DNA of 64,000 nucleotides, from the NCBI RefSeq assembly GCF_032854445.1, contig NC_088303.1, forward strand, positions 19,103,501 to 19,167,500, written 5' to 3'. Shown here piece by piece: positions 1 through 64,000 of the stretch. The notes below the pieces were generated by a model, which searched no databases, was not told the DNA's origin, and saw nothing but the letters and a program-made list of their open reading frames with translations. A program made the position numbers and the translations under genes. Numbering within the stretch: the first letter of the stretch is position 1; every line of letters begins with the position of its first letter. The stretch comes from Liolophura sinensis. Its lineage: Eukaryota; Mollusca; Polyplacophora; Chitonida; Chitonidae.

Positions 1-412
1 TTTTTAAGTATGATACAGTAACAAATGTTCCCCATCTAATCGACGGCGTGAAAAGGGATTTTTCAACTTATTTCGAAATTTCGTGCCTTTGAACACGATT
101 CTATAATAGGAATCACTTCTACCGGTTTAAAACCTGAATTAGTCCACAAGAAACTGTATTAAATGAAGACATTTTAGATCAACTTGTTGTAAACGCTGTA
201 CTGAAACAGCACATATTAAACAAATGAAACATCGCCTGTGGGTCAGTCGCTTGGTGAATTCCATACAGCAACTTAAAGATGACATCTTTCCGAGGTACAG
301 TTGATAGAGGAAGCCTTTATTTAAATGCTTCATTAGCCGGAACCCAGCCCTGGTTTGAAGAATTATAAAAAATTAGAATCTTACAGAATAATCTACCCTC
401 TTTTGCGTCCCA
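1..412. other. Left edge, no feature seen
   Basis: AT-rich; short frames only, no motif or repeat recognised. Confidence 0.5.
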
Positions 413-598
413 TTTGTTGGGTGGACATGCCTTCGGTAAGTTGTCTCAGTGAAGACGCACTAGACAAAAGGGCGATGGAAACCCGTCCTGCATCAAGGAG
501 GCACATTTCTTGCACTATAAGGACACCTTCGTCGTCATATGACTGAAAAATTGTTAAGTACGACGTTAAACCCCAAGCACTCACTCACTCACTCACCA
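413..598 (+). mobile_element. SINE family 2, 3' half
   Basis: acatgccttcggtaagttgt through cgtcgtcatatgactgaaaa and gttaagtacgacgttaaacc to cactcactcac. Matches the full copy at 6787-7137. Confidence 0.85.
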
Positions 599-1795
599 GG
601 GAATTGATGTATGAAAGACTATGGCTTTCACGCCACCTCGGTAGTATTTCGGTATCGGGGGGCTAGAACATGTAGCTAACCAGACAAGTGTGTGTGTGTG
701 AAGGAAATCGTCCAGTGCTGATAAGATGTACCATGACAGGCATCTGACACGCACCTGACAAACCTTTATGACTGGCTTTTGATTTTGATTTTTTTTTTTT
801 TTTTTTTGATTTTGGCAAATCGTTTTTTTTTTTTCACCTTTTTTTTTTATCTGATAGTTTACTCTGACCCCTGTAATATTGTGCGGGTCCCAGCTGTTCA
901 AACATATGTCACATTGTCTTAATTCTGAACATTAATTTTGACATTAATATTTCACAAGCGGGAGTGAACATTTCGGAAACTTTTAATTTAGTTTACTCTA
1001 GCAGGATAGACGGTTATGATGGCCGTATGATGAAAGTATCAAATGATACTATCCACAAGACACATGCTGTACCATGTATTCTGTACTACTGGTAGGCGAA
1101 CTTAAGCGTGTTATTTTCAGGAGCGTTAACGTAAACCATTACGAATTAATTTAATTTAATTATTTTTTTAATTTTATTCTTTATTTATTTAACGAGGATT
1201 TCTCACAGCCTAATGGCTACTACGGATTTCAAGCAAATGATCAATCAATCACAATGAAAAACCTATGTGATAAAAAGTTTAATAATGGTATTTCTTGATG
1301 CATTATTCAGCGAGTGTATGGTCACCATTGGCTGACTGGAGTACGGTACCTTTTCCTGCGCAATGCCGACTGGGGTTGAAACTGTTTCCACAGATACGAC
1401 CATGAGATGTTTCGATGACCAAGCCATTCAAAAACTATCAAACCTTTGGACATCATAAATGAGTGAGTCTGATCTTGCCTGTACTCACGTCCCAATAACC
1501 AGCCGCCATTTTATTTTGGACTGGATCGGTACGACTTGTCGGACGATTGGCCAGAGTCCACACATGGTAGTCAGATGTTTGATAGATTCACTTCCGCGGA
1601 TGTGTCCACAACCAAACAGCATGATGACACTGTGAACCTTTTCCTCCGTATGTTTCATCTGCAGTGTTTTTTTTTCAGTAATATCTTTATCAAAAGTTGT
1701 AACTTTGTTAAATTCACTGTATATGCATTTCACTTTTCAATCCATGGAAATAAAAGGCTTTGAACTTGATAAATTCCAACTGTACATGTGTGTAT
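599..1795. other. Intergenic, with poly-T tract
   Basis: T runs at 789-806 and 823-848. No gene or repeat family recognised. Confidence 0.5.
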
Positions 1796-2119
1796 CTATG
1801 CGTCGAAACAGACATTCGTATCCCAGCCGTCAACCAATAATCACAGTCCAGGTCAATAATCGCAAGGCCAATTCCCCCAAAAGAGGTATAACACAAACCA
1901 CCAAAGAAATAAGAAAGTATATAAAGTGCGAAAATACTGCGGAATCAGGCAAATAGAGGAAGTCAACAGTTTTCAGTGATGTTGGAAAGACGCAAGGTAT
2001 GTTCTTGGTGACCGAGTGAAATCAGTATTCAAATCGTGTACCATGCTGGAATATCAGTTATCGATAACAAAACATATATCTCAGTTGCGCTTTGATTGCA
2101 ACTGTTCATATATCCAACG
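1796..2119 (-). mobile_element. Short interspersed element D, copy 1
   Basis: On the - strand it starts cgttggatatatgaacagtt and ends gtttcgacgcatag, the same ends as the copy at 34632-34901. It contains ccttgcgattattgacctgg. Confidence 0.75.
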
Positions 2120-2350
2120 GCCCTATAGACTTAAGTGATATCACAGATTAATGAATACCTAATAATGACCTGTACCTAATAATGAATTCGTTACATTTTT
2201 GTTACCAAGGCCAAAAAGCCCACATGGCTGTAATAAAAGTAAGAAATTTAAGAATAAAAAAAGAAGTTTGTTTTTAGACTATTTTCGATTAAAGTGAACG
2301 ACTGTGCCTGACTAATGGTTATGTCTACTGAAAGACTACCATTCTATGAG

Positions 2351-2504
2351 GGGCCAAATTAACATTTAATCGAAAATTATCGATATCGATAAATGAATTA
2401 TCGATATCGATAAATAAATTATAGATATCGCTAATTTATTTATCGATATCGATAAATGAATTAGCGATGTCGACAATTCTCGATTAAATGTTGATTTGCC
2501 CCCC
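2351..2504. repeat. Palindromic fold-back with ATCGATATCGAT tandem core
   Basis: ggggccaaattaacatttaa and tcga at the left pair with tcgattaaatgttgattt and a C run at the right. Between them three copies of atcgatatcgataaa and diverged forms alternate with aatta, each itself palindromic. The whole ~150 bases could fold into a hairpin. No frame. Confidence 0.85.
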
Positions 2505-2618
2505 CCCCCCCCCCCATACCATTCAAGATAGCATAAACCGGCACTGAATATTTTGTAGATTTTTTTCAACCGAGTAAAAGTTTAGTGAAATTCGTCTTGA
2601 CTCAGCTAACTAGTTCAA

Positions 2619-2975
2619 ATGACAGGTGTTTCGGATGTGGATGATGTTTTGCGTGTCCTAAACAACACAATAACTCGAGCTGAAAGAACACTACAACAAA
2701 ATATTGGTGATTTGGATAACTTAAACAATAGATTGTCCCAGGATTTGGAAAACTTGACACGAATAAACTCAGCGTTATCAACAGACACTGTGAATTCAAT
2801 GAACAGGGCACTCCGCCATCTTCAAGGCGAGGTACAGGCCCGAATGCATTTACGATCTGCACCATTATCATCAAATGTAGGCATTACAGAAACGGTCGGC
2901 GTGCACACAGACTTACCTACACGGCATAGAAGTAATACTAGCAAAACTAAGCCAGTCAGCACCATTTTTCACTGA
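2619..2975 (+). CDS. Single-exon 118-residue coiled-coil protein, unrecognised
   Basis: Opens MTGVSDVDDVLRVLNNTITR. Residues ~5-80 form a helix with heptad-like leucines and asparagines (DLDNLNNRLSQDLENLTRIN, then MNRALRHLQGEVQARM), followed by a disordered Ser/Thr-rich tail. The ATG has an A at -3. The layout recalls the helical N-terminus of integrase-core proteins of eukaryotic transposons, but no integrase follows, so this is weak inference. It could be a gene fragment or a transposon remnant. Confidence 0.45.
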   Translation: MTGVSDVDDVLRVLNNTITRAERTLQQNIGDLDNLNNRLSQDLENLTRINSALSTDTVNSMNRALRHLQGEVQARMHLRSAPLSSNVGITETVGVHTDLPTRHRSNTSKTKPVSTIFH

Positions 2976-4252
2976 AATTTGTTATTTAGAAACTGCTCCC
3001 CAAACGGTAAAATGAACTACAGAAAATGTATTTGTATAATTTGACTAAGTAGGCCTAGGGTCTACTGAGGAGATGAATGCGGGTTGGGCCGAGACGGTAT
3101 GCTACTGTCTGACATAATTTGTGATGCTGTCGTTGAATATTACACGCCTTTTTAACCAACTAATTTTACGTCTTCTGTGGTCCATAAATGATACAGACCT
3201 GTCCACAACAGTGTGTTAAATGACCACTCAGAAATATGTAAGTAAATCGTGGTAAACGATCTCAAAATGATGTCTTATGCAGTAGTTCTGTGTTATCATA
3301 TGTCACTCGATGGAGTCAATGGATAATGGCTGAGTCACGTCAAGGCCGCTCAGTCTGACAGCAATTGTTTGATTGGATATAATTCTCAAGATGTCTGCCT
3401 CGAATAACACCAGCCATTTGCGCAGTATTGTCATTCTGTTCTATATGTTATTCGGCTCTAGAATCCAGTTTTTGATTGAAATATGTTTTAGCCAGGTAGT
3501 GTCTTGTCCTTCAAAACACGCAGTAACCCCATCCGTCTTCCACAACTTTGGATTGAATCCTTATGTCGTTTGGCCATGTTGTGAACAACCTAACCCCAGT
3601 CCGAGTGTTTTGGCACGACTCCCTAACGCAGACTGTACGTGAAACATGCATGTCCGGAAGTAGCTACAGCTGTATGTAGAGATGGTACTAGAGCTAACAG
3701 TTAGTTGCCCACTGAAGCGTAAACGTGTTTATTGGTTTTGTCAATCGTATGCGCAATGCTGTTAACACATCCCGTTGCCCACCAGCTCTGTCCAATTAGT
3801 AAGAATCAAGACAAGAGAGAAGTGATTATGGGATAGAGTGTGTAGAATAATCTGTCTAAATGTACGTGATATAAGGTATACAATTTTGGCTCGAATTACT
3901 GTAGGTGGGAAAGGTTCCGCAGATTCTCATTAGAGATTAAGAAAGCGATGGGTACATTACAAGATATTAAACATTCATCATGTCAACTACAACACCTAAA
4001 AGTGACAATTTAACGAAAGACAATGTTAAATTTCAAAATTTCTAAACATTTTGTAATGCATTAAAATTTTAACACTTTAGAAAATGTTATCCTAACATTA
4101 TAAAATAAATTCAACAATTTAACACAATTAGAAGGTATATGTATCATTTTAATTTTAGTCAGTAAAATCAGTAAGTAAACGGAAGAAATCGAATTTGGTT
4201 CATTTTCTTACCTGCCCAGTTTCTTTGTAATACATATATTTTTTCTGCACAG
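2976..4252. other. Intergenic
   Basis: The frame at 3391-3642 (MSASNNTSHLRSIVILFYML...) begins with a hydrophobic stretch but has no recognised domain. Nothing else seen. Confidence 0.4.
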
Positions 4253-4437
4253 AGATTGAGGCTAACGCAGAGCTGGTGGATCTATTCATGCTCTTGCATA
4301 ACCAGCCAGGTGATCAGGGACGAATTAGCTATAGAGAAAAGAACAAATGGGGATCTGGAAACCAGTGCTTTACTGGCTTTATTCAATGTAGAGTTAACAT
4401 CCAGGATGAGATAACCTCTTATTACCACTGGCATTAA
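4253..4437 (+). CDS. Possible orphan terminal exon
   Basis: A T-rich acceptor (atattttttctgcacag) precedes 60 open codons, IEANAELVDLFMLLHNQPGD then QGRISYREKNKWGSGNQC, ending TAA. It reads like protein, but no partner exon or family was found. Confidence 0.3.
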
Positions 4438-4999
4438 AGTACACGAGGTTTCAAATGTTTGAAACCATGCTATTCAATGTTACCCTTAGTAATACTTACA
4501 CGTCTGAGAAAGACAGTATCGCCTTGAGTGTGACACTGACTAGCATTGATTAACACATCTGAAACCTCGACCAGAAACTTGAACTATGTGAGGTTTTTTT
4601 TGTTGTTTCTATGTTGTTGGTTTTTCTTTTTGATAGGTTAACAAAAAAACACACACACAATAGTTGTAATGTTTTCATGAGGGCACCCAATTGCGTTCTG
4701 CCAAGAAGTAATAAGTAAACGAATAAGACTAGGATTGACGTGCGTGAATTAACAGAAGAAAGGATTTCATGTAATTCTAAACTCTCTACCATCACAGATG
4801 CTCAATACCGATAAATATGGCGACACCTTCCTGTGCAATGGTGTTTTGGACATTAAAAGTAAGTCTTCCCAGAATATACGTGTACCCGTATCTTGACAAA
4901 ATCGGGCATCAGCTCAAAATAAATGATATAGCATGTCTGTAAGCTGCAGAGTCTGAGAGGGTTCAGTGAAGCCAATATCTCATTTTGACAGCGCTTGGT

Positions 5000-5201
5000 T
5001 CAGAGTTGTACAGAACTCTGGGAATCGATAGACTTATATCTATGGATGTGCCAAAAGGCCAGACCGCCAAAACCGATTAAAACGAGATCTCCGGGAATAT
5101 AGAGGCGGTCTTGTAACCACAGCTGGTCCATCTGCTTACAGAGGAGCTCCAGTCGGGTATGCAAAGGGCCTGCTGTGTAGCTCAGATTTCTCACCCATTC
5201 T
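5000..5201 (-). CDS. Possible orphan terminal exon
   Basis: After ttgtgtatatttag the - strand frame reads EWVRNLSYTAGPLHTRLELL then CKQMDQLWLQDRLYIPGDLV and LIGFGGLAFWHIHRYK to a TGA. One possible membrane segment. No family recognised and no upstream exon found. Confidence 0.3.
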
Positions 5202-6267
5202 CTAAATATACACAATATTAGATTAAATGATAAGACAAGCCTGATCCATCGACTCTTCTGCTTATCTCCTACAGTTATATACATCTGATTAGCGCACTGA
5301 GAAAATTAGTTTTTCCTAGTATATAAATATTGAGCTAATCCCAGTGATGTTTCCTTTCTGATATGGTTACACTACTTCTGTGGGTAAAAACAGCTCAATT
5401 GTATTTTTATGGACAGTATTTTAAAATAAGTTTAAAAAAGGGAAACTTCATTTGTTTGGTTTGAGCATTCACCTCTTAGGCCATATCCGGGGGTTTACCC
5501 TGGATCTTTCCGGGCTGCATTAGTTTCGCACATGTACACTGCCGTTTCCCCCACGTATATAAATTGTTACATCAGAACTGAGAACAATCCCAGCAGCCTT
5601 GTATTACATCAGCAAGGTAAGTTATACACTCGTGGATTTCTGATGGTAAGGGAAATCCTTGACAATTGTGCTGGTAAATTCCTGACTCCGGAGAACTAGA
5701 TCCAAAGATTCAACTTGTTTAATTTTCAGCAACAAAAAAAAAATACTCAAAACAAAATTATCAGTGAACAGATTTGGATCTTATGAAATTGTCGCCTACG
5801 TCAACCAATCAGCGTTCATAGAAATGTCATGTGAGTAAAGACAAAATGGCCGATTCTGAGCCTAGCTAACACTAAAACATAAGTTATAGATACATCTATC
5901 TATGGTTCTTAAGCTATACTTCGCTTTGTATAGAACGCGCACAGGTCGACCATTGTTCGAGACTGAGATTGGCACCAGCCGAGTATAGCGTATAGAATAA
6001 AAACATTAACTGCATGTAGCTATTCAATGGACATGGTAAAATGGCGGACAGCTAGGGCGTTCTAGCGACGTAAACAGCATAATTATATCGCCTGTATAGG
6101 AGAAGTGTATTCTACCGTGTCGTTTAAGGCGGCAAAATCTTCACAAACAGCAAACAAAAGCGAAGAAAGAGTCCGACACGCAAGTTGTTGTGTAGAGTGC
6201 ATCATGATCGTTTCACTGCCAGTTTATCTGGTCTTTCCTAAGTAAACAGGGTAATGACTATTGATAA
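5202..6267. other. Intergenic; possible promoter and first exon near 5560
   Basis: GTATATAAAT at 5556-5565 lies ~50 bases before AGCAAG|GTAAGT (5617), a layout like a TATA promoter with a short non-coding exon. Which gene it would serve is unknown. Confidence 0.25.
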
Positions 6268-6460
6268 GTATGTATGTATGAATGCTTGGGGTTTAACGTC
6301 GTACGTTACAATTTTTCAGTCATATGACGACGAGGAGGCATTAGTTGTGCGTGCATACATTGTGTCTTCATGTGGCAGGGAGAGTCCCTGCCGATAAAGA
6401 GCTGATCCACTGTAGTATTATGTGGAAGACACCAGACAAGACACACCACAACCAATCACA
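6268..6460 (-). mobile_element. SINE family 2 variant, partial
   Basis: aatgcttggggtttaacgtc through tttttcagtcatatgacgac, then a body with gcagggagagtccctgccga and agacaccagac, shared with the copy at 10228-10525. Confidence 0.75.
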
Positions 6461-6786
6461 TTATACGGACATGCAAAAGAATTGTTCATATGTTCGATAC
6501 TTTTACATATGTAAAGTAAACGTTTTGTTGTATATAGGTCAAATTCTTTTATACTTTCTTTTTTATTAAAGACAAAGAAAACACTAACGTGAAGTATATG
6601 TTAGATGATATTCTCCATAAAAATACTTTATTTTATTTTTTTTTAGAATTTTTTTAATCTAGTAAAATGAGTTTGATGCTTTGGATTCTATGGTGGCCTT
6701 GTCTGACCACACTGGGATCAGTGATGTCACATCAGGTTTTGTCACTTATCATTCACAGAGTCCTAGATTAGATCATTCAAAAAGCA

Positions 6787-7137
6787 CAACCGTCTCCGAT
6801 AGCACAGTTGGTAGAGCGGTAGATCCAGGGTCAATCCAGGATCGAGTCACACCTAAGACCTTAAAAGATGTTGAAACTTCCTCGCTTGGGGTTCAGCGTG
6901 AAGGGGATAGTGCATTGATTGGCTGACCGGTATCAGTATAATGGCTCGGGCGGGGCGGGTTGACTTGCCTTCGATAAGGCGTCTCAGTGAAGCAGCACTA
7001 GATAAAAGAGCGGTGGAAATCCGTCCTGCAACAAGGAGGCACATTACATACACTCTAAGGATTCCCTCATCGTCATATGACTGAAAAATTGTTAAGTACG
7101 ACGTTAAACCCCAAGCACTCACTCAATCACTCACTCA
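6787..7137 (+). mobile_element. SINE family 2, full-length
   Basis: The tRNA-like head (gatagcacagttggtagagc, then ccaggatcgagtcacacc) is followed by a body ending gttaagtacgacgttaaacc and (cactcact)n. Best reference copy of the family here. Confidence 0.9.
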
Positions 7138-8218
7138 ATCAAAATGCATAAACACATAGATTTATGAATGCATCCCCTGAATGGACCTAGAAATAAATTA
7201 TTTAAACCAAAAAATATGCATGTGACGTCACTGATACTTTCTGGGTCACTACAGACCACCTGAGACTATGATGCTTTAAAATATTTTTAGTACCATAAAA
7301 CAAATTCTAACAAAATAAATCGAACTATTATCCTACTAGACAGTGTCCAAGTAAGTTCTTATCTGCTCCGGATATGGGGATGCTATGCCGAGAATCCCAA
7401 GTGGTGAGAAACGGTGTGCGCTAATGTGGTCAGGCTGTCATTTCGCACAGAGCCGGAGTGTAAGCCATGCATCAAACACTTTAAACCACATACGGAATTC
7501 TACAGGGTATGCTTTATTACAGCATGGCACCTCTATATAGAGTGGTGCCCACGGCGCATGCCTAACCTGTCCCTATAATCTAACTCTAGACGGCTTTTGC
7601 ATTAACATCAAAGTTATGAGAGCAAGGCACTTAAGCCTCACAACAGCCCCTCAGCATGGTATCTATATGTACCTTAGTCTTATTTTATTTATTTGACATG
7701 AATGTGTCGTTGATACCAACACTGCTGTAAAAGGTTACCCTTATAAATACGGAGCACGGAGGGTCTTTTTTTATTACAACGTCTACCCTGTAAGTATATT
7801 GCTTTATTATGTGAATTTTACCACTGTGTCATTATAGTTAATGCAAGCTCAACAGCTGCTTTTGACATTTTCATCATATAGATTTTTCGTTCAGTGCGTG
7901 ACATTTTCACGCTTTTTTATGCACCACTCCCTTAAATATAAATACTCCACTGCACTAAACCAATTGTCCTAAGTTGTATGTTCATGTATAGGTTCATATA
8001 CATTGCAGGCATCTGTTACAGTTAAGTGAACATGCGACCCATAGTACAATGTGTCCTAAAATAGCTTAGGATATACATTTCAATTAACGAATCTTTTAAA
8101 GGAATAGAAAACATTAAAATGAAGTACATGTATATATCAGATGAAAGACCATCATACACTGTCCAGGAAAAGAGTTAAATAGTTTTTTTTAGAATGTTTT
8201 GAACCAGGTAAGGTGATT
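7138..8218. other. Intergenic
   Basis: No gene or repeat family recognised. Confidence 0.5.
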
Positions 8219-8540
8219 GTCCATTTATCTCTCTGGCCAGACTGTCTGGTCCACATTTACATCTCTGATCAGACTCTGTGGTTCACATTTGTATCTCTGA
8301 CCAGATTGTGAGGTCCACATTTATATCTCTGGCCAGGCTGTATTATCCACATTTACGTCTCTGGCCAGATTGTGAGGTTCACATTTTTATATCTGACCTG
8401 ACTGTGTGGTCCACGTTTATATCTCTGGCCAGACGATATTATCCACATATTTATATCTGGCCAGGCTGTGTTGTTCATATTTATATCAGGCCAGACCGTG
8501 GTGTTCACATTTGTACCCATGACCAGGTGCCATGTCTACA
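8219..8540. repeat. Minisatellite, ~33-base unit
   Basis: About ten units of the form tatctctggccagactgtgt plus ggtccacattta. Diverged units continue to about 8840. The 118-codon frame across it is a by-product. Confidence 0.85.
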
Positions 8541-8893
8541 TGTGTTATGTCTCTCTTGCAGTGTTATTTTACTGTTACCGTATACAGTATTTATATTGAT
8601 TACCAGACCAATCACATTGTCCACATGTTATTAATTGATGTGAACATTTCTACCTCTGACCAGATTGGTCGTGTCTTCGTGTGTTGTATTACTGTAACAG
8701 GATTTTTATCTTCCCTGACCATTTGATGTTCACAAATGGCATTTCACTGCTGCAGTACTTGCATCTATGAACACATGATGTTGTCCGTACGTTTTATGTC
8801 AGTGGTGTAGTATTTCAGTCTCTGACCAGACAAGATTACAGTATTTTTATTATTACAGTATTTTTATTATTACAGTATTTTATATAGATGACA

Positions 8894-9086
8894 GGGGCCT
8901 CCATGGTCTGATAGTTAGCGTGTCAGTTCGGCTCAATTACTCAGGAGCCTCTCATCAATGCGGTCACTGTGAGTTCAAGTCCAGCTCAAGCTGGTCGAAA
9001 TTGGGAAGGTTTTCAAACAACCTGCGGATAACAGCGGGTTTCCCCCGAGCTCTGCCTGGTTTTCTTGAGTATGGCAGAACCAGAGG
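8894..9086 (+). mobile_element. SINE family 1, internally deleted
   Basis: ggggcctccatggtctgata through gagttcaagtccagctcaag to ctctgcctggttttcttgag; the part between core and 3' end is lost. Confidence 0.8.
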
Positions 9087-10227
9087 ATATTGTCCATATG
9101 TTTTAGTTCCCATGTAGCGTATATATATATATCGATGATCAGATGATCTTGTCCACCAGGCCAATGCCAGGTGATGGGTTACAGCATCACTGTCATCACC
9201 CGGGAATTAAGTCAGCTCCAAATGACTTAGACGTAAGTGTGAGACCAGAGCTAATTGATGGATTACCAACGTCAATCTGTCTTTACACATTTCATTTACA
9301 CAACTTGATATAGCGACCTATACTCAAATCTGAAGCAGGGGTTGTTTCCGTGCACACTGTAAATCGATAAAACACATTCGCAGTAAATAAAATCAAAGAT
9401 CCCATTTGTAAAATGTCAATAAAAAACGTTTATTACCTCCTGGGACGAAGTTAATGTTGACACCTATAAAATTAGATAACAAGTCGCCCACGTTATCTTT
9501 AACAGGGAAGTCACGTTGATTCTACGCACACGACGAGACCAACTGATCAATAATTCTTTTCATGATAAATCAATTTTATTTCAATAACTGCCAGTTAGTA
9601 TTATCACGTACAAGATGGGTCGTGACGAGATGGTTAAGATGCATGTCTTTAAAGTGCTTGGATACACACGGTGTTAGTTCAGTCTCGTAACGTTTGTGTC
9701 AAAAGCCGTTCGTTAGAATGAGTTTGTAGTCATGCATATCGTGACAAGAACACGTCTAAGCCCGGAGAGTTTTCGTTGGATCCCTTACCTTTCTACAAGA
9801 TGACTTTCATCTATACTTTTCAATTGGGGAATGTTTGTCAGTTATATGTCGAAAGGATAGTGGTTTACTTCTCTCACAAAAGTTTACATAGTCGTAGAAG
9901 TGAAATATTATTGTGAATTGCATAATTAAGAAACTGCCAAACACAAAAATAAAATTACAAATTGTTGCCGAGTGAGATGAAGTTATCAGTAGCATGGACA
10001 TTTCGGACTCCACTTTAATTTGTCATCTGCGTATCCACTAGAATGTTTCAGTTTGTGTAATCAGTGACTTAACAGGTATAATTACGTAGGTTTTGTAGTT
10101 GTGCGGATAAACATTTGATACCTTTAGTTTGAATTCCTTGTTTGTTCTGAATGTCCCGTGTAGGAAATTAAGTTTCCTTGACTTCAGGAACTTTAAAATC
10201 ATGCCTGTAATCTTTCACATATGTGTG
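9087..10227. other. Intergenic
   Basis: Short (TA)n at about 9120. No gene seen. Confidence 0.5.
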
Positions 10228-10525
10228 TGAATGCTTGAGGGTTTTACGTCGTACTTAACAATTTTTCAGTCATATGACGACGAGGAGTCATTATGTGGGT
10301 GTACATATGCTGCAGGGCGAGTCCAATGCCGCCAAAATGCTGCCGCCACTAAAGTATCTTGCCACAGACACCAGACGCATTATATTGACACTGGGCCAAT
10401 CTGCCAACCATGTCAGTGCTGATCACCAAGCAAAGCAGAAACAAGTATCATTTTTAAAGACTTTGGTAAAGCCCGACCACGGTTTGATCTAAGGTCTCCC
10501 GGATTAAAGAAGGTCGCTCTATGTA
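10228..10525 (-). mobile_element. SINE family 2 variant, near full-length
   Basis: aatgcttgagggttttacgt through ttttcagtcatatgacgacg, a body with cagacaccagacgc, and a tRNA-like head near gttaaagcccg/gtctcccggattaaag. Confidence 0.75.
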
Positions 10526-11757
10526 AGCTTCCATACACTGGTGTGTACATTACTGTTATTCTCGAGGCATAAACCTGCACCTTTGAAGTTGTACTAATCC
10601 GATGTCAGAGTTAAGCTTATCTCGGCTATATTACTTATGTGTGTTTGGGTTTTAACCTGACTTTCTGACCACACCTTTGATGTCCACTGCACTGGAATAA
10701 CAGGCGAAAACAAGAAACGGGATATCCTACCACTTCATAATATACTGAGACTAGATCCAGTAATACTTCGTCTCACTCCTCTTTTGCTGAGGGACAAAAT
10801 GCCAAACTTGCCAGTCTTGGGAACTGAGGTTAGTTCTTCCGCTTACGAGCCGTTCGCCTCTATAACCATTCGGCCGTCGCTGAGAAGTCATTTACTCAAG
10901 ATGCGTGATGCCCTGACATTACTGGAAAAGGAACCATGACGAGCTGTCAGTTTTTTCGTCCCTCACTGGTGGAAACATTCTGCCTACAGAGATTAATACC
11001 AGAATCGACCCGATTTCATCCACATGTCCTTCATTCCACTATTCCTTTGAAGTTTGTATCCAGCTGTGAAGTAATTACGACAGTTCACTCTGAATTGCAC
11101 AATTTGGGAATTACTTTAATTAATAAGTCGATTTCTAACTGTGAAGTAATTACGGCAGTTTCTTTCTCAATCACACAATGAACTGCCCCAGCCGGTCCAT
11201 GATATTTAGCCACCTTTCACTTCCATTTTGCCTGGCTTTATGGAAAACAATCCTTCGCGACGGTTAAACATATAGTCTAGCGATCACTTGTATTTCGATG
11301 ATGAATGCTTCGATGTGATTGCATTTACGTCAGCTACACGCTCCAATCTCTCGTAAGGGATTTTCTAAACTGTCTTAAACCAGACAAATGCCGAGCGGTC
11401 CGGCCCACAAATCTGTTAGCCATGTCCCTCCTGCCAGCATTATTGTGACAGTTTTACTTTCTTTCAAATTTCATTAAAAACAATTGTGGCACCACAGGAA
11501 GTCGAACATTTGTAACAAATGTGTGGGGCATCTTGTTGAGGTATTTGCAACAGCTTTTGATTGGTCAAATGTGTGTTCAGATAAGTGTATCACTCCAGGC
11601 TGTAACCAGTGATTCCCACGAAAACGTATGGTCACTAGAGTTATTTCCCTTATGTCAACACGATCACAGAATGGTGGTTGGGAACTTCGATGTGTTGGTA
11701 CAAAGCTCTTGTCACTCCGAGGCCAATCAATAAAAGTTGAGTTTCAACATCAGAAAA
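10526..11757. other. Intergenic, with a short local repeat
   Basis: The phrase ctgtgaagtaattacg(a/g)cagtt occurs twice, about 75 bases apart (11063 and 11139). No gene seen. Confidence 0.5.
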
Positions 11758-11835
11758 TTTGTTTATTTATTTATTTATATGACTGGTGTTTTAAGCCGTA
11801 CTCAAGAATATTTCACTCATACGACGGCGAAAACT
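11758..11835 (-). mobile_element. SINE family 1, 3' end
   Basis: (TTTA)n, actggtgttttaagccgtac, caagaatatttcactcatac. Confidence 0.8.
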
Positions 11836-13621
11836 TGTTGAGTAAGGTGAAATAAAAATGCTTACAGTTGGGAATTTACGAGCTGCTTAAAATCTAGTGG
11901 ACGCAAGCCGATGGCTTGGTAACTGTTATCCGGATATGAAGAAAGGTGCGCAAAAAGATACGCAATATCTTCGTGAATCCTTCAAGGCATAATAAATGCG
12001 AGCGTTTGCCCTCGAATATGGACGAAAGTTTCCGAAAACATAATACACACCCAAATGCACCCAAATGATGTGGTTGTTGTTTGTTGTCTTCTTTCCCGCC
12101 GCGCTCAACCAATCAGTCGACAGAATTTCTCTATTGTAGCCTACCCATGATTTCTGGGAATTCTACCTTCTGTTTTACAACTTGTTGGGTTTGATATTTT
12201 GTTGCTCGAAAAAGATTTGATTTGATATGATGTGATTGCTGTTTTCTACGCCATAAACCCATGACAGGCTCGGAGTACACAACATTGTATCTCGGCGTCG
12301 CCTGGTACTCGTCAATCATGGGCTAACCCTGCGTTTGGGGATGATTGTTGGTCATTTTGGAAAGGAATTAATTAATAATGCAACAAATTACATGCAATCA
12401 TATTATGGGGAAAATTGAGTGTGTTAGAATGAAAGTTACGGTTTGATTTTTGCCTCGTCCTCAAACAGGTGGCCTCTCCATTTTATAAGAAATATGTAAA
12501 GCTAAAGCAAAAAATACTTACAGCAAAAAATGAAACCTTTATTTCATAATTTTACCAGAAAGCATAGTAATACAATCGTTTATAAGTACAAATTTCATGA
12601 GAAAGATTGTTTCCGCGATTGTATGCACCAATCAGTGCACATTGGAGTATAATACAGATTGAAAATTAAGTGCAGAAGGCGTGCCATTCTCTGTTGTTGT
12701 TGTTTTTTTTTTTTGGTGGGGTAGTGTGGGGTCTTTACGTTATCAATATGTCCACAATGCAAACTTACTTTTCGGACACTGACTGTTTCAATTCAGTGAA
12801 AAATCTAAAAAAAGAAAAAGGTAAAGGTATTTTCAGCTACATCGTGTTTTCTGTTCATTTGAATCAAAAGCTATCACACTGTGAGTTCATGTGCAGCCGT
12901 TGAGCTACTGCTTTGTTGAAAATATTGATTACTGGCGTTGCGGAGAAAGTTTGGAATATCACAAGATTCTACAGGTCAGCACTGACTTTCCTTAATCTTA
13001 CAGCCGCATGTGCGGTTTTAAAGGAGCACAAATTCTCACACACATTTTCATGACGCAAGATCTCGCCCCTAGATACACTTAAGCCTCAGTCGTTCAACTT
13101 TATGTCGATTAGCGTAGAATAGTTTGTGACAAATATCTGCCGTCAGTAAAATAGTTGCATCACAACGTCACAAGGGTGAAGATGTTTCTTTCGCAGTTGG
13201 ATAACTTTTCTTAAGACTTTAATGAGCGGTTTGTTTCATTTAGATTCCAAATATGGTTTTTATAGAAACACTGATGTTCACACACCAAGAAAATTATATA
13301 AGTATAAATAGTACGTCAGTACATCATGATACTATTGCATTTATTGCTCAACATTCCTTGTGTAACTCACACATTTCGTCCAATGTGAGTAATGTATTTC
13401 TTCAGAATGTGTGTTAATTTGTTAAGTCTATTAGATCCTGGATTGATCACTCACTCCACAAGGCGTCGAATCACACATTCTTTTGCTAACCATCCCCTAT
13501 AATAGAGGTTCCGGGTCAATCAGCGCCAGACCAAATTCAATGTTCGACATTAACCATCAAAGAAATTGAACAGGTAAGTATCTGAGTGAATAACGATGAC
13601 GGTGTGTTAAGTTCTGGTTGG
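11836..13621. other. Intergenic
   Basis: No recognisable gene, RNA or repeat. Confidence 0.5.
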
Positions 13622-13885
13622 AAGACTTTCGCGTAGCCGTGGGGTCAAGGTAGTAAATAGAGTGTTGTAAAAACCTATCGATATATATAGATCCGGGTTC
13701 AGTTCAGAGTTTAGCCATGTACCTAAGACCTTAAAATTTATAAAATTTGCTGCTTAATCGTTTGGCGCTCGACACAGAGCCTGGGCAATTAGGTTTGCTC
13801 GACTTGGTGTCAATATGTTGCGATCTTACGCGGGGCAGTGCGTTTTGGTGTCTTCGATATGGCGTTCCAGTTAGGCAGCTCTATA
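13622..13885 (+). mobile_element. Diverged copy of SINE family 3
   Basis: Shares gatccgggttcagttc, gacttggtgtc and ggcgttccagttaggcag with the copy at 27141-27468. Its head is decayed. Confidence 0.45.
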
Positions 13886-14129
13886 TAATTAAACATTCTT
13901 CTGGTCTGCTGGTGGTGTTGTGATATGGAAGCAATTACATCACTTCCAACATACACGAAATCTGAAAGGAACCAATACTGAATCGGAGTTGCCCATTGAA
14001 ATATATAAAGAGTTCTTCTTTTCCACCCCAATGTAAGAAGGTGACATACAAACGCTTCAGTCCAGTGCTCTAGTAGATTAAATATTAGCAGACCCTTATA
14101 TGTTTTACTCTCCTTTCCTGGCTAGTCAT

Positions 14130-14500
14130 CAAACGGAGCGGGGTGGTGTGACGAATGTGGGTAGGCGTGAATGTGATACGCGTTATCTAAATCCAGGCTC
14201 GAGGGAATTTCCTTTAGTCTAGTGGTTGTGGGGTGGGTGTGAATGTAACAGGGTAATATATACAAGCTTTCTGACTCGAGTGGGGGTGGTGGTAGGTGTG
14301 AATGTAAGAGGGTGATATATAAGTGTCATCAAACTCATGCCTGGAGGGAATTTCCCTTCAGTCTAGTGGTAATGGGGTGGGTGTGAATGTAACAGGGTGA
14401 CATATAAGGGCTATGTGAATCCTGGTAATGTCCCTTTAGTCTAGTGGTGGGTGGGTTTTGGGGGGAGGGGTTATTGTAACAGGATGATTGATAAGTCTTA
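14130..14500. repeat. Degenerate ~100-base minisatellite, 4 units
   Basis: Units share gtgggtgtgaatgtaacagg and tttccctt(c)agtctagtgg. A fifth, diverged unit lies at 15525-15610, within the duplicated tRNA block. Confidence 0.75.
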
Positions 14501-14694
14501 ATCATTTGGATGACGACTTAAATACGGCAAGATGAAAATTCTCTTCCAGCGCCATTTAAATGTGCTGTTTGCGAGGACAGTCGTTGTACGTCAGTTCCAT
14601 GTTTTATTTAAAAGGCTTTAATCCGAGGACAGAAATTCCCGCACAACGCATCGTCCAAATATCGATGTTGAATACAAAAATATTTGGGCACTTT

Positions 14695-14767
14695 CGACCC
14701 CGACGAGACTCGAACTCGCAATCTTCTGATTCGAAGTCAGACGCCTTATCCATTAGGCCACGGGGCC
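14695..14767 (-). tRNA. tRNA-Arg (anticodon UCG), copy 1
   Basis: 73 bases. The acceptor stem GGCCCCG pairs with CGGGGTC, with one G-U pair. D arm TGGCCTAATGGATAA, anticodon loop CTTCGAA with anticodon TCG, and T loop GTTCGAGTC are intact. A T5 run ~15 bases past the 3' end is a pol III terminator. No intron. Confidence 0.95.
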
Positions 14768-15414
14768 ATTGAGAAGTCTGCTATGCAAACACTTTAAATA
14801 GACCTTTCCACTACAGCTGAAATGTGGCCTTCTTATAACCTCAAGTTTTACATCATCTCCCATACAGATTTTCTAGTATAACACGCTGTGCAAAAATCAC
14901 CTTGTATAATTTTACACAATCTTCAAAATAAAAGCACTATTTAATTTCTTTCACTTTACACAACAAGAACTTATTTGTTACCCACGCTCGAACACAATTC
15001 GACAGGAAAACCTGTTGTACTCTCTTCGATCTAACAGGAATATGACTTAATTTATTACCTGACCGGAAGTCGCTGTAGGTATGGTTGGTGTGATGACTTA
15101 AATACCACGAGCACACTGCCTTTGGAAAACATAGAAGAAAAAATCTGTGAAGAATCAGTTCAACGGGAATCGGAAAATTCTCTTCCAGTGCTGTTTGCAA
15201 GGACAGTCGTTGTACTTCAGTTCAAGTGAAACTGTTTGTTTTTACAGTCTGTAGGATGTAGACTGTGTGTTACACCATAGTCATCAACTCGTTCCAGGCA
15301 TTCCACGTTTAATTTAAAAGGCTTTAGATGTCCGAGGACAGAAATTCCCGTCGAACGCATCGTCCAAGGTGTGTCCAACTATTGATGTTGAATACAAAAA
15401 TCTTCAGACAGTTT

Positions 15415-15487
15415 CGACCCCGACGAGACTCGAACTCGCAATCTTCTGATTCGAAGTCAGACGCCTTATCCATTAGGCCACGGGGCC
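15415..15487 (-). tRNA. tRNA-Arg (anticodon UCG), copy 2
   Basis: Identical to copy 1 over all 73 bases, again with a T5 run downstream. Flanks resemble those of copy 1 (tgttgaatacaaaaat), so it arose by local duplication. Confidence 0.95.
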
Positions 15488-15610
15488 CTTGGTAGATAAG
15501 TTATGCCAACACTTTAAATAGACCTTTGGTCTATGGATGGCGGGAATTTCCTCATTGTGTGCGTGTGGGTGGTGGGGATTATTTGTAAGCGTTATCTAAA
15601 TCCAGGCTGA

Positions 15611-17244
15611 AGTCACCCGTTAGGTCCACGCTTTGTGTCATGTTTGTCCCGGGCTAGCACAGTTCTTCTTTATACAAGACAACCGATGTTATCTTATTCG
15701 TTGTTTTGTCAACGGTTCACTTTCAGAGTACAGAATACAACACTGCAGGTAGTTCATACCAGTTACATTTTAGCCTTAAAGAGGTTATACAATGAAATCT
15801 CTCAGCAAACATATTCAATTACATGTTGTTTTTCAGGAAATCCAATTTGTGTTATTGTGTGACTTCAAGTCAGCAGGGGAAGTGGGTGAGTAGGCCCCCT
15901 ATGGCCGAGGTGGTTTGCACGCCAGCGCGGTACAATGACTAAGGCACCGCTCAACAACGTGGTCCAGCTCATGTCACAGGGATGGAAGGCGGATGACGAT
16001 ATCTCGGCCCAGGCCCGCGTTTCGCCGATGGATAAAAGTTCAGTGAACCATGACACATACAGGACATGAGCCAGGCTGCTAATTAATAGCCGTAGTGAAA
16101 GATAAAAAAGACTACAACACAGACTGTCAACAGAGGAGGGACGACAGTGTCAAATTACCCCAGGGTTTTATTCTAATTCGTGTAAATATTTAAATAGCAG
16201 TAAGTCAGACATCCCCTATAGCACCATGGCTTCAGCAGAATTAGTTTTAAAAAATTGCAACTATGTTAACTGCGATTTGACTGACGTCATATGTTTAGGA
16301 TTATAGAACGTTACACCCGGTTAGATCAGAGTTAATTAAGGTACAACCTAGTAATGAGGGCTGTTACTCATCATATTAAAGATTAACCAATGGGCATATT
16401 TCGACATCAACTTTTAATACGTGCATGGATTACAAGGCAAACGCTTAGTTATATCTGCTCGATCGGCTTCTCTTTCTAAGCTGACTATTGTAAAGCGTTT
16501 TTTTTTGAGCTGTTCACTGCCTTAATGGATTTTCAAAACAGCTCCGAATGCGTTCATACAAGTTGAATAATTTTAAGGATAGCCTACATACATATGTTTA
16601 GCAAGTTTTACATTTAAGTTGCAATGACTTTCAGGAGAGTTTATCTCCATATGCGCCTTTCAACTTGCCGTAATTTTCAAGATGGCTCAAAATGTGTGTT
16701 ACAAATTGTGATAATATTCACCAAGCCTTTACTTCTTTCTTTGCCAGTATGAACAGATCACTATCTTATATGGGTTAGTGCATGGGGTCAGCTAAGTCGG
16801 GGATTGATGTGGGCACCAGTTAAATGTACATATATAACTATACAGCACTGAAGACAGAGAAAAAAATGTTTTAATAATATATATGATATGACAGAGATTG
16901 TATGTCTCCATTTGTGGCAAGAAGAAAACAAAGTTTAAAGAAATGAACCTTTGAATTCGCAAAATGGGTGTTATGTATGACACGAGTAGGTGTTATGTGG
17001 ACGGCCGCACAGGAAACAGGTAACATAGTCACGCAGTACAACAGGTGCAGGTAAGTGCAGGTCAGCTATTTAGAAATGAAAACGTCCCTCAAAAATTATT
17101 ATATAGCTTAAAAAGTTTACATGAGACATTCACCATAACAGTATTTAACAGTTGCGGTCTAAGTATTTTTCAACCTGCTTGCAGAGACCGCTTATCGTAA
17201 TAGACTTTGAAATTCGGTACACTGAGTAGCTCGATACATAAGAT
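15611..17244. other. Intergenic
   Basis: Nothing convincing. A frame at 15635-15862 has no motif. Confidence 0.5.
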
Positions 17245-17385
17245 GTTTATTTATTTATTTATTTGAATGGTGTTTTAGGCCGTAGTTAAGAACATGTCAC
17301 TTATACGACGGCTGCAAGACTGTGGTGGAACGAAACCGGATAGAGCTCACGGTAACCCACGACCATCCGCAGTTTGCTGCAAGCC
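17245..17385 (-). mobile_element. SINE family 1, 3' part
   Basis: (TTTA)n, gaatggtgttttaggccgta, cccacgaccatccgcagttt. Confidence 0.8.
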
Positions 17386-17559
17386 TATAACATGTCTAAG
17401 TAAAACCTAAGTACATGTATACACATACCTCAAATCAAATACTTTCTCACATACCGGACGACGTTAAGGTCCATGGATTGACAAAACCGGTCTGGGGAAA
17501 CCAGCGCAACAGCATACATCTCCTAGTCCTCCTGATTTAAAGCTACAATCTGTAATCAG

Positions 17560-17830
17560 CACTGACGGCACTGAGGGACTTATCCAGTGGAACCCAGTGG
17601 CACAGACGGACTTATCCAATGCTACCTCAACGGCACAGACGGACTTATCCAATGCTACCCCAACGGCACAGACGGACTCATCCAATGCTACCCCAACTGC
17701 ACAAAGGGACTTATCCAATGCTACCCCAGCGGCACAGAGAGACTTATCCAATGCTACCTTAACGGCACTGAAGTACTTATGTAATGTTACCCCACTGACG
17801 GCACTTAGGGGCTTATCCAATGCTAACCCA
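17560..17830. repeat. 33-base minisatellite, ~8 units
   Basis: Unit acggcacagacggacttatc plus caatgctacccca. Because 33 is a multiple of three, both strands stay open and spell repeats such as AQTDLSNATPT. No sign it is a real protein. Confidence 0.88.
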
Positions 17831-18333
17831 AAACCCTGCACACTTCGGGTCATTACAAACGCGACAATGCTACGTCACGTGCTATCGGTCAACATGTTTC
17901 ATCATCAGCGCTTTGCTGCATGTTTTAGGGCGGAAATGTTGGGTTTTTCATATCATTATAATATTAATGTAAAATAATGATAATAGTAATATCATAATAT
18001 AAGTCTGCAGATTTTCCGTTTAGCTTCGTCGATTTTATATGACAATTCCATGGGCAATGAGCCATTCAAGAACCAAAACAGATGTGTGTACCTTGCACGT
18101 CCGGAGATGATAATAATCGCACTGTAATAAAGAAAAGTAATTACTAGACAGGTGTGTGGGTAGAATTAAGGTCAGATGGAAAGGTCCGGGGAAATCGATT
18201 TGAAAGTAATTGATTTTGTGTCTGCTTGGTGCCTTGTGATTTGTGCAGGTGCCAGCTCCTCGTTGACAACAATTACTACACGTCTCGCTCTAGTACACTA
18301 TAGAGGGCCCCTTGGATCATAATGTATCAAAAT

Positions 18334-18600
18334 CTATGCGTGGTAACAGACATTCATATACCAATCATCAACCATAATGGATAGTACACAGCTATAATGA
18401 CAAGAAAACTTATCAAAACAATGCTTAACACAAAACAACAAAGAAGTGAGAAAGTACATATAGTAAGAAATTAGGATAGATTCATGTCAAGAAAAGGAGT
18501 CAGCAGTTTAGTATACAGTGCAAGCAATGGCGTGTTCTATAGGCTTGTAAATCCGTGTCCAAACCGCTAGGGTGCAAGTTGTAAACATGTATCTAACTTG
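18334..18600 (-). mobile_element. Short interspersed element D, copy 2
   Basis: ctatgcgtggtaacagacat, then agaagtgagaaagtacatat and caagttgtaaacatgtat align with copies 1 and 4 in the same order. More diverged. Confidence 0.6.
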
Positions 18601-18705
18601 GCATATTTCAAAGTGATTAAACTGAACACGAACGATGCATATAAAGCCCCTAGACTGGGCTATGGGGAATTATCTCCTTTACCTGATTGTTTTCTCTCTC
18701 TCTCT

Positions 18706-18875
18706 CAGAGATTGAAAGAGATTTCTATTTATATATTAAAAACTGTTTGGAAGTGATGACCTCATTACGTCAGTATTGGAGCCAAGGAATCACTGAGCAC
18801 AGCGATTTGCATGCTCCAGACAATCAAACTCCTTGTGTTTATCAAGAACTTTTAGATGGGAAGTTAGTTAACTAA
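18706..18875 (+). CDS. Possible orphan terminal exon
   Basis: A strong pyrimidine tract and acceptor (ttttctctctctctctcag) precede 55 open codons, EIERDFYLYIKNCLEVMTSL then RQYWSQGITEHSDLHAPDNQ, and a TAA. Protein-like and well spliced in appearance, but no family or partner exon found. Confidence 0.35.
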
Positions 18876-19734
18876 AAAATTAAATGAAAAGAACATCTTC
18901 AGAAATGTATAAACAAATCAAGTGGAAAGTGTCCCATAAATATGTAATCATCTGTGGAATGATCATCATCAAATTTATTTCTTTGAAACTTTTTCAACTG
19001 AATGTGAACTGCAGTTATGTGCTTAAATTCGATTTCATTGAAATATTCTATTTATTTCATAGAGGTTTATACTGAAGATAAACTACACTCAAGAGTATTG
19101 GAATATACGGCGGTAGTTATGCTTTTTATGTAGGAGAAGCCTGGCCACGGTAAAGAGCGCAGCACAGCAATTACATATCTTTCACAAACGTTCTGACTTT
19201 TGAGTGTAACTGAACCAGTGAGAGCTGAAATCGGACATCCAACCTCTCCCGTCATTTGTCTACAAGCCATGCATGCAGTGTTGGGTAAGAATACAATTAT
19301 CGTTGCAAATTGAGACCTAAGAATTAATGCTGGGTCGCACTGTTCCCTCGAAGTTTTTTTTTTATGAGAAGCCCATTGGTAATGAATCTATAATTCAACA
19401 ATCAGAACATATGTGTTGCTCCTAGCGTATATCTGGTGAAAATTGTAGGGTATACGTACTGAGCAATTAAAGACAAGAATTGACGATTCGACAGGTGTTT
19501 AGGTTGAATTAAGATCAGTAGCTCTGGAGAAATAGGGCCGTCTGTACAACATGAGCCCATCAAGCTCGAGTTAGAGACTTACTACAATTTGTGTCTTGAT
19601 AAAGAAAGTATATATTTACTCGGTATATCATTTGTTGGTGTTCAACTCTTAGAGGATATAGAGCAAGAAAAAAAAGACTGGTTGGCCCAATGTCAGTATA
19701 ATCTGACTGGGCGGGGTGTCATCGTTGGTGTCTT
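18876..19734. other. Intergenic
   Basis: No feature recognised. Confidence 0.5.
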
Positions 19735-19840
19735 TGGCATGATACTTCAGTGACGACAGTATTTTGGCGACATGAACTAATGACTCATCGTCGTCATATG
19801 ACTGAAAAATTGTGAAGTACAACATAAAACCTCAAGAATA
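19735..19840 (+). mobile_element. SINE family 2, 3' fragment
   Basis: actcatcgtcgtcatatgac then tgaaaaattgtgaagtacaa and cataaaacctcaag. Confidence 0.75.
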
Positions 19841-20544
19841 AATACTCTGTATTTCCAGTGGTGTATCTTACATGTATTTTCTGACAGAACTGGTGGGCGA
19901 GATTTACGATTCAAGTGTTATCAACATTGCTCGGCGCTAGGTGTCCATCCATGGCGTGCCCTCATCTCCTCTTATACACAGTAATTATATGTGAAGTATT
20001 AGCATAAGTGTATTATTGTCTCAACTATACTTTAAGCTGCTAAATTAAAACAAAGATTGTCACCTACCTGCCTTATTATTTCAGGGCAGCAAGTTGTTTA
20101 AAGATGGAAAGTTAATTGCCCAGTTACATATAAAAATAAAGAGTTTCCCAATTACATCAATATAGATAAATATGAGTGACAATATACACGGTTACTATAT
20201 GCTTGCATTTTAAGTATATGACGATATTTACGGATCGAAAAAAACGGGGGGAAAAAGGCAAAGAACATAACTGAATCAGGTAACTTATCGGTCAGACGTG
20301 CTTTGTTTTTATTTCTCAGCGTTATACCCTCGGTGCGTATGACACCTCAGCTCATACTTAATACTTGGTTGATGGAGCTTGTTCTTTGGGTAGCGGTAGG
20401 TGGACCCGATCTTCCGTGACAAACCCTCCTCGGGCAAGACCCGTTATACAGGCCCCGAGCCTTCCAGTCACGTGATCCGAACTCTCTATCATAACCTTTA
20501 CCGGGTCCGTCAAATGCCATTAAAAATGTTTGCCTTGTGGCGTG
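19841..20544. other. Upstream region of the phosphatase gene
   Basis: No repeat family seen. A cAMP-type or other named element could not be picked out with confidence. Confidence 0.4.
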
Positions 20545-20550
20545 TATAAA
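20545..20550 (+). promoter_or_regulatory. Possible TATA box of the alkaline phosphatase gene
   Basis: TATAAA lies 76 bases before the phosphatase ATG. Transcription would begin about 25-30 bases downstream, leaving a ~50-base leader. This is inference; an upstream non-coding first exon is equally possible. Confidence 0.35.
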
Positions 20551-20625
20551 GATTTATAATTTTGCCTGATCCGGGAGAGTACGTTATTATCACTGTGATA
20601 AGAGGCATGATAAGCTGTGGAGACC

Positions 20626-20686
20626 ATGAAGGGAAGGATTATCGCCACGCTGATATGGATGTTGGTAACGGTACATTGTCAAAAAG
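20626..20686 (+). CDS. ALPL: Alkaline phosphatase exon 1 (signal peptide)
   Basis: The ATG has a good context (gaccATGa). It opens [18 protein letters not shown], a short basic start and a hydrophobic core typical of a signal peptide. The donor is AAAAG|GTAAGA. One base carries over and joins AA of exon 2 to give Glu21. This exact phase match, across a 5.6 kb intron, is why this start is chosen. Confidence 0.8.
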
Positions 20687-23600
20687 GTAAGATAACTTCG
20701 ACAATTTGGAATGTATAAATATCGGTACATCCAGTTACATGTACATATCTTTTCAAGTACACACTGCGTCAACGTATGAAGGAATTGTAAAATTTATGCA
20801 CGTGCTAAATGAATGTGATGGTTATAGTAAACATATAGATCTCCCTCGCCCCCCTCTAAACTTGTGATAGTTTAATCTTTATAGCTTGGATAAACTTAGA
20901 AAAATAGGTATGAACAGCTTACTAATACCCCTGTTACTGACACTTTCTGTCTTCCACAAGAAGTGATGTCTACATGATACGTCATGCATCAGATGTAGCC
21001 AAAATTTCAAATACAATGTCTCTTGGTTTATGATCTTGGTGTATAATTGCAGATTTGGTTTATGATACTGATGTATGATTGCAGATAATTCTTATAAATA
21101 TTTTCATATTTAATAAATTCACTGAATGTCCATTTCGCGATACAAGGTAGGAAATATTTCCCATGAAATTCTCTTCACTTGTAACCAACATAAATCAAGC
21201 GTTTTCTTGTTAAATCTGATATGTATGTTTATTTGATGGTTACATCTTTTGCACATTAAAGTTTTTGGATTAAAAATATATTCGAATTAGTATCATTGCA
21301 AACAGAACAATATAATGCTTAACCTCTATCTAAACCCGTTGTGACGGCTCAAGTGTTGCACCATTGCGTGCTGTGGATCAGCTTTTAATCAAGTCGTTAC
21401 CAGTTTCAGTCAGATTGTGAACTTTAGTTAGGCTGTTACCAACTTTGGTCAAGTTATACCCAACTTTTGTCAAGTCGTGGCCAACTTTAATCAAGTCGTA
21501 CCCAGCTTTAGTCAAGCTCTACCCAACTATAGTCAAGTCGCTACCAACTTTAGTCAAGTCGTACCCAACTCGAGCCAGCTTCTGAACCCACGGGATTTTC
21601 ATACACTCTTTCAAAATGTGCACAGCGTCTTCAATTTGTATCACAACTAACATTTTGCTTGTCAGTGTTAGTTTTGCTGGTGCCGGACTTAGCTATCTTT
21701 TTATCCTGTTATCCTGTTGTTCTGATGCGGGAACATTTCTGTGTCACCAACCCACCAAGGAAAACTTTTGAATCTCACAGATTTTGCTTTAGACATTTTC
21801 AAGATTTCATAGGTACGACTTTCCCTATACTCTTGTCTAAATTAAGCACTATGAACAATATAATTTAAAAAGACAAAAAAAAACAGCATGTAGAAATATT
21901 AAAATGTATATACGAAGCTTTGATTAAATTGCTCCGCATATTATTTGTCAAACACTGTTTCTTAAATTAACCATGACCACACGAACAAAAGACAAGCTTC
22001 TTTGTCCGTCACTAACTCGTGCAATATATCTGCAATGCCGGAGTTATGTAAATCCTATTTCAAGCTCGTTAATATCACGTTTGTTGTGTGTGTTTTCAAC
22101 CCAATCTCGGTCATTCATACTTCACCTGTTCAGGTATGACATTTAAAACATATGATAATGAAAATGACTGAGAGGTCCCTTTTATACGGGTGAGTGAAAC
22201 ATATCAACTCTTAGCTCAACCGCTTAAGTAGTTAGCTCTAGCACACCTTTTTCATGTCATTTTCATGCATTAAAACAAGATAACATTACGAAAGTGTTCT
22301 AACTCTATTTACATCTCATAATTATTAATAGCACCAGGCATGCCGTGTACATTAAAAAATAACCCACTGCAGACAGCGTAACACCTGCACGAAAGTCACA
22401 CAGGTAAAATGGCTGAGCAGATCACTGTAGTATCTGCTCTTAAACTTGACATAGTGTATTCATTTTCGGCCTCTTTATTTAAATATGGGTATGACTTGGC
22501 CTACGGTGATTTGGATATAAACACAAATCCACTTCGCTTTTTAAAATATGCTCTTCCCCTGGCTGTTTAAACGGCTCGGCTTGTACAGTGATAATGCCGC
22601 CGGCGCGTCTGTCCTACTCAAGCCCCGTGTAGCTTGCGCGGCGAGAACTGATATAGGCTCAACTGTGCGAGCACACTGGATTAATACGCCTACTTTACCC
22701 TGCCGTTTGTGCAACTTTGTTACAGGTCCTTTACGGGGAAATCTCACACAAAGAATGACAGTGTGAGTTCAGCATTCACGACTCAACAAATAGTTTGGCA
22801 AACTCTTGTTTAATCGTTCCGGGTACAATTTGTACAGAACGATGATTTGTCTTCATATTGTCAAGTTAATCGTACTACCTCACATGATGACGACATTGCA
22901 TTTTCAGGATACCCTTGCCAGAGTCGCGCTTATCATTGGTACCCTTACCACTGGTAGGCTTACTCTTATCTGAAATGCGTATATCAAAACTACTTTCATC
23001 ATAAAGATTCACGTACCTTACCAATAATCTGCTTAGAAGTACTCCGAGGTATCCTTATCCGAGGTATCCTTATCATACAGATATCATTATATCTTATCCG
23101 ACACACGTTTATCAGAGGTACCACTATCACCGATTCCCCTACCAGAGGTACTCTTGTCAGAGGTACCCTTACCAAAAGTATTCTTCTTAGGAGTACTCTT
23201 CTCCGAGGTACTCTTATCAAATGTACCTTCATCGCAGACACTTGCCAGAGAAACTCATTTTCGTGTATAGTTGCATAAAGCCGCGTTTACATGGTGTGAT
23301 TCGTCGACTGGACTCGTCAAATTCAAAAACTATTGAAAATATGCCTAAGTCTATTCCATACGTCTTTCAAATGTATAATTCAACAAATCTCATCGTGGGA
23401 AATCGCCTTACGAAGACAAGCTTGTCCTGTTTTCGTTCAAGTAATCAAATACGACGAGTTGACACGACAAAATGCATCGTGTTCACGCGGTATAACGAAA
23501 GCTGTACAACTTCAAACTTCAAATCCTGTTTTGCCCTGGGAACTCCGATTTCTTCCACGCAAAAAACTTAATCAACGTTGTATAAGATAAAACAAATTCT

Positions 23601-26600
23601 CGATGATGTTGTGAAACACGAATCAAATAAATCAGTCTGCACTTAATCCATCAAGCTCCCCGGGACGCAAGATAAATCTTCATGACACACTCTTATCTCA
23701 TCAACAACGTGCAATTTGACCGAATTCCACAGTGCCATACTCGATAAAGCCACAACTTGATTCTGTACAGGAACACACATCTCCGCATGCGTGCGTGTGT
23801 GTTGGTGGTGGTGGCAGGGCGTGTGTATCGGTGTGTGCGTGTGTGTGTGTGGGGGGGGGGGGGTGCTTTTGTGTTGGTGGTGCTTGCGGAGCGTGGGGGA
23901 GGGGCGTGTGTGGATGTGGTGGCGGGGCGTGTGGGTGAGTGTGTGTGAGTGTGGGGGGGGGGGATGGGGTGTTGCTTGAATATATGTGTGTTGGTGGTGC
24001 TGGCGGAGCGTGTGTGTGAGGGAGGGGGTTCGTGTGTGTTGGTGGTGGTGGTGTTAGTGGCGGGGCGTGTATGTAAGTGTGTGTGAGTGTGTTTTTTTTT
24101 TCGGGGGGGGGGGGGGGAGGTGGTGATCGCTGACGGTAAAACTCCGCGCGCTTTATCCATATTCCTGCCCAAAGACATATCAGCGAAACATTTTTGAGCA
24201 CGCTGTTAAACACCAATAAAATAAATATAAACTAATATACTTAGATAAATTAATGACAAAGCACAGGTAACAGCCACCTAACCTAGGTTAGCGAAACAAT
24301 GACTATTGATTGATTGGTTGGTTGATTGATGTATTGACAGATTTGGTAATTGAACCTCGATCAGCGCAGGTGTTCCGCTAAATTTTGTATTCTGGTGATA
24401 TAAACGTATAGATATTAACGTACCAGTAAGAAAACGAACTATGTTCGATGATTCAGGAGAGCGATGTAACGAAGTACACTGTAATTATTCCAAAGAATAA
24501 CACGTCATACGCATGCGCACGTAATCTTTCGATCAGGTCATATGCTATTTCCATGGCTCTCCCTGACTTTTCATGACGATATCTGTTGCCTTTACCGTTT
24601 TTTGTAGATTAAGTCGTGATCGAAATTCGGTAATTATGTCGTTCATGTCGTTTGACAAGAGAAACTTTATAGGCATCTACATGTAATTAAACTATACATG
24701 CGCTGTTATTTTAAGCAGATTATATATACATATAACTTATTTTTCAATCAGTGAATTGTCCTTGTGCCGTTATTTTGAGAGCAACATTCTTTATCTTTTT
24801 AATTCTGAAATGTACCAAGGTATCAAACGACAATTGTCTTATAAAAAGCTTGCAATGCAGAGAGTGCGGTAAACCGACATCTAGCCGTTGAATAGAGCTA
24901 CGTACATGGTTCAGCTGCACTGGCTCAGTCAGTTTATAAAAGTAAACGCTTTAAAAAAGCTATTAGCGATATGTTTAGATGATTACCGTAAATTCTTGTC
25001 TTAGAGAGCACAATTTAAAAATCCATCAATCTTACAAAAGGTGACCGACAATTATGCCTCGGAAATATCCTTAGTCATCAAACCGACAAGTGATTGGTTC
25101 GTTGTCCTGCATATGCAAATATTTGCGACCTGAGTGCTCCAGTTTTTTCATAAAGCAGATGTGTTCGATTCGATTGAAAACAATCTGCATAAATGACCAT
25201 TTCGCCCTAGCCAAACAGGAAGCTACCTCTGAATGCATGACTATGTACTGTTTGCCCTCCACATTAGCATGGGCTCTAATGTTTATACATGCACTACTCA
25301 AAAATGTTAGCATTAAACCCCAACGAGAAACAGACAGAGCCGACATATATATTCAACATAAAAAAACTACATCAGATGTTAGAATTGCCTTTAAAATTTA
25401 TTTTTGTCGAAATAAACACAAGATCTCCATGAATTTTGACTTTTTTACAGAGCTTATCAACATTTGTTGGGTTCACCGAGGTCTCCTTCTGTCCGCGATG
25501 GTTATGATTCATGAGTGGAGTATAGTATAATTAAAGACGTACAGCATAGAGAGTAAAACCAGCCCAGCGACAACAGTGATAGCTGGCAAATAGTCACACC
25601 ATACCGGCGATAAACGGCCTTTTGTCAGTTTACCTCAGTCAGGGTTTTACTCTAACTTGGCATAGCAAACTGTAAAGGATATAAGCTTCTAACCGTTATG
25701 TGACTCTTGTAGTTACGTATGCCATAGATTTAATTAACCTGGGACAGTGTATTTGTGACGTTTCCCATCATGATACATAAGATGTAGAGATAATTAATAA
25801 CTAAATTTGACATCATCAGTCTTAGAAACTGAACTGTAAGTTCTGTAGACAAGTACATGGATTAATGGATTCCGTTATCTTGATTTATGACTTCATTTTG
25901 TAGCATTAGACATTCGTAACATGACGCTTACAAAGTTAGAAATAATTGAGGACATGCAGTTATTAAGGAAGGGCTTGTAGCTATAGCACGCGATTAAATA
26001 AAGAAACCTAAGACCTGCGGAGCCGTTAAAGGGACATGGCGGTTTTCTTTTTTTTAGCTGTGCGTTTTGATCTTTTCTACTTTTGCAATTGAGTTTTTCT
26101 TTCCTTTAAGCAACCTTTGTTAGGTGCCCGACAAGCGTCCCTCATATTATGCCGCCTCCGAATCAGCCACAGCTGGATTCGAGATCGCGATCTCATTGCA
26201 AAGCGTTAATCGGACTTAAGCTTAATATATTACGACGATACTCTTCTAATATGAACACTGACAATAAATATTTCACTGAAGAGGAAAATTTACCCCTTTT
26301 TTTCTTTCACAGAAGCTTCTTTCTGGCGACAAATGGCGAATGCAGATTTACAGAAAATTTTGGACAGACAGAGCAACAACAACGTTGCCAAGAACGTGAT
26401 CCTATTTGTAGGGGACGGAATGGGAGTGAGTACGGTGACTGCCGCACGGATCCTAAAGGGACAGAGGAAGGGGCAGAGTGGAGAGGAGGAAAAACTCTCC
26501 TTCGAGGACTTCCCGCATGTCGGTTTGTCTAAGGTGAGAGAGGCGGGAAATTCATATAATCCGAAATTACACTTCGCAGAGAGATCATGCATTCTGTCAC

Positions 26601-29600
26601 TTAGTCTCGTGTCATTTGATAGAAAACTCATATTGCAATGACCCCTTTTGGGGAAAGTGAATTCGTAGAATTTTTCGCTTTTTCTTCTTCTTGGGGGCCT
26701 ACACATAAAATAAGTCCTGTAACGTAGTTGGTGTTGACATATGCGTGCTTCCATACAGTTTACCGAGAATACCAGTATCAAAGTAGATCTTACATTCATT
26801 CCACTGATCTCTGCATATACTACGCGCGCTGTTAGCATAGAGGCCTGTATCGGTAGCTTTTCTGGCGGTATTATGGCGCATGCTCGCAGCGACTATTAGC
26901 CCTGAACCAATGAGACCGTATGTTCCAGCCCAACCAACTCTCCAGCTCTGGCTCCACAGCTTTAGGTCAAGCGGTTTATCAGGTATCTGGCGAAGGTCTG
27001 GTTTACATCGTGCACTCCAGTTACCTCCATACATACATCTGGTTGCTATTATAAATGCAAGATTCTCAAGTAAACATTGAAGATAAAACAGTTTAGCGAA
27101 CGAAAAAAAAATATAGCCTACTCTTACCTTACACATTCTGGTGGCGTAGTGATCAGAGCGTCTGCCTCGTAAAGGGTATATTTAGATCCGGATTCAATCC
27201 AGAACCATATCAAAAACTTTGCCATGGGTAATCTTAGCACTACTTGGGCTAAGCAAAAGAAGAATAGGCCAAGTAGTGGTCGACCTGGTGTCGAGTATAT
27301 GTGTCTCGGTGGGGCTAGGTGTTTGTTGCCTTGAACATGGCATTCCAGTGAGGCAGTCTTATGAGTACATCGGCATTAGGGCCGACTAGGGTCCACAGAG
27401 GCATTGTCGAGATATGACCGAAATAAAGCTTGTAGCCACGTTAAACATCAATTATACTGACAGACAGTTGATACGTTAATATTATTTGATAACACAAGTA
27501 ATAAGTCAATGCAGTGAAGACAAGAGAAGGCATATTCGTTTGCTGTGTTTTTCACGTTTGTACCTTACCCCTTTCAATTCTTTTCGTTTTAGGGTGGTTG
27601 ATGTTACTCAGCGGAAGTGAACTTTTTCACCGCTGCCGTTTTTCTTTCTTGGAGAACTATGAATTTAAATGTAAAAGTGTCGCGCACCTCTCCTCAAAAG
27701 TTCATCTGTTCAGAGTATTATCACCGAGGTATTTGACACCCGTGGAGTTGGATATGGGCCTGCATGTACCACATGATTCAAACTGAGTAGTTTCTTAAAC
27801 GAAAAGACAACAAATGATAAAATACTTGTTATTAAGGAAGTTTGGCCGTAACAGAAAACGGCTACAGTCAATTTTTATTATGTACTCGGTAACTAGACAT
27901 ATAAATCACCATTTAATATTAAATTCTTACGAGGCCAAGGAATGTCATATTAGCGAAACCGGAAACGCGACCAGCACCAGTCATTAGTACCATGTCCGCT
28001 GCTTAACAAAAAGGTAAACAGGGATAGTGTGACGACACAGGGCAAACAGGGGTGTTGTCCATTTATAGAAATAACTAAGAATTAAGAATTTACAAGACTA
28101 AGCTGATAACATGGTTGCACTTCCGGTTTTCACGATGTGAGCTTTTTTTGTTTAATTTGAATTGCTATAACTCAATTATACAACATCAGAAAAATGAAAA
28201 GCTACGAATTTAAATTTTGGATGAGATACTTCATCGATATGTTCTTGTATTTTCGTTTTCACTATTCCTAGAGATTTCAACCCCCTGTCTCTTCACCTCA
28301 TTCATATCGGTTAAGAGTCTACTTAGAGAAGACTATAAAGGCTCAATAATGACAGTACTTCCCAGCCTTGGACTATGTCAACTAATACCTACCAATACAC
28401 ACACATGGCACTAAACTTCAAAGCCTGTGGTACAATAAATCAGAAAAATGCACCAAAAAGCCAGAGTAATAAGATCGACAAAATTATGACTACAAAATAA
28501 CTAGAATTACTTGACTACAAATGATATTTGTGCCCTGTATCCAAATGTGTCGGATAATTAGAAACCTTTAGTTAGAAGTCAGAAGTTCAACTTGTAACTT
28601 GAAACTAGAAGAGGTAAACTAATTCTTGAAGCGAATTCTACTTTGAAGCTTTATGTAACTTCTAACTAAAAGTCTGATGTTTTGTCTTGCTACAGACGTA
28701 CAGCTTGGATTATCAGACTCCTGACTCTGCGGCGACGGCCACAGCCTTCCTGGGTGGGGTGAAGACAAAGAGTGGCGTGCTAGGCTATGATGGTCGGGTG
28801 AAGTACGGCTATTGTAACACAACGAGTCCCCAAGCAGAAGTGGACAGCATCGTGCAATGGTCCATAGCTGAAGGTAAGCTGATAGTCAACAACTACAGTA
28901 CCGAGATCATGCAGTTAGCTTCGAAAGTATTTCCAACATTTGAGTAGTTCTCTTGTGACCTCTAATATACATGAAGTTAACATTACTGCATTTTTTTACC
29001 TAACCCTGTGTAATCTATGGTGCTAGTAATTTGCTACTATTAAAGCATTTGCATGAACAGTTAACATAAGACCGAAGTTGGCAAAAGACCGAATTTCACC
29101 TAGCTACGTGTGAACATTCATTAACTATCACACTGTTGTCAGGAGCTGCTTTCGTTTTACTCTCTTTGGTATAATCTTATTATATTGTATTCCTGCATAA
29201 ATCGACAAATCTGGTGGACTAGTCATCTCCGAGGCCTGGTTCCCTTGCATTGTTTTCATATGGTTGAACGTAATGACTATACAGCATTTTGAGTAATTCT
29301 AGACCAGTGACACCTGATTCATTGCAGTTAACATCACTGCATCTTTTTACCTAATTCTGCTTCAGCCATGGCGGTAGGGATGTGTGTAAGTTACTTATAT
29401 TTAAGAATAAAAATTTCAGTTACGTAAATTGACAAGAGGCCGAGTATCACGTTTTACATGTTGCCATTTGCCAACTGCGACATGTCGCTGCTTTAGTGTA
29501 ACAATGCTATATTTATTGGTGTGTTGCGCTGTAGGAAAGTCCACAGGCCTAGTGACTACAACCCGGGTGACCCATGCCACCCCAGCGGCGGCCTACGCCC

Positions 29601-32600
29601 ACAGCCCTGACAGGACCTGGGAGGGGGATCGCAGAACCATGCAGACCTCCCGTTCCCAAGGCTGCACGGACATTGCCTTCCAGCTCATCATGAATAACTC
29701 CGACATACAGGTATATACAGTTCATAGTCCCTATGCACATGGCATATAATTGTAAGACTAGTTATCATGAAGGGCGAGAAGGGGTCTCCGTGTCCGAGTG
29801 ATTGGCGTATTAGCGTAGCACAAGTGCTTATTAGCCCATCGCCGGCTTCCTCCCACTATAACGCTGGCCGCCGACGTATAAGTGAACTATTCTTGAGTAC
29901 GGCGTAAAACACAAATTAAATAAATAAACGAATATAGTGAATTATAGTATTAATAACGGTTTTGAATTAAATGGAATTGTCGACCAGGTAGATAAATAGG
30001 ATGATATTATCTAAACTTTGCCTGAGCCTACTTGCACCTAATGGCTTTGCAAAGGCATAGTTCATCTACATTGTTTTTATGGGATTGTTTATTAAAGTTG
30101 GTGGCGACTTAGCATGTCGTGTAATTTTAAATCAGTGTCGTCTAATAATTTCCAGTTAACATCACTGCTTTACTTTCTATTCCGTAGCCAGACAGATTTT
30201 TATTTGTTGGCGTTCCTTTCCTTAGAATGATTCACGCCAAAACAAGGCCACAAAAGGAGTGAGAACACCTTAAGAATAGTAGGTGGACATACATATAAGA
30301 GGTAATCTAAAAACATGCAGAGGCTAACTCAGGTGATGCAGAATACCTATGCTGTGGTCGTTTACATTATATAGGTAATCATGGGAGGAGGTCGCCGCTT
30401 CTTCCTTCCAGCTAACGCCATTGACCCGCAGACTGGTCGACCTAACTTTGGCTACGGACGATTGGATGGGTTTAACTTGATACAGGTATGTGGGGCTGTG
30501 ACGTGCTGATAAGTGGATGCGGAGACACTGGCGTGGGAGGGGGCGAATGAATGAATCGACAAATGAAGATAGCTTAACAAAAGTAGCGAAGTTCACAGGT
30601 GGTTCATTCTCGTTGCTTTTGACTTTATACTTCGATCTAGCCTGAGATAGCTCTGAGACGACGTTGGCAAAATTTTGTTCGGCCAGGGATGGTCCCAAAT
30701 CAACGTCAGAGCGTGCTCCATTTAAAAATCTAGACTAATCTAAATCTAATCTAGTTACCTGCTCTTGTCAAATATGTCGAGGCAGTCAGTACAAAGGGTG
30801 GTTGTGAGCGTTACCAAGGAATCTCGTGCCCACATGACCGAAGAAATAACCGATCAACGTTGTCCTTGCGGTATATTGACAGACAAAAACATAAGGATCA
30901 TAATTAAACGTCCGCAAACTTAAGGCGGCGGAGACATATTTGATGAGTATTTTTTTTTGTCTGCAACGCTACGGAAACTGCATCAGTGTGCTCTGACGCT
31001 GGTTTGGGGCCATCCTTGGCCGCACAAACTTTTCGCTAAACCTGATGTCAAAGCAATCTCGGGCTGCGATCACAGTATCACGCTTGTAAGTGTGACTCCA
31101 TGACTCCATGTCACAGACAGCTAGCTGGACACGACGGACAACTAACTGCACACGACGTCCTATACATAGATACCATGTCACAGAGAACCAGCTACACACA
31201 ACGCCCTACACATAGATACCATGCCACAGACAACCAGCTACACACAACGCCCTACACATAAATACCATGTCACAGACAACCAGCTACACACAACGCCCTA
31301 CACCTAAATACCATGTCACAGACAACCAGCTACACACAACGCCCTACACATAAATACCATGTCACAGACAACCACCTACACACAACGCCCTACACATAAA
31401 TACAATGTCACAAACAACCAGCAGCACACAAGCTCTAGACATAAATACCATGCCACAGACAACCAGCTACACACAACGCCCTACATATAAATACCATGTC
31501 ACAGAGAACCAGCTACACACAACGCCCTACACATAAATACCATGTCACAGACAACCAGCTACACACAACGCCCTACACATAAATACCATGTCACAAACAA
31601 CCAGCAGCACACAAGCTCTAGACATAAATACCATGTCACAGACAACCGCCTACACACAAAGCCCTACACATAAATACCATGTCACAGAGAACCAGCTACA
31701 CACAACGCCCTACACATAGATACCATGCCACAGACAACCAGCTACACACAACGCCCTACACATAAATACCATGTGACAGACAACCGGCTACACACAACGC
31801 CCTACATATAAATACCATGTCACAGAAAGCCAGCTACACACAACGCCCTACACATAAATACCATGTCACAGACCACCAGCTACACAACGACCTACACATA
31901 AATACCATGTCACAGACAACCAGCTACTCACAACGCCCAACACATCAATACCATGTCAAAAACAACCAGCTGCACACAAAGCTTTACACATAAATACCAT
32001 GTCACAGACAACCGCCTACACACAAAGCCCTACACATAAATACCATGTCACAGACAACCAGGTACACACAACGCCCTACCCATAAATACCGTGGAACGAA
32101 AAGAGAGTTCCAACTCGAAACTCTTCTTCTGACCTATCCCATAATTCTCAGCAACAAAGAAGATAATTACAAGACATTCAAAATCCGTTTTAAGTCCTTT
32201 GGTACGACTCGATGGAACTTCCACCAAGCGTTTATTAGATAACAGAAAACTTCAGTATGTCACTTGGTAAATTTGTTTTGCAGGAATGGATAGAAGACAA
32301 AGTTCGGCGACAAAAGAACCATAGCTACGTGTGGAATAAAGAACAACTCGATCAAGTGGACACTCAGAAAGTTGACTATCTGTTAGGTAAGTATTGAAGT
32401 ATTAAGACGTACATCACAGGGAGTGAAACTAGAGCAGCGAAATTGTCACCATGAAACATGGCCTCTTGTCAGTTTAGCTCAGTTAGGGTTACCGCGGACA
32501 AAGCTCATTATGATATAATATTTGTTTGCAAGAGTAAATCCTACCAGGTTCCTGCATCACTACAAGTATTGCCGCAACATCAACGTATTCTGAAAAGACC

Positions 32601-35600
32601 AGTACTATGGGGAAACAATTTTAAAAACATCAATCCTTTCTCAAATAGAGGAGTATAGCCGTACCTTCCCGTCACACCCATATAGTACAAATTTAATGAA
32701 TTTCAAAAATGCTTAAATCCCCATAAAACTCTTGTTTGAATGCGGGATTGAGAAGCTGTACCACCACACTTGTATCTACTCTCTTAACAAAGACACTACA
32801 AGAAGTACAGTCATTTTGGAAAAAGTACTGCTGTAAAAAAAAAATTTGCCGTTATTACTGTACGGGGATACAATTGTATAATCTCACACAGATTTAGTTA
32901 ATAGAATTTAATCACTAATTGAACCGTTGTTTAATAAAACTGGTCTACGCAGTAAAGCCCTCTTCAGTTTCGCTACATACAAGGGTTATTTATTTATTTA
33001 TTTGATTGGTGTTTTAAGCCGTACTCAAGAATATTTCACTTACACGACGGCGGCCAGCATTATGGTGGGAGAAAACCCACGACCATCCGCAGGTTGCTGA
33101 CAGACATTCCCACTTACGGCCGGAGAGGAAGCCAGCTGGACTTGAACTCACAGCGACCGCATTGGTGAGAGGCTTCTGGTTCATGACGCTGCGCTAGCGC
33201 GCTAACCAACTTACATGGGTTATCATTCATGGGATGTTCCATTGAGGTTCTCATTAATAACATCTATGTGAAATTCGGGGAAACCATATATTGAGTGAGT
33301 GCTTGGGGTTTAACGTCGTACATTAGCATGGTGCCTTTGTGAACAGTTGCAATTAAAGCGCGACTGAGATACTTGTTTAATTGTTATTTGACATGGAACT
33401 CATTCACGGATTACGAATTTGAACTTTGATATGGAATTCATGCCTGGAATATTCATTGTCTGCCTGGCATCATTGAAAACCGATGACCGCTTCTCTCTTG
33501 TGTGTTACCGGCTTTATTTCTTATTTGTATAATTTCTTACATACCTTTGTTAGGGTTAAACGTTGTTTTGGAAATGGATCTTGCGATTATCGACTTGGAA
33601 CGCCCTTTACGGACTACGAATGGTATATGAATGTCGGACTTGACGCTTATATTTAGCCACTTTTCAGTCATATGACGACGAAGGAATCCTTTCAGTGCCT
33701 TTAATGTGCTTCCTTGCTGCAGGACGGATTTCCACCGCTCTTTTATCTATGGCTGCTTCACTGAGACGCCTTACCGAAGGCAAGTAAGCTGCACCGCCCT
33801 AGCCATTATACTGATACGGGCCAACCAGTCGTTGCACTACCCCCTTCATGCTGAACGCCAAGCGAGGAAGTTACAACTTCATCTTTTAAGGTCTTAGGTG
33901 TGACTCGAGCCAGGATTGACCCTGGATCTACCGCTCTACCAACTGTGCTATGGGGGCCGGTAGCCATATATTGACAGTGTATTGGTATTCCGATGGATAC
34001 CAATTGGTGTCCCATTTTTGGCTAACCTATACTTGTTCTCCTGTGATTACGACTATGTGCAGAAACTATTAAGGAGTAATCCTCACCGAACCCGATCTTT
34101 CTCATTCACTAAACGGTATATTGATGATCTGCTAGCTTTCTATATATATAGCAAAGGCTGTGAAAGAAAAATATCGACCTTAAAAGATTAAAAGGAAACC
34201 ACAGACTCTCCAGATGGTAAATCTTATCTGGACCTATATTTGTACAAAGACCAAAACGGTTTCCTCTCTTGCAGACGTTACGACAGGAAAGGTAGTTTCA
34301 ATTTTGACATTGTACATTATCCTTACTTGCACAGCAATATACCGAAGGGTCTTGTGTGTGCCGTGTACACATCTCGTCTTGGAGCATTTGTCAGGTCCTG
34401 TGGGTTACGTGACGATTTCAATCAACGTCACAAGTTATTACAGCGAAAAGTTGTGTTACTAGATTATTCCATCAAACAACTTTAAGTTATTTAAGTTTTA
34501 CAATGAGCATAATTTTATTGTAAGTAAAAATGAGTGTCCAGAATCTCTGGTACTCTGCTTCATGATTGTGTCTAACTCCGTTTAACCAGGGGTTAGGGGT
34601 TGTATATTCATCGTGTTGAATTAGATAGCTACGTTGGATATATGAACAGTTGCAATCAAAGCGCAACTGAGATATATTTTTTACTTGTACAACTTGTACT
34701 CTAGCATGGTACACGATTTGAATACTGATTTCACTCAGTCGCTTAGAATATTCCTTGTCTTTGCAAGATTCCGTCGTACTTTCTTAGTTCTTTGGTAGCT
34801 TGAGTTAAAAACGTCGTTTTAGGAAGTGGCCTTGCGATTGTTAACCCGGAACCTCCATCTTGGTTGACGGCTGGTATACGAATATCTGTTTCGACGCATA
34901 GAATCAGAAGGATGTTCATACCATCAAAACCCCTTGAATTAAGTTCACAGCAAGTAAAATGTATTTTTCTCTTCCATACAGGTTTGTTCAAACAAAGTCA
35001 CATGAGTTATGAGATAAGAAGGCCACCATCTGAACCGTCCATTGCGGACATGACAAGAAAGTCCCTGGAAATTCTCCAAAGAAATGAGAAAGGATACTTT
35101 CTTATGGTGGAAGGTAAAAAAAAAACTCATTCTTGTCTAACATATCTTAGAACTCTTTATAGATCTTTTTATTCAATTGCCCACAGATATCTACATGAAA
35201 GTCATAAGATTCCATTTCATCCGCATGTAAAATAAAATATCAATATACGGTCCATGAGTAGTATTACGCTAAAATTATTTGTTCATTAACTTACCCGAAA
35301 TTAACTTAAAAGAATGAAGGTGTGCGCTTTTTGGGTGAGGTCTGTCAGCAACCTGCTGATGGTCGTGACTTTCCCCCAGGCTCTGCCAGGTTTCCTCCCA
35401 TCCTAATTCTGGCCGCCGTCGGATAAGTGAAATATTCTTGAGTACGGCGTAAAAATAAATAAAATAAATAAATCAAATAAATAAATAAATTTAGGACCCT
35501 CTGGTGAAACACTTAATTACCTCCTGATGCAAACTGTGCCTTTGTATATTGACTGCCAAGTTAGTAATACGATCGCTTTTACAATGATGGGGCCTCCGTG

Positions 35601-38600
35601 GCTCAGTTGGTTAGCGCGCTAGCGCAGAGTAATGACCCAGGAGCCTCTCACCAATGCGGTCGCTGTGAGTTCAAGTCCAGCTCATGCTGGCTTCCTCTCC
35701 GGTCGTAAGTGTCTGCCAGCAACCTGCGGATGGTCCTGGGTTTCCCCCGGACTGTGCCCGGTTTCATCCCACCATAATGCTGGCCACCGTATAAGTGAAA
35801 TATTCTTGAGTACGGCGTAAAACACCAATCAAATAAATAAATAAATAAATTTTACAATGATATTCAAATAATGCAACTTTACACAAGGCGATGCAATAGT
35901 TTTGAGATAAAGACGTCAGGTACAGGCTGGATGCCCCGTCCTTGTTTTTACTCTATGTGTCCCGGGTGACTGACATGCGTTCAGTTTGTTAGTGAAAACT
36001 CCACTTAGTACTGAAAGGAATGAGCTCAGTTTTTGGTGCAACAGTACAACGCATGCTAACACCGAGATCGTTGAAGATCGCCTGTCTTCCAAGAACATGG
36101 TTTGCCAATGTGTACGCCAGACACAGAACAGTTCTTCGGTGGCTTGGAAAGGTCGGTGGTATGTTCTGGCCATTACCGTTTCCTCCATGCCTTGTAACAA
36201 AGGAAGAAATCTTATCGAGGCATTGAACAAAAAACAAACGAGGAAACCTATCCCTGCTTTGAATTTAAAGTAGCTTTGAAAACTTTGATTTGTCCAACAT
36301 GTATCTCTGTGGTACGGCTTACCCAATTGTAGTTCGGTCATATTTAGACTACTGCCGTAATAAAGCATTACACACTATGCTACCGCAGCTGTCGTTCATT
36401 GGGACACTTCAGAGAGAAATACGTTTGAATCACCTGGTCTGTACAACATTTTTGTCACCTTGACATGAGTTTTCATTTCTTACTTCAAATGAGATGACCA
36501 ATATATTTTTCAGGAGGTCGTATTGATCATGGTCACCATGCCAACTTGGCGAAGAGAGCTTTAACTGACACCCTAGCCTTCGATGAAGCCGTTGAAGTCG
36601 CAAAATCAATGACCAACCAATCAGATACACTTATTGTCGTGACCGCCGACCACTCTCATACTATGGTTATATCCGGCTACGCAAGTAAAGGCAATCCTAT
36701 TCTCGGTAAGTCTACAGATGCCATGTGTGAGAATACCGTCGTGTTTGATGACTTGCTAACCATTATTGAAATTTACCTCTAGCTAAGCTTAACAATTATG
36801 CTGTAGTATGTTATATCACCTGACGAGAAGCCAACACCTCACAAAATAAAGAACAAAATGTTCAAGTTTTGTGATGGAATTTAAAATGGCCAACGATTTT
36901 GGTCAGTACAACTAAATGACTGGGTCCCACACGGGTTCACCGAACACCGACCGAAAATGAGACGAGTGTGAACAGACCACCAGGCAGCCCCTTAGTCCAA
37001 GGTGGCTATTTCAACTCTGGTTGTGTTGAGCTGGGGGAGGTTTATAGCCACATGCGTGTCATCTGTGACTCTTGTGTCTTAGCTCTCCAGCACAGTATAT
37101 TCCAATGGTAATGGCACACCAGCCACGAAATCACGATACGGTCATCGCTGAAGCAGTACCCATTTTAACTTCACCACAGTTATGGGGCTTGACAAAGTTG
37201 TCGTTCTTGGATGACACATGTATGCGTGTCAGACCTGATAAGACCTGATGACCGATTTGTTTTTTAAACGGTTTGCTTTGAAGTGAATTTGGGTCTGGCG
37301 TGCCATTACCGAGTGAGATATACTCGGTAATTCAACGACTGCATCTAGGACATTTTTCAATGAATCTATGAATATCATTGCTAGTCATGGGGAGACAAAT
37401 ATATGACAATTATATGCGGGCACAAACCAATGACTTTTCACTGGCCACTGTTCTGTGTATGTCCTTCCGCACACGTGCTAACCACAGATTGAATGAAAAC
37501 CGCGCTGTTCAGTGAAAGAAAGTACCCGGATAGAGAGAGTGGGGCTTACTCGGAATGACTAAGTGAAAGAGAAGATAACTCTCAGTGATTAAAAACTCTA
37601 AAACGTACACCGTTGGAAAAGACGTATCTAAATGAAAAAGGGTTATCAATTATTGTTAACACATAATATTTTGACTCTGGATAAGTACTGTTAATTTTAT
37701 TCTGTCTTCGTTTCAGATTTCTTCCCCATTTATCTAACATCTATATTTCCATACATAAAATAAATAGATTGATGTGAAATCGTAAACTAGTGAGAGAAGT
37801 CAAAAGAAACTTACATTTCTGATTTATGAGTTTGGTCACATCGATTCTGTATTTTAGTGATGGCTTATCTCGTGTTCTATATGATACCCTAGACCAGTGA
37901 CTCTCATCGTATGCAGCTGTTTGACCCTCGTTTAGCTATTTTATATATTTGTTTACAAATATATCACGCACGCCTTGTTATTGTTTTCTCAGGCCTGGTG
38001 GACCGACAAAATGTTGCGCCAGCCATAGATGGTCTTCCTTATACCACGCTGCTTTACGGTAACGGTCCGGGTTATTCCATCACAAACTCCACCCGGCGAA
38101 ACCTTACCGGAATTGACACGTGTAAGTTTCTTATTTATACCTATTTAAGGTCAATGTGGGAATAATATCCACGTCCTTGCATCATCACTCGAACACCAAG
38201 TATCTTTTTTATATGCTGCTTTCATCGTCCTATTATAGGTTTTCTTTGTTTTATTGGCTAATCCATTGACATGAGATGTGACACACAAAAAAGCATTAAA
38301 CTTAGCTACATGTATTAAGAACAAGGCGAAGACTTATCTTTAACCATAAAGGAGGGCCTAGTAAATTGTACCTGCTGACACAGTACTTGGTCATTTTCAC
38401 TTCAGTCAATGATTTAATATAACTTTTTTTTTCAATTTTAAGTGAATAAAAGAAACACCGTGAACAAAAATCTACAAATGAAATACACCACTTGTTTTAC
38501 GAGTTTCAAATATTTCAAAACGATATGGATACGAACCAGTAGGAAATTTTATCTGTGGGCATGTATATGAGACCCGGCCGTGTTCTTGAAAACAAGTTAA

Positions 38601-39332
38601 CGTCTTCATTCAAAGGAGCAATTTGTTTAGGAAAAAGGCTGAAAAACTACGTACCGCTACCAAAATTATGAGATAATTCGCTGCACCACCTTCAGTGAAG
38701 ATTATGTATCTGGTTAATGTTACTTGCAAAACTCTGAAAATGACACGCATTCATTCGTTTGACTATTGCATGCTTAATTCTTGTTAAGGGCCTTACATGT
38801 GTCTGTTGCAGGCCTAATTCTTAAGGGCCTTGCATACTGTCTGTTGCAGGCCTAATTCTTGTTAAGGCCCTTACATGTTGTCTGTTGCATGTCTAATTCT
38901 TGTTAAGGGCCTTACATGCTGTCTGTTGCAGTCGGGAATTCCTTTCGACAAGAGACGGCTGTTCCTATGGACTCGGAGACTCACTCGGCTGAGGATGTGG
39001 CAGTGTATGCCCGGGGGCCTATGTCACACCTGTTCACCGGGGTACACGAACAGAACATTATCGCCACCGCTATGGCATATGCTTCGTGTGTCGGAGCCGA
39101 CAAACGCCACTGTGAAAGTAGATTAACCGAGACATCAGCATCGCCTACCGTGCCGTTTCGAACGCCTAACGCCCCATCCTCTTCTCTGGATGAATCAGAG
39201 ACAACTACGGACACAAATCTCTTCAGCACAATAAAAGTTTTGGAAGGCTATCCAGCCAGCGCTGCTCCTTCATTACAATTCATGCCCGTTTGGACACTAC
39301 TCTTAACGAGTTGCTTAGTTTATAATTTGTAA
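20626..39332 (+). CDS. ALPL: Alkaline phosphatase, secreted/GPI-anchored (10 coding exons)
   Basis: Hydrolyses phosphomonoesters at the outer cell surface at alkaline pH. Coding exons: 20626-20686, 26313-26533, 28696-28873, 29535-29710, 30375-30485, 32284-32386, 34982-35113, 36514-36705, 37993-38121, 38932-39332. They sum to 1704 nt, an exact 567-residue frame, and all nine introns are GT-AG. Residues 1-18 form a signal peptide. Asp55 lies in FVGDGMG, the nucleophile Ser105 in PDSAATAT, Arg164 and His167 in TTTRVTHAT, Glu327, Asp332 and His336 in [11 protein letters not shown], Asp373/His374 in TADHSH and His473 in GVHEQN, so the two-zinc, one-magnesium site is complete. The last ~15 residues are hydrophobic after a Ser/Thr/Pro-rich stretch, as in GPI-anchored members. 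Length fits the 520-570 residues usual for animal enzymes. The residue two before the catalytic Asp-Ser pair is Thr, where the family signature has Ile or Val. Residue roles are from the known family; boundaries are read from the sequence. Confidence 0.94.
21385..21580. repeat. Minisatellite, ~21-base unit
   Basis: About nine degenerate units of the form ccaactttagtcaagtcgta. No coding signal. Confidence 0.8.
22915..23235. repeat. Degenerate ~15-base minisatellite
   Basis: Units resembling gaggtactcttatca recur through the interval (gaggtaccactatca, gaggtactcttgtca, gaggtacccttacca). Confidence 0.75.
23785..24120. repeat. G/T-rich tract with poly-G runs
   Basis: GT-rich ~60-base units carry repeated gtgtgtgttggtggtg blocks and several runs of 8-13 G. 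The opposite strand reads as Pro/Thr/His-rich frames of 160-170 codons, which are artefacts of composition. The tract has G-quadruplex potential on the + strand. Confidence 0.85.
25550..25653. mobile_element. Small fold-back (MITE-like) element
   Basis: Begins AGAGTAAAACC and ends GGTTTTACTCT, an 11-base inverted repeat around ~80 bases that also hold gccttttgtcagttt. A decayed relative lies at about 32405-32490 (gcctcttgtcagttt), and part may also be recognisable near 16110-16180. Non-autonomous; no frame inside. Confidence 0.55.
26313..26533 (+). CDS. ALPL: Alkaline phosphatase exon 2
   Basis: Encodes residues 21-94: a helix ([14 protein letters not shown]), then the [15 protein letters not shown] strand with the metal-binding Asp55, then [13 protein letters not shown]. 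Acceptor tttctttcacag; donor AAG|GTGAGA; phase 0 at the end. Confidence 0.95.
26534..28695 (+). other. Phosphatase intron 2
   Basis: Holds a tRNA-headed SINE (27141-27468). A 145-codon frame on the - strand (27136-26699) has no recognised motif and is within chance length. Otherwise nothing seen. Confidence 0.7.
27141..27468 (+). mobile_element. tRNA-headed SINE, family 3
   Basis: The head (ggtggcgtagtgatcagag, then gatccggattcaatcc) resembles pol III A and B boxes. The body includes catggcattccagtgaggca. A diverged relative at 13622-13885 shares the B-box phrase and the ggcgttccagttaggcagct stretch. Confidence 0.6.
28696..28873 (+). CDS. ALPL: Alkaline phosphatase exon 3 (catalytic serine)
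   Basis: Carries the nucleophile Ser105 in TPDSAATAT, which becomes the phosphoserine intermediate. Acceptor tcttgctacag; donor GAAG|GTAAGC; one base carries over. Confidence 0.96.
29535..29710 (+). CDS. ALPL: Alkaline phosphatase exon 4
   Basis: Encodes [20 protein letters not shown] and the following loop. Arg164 contacts phosphate in known structures and His167 is in the Mg-site loop. Acceptor tgcgctgtag, donor ATACAG|GTATAT. Confidence 0.96.
29780..29930 (+). mobile_element. SINE family 1, internally deleted copy (phosphatase intron 4)
   Basis: The head (ggggtctccgtgtccgagtg) runs into ctggccgccgacgtataagt, atattcttgagtacggcgta and an AAAT tail. The central part is missing. Confidence 0.8.
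30375..30485 (+). CDS. ALPL: Alkaline phosphatase exon 5
   Basis: 37 codons beginning [12 protein letters not shown], the conserved strand and glycine loop of the family. Acceptor cattatatag, donor ATACAG|GTATGT; phase 0 at both ends. Confidence 0.94.
31110..32095. repeat. 46-base minisatellite, ~21 copies (phosphatase intron 5)
   Basis: The unit begins cacagacaaccagctacaca and ends acacataaataccatgt. Copies are 85-100% alike by eye, with variant units (ccgcctac, cagcagcac) recurring. It fills most of intron 5. Confidence 0.93.
32284..32386 (+). CDS. ALPL: Alkaline phosphatase exon 6
   Basis: Encodes [20 protein letters not shown] and then a stretch ending VDYLLG, matching the family's WNR...VDYLLGLF segment. 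Acceptor ttgttttgcag, donor GTTAG|GTAAGT. Confidence 0.93.
32986..33211 (-). mobile_element. SINE family 1, near full-length (phosphatase intron 6)
   Basis: Reverse orientation: (TTTA)n, gattggtgttttaagccgta, ggccagcattatggtgggag, then ctgcgctagcgcgctaacca. Contains the tRNA-like head and conserved core. Confidence 0.88.
33293..33960 (-). mobile_element. SINE family 2, split by a nested insertion
   Basis: The 3' end (tgagtgcttggggtttaacg) is at 33297, and the rest resumes at about 33663 with ttttcagtcatatgacgacg. It runs to the tRNA-like head (accgctctaccaactgtgct). A ~325-base element lies between. Confidence 0.85.
33326..33650 (+). mobile_element. Short interspersed element D, copy 3 (nested in a SINE)
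   Basis: Shares tgaacagttgcaattaaagc, the ccttgcgattatcgac stretch and a gaatgtcggacttgacgc end with copies at 1796-2119, 18334-18600 and 34632-34901. It sits inside the SINE at 33293-33960, so it inserted later. Confidence 0.75.
33962..34580 (+). pseudogene. Decayed reverse transcriptase of a retroelement (Penelope-like?)
   Basis: The frame reads [10 protein letters not shown], shifts frame at a T run, then continues [30 protein letters not shown] (the YxDD catalytic box) and [14 protein letters not shown] to [15 protein letters not shown]. One in-frame TAA lies at 34189. The order of GxPxGTNxxP, YIDDL and a following (F/Y)LDL block is that of a reverse transcriptase often seen in invertebrate genomes, probably Penelope-like. 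Frameshifts and stops make it non-functional. It lies in phosphatase intron 6. Confidence 0.7.
34632..34901 (+). mobile_element. Short interspersed element D, copy 4
   Basis: Starts cgttggatatatgaacagtt and ends gtttcgacgcatag, the same two ends as the inverted copy at 1796-2119. Confidence 0.75.
34982..35113 (+). CDS. ALPL: Alkaline phosphatase exon 7
   Basis: Encodes [12 protein letters not shown] through [17 protein letters not shown] to GYFLMVEG. Glu327 (LMVEG) is the Mg-site glutamate of the family. Acceptor cttccatacag, donor GAAG|GTAAAA. Confidence 0.95.
35329..35491 (+). mobile_element. SINE family 1, 3' part (phosphatase intron 7)
   Basis: ggtctgtcagcaacctgctg through ggtttcctcccatc and ttgagtacggcgta to an AAAT tail. 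The head is missing. Confidence 0.85.
35589..35849 (+). mobile_element. SINE family 1, full-length reference copy
   Basis: Complete: a tRNA-like head (ggcctccgtggctcagttgg), B-box-like gtgagttcaagtccagct, core ctgcggatggtcctgggttt and ggtttcatcccaccataatg, then tgagtacggcgtaaaacacc and a (AAAT)n tail. Head, conserved core and tail fit the tRNA-derived SINEs known from molluscs. The exact Repbase name is not claimed. Confidence 0.92.
35850..36513 (+). other. Rest of phosphatase intron 7
   Basis: Open frames lie on both strands (35986-36273 +, 36368-35916 -), but none shows a known motif or splice context. A decayed mobile-element frame is possible. Confidence 0.5.
36514..36705 (+). CDS. ALPL: Alkaline phosphatase exon 8 (zinc site)
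   Basis: GGRIDHGHH gives the first zinc ligands (Asp332, His336) and TADHSH the second zinc site (Asp373, His374). Acceptor tatttttcag, donor CTCG|GTAAGT. Confidence 0.97.
36706..37992 (+). other. Phosphatase intron 8
   Basis: 1.3 kb in which I see no gene, RNA or clear repeat. Confidence 0.6.
37993..38121 (+). CDS. ALPL: Alkaline phosphatase exon 9
   Basis: Encodes [20 protein letters not shown] and then LYGNGPGY, the family motif after the zinc site. Acceptor ttgttttctcag, donor CACGT|GTAAGT; one base carries over. Confidence 0.94.
38765..38931 (+). repeat. Tandem ~41-base repeat duplicating a 3' splice site (phosphatase intron 9)
   Basis: Four units of the form cctaattcttgttaagggcc... 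each end in tgtctgttgcag or a variant. AG dinucleotides in the acceptor context end at 38811, 38849 and 38931; in the third unit AG has become AT. Only the last leads into the open frame. The two upstream acceptors would add a short peptide and then an in-frame TAA. Confidence 0.85.
38932..39332 (+). CDS. ALPL: Alkaline phosphatase exon 10 (C-terminus, GPI tail)
   Basis: Starts [20 protein letters not shown], then [14 protein letters not shown] and GVHEQN, whose His473 is a zinc ligand. A Ser/Thr/Pro-rich linker follows, then a hydrophobic end ([17 protein letters not shown]) and TAA at 39330. The tail fits a GPI-attachment signal. Its acceptor is the last of four tandem copies of an acceptor-bearing 41-base unit. 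Confidence 0.95.
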
Positions 39333-39389
39333 ATAGCTATTATTTTTCACAATATATAACTACATGTATATTTATCTTATAGTGCCATC

Positions 39390-39700
39390 ATTAAACATGT
39401 CAAATTTTACCACAATGCTGAATTATGCGATATTTACATTTCAAAATCACAAATATTTAAGAAGAATACGATCGGTAGTCTTATCTAGTGTTATCTAGTC
39501 GCATATCATTTATAATTTTAAAAAAAATTGTAAACTTTGTCTTCTTTAAATGTCTCTGCTGTTTGATTGGTAGGTTATCACCATACGTTAAATACTGTAT
39601 TCAACTCATAGGGTGTTATGACCGGAATCGGTTGATATCAGGTACCCACACTGATATGATCACAAAGGCCACGAAAGTGTAAACAATTTAGACAAATAAA
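39390..39700 (+). promoter_or_regulatory. Candidate poly(A) signals of the phosphatase gene
   Basis: ATTAAA at 39390-39395, 58 bases after the stop, and AATAAA at 39695-39700 are the nearest signals downstream of the last exon. Which is used cannot be told from sequence. Confidence 0.35.
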
Positions 39701-39734
39701 CACATTCATGGCGTTTCGAGTCCACTACACGTCA

Positions 39735-39870
39735 GGGCCCAGTTTCACAAAACGGCGTACGACATGGCGTATCATAAATTTGGCGTAGCATGTTTTGTAC
39801 CTCAATACTACTATACCATTGTCCTTTACGTGCGATTATCGTACATTTACCTCTTTGCGAAACTGGGCCC
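39735..39870. mobile_element. Fold-back (MITE-like) element, 136 bases
   Basis: Starts gggcccagtttcacaaa and ends tttgcgaaactgggccc, a 17-base inverted repeat with one mismatch. No frame inside. Confidence 0.75.
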
Positions 39871-40425
39871 AGCTAATAACGACAATGGTCGATATGTTAT
39901 GAGCAAAAAGGTTTACCCCTAGTTTATCCCTAGTTTCCATGCAAATTCTTGCTGACATCGTTACAAAGAGTGACATCATCTTTAGCATAGAGTTTTTAAA
40001 AAACGAGAACCTCGTGTCACCAGTATGCAATCCTTTTATAGTTGCATTCTTTCTGGATTGACCTCTGTGGATACTTGACTGTCTGAGTGTTCTCGGTAAG
40101 CAGGACATTTTGTGTTTATTTTACTGACGTCTATGCCAATGCCATATCATTGTTGTCATAGGAGTGAGATTTTATGAATATATCATAAAAACCTGGTGCA
40201 GACCACCACGTCTTGCGATGTACCTTATCTTTGGAAGTTGTGCGAGAAGCATTTTTCGATACCTACCTACCTACCTCAATACCAAAGGGCTAGTATTCTG
40301 GCTGAGGCGATCCAATTTTGACACGAATGATACAGGTTTTCCTGGGGCACAATATTTTGATTTCGAAAAAATTTTCTTAATTTTGATATATTTATTCATT
40401 TCATCTGTTTAAGGCTATACTAGGT

Positions 40426-40495
40426 CCTCTGTGACCGAGTGATTAGCGTGTTAGTGCAGGGAAATGACTCTGGAGGCCCTCACCAATGCGGTCGG
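40426..40495 (+). mobile_element. SINE family 1, head fragment
   Basis: cctctgtgaccgagtgatta through ctcaccaatgcggtcg; body absent. Confidence 0.7.
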
Positions 40496-41044
40496 TCTTA
40501 AAAGAAAAGACAATAAACAATATAATCTGATTTAACTATGTATAGGTTTAAAAAGAGACCTATTCGGTGCCATATAGCTTGGTAACTATATAAATCAACC
40601 TCTAATAAGGAATTCTTACGACGGCATGAGATACACCATGTTACAGCAACCGGAATTACAATGTTGCGTCACTCATGCCCCGCGTATATACGGTTAAAGG
40701 TCAAAATGGGGTTCAGGTGACCCAAACGGAAACACGCGTTTAGACGTTATAAATAACTGACGCCTAACGGGATTTAACTGAAAACATGGCGGTGCTTTGG
40801 ATTGTCCCAATGTGCGTGAATTTGGTTACGTTGAACTCAATTGTGTAACATCACAAAAGTAAAAAGTTATGCTGTAAACACTTCCTGTGAGATAATTTAT
40901 CGATGCATATGTAAATCTTGCCTAATATTATCTTTTCTTCTATATGAATGCTAGACTTCACAAACGATCCGAGTGGTACCGTCGATCGTTCACCGTCACC
41001 AAAGCCCCAAGGACAGTGAATGTGGGGAAAATCTATTTGCACTG

Positions 41045-41118
41045 TTCATAGGCGGGATTTGAACCTGCACCTGGTGTGTCTGCGGTTGTACCTTACTTTT
41101 TGAGCCCTATACCCTACT
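41045..41118 (-). pseudogene. tRNA-like remnant
   Basis: On the - strand, ggtgcaggttcaaatcccgc resembles a T-arm (B box) and gggtatagggctcaaa an acceptor/D-arm start. The anticodon arm does not fold convincingly. It may be a SINE head. Confidence 0.3.
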
Positions 41119-41989
41119 ACATCTGTTAATAATAATCCACAATTTGTATTGATATTGGGTGTAAAAACTGACAGAAAAGAAACACCGTGTAAATATAATA
41201 ATTCGTCTCACAGTGTTTATGACAAGAACAAGCACAAACAATGGTGTGAATGGACGATGGTACCGAAGACCGTAACATTAGTACCTGGATTAAAGGAGCT
41301 GCCTTCATCGAGATGGCCAGTGGGGTATTTTATGCTGTCATCTTGCTGTTACTGCTAATATGTTGTCTCCTAAAATCCATATGTGTTAAATTTTGAAATG
41401 CACAACCTCGCATTTAATTAGGTGATTTAGCGAATCCTTGGAAATAGGGAGACTTATTTTCTTACTTTTAGTTGTAGATTTCAAATGCTCTACAGCAAGC
41501 TAAAAGCAGGATACAGCAATGTGAAGTGGGACCAATATGCTTGTGTACGTTAAAGGGTTTGTAAACGAGTGTAAATGCTAAGATTACAAAAGTGCTCCAT
41601 ATGGCCGTAGACTTCATTCTACTTTGATCTGGAAACCCAAAAGGGAGACCCCAGCTGGTTTTTAACCTGGGCTGATTATTGTTAACGCCTTACTCACGGT
41701 TTTTTCACTTACCTGTAGGCCTACAGAGCCTGCCAAAACGGAGCCAAAAGCGTTGTCGCCCAGTTTTGTCACCAAATCCGCACATGCTGTGAGAACTGGG
41801 AAATCTACAAATTTCCCAATTACAAGAAGTTTTGAAGCCGCTCCTCGTGCACTATTAGCACCATTTACCACTTAAGCATGACACGCTCTCATTTTACATA
41901 TCTTGTCTTCCCCAAGAAGTACTTCAACAGAAGATTAATCGATATTCTCCTTTATTTTAATTTTGAACCACACGCTCCTTCATTTGATA

Positions 41990-42113
41990 CATCGTATGTG
42001 GGAAGGTCTGTCAGCAACCTGTGGACTGTCTTGGGTCTACCCCGGGCTCTGCCTGGTGTCCTCCCACCATAATGCTGGCCGCCCTCGTATAAGTGAAATA
42101 TTCTTGAGTAGGG
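41990..42113 (+). mobile_element. SINE family 1, 3' part
   Basis: gggaaggtctgtcagcaacc through ctcccaccataatgctggcc to attcttgagta; no head. Confidence 0.85.
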
Positions 42114-42280
42114 TTCCTGACAGAGTTGTATTATCGGATTGAAAACATTAAATAACTTTATTTTATGAATGGATCCAAAAGTACGGATGATCAATTTTGT
42201 TATCCTATATTTCAACTACAACCTCAAACATAGTTTGCGTCATGTTAGTAACTCTTTGCCATCAGTTTAAAAAGAACTCT

Positions 42281-42442
42281 TGCTGTGAGTTCAAGTCCAG
42301 CCCAGGCTGGCTTCCTCTTCGGCCGTACGTGGGAAGGTCTTTCAGCAACCTGCGGATGGTAGTGGGTTTCCATGGGATCTGCCCAGTTTCCTCCCACCAT
42401 AATGCTGGCCGCCGTCGTATAAGTGAAATAATAAATAAATAC
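42281..42442 (+). mobile_element. SINE family 1, partial copy
   Basis: tgtgagttcaagtccagccc through ctcccaccataatgctggcc and an AAAT tail. Confidence 0.85.
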
Positions 42443-43471
42443 ACAGGAACTCCCTTTTCCGAATCCTGCGGTAGTTCATGCGCCACCTTAACATTAGAAA
42501 TAGATAAATTAGTCGATCTGAATCGGCCACGGCTTTTAAGTGTCAGGAGGTGTGTTAGGTATCAGTCGAAAGTTGCTGGTTTTACTCCGAGCACTCCGGT
42601 TTCATCCACCCAAAAAATATGACCGTTGTCATAGAATTGAAAAATTCTTATAAATGTAGATTGCAAAAAATATTCATAATTAATGAGTCTTTCTTAAATA
42701 TTTCAAGGATCCGTCCTCTCGTAAGTTAAACTGTCACATATTTCGGTTATCACAGTTTTACTTGAGTTCCGCATTGCCAAACACGTATGACTTATGTAGA
42801 GCTAAGGTCAAACAGAATGACTCAGCAGAATCCCTGAGGTGGTTATGAAGCTTCCCTTGTTAAGGGAAAACTTTGGACTCCAGTGAATCTGGGAGTCAAA
42901 GGGAGACTCCATCCCCAAACTGTATGTTGTCAGTCAGCCCAGATTCCTTTAGAAAGCTGTCCCTACAAAAAACATAAGAACCAGTGTTAATTTTTTGATA
43001 TGCTGACGGTAACACTGCTACATGTATGTGCAATTTTGTATCAACCACGAGAAATGATGCTCCAGCTAACGAAGATTTCAAAAAATAATACAAATATGCA
43101 AATATACACAATGTTTTTAACGTCTTTATAAAAAGAACGAGGATAAAAACAGTTTTTATTTCAGTTTAGAGGTGCATGGAATATTTTTGACAAATATTCC
43201 CTTTAATGCTCATGCCTACACTATTATGTCCATTAACAATTTAAAACAGTTTTCAATGACCTTTCTCTTGATGATTGCTTCATTTTATGGGATTTTTCCC
43301 CCTTTTTATAACACTCAAGCCTAGTGTATCATATCACTAACTTCTATTTGAAATTTGGCGATGGTTTTGCACAGTATCAAACACACAACACTGGACATGA
43401 TGAACATAGGCCCACATAATAGTATATTTATTAATAATGCATTTAATATATATATTATAGTTATAAAATAG

Positions 43472-43549
43472 GAGGAGCCTTCATTGAGCAAGTGAATCAA
43501 TGGCTTCTACTAGAAGACCCAGATAAGACTTTGACCCATCAGAACGAAG
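43472..43549 (+). CDS. Possible exon of an unrecognised + strand gene (a)
   Basis: Between an AG (ataaaatag) and a GT (gaag|gtacaa), one frame reads GAFIEQVNQWLLLEDPDKTL then THQNE without stops. Protein-like, but short and with poor splice context. It would converge on the RNA-ligase-like gene. Confidence 0.25.
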
Positions 43550-43691
43550 GTACAAATCCATCTCTCATTAGTTCAGATATCTCATGAAGTTGTGTGGTTT
43601 GTCAGGTACCTAGCTCAGGCCTGGTCTCCTCCAATCATTAAACTGACTTCTTTGTCAGAAATAAATAAAATAATAAATAAATATCATGAAG

Positions 43692-43785
43692 GTGGAAACC
43701 AAAAAGAGTCCAAGGGAAACTTTCAAGGACTGTCAGAAAAGGAAACCCCCATCCAAAGGTGCAGATGCACCAGCCACAGATACAG
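43692..43785 (+). CDS. Possible exon of an unrecognised + strand gene (b)
   Basis: After catgaag, one frame reads VETKKSPRETFKDCQKRKPP then SKGADAPATDT, ending at a good donor ACAG|GTAAAG. It could also begin at the ATG at 43686. The basic, Lys-rich content looks coding, but no family is recognised. Confidence 0.3.
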
Positions 43786-43990
43786 GTAAAGGAGAACAAA
43801 AAAATAGCACCCTAACACAATAATGAAATTTTCTCTACCATATAATCCTTGCTGTATAACTCAGGCCATTCCCTTTTTTTAAAAACTTTGAAACTACAAC
43901 AAAATGTTCCCCTGATGACATCACCATGTTTTCTAAAACTTAACAATGTTATGTTCAAATTAATATGAAAATAGGTGCATATGTAAAATT

Positions 43991-43996
43991 TTTATT
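43991..43996 (-). promoter_or_regulatory. Poly(A) signal of the RNA-ligase-like gene
   Basis: AATAAA on the - strand, 35 bases beyond the stop codon, in a T/A-rich context. Confidence 0.6.
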
Positions 43997-44030
43997 AAAA
44001 GAGCCTCAGTTTTGGTAAATTTAAACTAGC

Positions 44031-44129
44031 TTACCACGTAACGGGAAACTGATCAGCTATGTCAGCAGGTCCTAATTCCCCATTCTCCATTTTCCTCACC
44101 ACCCACTTGGTGAACCGCACTCCAAGTTC
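44031..44129 (-). CDS. RNA-ligase-like exon 12 (C-terminus)
   Basis: ELGVRFTKWVVRKMENGELG then PADIADQFPVTW and TAA at 44031. Acceptor gtatattgtag. Confidence 0.8.
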   Translation of the reverse strand, partial: ELGVRFTKWVVRKMENGELGPADIADQFPVTW

Positions 44130-47100
44130 CTACAATATACAGGATATACGAACACAGCTACAATAAAGAGCCCCCATCACACCACGCAGAACACATTTGA
44201 ACACAATCAAATCTAGTCCCATATTCTAAGGACGTAGCTTTAACGTCAGTAACAATATTAGGATTTACATCACAAACATGGGAAACCCAGAGTAGTGCTC
44301 AAATCTCAATCCCCAAATCTCTTCATTTAATGTTGGCTGGGTCAACAAATTAACATTAGCCAAAGGCTACTTACGATGAGAGGACAAACAACGACTAGTT
44401 CGATAAGAAAACAAGCGTGAAAGTGACATCCACAATTATTTTTTTTTCCATATACAAATATAAAAGAAATATATAATAAGATATTTGGAAGAAAAAAAAA
44501 GATATGTACGTATATATAGTATGTCGACATAGGCCTATATAATCCGTAAAAAAAATCTGTACATATACTAACTAATACAATTAAAATGCGCAGAAATGGC
44601 TTCATTTAAAACATGTTACTTTTATAACATGAAGTGACAGTAAAATTGGTGAAAAATTATAATAATTATCATCGTGGTGACATCAATGGCCATGCTTCAT
44701 ACAGGTGAGCTAAGAAGCAGATGTTCATTAGCATTAAAGGTAGCAAAAATCTTACACAGAAGTACCTTCCATTTACTAATGTAGGTCTCCTCTAGTCCTA
44801 GCCAGTCTTGTATTTCTGTCAGCCTTCTTTCCACCTGTGAACAGAATTAAACCACAGTATGGTCATTTCAAACTGCAGAGCACAGAATATCACTGTATTT
44901 CTTGGATGTGGAAAGAAATCTCGCTTTGAGAAGCCTTCCCACAATAGAAACTTCCCATCAGAACGCGGCAAGCGACAACCAAACCAGGGGAAGCTGGATT
45001 TTATTGTACAGTCCCAACGAATAAAGGAGATTGGTCTTGGCTTTAGATTTCCACACTGTAATATGCTGTGCTGACAATGGGAGATCGGCAGAAGTCTGAA
45101 GTGGTAGATATTACATCATTTCCATAACACTGAATGTTCCAAAAAATGTTCCACTGCAGCTTCAACATGCACCACTGTATCACAGTAAAGTATAGACCAC
45201 ATATGTAACAGATCAAACAGTTTTACAATGAGGAAATCTCAATTCACAGCAATCTGTCAACATCCCACTGGAATGATTTTCATATTAGTACATTTTGCTA
45301 AAGGATTCAGAGATATGTCATTCAAAAGGAAATATGTCTAGCAGCAAGAGCACAGAATAAATGAAACAGCATGTATCAGCTCTGAGAACAGCTATCCTTG
45401 TTCTTAATCACCATTGTGACTTTGACCGCTCTAAACTGCAAGATTCACTCACCTGCAATTCAGTTATTTAGGTTGTGTTCCACTCAAGATTTCATAGGCA
45501 AGCATCACGAAAAAGGTACTTTAATAACAGATAATTCTGATTGTCTGTCATCGTAGTTGATATTACTTGTTTCCATTCATTATTAAAAGAATAAACAATG
45601 TGAAGATTACCCCAACACAAACTCTCCTTCAGCAGAGGACCGTAGCCGTAAGTTTAGTCAACCTCTGCCGAAAAGCCTGCTAATCTAGCATACGGTGACA
45701 TAGCTATTTAACATAATCCTGGCCAACCAATGGAAACGACTCTACTATCTCCTGGCGGGAAGTCGAAAACAGTAAATAACAGCAGACACCTATAGCCTTA
45801 ATATACAATAATCATGCGATTCGATGGCCAGGCCAAAGAAATGGAAAGACTACGTGGATTTACAAGGTTTACTGTGGAATTTGTTTAGCACAGCTGATAT
45901 CCACATTGAATAATCGTGTTGTGACAGCCCAAAGGCGTGATTTGACGATGAAAAGCAAGACCTCTGAGGAGCCCCTGGACGCTTTCCACTTCTTGATCAC
46001 ATCTCACGTTATAAAAGGCTATATGGAAAGAGGAAACCTGCAAACGAGGAGGGGGGGGGAGTATCTGCAAGGAAATTAAAGAGCAAGGGGAAACGAACAA
46101 ACAGAGAGTGCCTCGAATGGCCGCCGGAAGTCCATCTCCCCACATTAAGTTGAGATTTAGAGCTATTTGAATATTAAATATAATTACTTACAACCCTTTC
46201 TGACAAACACGGGCCTCGGCTTCTTCCCTCGCATTTGTTTTCTTCGGTATATATCTTACTTTTGTCAGTTCTTGCTTGCTGACGAATATTAATGAAGACA
46301 AATCCCCACTTCAAGCAATGAAAATTTGTAGTCTTCCGCGGAGCGTTCATTGGCTAACACTGATTACATCACCGTCCACTTGTATATGAATGTGATAGGT
46401 ATTTCGACAGACCGAAAACCGGTAGGGTACCGGTAGGTTAGGACGGTCTGGTTTAGAGAGACTACCCAACACATTGTCTATCACTGCATTACTGGCGTAA
46501 CATAAACGTGGTGAAAATCCACGTGTAAATCCACGTGTCCGCTAGTTTATTTTTTCTGAAGGATCCTGAGTCAAGCAACAGTGTCAAGTGATTCTAAAAT
46601 ATGGGTTGGCACAATTCACATCCTTCAGATGCAAGGTTTTCATTCATATCACAAGTTGGTCTTCTATATTTTAATCAAAATCAAACGTGGTTATAATCAC
46701 CTCATAATGAGACGAAACCCAATTCTGTAGGGTGCAGCCTTGAAATATTGAGGCCAGTACATGCGAAGAGTTCCAGTTTGTGAACGCAAGAGTCTGTATT
46801 CTGACAGCCAAGTTGGGAAGAATGAGACAGATCTCTGATCTACATTTATCTTTGCCTTTTGGCCATAAAGTCGCAAATGAAGAAATAACGAAGACATTGA
46901 AATCGAAAGGGGGGTAACCCATACATACCTTGCTCAATGCTCCAGGTAGAGAGAAAGTCTCTGGTGATTTCACTAGAATTCCAGTTATCCCACGTGCTTT
47001 TTCTCGTATTGCTCGGCAAAGAATATACCTGGAATATCGATAATTCAAATACCATTTCATCATGGAAATAATTCCATATTCCTGTTAGAAGACATTTTCA

Positions 47101-50100
47101 GCAAATCAATGAGGAAATTGCAGATGAAATTAATTATATTAATGTTTGAACTCATAACAATATACACATATATTAACACATAATACGTAAACAATTGAAC
47201 AAGTGCTAATATTTAGACTAAAGTATTATTTCTATGTTTTGTCTGCCATGGTTAAAAGAATACATGTACATACGTTACCAGAAGTCTACTAACGATATGC
47301 TCCGCTTAATAGACTTCTGACAATACTCACCAGGCTGTTTTTTTCTTGAGTAGACCAATCACATTAGATGATCCATCGAGAAAATAAAACACTTCTCCCT
47401 CATAATTGTAACCACGACGAACCTGGGCACAAAAGAAAAAATCATACAAACGTTTTACCACTGATTTTGAAAACACAAGTCAACAGATGTCACTAAATGT
47501 AATGTTTGGAGACAATAATGTCTGAAATACCCAAAATCACCACATAAAAATGGTAAATGAAACTGATGACATCATCATGTCACGAAGATAGATTTTTCAG
47601 ATTTCATATATTTCGGCCACTATGAAGAATAATTGATCACCTTATATTTATATTTTTATTTTACTAGTATTATTTCCCAAAATCGATGAATATGTACATA
47701 CTGATTCATATTAAATAGAACAAGCTTTACATTTATAAAGTTGTGGTGAGTTTGGGTCAAATAAATAAGGTGCTGTAAGATAAATTCCTCATCTAAACTA
47801 ATGATGAAACAATAGATCTTAAAGATTTACTCTTAATTTAAAGCCATCGCTCAACTGCAATTTTTTAAGTTTAACCTGAGCTTATTCAAAAACTTTACCA
47901 AATTACACCAGACAATCAGGGGGTTTAACTTGAATTTCTTGTAGTTTAAGCTTCAGAAGCAGTTTTTCACATTGTAAAATCCACGTAGGGATTTGTCATT
48001 TTACAGTATTCTTCAATACTTATATACATATTAGCACTTATCCTAATGTTGGTATATATGAATTTTGTATTACTTACATAAGATAAGATGTTGACATTAT
48101 GAAGTAAAATAGTGATAGTATGTATGTACATGTAGCAGATATATGAAATGCATGTACCGACCTACCAGAATGGTTTGTCAGCTGGGGCTGGTTTCATGAA
48201 GCTTACTTGGTGTTAAGTCACCCTTACCTAAGTGCACTTTATATCTCTACAACATACATTGTCATGGCAGTTGAGGGCTTACTAAGTCAAGTGAGCTTCA
48301 TGAAACCGGCCCCAGGTCATGACCAGCAACTCGAGTTTCACACTGGTATCCTGGGGTCAGTCTTAAGTAGAGGTAGTCACCACACCCTCTGGTCAAGTGT
48401 TTATGTTTCTGATGTGTACCAGTCATTGAAGACCACTACATACACGTAATTGCACCAACTGACATTATCCTGTGTTGAGCTACTGTTTTAATCTGACAAG
48501 ACAAGTAACATGTGTTTATGCTGCAAGAATTGATATTCAAAAGACTACTTTCCATCACAGTCTCATTGCAGCTGTTATTAAACCCATTGATCTTGCGTTC
48601 CATAAACCCTGAAACGCTGACAGACTAAACCAGAATTGCCAAATGATATACAGGGTTGTGAAGAGAAGATTCCCTAGGTTGGAGAAAAAAAGCCCATTCA
48701 ATCTATCAATCATACAAAAAGTATTCGACATGTCTGACTGAAAAACCTGTGCATGCCTGAGACATTCTGTCTTCTACATCAGAGTAAGGGATCACCTCAT
48801 ACTTTACAGTCTCTAACCCCAGACACCGTGCCACCTGAGGTAAACAGCAACAAGCAATCAAGTACATGCAATACAGATTATAAACGTAGGTCAGTAAATG
48901 ACTTATGAGAACTGCTAAGCTGATAACCTGGCTGACATACACAGTTTCTTATTTCACCATTATAAAGTCTCCAATTGACTTCCTGAAAGGAAACAAAATA
49001 CTAACAAAATTATACCAGCTAGATAGCTCGTCACTCACTAATCTTACATGTATCAGTGTAACCAGTTTCCTCCCACAGTTTGCCAAAATAATCAGTGGAT
49101 CTATTTTGCTTTTGATACATATACATGAGGTTTAACCATTTTCGTGCCATCTTTGTCCCTTTATCTGTGTCATTTGATTTATTGCAAGAGGTCATGTGAT
49201 AAACAATAAACAATGATTTACATATTACTTATGTGTATGTAACTGCTCTGAATTAAAGTATTTTAATTGTTACCCAGTCATACTGAACATGTCCTTGTCC
49301 AGGTATAAGGTATACGAATTATACTTATAGCTGCACATGTATGTACTGCCAGTCACCAATGCGGTCACTGTGAGCTCAAATCCAGCTCATGCTGGCTTCC
49401 TCACTGGTCGTACGTGGGAAGGTCTGCAAGCAACCTGTGGATCATCTTGGGTTTCCTCCAGGCTCTGCCCTGTTTCTTCCCAATATAATGCTGTCCGCCG
49501 TCCAACAAGTGAAATATTCTTGAGTACCTATCACCAATCAAAGAAATAAATATACTGCCAGTACCTCTATAGACACGTGGGGAGGCAGCGGAGACAGCTG
49601 CGTGTCAGCAGAGGGTTCCAGATCAACACTGGTCCATGTTATGAACACCAGCTTGCTGCTAGAAAAAGAAAAAAGAAAATGCCAATACAATTACTCCTTT
49701 ATTTTGCAACTTGATTTATGTTAAGACATATTTCCTATGTGCGCAGACGACAACAATTAAAAGAGGAGCGAACCATGATGCTTTGACTCGCATGCAAGTA
49801 TGAAACACCTACTATAATAAAGGCTGAAGACTTACACTCAGCCATCCTCATTGGTAATTAACAAGTCAACCCCATCAGTAGCACTTTAGACCACTAGGCT
49901 AATGGCAGCTTGTGGCTTCAAGTTAACTGTTGAGAATGTTATTAACATATGCTTAAAAGGATAATACTTTATAGACATGTCTTCCAGGCAAATTAATCAA
50001 CTGTATCAAAGTTTTCATGTTTATACATGAACCAATGTATGCATATTAATGATTATTTCTATTTGACTTAAAAGGTTCACATAATATATTGTACTTCAAG

Positions 50101-53100
50101 GAAATCATTAATTCTGACAATGATTCTAAATGTTTTCAAAGTGAAGTCAATTGTCGATTCACATACAAGAAATTGACTCAAAAAACTTTGTCCTTCAATA
50201 AAAAACTGACCTGCTCTTTACAAAGAGAAGCAAATCAAGAAATCATGAGAGCAGTGACAAACAACTGTGATAACTGTGAGAGAGAGATCTACTGAGAGAT
50301 ACAAGATGTCTGCTAGAACAAAGCCCTCTTAACCTTACAAGCATATAAATATCATGAACATGTGAGCCAGCAGTGTTGGCTGCCACTGTAGTTAAAGTGC
50401 TACTTCAGCCTTAAGAGAAGCTACACAGAAATATTAAAATGATACGAGGGATACCCTAGGGAACAGAGCTAACACCATTGTTCAAAAAGATTTACGGCAA
50501 ATAACACTTTTTAACTCGTATAAGTGGAGAGTCCTCAAAAACAAAATCATCGGCAGTTTCCGTAAAATTTTCCTGACGTGACGTGATAATGTTCCTTATG
50601 TGACGATGAGTCAAGTAGATATGATGTCGGGTAAGGCAGTTATGCTGGAATAACGTCATGTGTTTGAAAGTACAACGTCATTTGCTGCTATACGTCAGGG
50701 ATGGGTGACGCCAAGTGTTCTTGCATGACGTCACACCATGCAAAATTGGAAACAACAGAAAACTTTTGTTTCCGCACTATCCTCCAAAACTAGTGACAGC
50801 GGTTTTACTACACTGCTATTTTTTAATAATTTAGGAAAGCAATTCGGACTATCTCAATCCTTATCATTTAACCCTCCTTTTAAAACATTCAGGTCTTCAC
50901 ACTGTACTAGCTCTTATATGCATACAACACTAAGATGTTTACGTGCAACCGGGATCCACGCTCCAAACCACCCTGGCTGTTTCCAGCAATTTATTTATTT
51001 ATTTATTTGACTGCTGTTTTATGCCAGTCTCAAGATTATACGTTGGCAGCCAGCATTATGGTGGGAGGAAGTCGGGCAGAGCCCGGGGGGAACCCACTAT
51101 CTGCTGGCTGCTGACAGAGCTTTCCACATACGACCGGAGCCAAATGAGGATGGGCTGGACTTGAACTGACTGTGACCACATTGGTGAGAGGCTACAGGGC
51201 CACTGTGCTGCACAAGCATGCTAACCACGGAGGCCACTGTGTCCTGTAAACTTTACCTGGAGAGGTGTGACAGATTCTCCACATGTTGATGGGCAGGGCT
51301 GAGGATCTCAAAGATAGCAGTGAACCGAGTGATAGCCAGAAACTTCAGCAACCTTCAACACAGGGGCTACATGTCATTTAAACGTCATGGAAACATATCA
51401 GTGCTATAATTGCCTGCAAAATCATGCACGGCTCAAGCATTCATAATGTCTTAAAATACACTTTTTTTCTATAATGGTCTAACTCCATGTATTTGTTGTT
51501 TGTTCCATATTTTTTTTTCATAATTATTTTTCTATAAACACAATCTGTAGCTTTGTGAGATATAATAATGATACTAATGCAAACAGAACATCCAAATTAA
51601 TTGTTTTCAGAATATGCAAATAAGAAGTACAAATGTTATTTTTGGTTCTTTTTTTTTAACCATGTAACAAATTCATCCTGCAAAAATCCCATCAAAAAAC
51701 ATTCTGTTTTTTTGTTTTTTGTTTGCAAGAAACTGTTGCATGGGAGCCTGACCTGAGTTTGTCTTCTTCATTCATGGCCTCAAGAGCTGTCATTATTGCT
51801 TCACACACTTCCTTAGCTATTTTAAACCTAGGGCCACTGTACAGTTCAATATCCTCTGAAATATACAAAAGATCACACATCTGAAACAAAGCTTAATTTA
51901 CACACATGTATTTCCCATACTTTCAAAGGTAACCTCATCATACTTACTATAAAAGTGTGCAATGCTTTAGCAAACAATTTTGCAAGGACTGGACACAAAA
52001 GAGGTGAGCTCAAATAAAAAATGACACCTGTTCACTTGCATTTTACATACACAAGTTGCAAGCAAGCTGTTGTTTTCCTGTGTGAAGTGACTTTCCAATG
52101 CAAGTTTATTTTTGGCTGCAGATTCACTAGCTCCCTAGCGTTTTGTTGACACTAGAGTTAAAAAGACATTCATAGTTTCGAGAATCTGGGTACCTCGCTA
52201 GGAGCAGAGGTGATAAATAACATGGGGCTAAATGGGTGAAATATTACTTTTTGCTGATACCTAAAGGTTAAAGTAATGCAAGACACTGAAACTATAATAT
52301 TTGAAAGACATGTACTTTCAGATTAGTTTTTCAGAGAGAATGCTATGTTTTTCATGGAAAAATCTTATTCAGGGCATATCTCGCTTGGGTTAAATTTGCT
52401 TTGTTTCATACCTCCAGTACCTCCAGTCATGTGACCATGGAGTGTTCTGATGACTGGCTCAGAGCAGCTACATGTATGAAATCACTGCAAACCCTGAATA
52501 TTAGTCCCTGATGCTATAAGACAATTCATTAAATCTGAGGTAATATTCGATGGTTACTGAGGTTGCACTCATTTGTCCATAACACAACCTTCAAATATCT
52601 CTCCACAGGCCCACACAACAGTAACCTAAAATACCTGTAAGCTGGCAATACTCCCTTCTTCTGGCACTGGCTCACCTTTTCTCCTGATTAACATATGCAC
52701 GTTTTTTGACCCTCCACAAATGAAGAGCTCTCCATCAATCTCCAAACAGCTTAAGTGAGCTGCCTCACCATTGGCTTTCCTTGTGCACACGACTTTGTCT
52801 GTCTCCTCCAAAGACTGGAAGATAATGAGGAAGAAGGATTAATGTGATCCTCAACAGACTAAGGTAGGATACTCAGGTAAACAGGCCATGGGACAGCTGT
52901 TTAGTGGGTACTGTAATTCTTCAACCTTTTTGGATGTTTGTAAGGTGTTTATTCAAGCATATTCTGAAGACATTATACTGTGTAAACTGATAAAATTCTA
53001 CTTTTCATGAGGTGCTAAAATTTATTTGAAATAAACTTAAAAATTTGAATAAATTACACTGAAAGTAGCATACTAGCTCTTTCGTATAAGAAAACGTTGA

Positions 53101-55247
53101 GGAATTAGGGTAAGTGATTATTTCAAGAATCCATCCCTATTAGCGGCAGTACTTTATCTAATTTTGGGTGTGAGGACATAACAAGTACTTGTTGACCTGG
53201 TGTCTCTACATTGTGACTTTATGATCAAGTCATCTTGTCTGACACCATCATGACACTGATGTCCAGGGATGCAACTCTATCAATTTAGCAACACTGGCAT
53301 TCAGCAAGAGAGGATATAACAAGTACTTGTCAACCTGGTAGCTGGGTGGGGCCTGACCCTGATCGCGTCAATGACCTAATACTGAAAAATGGTGCTGTTG
53401 ATCATTGGTACCTTCGTAAAAAATTTCTTCCAAGTAAAGTTGTCTCCCTTTTCCTTATCATCATCATCTCCAAGTCCACCTGTAAATTTTTTGAAGGCAT
53501 AGACGACGCAGCACATGCACCTTTCTGGTCCACCTGAGAGGTCCAGAAAACAATTACCTCTGGCCACCTGCCAATAAATAAAAACAATTGTGAAACAAAA
53601 AAACCATATCTGTCCATCATCATGTGTACAACATCTTTCATGAATCACAGAACTGATTCAGAAAACAAATGCCTCTAGCCACATGCTAATGAATAAAACC
53701 ATTCATGTCACTACAAAAAAATCATATCTTAAATCAAGATAAACCCATTATCAAATTACGCATACAACATCTTTGAAGAATCACAGAACTAATCCAGAAA
53801 ACTCTGACCAACTCCCAATGAATAAAACATAACTTCAGCCTAAAACACTAATGATGTATACTGGTACTCATGGCACCATACTCACTTACTCAGTGATATT
53901 CCCATACTTTTTAAGAGCACAGAAAACCTATTAATCGTCACAACACTACTTTTATATCCCACCTACTACTAATACAAAATCTGTCCAGAGACCATAGACT
54001 AATTTACCCGACTTTAGGTGTATGTCCAATTACTAAGGCTATTATACTGATGTTAGCCACTGGTATTTGATGACTGAGGCATACTACTTCAATATCTTGT
54101 CTGAATCACCTTAACTATCTTACCTTTTCCCGTATGTCTTTGTTCTTTTCAAAGATGGCATCATCTGGTCCTCGTCTGGTGAACACGCGAACATCACTGA
54201 GCTCTCCAGTGTACGGCTCTGGTAGTATTCTCAATGGCACAGGTGTGCTGACCACTTTCAAATGTTCTCGCTGCTTTGCCCATTTTAACCACCTGAAAAT
54301 GTACAACAAACCATTGCACGTTATTATGGTGTATACAGGTTGGAGAAGTAGTCATATTCATTTCACATCATGAAGTGCATTGTGGCAGTGTAAATTGGAA
54401 TCCTGGGCTGATCAACAGTCATAATATTATAGTATTCGCAAGATTCAATATGTATTTATTTATTTAATTGGTGTTTTATATCACGGCGACCAGCATCATG
54501 GTGGAAGAAAACCTGGCAGAGCCCAGGGAAAACCCACGACGATCTGCACGTTGCTGTCAGACCTTCCAACGTACGGCCGGAGAGAAAGCCATCATGAGCT
54601 TGAAGATTCAAATATGATATTAAAGGCACCAAGAACAGTTTTAGTTCACAAACATGTTACATTTACCATTAATACGACTTCACCGTAAAGTTGATTTATC
54701 TATTCATTAAAACCTACAGTGCTATCATAAAGAAAATGCTTTATCAAAATGAAGATTGTCATTATGTTCCGCGAATATATCGTATTCTGCTTTTCACCAG
54801 CTAGGTCTATACATGATCACATACTCGCATATATACTGGGGTAAGCAGCAATGATATTTCTACCAGCACGTGCTGTGACTAAGACCAACATCTATCTTCA
54901 TCTCACGTACGAGTTAGTTACGTTATACTGCTCCCTAGCGGCAATGGACTAGCAAATGCCGACTCATTTTTAAATCAGATTCCGCCCGTTCCATTGTTTA
55001 AAAACAAGAACCTTTTAGCTTTTTCCTGTTCTCCTGGTTTACATTTATTACAGGAAGTATTTAGCCTCCTTAGGTGAAGATCAATGTCGCCAATGTGTTC
55101 TGCCTCAGCCAATCTTCTCAGAATGTCATCTATCACGGTAATACTTCCTGAAGTTTCATTTTCACCTGACGTGGGCCTACAATCGCCGACAACAACAACA
55201 TCTCTGTTTTTCACGAGAGGCTGCGGGGTTCCATCACTGTCAGCCAT
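44031..55247 (-). CDS. RNA-ligase-like nucleotidyltransferase (Rnl1/Trl1 type), 12 exons
   Basis: Predicted to join RNA ends through a lysyl-AMP intermediate. Exons 5' to 3': 55247-55012, 54292-54124, 53567-53412, 52814-52676, 51855-51753, 51352-51257, 49658-49565, 48834-48757, 47422-47332, 47028-46929, 44834-44766, 44129-44031; about 476 residues. All superfamily motifs occur in order: motif I RKANGEAAHLSC (nucleophile ~Lys200), a GGSKNVHMLIRRK block, motif III TAIFEIL (~Glu283), motif IV NYEGEVFYFLDG (~Glu365), motif V GLLKKK followed by WYILCRAIREKA. KANG in motif I is the form used by fungal Trl1 tRNA ligase. No kinase or phosphodiesterase domain follows; ~90 helical residues end in DQFPVTW. 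Two problems: exon 9 is one base short, and exon 8 needs a GC donor. Superfamily certain by motifs; RNA as substrate is inferred. A capping enzyme or DNA ligase is less likely because their flanking domains are absent. Confidence 0.82.
44766..44834 (-). CDS. RNA-ligase-like exon 11
   Basis: 23 codons, VERRLTEIQDWLGLEETYIS then KWK, helical C-terminal part. Acceptor ttctgttcacag, donor TGGAAG|GTACTT; phase 0 at both ends. Confidence 0.8.
44835..46928 (-). other. Intron 10 of the RNA-ligase-like gene
   Basis: 2.1 kb. Apart from the possible + strand coding remnant at 45824-46079, I see no gene or clear repeat. Confidence 0.6.
45824..46079 (+). pseudogene. Possible decayed coding fragment, opposite strand
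   Basis: ATG at 45824 opens MARPKKWKDYVDLQGLLWNL and stops after 29 residues. A second frame then continues with protein-like sequence (TAQRRDLTMKSKTSEEPLDA, then FHFLITSHVIKGYMERGN) to a stop at 46077. One frameshift would join them. No family recognised; it could be a nested pseudogene or chance. Confidence 0.3.
46929..47028 (-). CDS. RNA-ligase-like exon 10
   Basis: (W)YILCRAIREKARGITGIL then VKSPETFSLPGALSK. WYILCRAIREK continues motif V. Acceptor cgatattccag, donor AGCAAG|GTATGT. Confidence 0.85.
47332..47422 (-). CDS. RNA-ligase-like exon 9 (motifs IV and V; one base short)
   Basis: VRRGYNYEGEVFYFLDG is motif IV, and SSNVIGLLKKK the start of motif V, whose lysines act in adenylation. 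As written the run of six A ends the exon in phase 1, but exon 10 needs two carried bases to make the conserved Trp-Tyr. One extra A would give KKKTAWYIL. Either an assembly slip or a real frameshift. Confidence 0.78.
47423..48756 (-). other. Intron 8 of the RNA-ligase-like gene
   Basis: Contains the fold-back element at 48184-48313. Otherwise AT-rich sequence without a recognisable feature. Confidence 0.6.
48184..48313. mobile_element. Fold-back element with 20-base inverted ends
   Basis: Begins ggggctggtttcatgaagct and ends agcttcatgaaaccggcccc, inverted with one mismatch around ~90 bases. No frame. Similar in design to the element at 39735-39870. Confidence 0.7.
48757..48834 (-). CDS. RNA-ligase-like exon 8 (probable GC donor)
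   Basis: VARCLGLETVKYEVIPYSDV then EDRMSQ. Acceptor tttacctcag. Phase 0 is required by exon 9. The GT donor at ACAG|GTTTTT leaves phase 1, which hits a stop in exon 9, whereas TCTCAG|GCATGC gives phase 0 and a natural join MSQ-VRRGYNYEGEV. Confidence 0.7.
49349..49551 (+). mobile_element. SINE family 1, 5'-truncated copy
   Basis: caccaatgcggtcactgtga through gctcatgctggcttcctc and aagtgaaatattcttgagta to a short A-rich tail. It lies in intron 7, just downstream of exon 7 of the RNA-ligase-like gene. Confidence 0.85.
49565..49658 (-). CDS. RNA-ligase-like exon 7
   Basis: SKLVFITWTSVDLEPSADTQ then LSPLPPHVSIE. Acceptor ctttttctag, donor ATAGAG|GTACTG; ends in phase 0. Confidence 0.78.
50574..50736. 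promoter_or_regulatory. Cluster of CRE/ATF-like TGACG motifs
   Basis: In 163 bases: TGACGTGACGTGA (50574), TGACGATGAGTCA (50601, ending in an AP-1 word), AACGTCAT (50652), AACGTCATT (50674), ACGTCAG (50692), GTGACG (50705) and a perfect TGACGTCA (50725). bZIP factors of the CREB/ATF/XBP1 group bind such words. Whether it is an enhancer is inference. Confidence 0.4.
50990..51238 (-). mobile_element. SINE family 1, near full-length
   Basis: Starts with (TTTA)n and ctgctgttttatgccagtct, has ccagcattatggtgggagga and ggacttgaactgactgtgac, and ends in the head (gctaaccacggaggcc). Confidence 0.85.
51257..51352 (-). CDS. RNA-ligase-like exon 6 (motif III)
   Basis: LLKFLAITRFTAIFEILSPA then HQHVENLSHLS. 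IFEIL is motif III; its Glu contacts the nucleoside ribose in known ligases. Acceptor tgtgttgaag, donor TCCAG|GTAAAG. Confidence 0.82.
51753..51855 (-). CDS. RNA-ligase-like exon 5
   Basis: DIELYSGPRFKIAKEVCEAI then MTALEAMNEEDKL, mostly helical. Acceptor gtatatttcag, donor CTCAG|GTCAGG; two bases carry over and pair correctly with exon 6. Confidence 0.82.
52676..52814 (-). CDS. RNA-ligase-like exon 4 (motif I, nucleophilic lysine)
   Basis: SLEETDKVVCTRKANGEAAH holds motif I (KxN/DG), whose Lys forms the covalent AMP adduct in this superfamily. GELFICGGSKNVHMLIRRK follows. Acceptor ttatcttccag, donor GAAAAG|GTGAGC; one base carries over. Confidence 0.88.
52815..53411 (-). other. Intron 3 of the RNA-ligase-like gene
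   Basis: 597 bases. The phrase acaagtacttgt with acctggt occurs twice (about 53180 and 53320), a small local duplication. Nothing else seen. Confidence 0.5.
53412..53567 (-). CDS. RNA-ligase-like exon 3
   Basis: 52 codons, VARGNCFLDLSGGPERCMC through YAFKKFTGGLGDDDDKEKGD to WKKFFTK. The KFF before motif I resembles the KFF segment that precedes the KANG motif in fungal tRNA ligases. Acceptor ttattggcag, donor ACGAAG|GTACCA. Confidence 0.8.
54124..54292 (-). CDS. RNA-ligase-like exon 2
   Basis: Encodes WLKWAKQREHLKVVSTPVPL through TGELSDVRVFTRRGPDDAIF to NKDIREK. Acceptor cattttcag, donor AAAAG|GTAAGA; ends in phase 0. Confidence 0.8.
54453..54606 (-). mobile_element. SINE family 1, partial (intron 1 of the RNA-ligase-like gene)
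   Basis: (TTTA)n, ggtgttttatatcacggcga, ccagcatcatggtggaagaa and cgtacggccggagagaaagc. Confidence 0.8.
55012..55247 (-). CDS. RNA-ligase-like exon 1 (N-terminus)
   Basis: ATG at 55247 opens MADSDGTPQPLVKNRDVVVV and runs to GEQEKAKR. The only donor giving the phase needed by exon 2 is AAAAG|GTTCTT, a weak site; it yields a smooth helix KAKR-WLKWAKQREHL. An unseen exon between them is possible. A CCAAT box (CCGCCAATTAG on the - strand) lies about 65-75 bases upstream. Confidence 0.55.
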
Positions 55248-56149
55248 CACTGATGGCCACTACTTGAATACAACAAACCTTTTAACTTTTTAAGACTATC
55301 TGTCGTCTAATTGGCGGAAATAACCGATGGAGAGTACATATGAAGAATATAAGCCCATGGTGACGAAGTGTGGTGAAATCTCTAGTAAACCCATACTGTG
55401 AGAGTTATTCCCCCTTAGCCAAAACAGTTTCTTGGTTACCTTTGGGAGCTTTCATAACTGAGCTTGTTACATCGTGTTATGTAATAAATACACCGCTGAT
55501 GTAACCCTCCCAGCGTAACCCAGTAATGACCATATAAGGGAAAAAATATGATGCGTGATGTAATACAAAGAGTCCTCCGCTTATAATTATTCAATAAAAT
55601 GTCCGTGTGATGTAAAATACCAGTAGGCCTTATTATTTTTCAAAAGGGTAATGTACCGGTAATTAAATGTTTACATACTACATGTAAATAATGATATCGA
55701 TTACAATAGATATGCATTCTTCTATGCTTATTTACCCCGCTCTCAAGCGTGGCCGTTTTTGATTTAAAGCATATTCATATGTATATGAATATGTATGTAA
55801 TTCATACATAGTAGTTCTAATGTCCTCTTGTAAGCTACTTTAAATTTTAGCAGTTGGCAAAAATCAGCATTTAGTTCCATGTTATTTATCATCTGCTCCT
55901 GGCGAGGAACCCAGGTGCTCGAAACTATGAATGGTATCAGTAACACCAGATTTCTGGATCACAAAAACTGGTACCACCAGTTGGCAATATTTGCTACAGC
56001 CTTCCGTGGCTGTCGCATGCTGGGATTGCTCTTTCAGACACGTCATCGTGAGATTGATGGTACACGTACTTGGCCACCAAGAATTAAAAAAGAAAAATGG
56101 CAAGATCAGCCACGCGCGATCAATCGCGGTGGCGGCCGCTCGAACTACC
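55248..56149. other. 5' flank of the RNA-ligase-like gene
   Basis: A CCAAT box on the - strand at about 55311-55320. No second gene start is convincing. Beyond 55900 overlapping frames exist on both strands without known motifs. Confidence 0.45.
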
Positions 56150-57320
56150 CGATCGTGAGATCCGAGTTACATGACTTGGAGTTTCATTACATCAAACGGC
56201 AAATTTTATTACATACATTACCGGTACGCGGTGATATTACATTACAAAGATATTTGTAAATTACGTTTCACGTTGTATATTAGCCTATATCACATAATGC
56301 GGTGTAACAGAATCTCGCTGTCTAGGAATTCGTTGTAAGCCAGGTCTTGATACAGACAAAGAAAAATATTTACATTCTCTCGCTCTGACTGTTTGTAGTG
56401 CTTGCATGACAATAATTGGTCAAAGACGGTCCTGCATTTGCTCAGTATTTGAAAAGCAACTGACTTCAGGCGTGCAGTGTGGTATGCATCTGAGCGTCAC
56501 ATATGGGAAAGTTCATCAGTGATTTGCCGACTTCCGCCGGTTTAGTTGGGATACTCCTATGTCATTCACCCATGAAACAGAGCAACATCTTATAAAAGAA
56601 ACATCATTGAGTATGGCGTTAAACAATCTACAAATTAATACTGCGGTAGTATCCAAATGCAATTAATTAAGAGTAGGTCTCTTGCCATGAGAGGCCCGTG
56701 ATTTTCTCCGACAAAGGGATATTGGAGCAGTAAATATATTAATGTCATATCCAACATCTCAATTAATATCAATAACAAGAATTCAAAAAAGTAAAGGTCC
56801 CAGTGCAGAGCCTTGACGAACACCAGATAGATCGCGTTTGTAGAATACAAAATCAGTATTTATACATACTATTTATTTTTCTGTGAGATCAAGTAATCTC
56901 TTTAACTATATATATACAGATTGGAATGATTCGAAAATGGCGGTTTGCGAAATAAGGTTGATGTTGATATATCTACTTCTTTCGAGTTAATTCTAACGAG
57001 AAGGACATCATTGTTAACGAAAAACAAAGTAGGCCTAATTCGCTAAGTCATACGTTGATTTTCTTGCATTATACATGGAAACAGTAAAATGCATGCAGAT
57101 GAAAGTTCGGCACACGATGCAAGAGACGTGAAGTTGAGTAATTTGTGGTTTTCATGTGCATTCTGCTTATGATTTCTAGTTGTGTATAAGGCATATTTAC
57201 ACAGGCACCTGTCTGCATGCAGGCCCATACACAGAAATATGGGGGAAATAGCACAAAATGGATTTATACGCATAGCACACGTGAAGGAGAGTGGTGCGAT
57301 CTGCACAGAGACAGTGGTGC
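56150..57320 (-). repeat. Duplicated segment, left copy (inverted), with LINE RT remnant
   Basis: Reads in reverse against 60230-61385 at perhaps 75-80% identity by eye, including gcggtgatattacattaca, gatattggagcagtaaatat and ggaatgattcgaaaatggcg. On the - strand near 56850-56780 it holds SGVRQGSALGPL, a non-LTR reverse-transcriptase motif, now frameshifted. Confidence 0.85.
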
Positions 57321-57399
57321 CTAAATTCAGTGGGTTAATTTAAAAAATGAATAACAAAAGGTATGCAGAGCCAATTTTCAATTGACGAACTCGATTTTG

Positions 57400-57720
57400 A
57401 TTTCTCATTTACATGTCTCATATAACATATGTAATACAAAAAGGCAGCGTGGAAATCCGGGTTAAGTTGCACTCCATGGATCAGGAAAATGTACTCTGCA
57501 TGATGCATGGCATATCCAACGTATTACTACTACGGGCGGTGGAAGCCCAATCACCCAACCACCACCCTCACTCTCCGAGTCAGCAATTAAACTATGGATG
57601 GAGTCGTGGATTACTTCAAACAATTATAGAGAGAGACGATCAGAGGAATAAAAAAAATCTTTCACGCAATGTAAGTTTGTTTTTTAGAATATGTCGAATT
57701 GCTGGTTCGATATATTATTA
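57400..57720 (+). repeat. Duplicated block Y, left copy
   Basis: caaccaccaccctcactctc, cagcaattaaactatggatg and gaatatgtcgaattgc match 61430-61690 in the same orientation. Confidence 0.75.
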
Positions 57721-59574
57721 GTTTTATGACGACCTTCCGGAGGTATAAGGGTAGATATTTGTCTGAGGTCCATAATATTTTATCGGGGAGAAGCTGTGGA
57801 AAAATGCTAACGGACGAAAACTGATGTACGCCATATTCGGTCTCGTATGATTGGTAGGACCTCAGCTATAGCTTTAGTCACTTGTCCTTGGAGGCAGGCC
57901 TATAGACCTGTGTCTAAGTTTTGTCAATGTAAAAACTTAGCGCCGGCTAACCAGAGCCACGCAGTTCTCAGCAACTCAATTTTGCGAGATTAGGTGTTTT
58001 TTTAAAGGCCTAGCGTGGCGAAAAGAATTGGACCATGGATAATTGTATCTTTTGCTGTCGAAAGACGCTGACAGCTGTGATGTTTACAAGATTTCCTTGA
58101 ACATGTTACAATGATAATCTCACAAAATGAGTAATTAATTTAAAATCTCGACTCCCTATGGAAACCCCATCATTTCAATAAAGTGTACGCCCCCTACCCC
58201 CGCTCCCCCCAAATATATGGCCACACTATTTTAAGGGTATTCGGGACCTCCGTGGATCAGTTGGTTAGCGTGCTAGCGCAGCGCAATGACCCAGGAGTCT
58301 GTGAGTTCAAGTCCAGCTCATGCTGGCTTCCTCTCCGGCCGTACGTGGGAAGGTCTACCAGCAACTTGGGTCGTGGGTTTCCCCCGGGCTCTGCCCGGTT
58401 TCCTCCCACCATAATGCTGGCCGCTGTCGTATAAGTGGAATATTTTTGAGTACGGCGTAAAACACCAATCAAATTAATAAATAAATAAATAAATAGATTA
58501 AGGGTATTCAATTGAATACGGGTGAAACACTTCACAGGTATTTCGATCTACGGGTATCGGATATGAAAGCCCGTCGAAACACTATAAGGCAGGCTTTGCT
58601 CAATAGCGGGAGAAGAAATTGTTAGCCAAAAAAATCGGCTGTGAACTTTTATTATTGGGTAAGAACTAGTTAACCTTAAAAGTTATCCATAGTAAAATAT
58701 GTGTTGGGGAACTGAGCCTTCCACGGACTAAATACGAAATACGATAAAACACTTCATTAGCAAAAGCCAAATGAATTACATTCGCTGACGGCTTCGTGAT
58801 CGACAATTTTTATCTCATTCCCTGGCGTATACAAGTGGTAATTCCATGGTATCTCGCTTCCTGAGCCCCCTATGCACAAACGTGCAGTTATTGTTTTCGC
58901 GAGCAGCACATGCGCGCATGTGGTTGACGTTTAGGTAGTGCAGAATGAAAAAGCCTCGCAGTCACAGGGTCAATCTCTTGTCATCTGACTCTTCGCGCTT
59001 CTAATTCATTCAAAAGTTAGCTTTCAAAACAACATCGTTGTCCACCTTTGTGTGCTGAGCTGTTCTCTAGACTGGAATGCTTAAATAACGTTGTGAGATG
59101 TTTTTACATGATGTCAGATTTCTCAATAGACCTCAGTGTGATTGACGTACCAGTTTACGTCAATCAAGTAGACGGTATCACGCGGTGGGTAGCTCAAAGC
59201 AGACCTTATTTTTGAATTCGACTAAGATTTTCTGAGAAAATATCGAATAAAGGTCAGTATTAATGGGTGCAAAAGGTTCATAAATATCTCAGCTCCCGGA
59301 CAGACCATGCATTAAGTGGATTTGGATATTAAGTATTGCGTATGCAGCGAGATTTGCCGATGGGGTAGCTGAATACAGATGCAATGTCATAATAGGGTGC
59401 ACACGTCGCCCAGACTGAGGACGCCCGTGTGTCAGTAAACATAAGCCATCCTTAGAGCAGATTTTCGGAAAGTTTTGTATCTCGAAAGAGAGCCCGTAAA
59501 ACACGAAAAAAGAATTTCGGTTGGGGCCTTTTTGAAGGGTCGGTCGCCTAACATCAAACTTATAATTTTTTAAC
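57721..59574. other. Spacer of the duplicated region
   Basis: Present only in the left unit, apart from short stretches. Contains the SINE at 58243-58496. No gene seen. Confidence 0.55.
58243..58496 (+). mobile_element. SINE family 1, near full-length
   Basis: gggacctccgtggatcagtt head, gtgagttcaagtccagctca, ggtttcctcccaccataatg, tgagtacggcgtaaaacacc and a (AAAT)n tail. A short internal deletion follows caggagtct. Confidence 0.92.
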
Positions 59575-60226
59575 TTTTTCACTATTACATAAGACACCCA
59601 GAAGAAATAATGCTGTCAAAACTTTTGCAAGTTTTTGCTTTCTGTTTTTCAAGCTATAGGCAAAAAGTTGAGTAATAAATCTGCAGGCCCTCATTCACAT
59701 ATACAGTTTCAAAGGAGTGAGTGCTCTGAAGTAACCTTCTTGCTGAGCACATTTAGATCTTCAGTCTTAAACTAAAACTGAATTTCAAACCAGACATTCT
59801 CGGAGATCTTATAATATTTTCCAGTTGTTCATAATGTTCATTGATCAACTGGTCGTTTTAAAAACGACTTTCAACGGTCTCCATATCATTTGTTATGGGG
59901 GGTGGGGTGGGGGTGGGCGCTCTGTTTGAGTCCATTTTGGGTCATGACGCCTTTGTCTTCACCACCATCCATCAATTCAGCTAGATCCAGGTATTGATTG
60001 TGAGAAAATTTAGTCAGTAAGGTTTCCTAAACGGAAAGCTTTTCGCACGAAATGGCGATTCAGGTCCAAGCTGGATTGGCTTTTATTCTCTTTAATATAT
60101 GGATACAATATACGATACCAAATTGTCCGCAAATCGCCATCGTCCCTGAAAGAATGAACAATGGACTAAACAGAATTATACCTCTGGCGGGAAATGTACC
60201 GTATACCCAAGACAGGTTGATGGTGG
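59575..60226 (+). repeat. Duplicated block X, left copy
   Basis: aggtccaagctggattggc through aaatcgccatcgtccctgaa to tacccaagacaggttgatgg matches 61910-62560 in the same orientation. A 153-codon frame starting at 60052 crosses into the next block and is probably not a gene. Confidence 0.85.
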
Positions 60227-60229
60227 ATT

Positions 60230-61385
60230 ATTCATTTAGCCCACTGAATTTACCCACCCCTGTCTCTCTCGCGTGCCATGTATATAAACTCCATTTCCAT
60301 ATATATATACTGGAAGACATGATCCTGTGCACATATGCCTTTACCAATACACAACTAGAAATCACAAGCAGAATGCACACGAAAAAAACACAAATTACTC
60401 AACGTCACGTCTCCCACACCTTTTCGCTTAACTTCGTGACACAAAAAGTATTCAGAAAATACATTGTGTGCCGAACTTCCATCTTCATGTGTCTTACAGT
60501 TTCCACGTTTTAAGTGAAAAAGGCAACGAATGACTTCGAATTATGCCTACTTTGTTTTTCGTCAGTAATGAAGTCCTTTACGTTAGAATTAACTCGAATG
60601 AAGTAGGTGCATCAACATCAACCTTATTTTGCAAACCGCCATTTTCGTGTCATTCCAATCTGTATATATACAGTTAAAGAGATTACTTGATCTCACAGAA
60701 AGATCAGGTATGTATAAATACTGATCTTGTATTCTACAAACGAGATATATTCTGGTGTTCGTCAAGGCTCTGCACTAGGACCTTTACTGTTTTGAATTCT
60801 TGTTATTGATATTAATTGAGATACTGGATATGACATTAATATATTTACTGCTCCAATATCCCTTTGTCGGAGGAAATGTGTAAGTTGTTTAACGCCATAC
60901 TCAGTGATATTTCTTTTATAAGGTGTTACTCATTTTCATGGGTGAATGAAATAGGAGTATCCCGGCTAAACTTAGGGACTTTGGCAAATCACTGATGAAC
61001 TTTCCCACATGTGATGTCCAAATGTTCACCAGATTGGTTGAAGCCAAATGGTCTTCATATACTGAGCAAAGCGTCACAGGGGCGTCTTCGACCAGTTATT
61101 GTCATTATGCAATGCACAGCAAACAGTGACAACACAGGAATATATCTAAATATTTTTCTTTGTTTTTCTGTGTCAAGACTTGACTTTCAAAAAAAGTCTT
61201 AGATGGCCAGGTATTGTCACACCATGTTTTGTAATACAGACGAGTAATATACCCCCGCCCTGAAATGTACTTTAAAAATACCCGTGTAATGTAATATCAC
61301 CGCGTACCGGTAATGTACGTAATAAAATTGCCGTGTGATGTAATAAAACTCTAAGTCATATAACTCGAATCTCACGATCGGTAAT
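60230..61385 (+). repeat. Duplicated segment, right copy, with LINE RT remnant
   Basis: Inverted counterpart of 56150-57320. At 60750-60790 the + strand reads SGVRQGSALGPLLF followed by a TGA, then ILVIDIN, a decayed non-LTR reverse-transcriptase core. Confidence 0.85.
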
Positions 61386-61429
61386 TCGGTCGCACGATGG
61401 GTAGCTAAGCTCAGTCGCAGGATTACCTA

Positions 61430-61690
61430 TAACCCTTTCTCAGCGGTTGAGGATCTCACGGCAATGCACGCGATGGAAACCCAACCACTCAACCACCACC
61501 CTTACCCTCCTAGTGAACAATTAAACTGTGGATGGAGGCGAGGTTATTTTGCCCCTCACCTAAACACAGCTAAGTGTACTTGTGACTTCTAACATTTATA
61601 AAGAGAGACGACCAAAATAAGTTTGTGTTTTTGGAAGATGTCGAATTGCACGCATGTCGAAGTATACATTGTTACTTTATTTTATGGAAA
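61430..61690 (+). repeat. Duplicated block Y, right copy
   Basis: caaccaccacccttaccctc, aacaattaaactgtggatgg and gaagatgtcgaattgc match 57400-57720. Confidence 0.75.
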
Positions 61691-61909
61691 TTGATTAGAA
61701 TGCATCTTTGGTCATCTGGGATTCACGAGTTCTTGGAGCCATTAGGCAACCCCTTGACCGTCAGCTTGTTGTAAATGCACTGTCAAGTCTGTACATCATT
61801 GCAAATCAAACGGGCTACTTAATTCTCAATAGTTAGTACAATTTATTATAAATGAAACAATATATTTATACAAGCTTTTTCTGCATATATCATTTCGATG
61901 TCAGTAAAA

Positions 61910-62560
61910 GTCCTTTCACTATTATACTAGACACCCTAAATAAAAAATGCCGTCATAGGTCAAACCTTTTACAATTTTGCTTTCTCTTTTCAGACTATAA
62001 GCAGAAACTGCAGGTCCGGGTTCACATATATTCATTTTCGAATGAATGGGTGCTCCGGAGTTATCTTCTAGATGAGCACATTTAGATCTTAAGTTTTAAA
62101 CTAAAACTGGATTTCAAACTAGACATCCTTGGAGATCATATAATATAGTTTTTCGATTTGATTATGATGTTTATCGATCAACTGATTTTTTGCTTAAAGG
62201 ATTTTCCAATGGTAGTCTCCATAGCATGTGTTATAGTGGGGTTACTTTTGAGTCCCTTTGGGTTAATGGCGCTCAAGGCCAGTGACTTTGCTGTCTTTAC
62301 AGCCGTCCCTCAATGCAGCTACATCCAGGCATTGTTTTTGGAAAATTTGGTGAGTGAATTTTCTTAAATGGGAAAATGGCAATGACGAATCAGGTCCAAG
62401 CTGGATTGGCCATCATCCTCTTTTAATAATTGGATAAAATAAACGATACCAAATTGTCCACAAATCGCCATCGTCCCTGAAGGAATGAACAACGGACTAA
62501 ACAGAATTATACCTTTGGCGGGAAATGTACCGTATACCCAAGACAGGTTGATGGTGAATT
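61910..62560 (+). repeat. Duplicated block X, right copy
   Basis: aggtccaagctggattggc through gaatgaacaacggactaaac to gacaggttgatggtg match 59575-60226. The frame of the left copy is broken here by a TAA. Confidence 0.85.
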
Positions 62561-63944
62561 AAATAGATTGACTGACTGACATACTGGCTTTGGAGTTGTA
62601 CAAAAGTTTGCGTGCTTTGCAAATGTTATGCCTGGTGCCTTGATTGCGGTCTACTTGGTCAGTATAGGCCTTAGCAGTCACCTTAATTGCGAGCAGTCAA
62701 TAGAATATATATATATATATCTTTATGCTGGACTAAATTGCGCTTGTTTTATATTAAGATAAAAATCTGGCTTTACATTTGTACACACTGCCATAGTTGT
62801 GTTTTACCTGGTTCATATGTCGACATGTCGTGTAAGTTGATATGGGGCTGTTTATAGGCTACAGGTATAAGCGTGACCAATCATACATCTTGTGAAGTCT
62901 GTTAGGTCGGAATTCAGTGTGTCTCTGAATATACATGTACATGTATATACACTGTATTTAGAAAAACAGAGGGTTGGAAAGGTGACGCGAGGGGGTAGGG
63001 TGAGGTGTTTGGGGTGGAGGCCGAATGTTTTAGAGTGGGAGATGAACCAGCACAAAACTGATCACTTGTAGATTGAACAGACTTATATAACTGCACGAGT
63101 TTATGGTGTTTTGGACCAGATGATTGAAGAATGTACGATATATGGTGTCAGTGCACGGGGCGGCACGATGCATAATGAAATGTGCGAAATGTGCACTTTA
63201 ACTTAATCAGTGACTTAATTGTTACATGCATTAGCGCGTTTGTAGCTTTAAACAACAGCCAGCCTGCGTTGAAAGTGCGCAGAATTTGTTTTCATGGGAG
63301 GCTCTGTACCGCTTACTCTATTTATGGAAAACTGAATAATCGAGGGCTCATTTCAAGAGATTACATTAACTTTTCAAATCTACAAATATCTTTCAGACTG
63401 TGGCTGATTCGACGTAGCTTATATACTACAAACATATTGTAGTCTTCTTGTCTCATTAATTGCTGTAAATAAACTAACATCACTTAAAACTGTTTAGTAT
63501 ACAGTGAAGAATTTTGTAAACAAACAGAACAAATAAATGCGTGGTGTGCTAAACTGTTGAAGATGACATAATATCCGACGAGCTGTCATGGGTCTGCATC
63601 GCAGGCGGGCTTAGAGCTTATCCAGCTCAGGTATAGGTCAGTTTGCTAAACGCACCGGGATGAGCAGCGCGCAACTCTGACACAGTCCCCACCATACACC
63701 GTTTTATACAGAGTGAGGTTGTTAACAGTTGTCATAAGGCGTGCGTATAACAGATACCGCAAAGTGTCAGTGCTTGTGCCCGGCCGTCTAAGACCACGGA
63801 TTAAAATCTGGCACGTAAAGACATGACTGCAATTTGAAGCTGGGCCTTTCAATTTTATTAGAGCCGGATTCATCCCGAACCACATTTCATCATTGACCAA
63901 CTTATAGAAAGTCAACTTCACAGTATATAACAAGTTCCGAAGCG
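62561..63944. other. Right-hand intergenic region
   Basis: (TA)n at about 62706-62721 and a self-complementary acatgtacatgtatat at 62933. No gene recognised. Confidence 0.5.
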
Positions 63945-64000
63945 ATGGATTCTAAAAAGACGTCGTCAAAGCAAGATCTGGTGTCTCATCAAATTACATT
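63945..64000 (+). CDS. Possible start of a gene running off the window
   Basis: ATG with G at +4 (gaagcgATGG) opens MDSKKTSSKQDLVSHQIT, a hydrophilic, protein-like start with no stop before the edge. TATATAA lies only ~15-20 bases upstream, too close for a normal TATA promoter, so the call is weak. Confidence 0.3.
   Translation, partial: MDSKKTSSKQDLVSHQIT

Follow-up and report, generated by a model that had tools for sequence, protein, structure and literature searches.

The window, i.e., the whole stretch of 64,000 nucleotides of Liolophura sinensis DNA that was analyzed, contains a gene of 12 exons that very probably encodes an RNA ligase of the BfRNL type (stand-alone, ATP-dependent, 5'-3'), which would do the sealing in a "heal and seal" pathway divided between separate proteins. 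The gene has an intact frame, carries four nucleotidyltransferase motifs in order and matches one Pfam family, and RtcB, RLIG1, Tpt1-like and Clp1-family pieces and candidate healing-enzyme frames are present in the same genome.

Gene structure

The gene runs from 55247 down to 44031 on the minus strand, and its 12 exons (Table 1) splice to 1455 nt, a length divisible by 3, with 484 codons free of internal stops (0 found) and then TAA. Every one of the 11 introns has a GT donor and an AG acceptor (11/11 for each). Nine donors were read directly from the open frames, and those of exons 1 and 8 were chosen. The sequence-only reading had placed a gene at 44031-55247; the 12 exons were recovered there with the frame intact, and these coordinates fit the coding part because the frame ends in W-TAA at 44031, with AATAAA at 43996-43991.

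Table 1. Features of the ligase-like gene (window coordinates)
Feature	Position	Strand	Remarks
Exon 1, with ATG start	55006..55247	-	open frame; weak in-phase donors; 3' end at 55006 or 55012
Exon 2	54124..54292	-	AG/GT borders; phase fits
Exon 3	53412..53567	-	AG/GT borders; phase fits
Exon 4, with motif I (RKANGE); K202 is the predicted nucleotidyl lysine	52676..52814	-	
Exon 5	51753..51855	-	
Exon 6, motif III IFEIL	51257..51352	-	aligns with NFEFV of T4 Rnl1
Exon 7	49565..49658	-	
Exon 8	48739..48834	-	3' end picked by phase and profile score
Exon 9, motifs IV (YEGEV) and V (LLKKK)	47331..47422	-	align with IEGYV and HFKIK of T4 Rnl1
Exon 10	46929..47028	-	
Exon 11, C-terminal part	44766..44834	-	
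Exon 12, with stop TAA	44031..44129	-	frame ends W-TAA at 44031
AATAAA, likely polyadenylation signal	43991..43996	-	begins 35 bases beyond the stop

Exon 1 has two candidate donors, both weak and 6 bases apart (GTTTTT at 55005 and GTTCTT at 55011), and a small additional exon may lie between exons 1 and 2. For exon 8, three of the possible in-phase cuts were scored against DUF7920 using a 347-residue core; the longest gave 46.5 bits, compared to 40.8 and 38.2 bits. With the in-phase donor TCA/GTCAGA (48739), the protein runs to TGFS. A 476-residue draft, used in some of the searches below, cut this exon at EDRM, where no fitting donor exists. Exon 12 contains TG/GTAAGC, a possible donor towards another exon; it was taken as the gene end because of the in-frame stop and AATAAA.

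GC content at codon positions 1, 2 and 3 of the spliced frame is 0.52, 0.40 and 0.44, respectively, and that of the introns is 0.37. In the 609 Mb assembly, the core protein (exons 3-12) hit 10 pieces with an E of 1 or less, and each of them lies within the ligase locus. Judged on sequence features, the gene is real, intact in frame and single-copy as far as searched.

Neighboring features

Two frames on the plus strand correspond to the start and the end of an alkaline phosphatase (26255-26641, E 1.4e-17, and 38907-39332, E 2.8e-15); they probably belong to a single gene, which lies upstream in window coordinates relative to the ligase gene. A repeat is found in both orientations at about 42000-42600, 49380-49540, 50930-51250 and 54450-54690 of the window, and at 628-840 and 2672-2983 of locus L007; some copies lie inside ligase-gene introns, and others in the interval that separates the two PNK/CPD frames described below. 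Its six-frame products have the words YVGRS and QHYGGR in common, and it resembles what we take to be a SINE common in molluscs. At 2610-2975, the plus strand has a coiled-coil-like open frame, whose match to Bacillus_HBL (21.3 bits, below the cut-off of 29.1) is most likely a chance coiled-coil match.

Motifs and family models

In the 484-residue product, KANG starts at residue 202, FEIL at 284, EGEV at 373 and LLKKK at 389, and the candidate catalytic residues are K202, E285, E373 and K391-393. Motifs I (KxxG), III, IV and V stand in this order in one chain, which is the scheme of covalent RNA ligases, and KANG is the form that motif I takes in fungal Trl1. The sequence-only reading had listed RKANGE, IFEIL, YEGEV and LLKKK in order over twelve exons, all of which are present in the spliced frame; its picture of a stand-alone protein also agrees with the Pfam scan (E up to 10, with filters that remove most matches above ~0.1), in which no kinase or phosphodiesterase domain was listed.

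The sole Pfam match of the spliced protein above its cut-off is DUF7920 (PF25536), a family without a named function in Pfam (E 6.1e-14; 52.2 bits versus the curated cut-off of 27; 50.8 bits for the 476-residue draft). The match spans residues 121-403 and positions 45-314 of the 315 in the profile, leaving the first 120 and the last 81 residues outside. Neither RNA_lig_T4_1 (PF09511) nor T4_Rnl1_C was listed for the spliced protein at E up to 10. Conversely, all seven phage Rnl1 proteins that we scanned matched RNA_lig_T4_1, and DUF7920 was listed for none of them; therefore, proteins that share motifs are covered here by separate family models. The proposed assignment to an Rnl1/Trl1 kind thus holds at the level of motifs, whereas the family models do not bear it out, as RNA_lig_T4_1 gave no match and DUF7920 was absent from the phage proteins.

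It should be noted that the genome searches by profile have limited reach. The exon-wise search with DUF7920 gave no matches in this genome and none in the control genomes, and it is very insensitive, because the spliced protein does match that profile. The RNA_lig_T4_1 and RNA_ligase models gave no matches in the genome either, where long models can miss exon-split genes; absence of RNA_lig_T4_1 cannot be concluded from this, because the control genomes also gave none. For the 476-residue draft, nothing was listed in NCBIfam, and the two matches to solved structures by sequence (E 0.53 and 3.3) were taken as chance. Scans of viral contigs, phages (with the draft), plasmids and prokaryote genome contigs, which reach close relatives only, found no relatives; they are uninformative on other animals because of this reach and because animal genomes lie outside the sets searched.

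Comparison with phage Rnl1 and DNA ligase profiles

Using hhalign, we compared the protein to a profile (Neff 4.8) built from 18 phage Rnl1 sequences, of which some were partial. The score was 27.45, the best of 40 shuffles reached 21.21, and the 17 other query rows scored 22.58 or below, the next best being T4 DNA ligase at 22.58; the probability given by hhalign was just 5%, with E 0.0078 in one comparison. The best alignment covers residues 266-403, i.e., motifs III-V. MAFFT placed the same three motifs in register with T4 Rnl1 (IFEIL/NFEFV, YEGEV/IEGYV and LLKKK/HFKIK), including the K-x-K of motif V, and left motif I out of register with the phage Rnl1 sequences; both proteins have W-Y after motif V. 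For phrog_562 (T4 Rnl1), E was 0.001 when the 476-residue draft was used and rose to 0.024 for the final protein.

A T4-type DNA ligase profile of 5 close sequences (Neff 1.6) gave a score of 20.42 with an alignment outside the motifs, at the level of the best shuffle (20.31). No DNA-ligase or capping-enzyme model was listed in Pfam at E up to 10, and we rejected DNA ligase as the identity of the protein. The sequence-only reading had named a best match to a DNA ligase or capping enzyme as evidence against it; what was found is a higher score for Rnl1 than for DNA ligase (27.45 versus 20.42), an uneven comparison because the Rnl1 profile holds 18 sequences at Neff 4.8, versus 5 at Neff 1.6.

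Candidate partner genes in the same genome

At 24.996-24.999 Mb of contig C4, a P-loop kinase frame with GLAGAGKS (AAA_33, 5.9e-17) and a CNPase frame (CNPase, 4.5e-39) with the H-x-T motifs HCT and HVT share one strand, the CNPase frame being 1.2 kb downstream of the kinase frame. Read as two frames, they form a candidate PNK/CPDase gene separate from the ligase. RtcB was found in five pieces at 56.24 Mb of C7, and Clp1-family pieces on C11 and C7. Four pieces of the Tpt1 family (PTS_2-RNA) are distributed over C6 and C13; Tpt1-like pieces lie at C6:467252-470071, C6:513869-514102 and C13:11219937-11220185, perhaps more copies than the single one that a tRNA splicing pathway needs. RtcB and an Rnl-type protein thus appear to occur together in one genome, which would carry the full gene list for 5'-phosphate ligation beside RtcB, with products that may cooperate.

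Proposed function and alternative explanations

If the protein is a ligase of the BfRNL type, the following steps would be expected: (i) RNA ends would be prepared by the separate kinase/phosphodiesterase of C4, possibly with Clp1; (ii) K202 of KANG would accept AMP from ATP; (iii) the AMP would move from K202 onto the 5'-phosphate at one RNA end; (iv) the 3'-OH of the partner RNA end would close the bond; and (v) the remaining 2'-phosphate would be taken off by Tpt1-like enzymes. The nucleotide, the substrate and the partnership with these enzymes are what we infer, as is a role beside RtcB in tRNA repair or splicing, or in stress mRNA splicing.

Alternatively, the protein could belong to the same superfamily of covalent nucleotidyltransferases but have another job, such as adenylation of protein or RNA without sealing, or capping-like chemistry. 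We regard this as improbable. In its favor, DUF7920 has no known function and the similarity to the Rnl1 profile is weak; against it stand the alignment of motifs III-V with Rnl1 down to the K-x-K, the lack of any listed capping-enzyme or DNA-ligase model at E up to 10, and the presence of PNK/CPD frames and Tpt1-like genes elsewhere in the genome. It is very unlikely that the gene is a decaying or silent copy, as the weak donor of exon 1 and the soft one of exon 8 might suggest, because 484 codons have no stop or frameshift, the four motifs are kept, AATAAA follows the stop, and the core protein (exons 3-12) found no second copy in the 609 Mb assembly.

An orthologue or paralogue of RLIG1/C12orf29 can be dismissed with near certainty. 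By its activity, RLIG1 belongs to the animal 5'-3' RNA ligases (PMC9931718, PMC11494293), the class proposed here, and it is reported to occur in vertebrates as well as a few molluscs (PMC9931718). In this genome, it is a distinct gene in six pieces at 59.90 Mb of C6, a contig other than that of the ligase-like gene, and its motif I is KLDG (SEKLDG). The RLIG1 model PF17720 was not listed for the ligase-like protein (Pfam, E up to 10), and tblastn of that protein against two RLIG1 loci gave one match at E 3.8, i.e., no meaningful similarity. RLIG1 identity is thereby refuted at the sequence level, and the earlier statement that the gene is not RLIG1 stands.

Under the BfRNL-type reading, a broader proposal, which we favor with some reserve, is that DUF7920 is an unrecognized animal 5'-3' RNA ligase family, and that a complete, dispersed yeast-type pathway (PNK/CPD, Clp1, ligase and Tpt1) exists alongside RtcB and RLIG1, so that a single animal would have three RNA ligase classes for different RNA breaks. 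If true, yet another animal lineage would have retained the yeast-type route or acquired it again, a function could be assigned to DUF7920 in Pfam, and the purpose of second and third RNA ligases in animals could be put to the test.

Comparison with known systems

With the T4 RNA ligase 1 family (PF09511, phrog_562), the ligase-like protein shares alignable motifs III, IV and V and the W-Y that follows; the family's own models, PF09511 and T4_Rnl1_C, are not listed for it. Fungal Trl1 and plant RNL have a KxxG ligase in a healing-sealing pathway that requires Tpt1 (PMC3400036). Each of these is a single trifunctional protein that unites the ligase with kinase and CPD, whereas here the kinase and the phosphodiesterase are found on another contig.

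The closest likeness, by description, is to BfRNL, a stand-alone 5'-3' RNA ligase of Branchiostoma floridae reported in 2010 (Englert et al.), with kinase/phosphodiesterase on a separate polypeptide, BfPNK/CPDase (PMC3400036, PMC4090602, PMC10598085). According to the available accounts, the lancelet has a complete gene set for the 5'-3' ligation pathway plus an RtcB homologue (PMC4090602) and a reported PNK/CPDase activity (PMC5434554), and the amphioxus tRNA ligase in XBP1 splicing was the subject of a 2011 study. BfRNL, known from amphioxus since 2010 in the sources cited, contradicts the initial view of such ligases as all but undescribed in animals; there are good grounds to regard the gene as a stand-alone RNA ligase of its own, but the kind is not new. 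No report of a BfRNL-type ligase outside amphioxus was among the matches listed in the open-licence literature, as far as titles and abstract openings tell.

The chiton protein resembles BfRNL in being an animal stand-alone ligase without a kinase or phosphodiesterase domain, with healing enzymes encoded elsewhere (the P-loop and CNPase frames of C4) and RtcB also present, and by this analogy the two may be orthologous. In addition to what is described for BfRNL, the chiton genome has RLIG1 and several Tpt1-like pieces. For a kind of ligase already known from amphioxus, the present case is of value because it adds an animal with the full gene set and points to a likely function for DUF7920.
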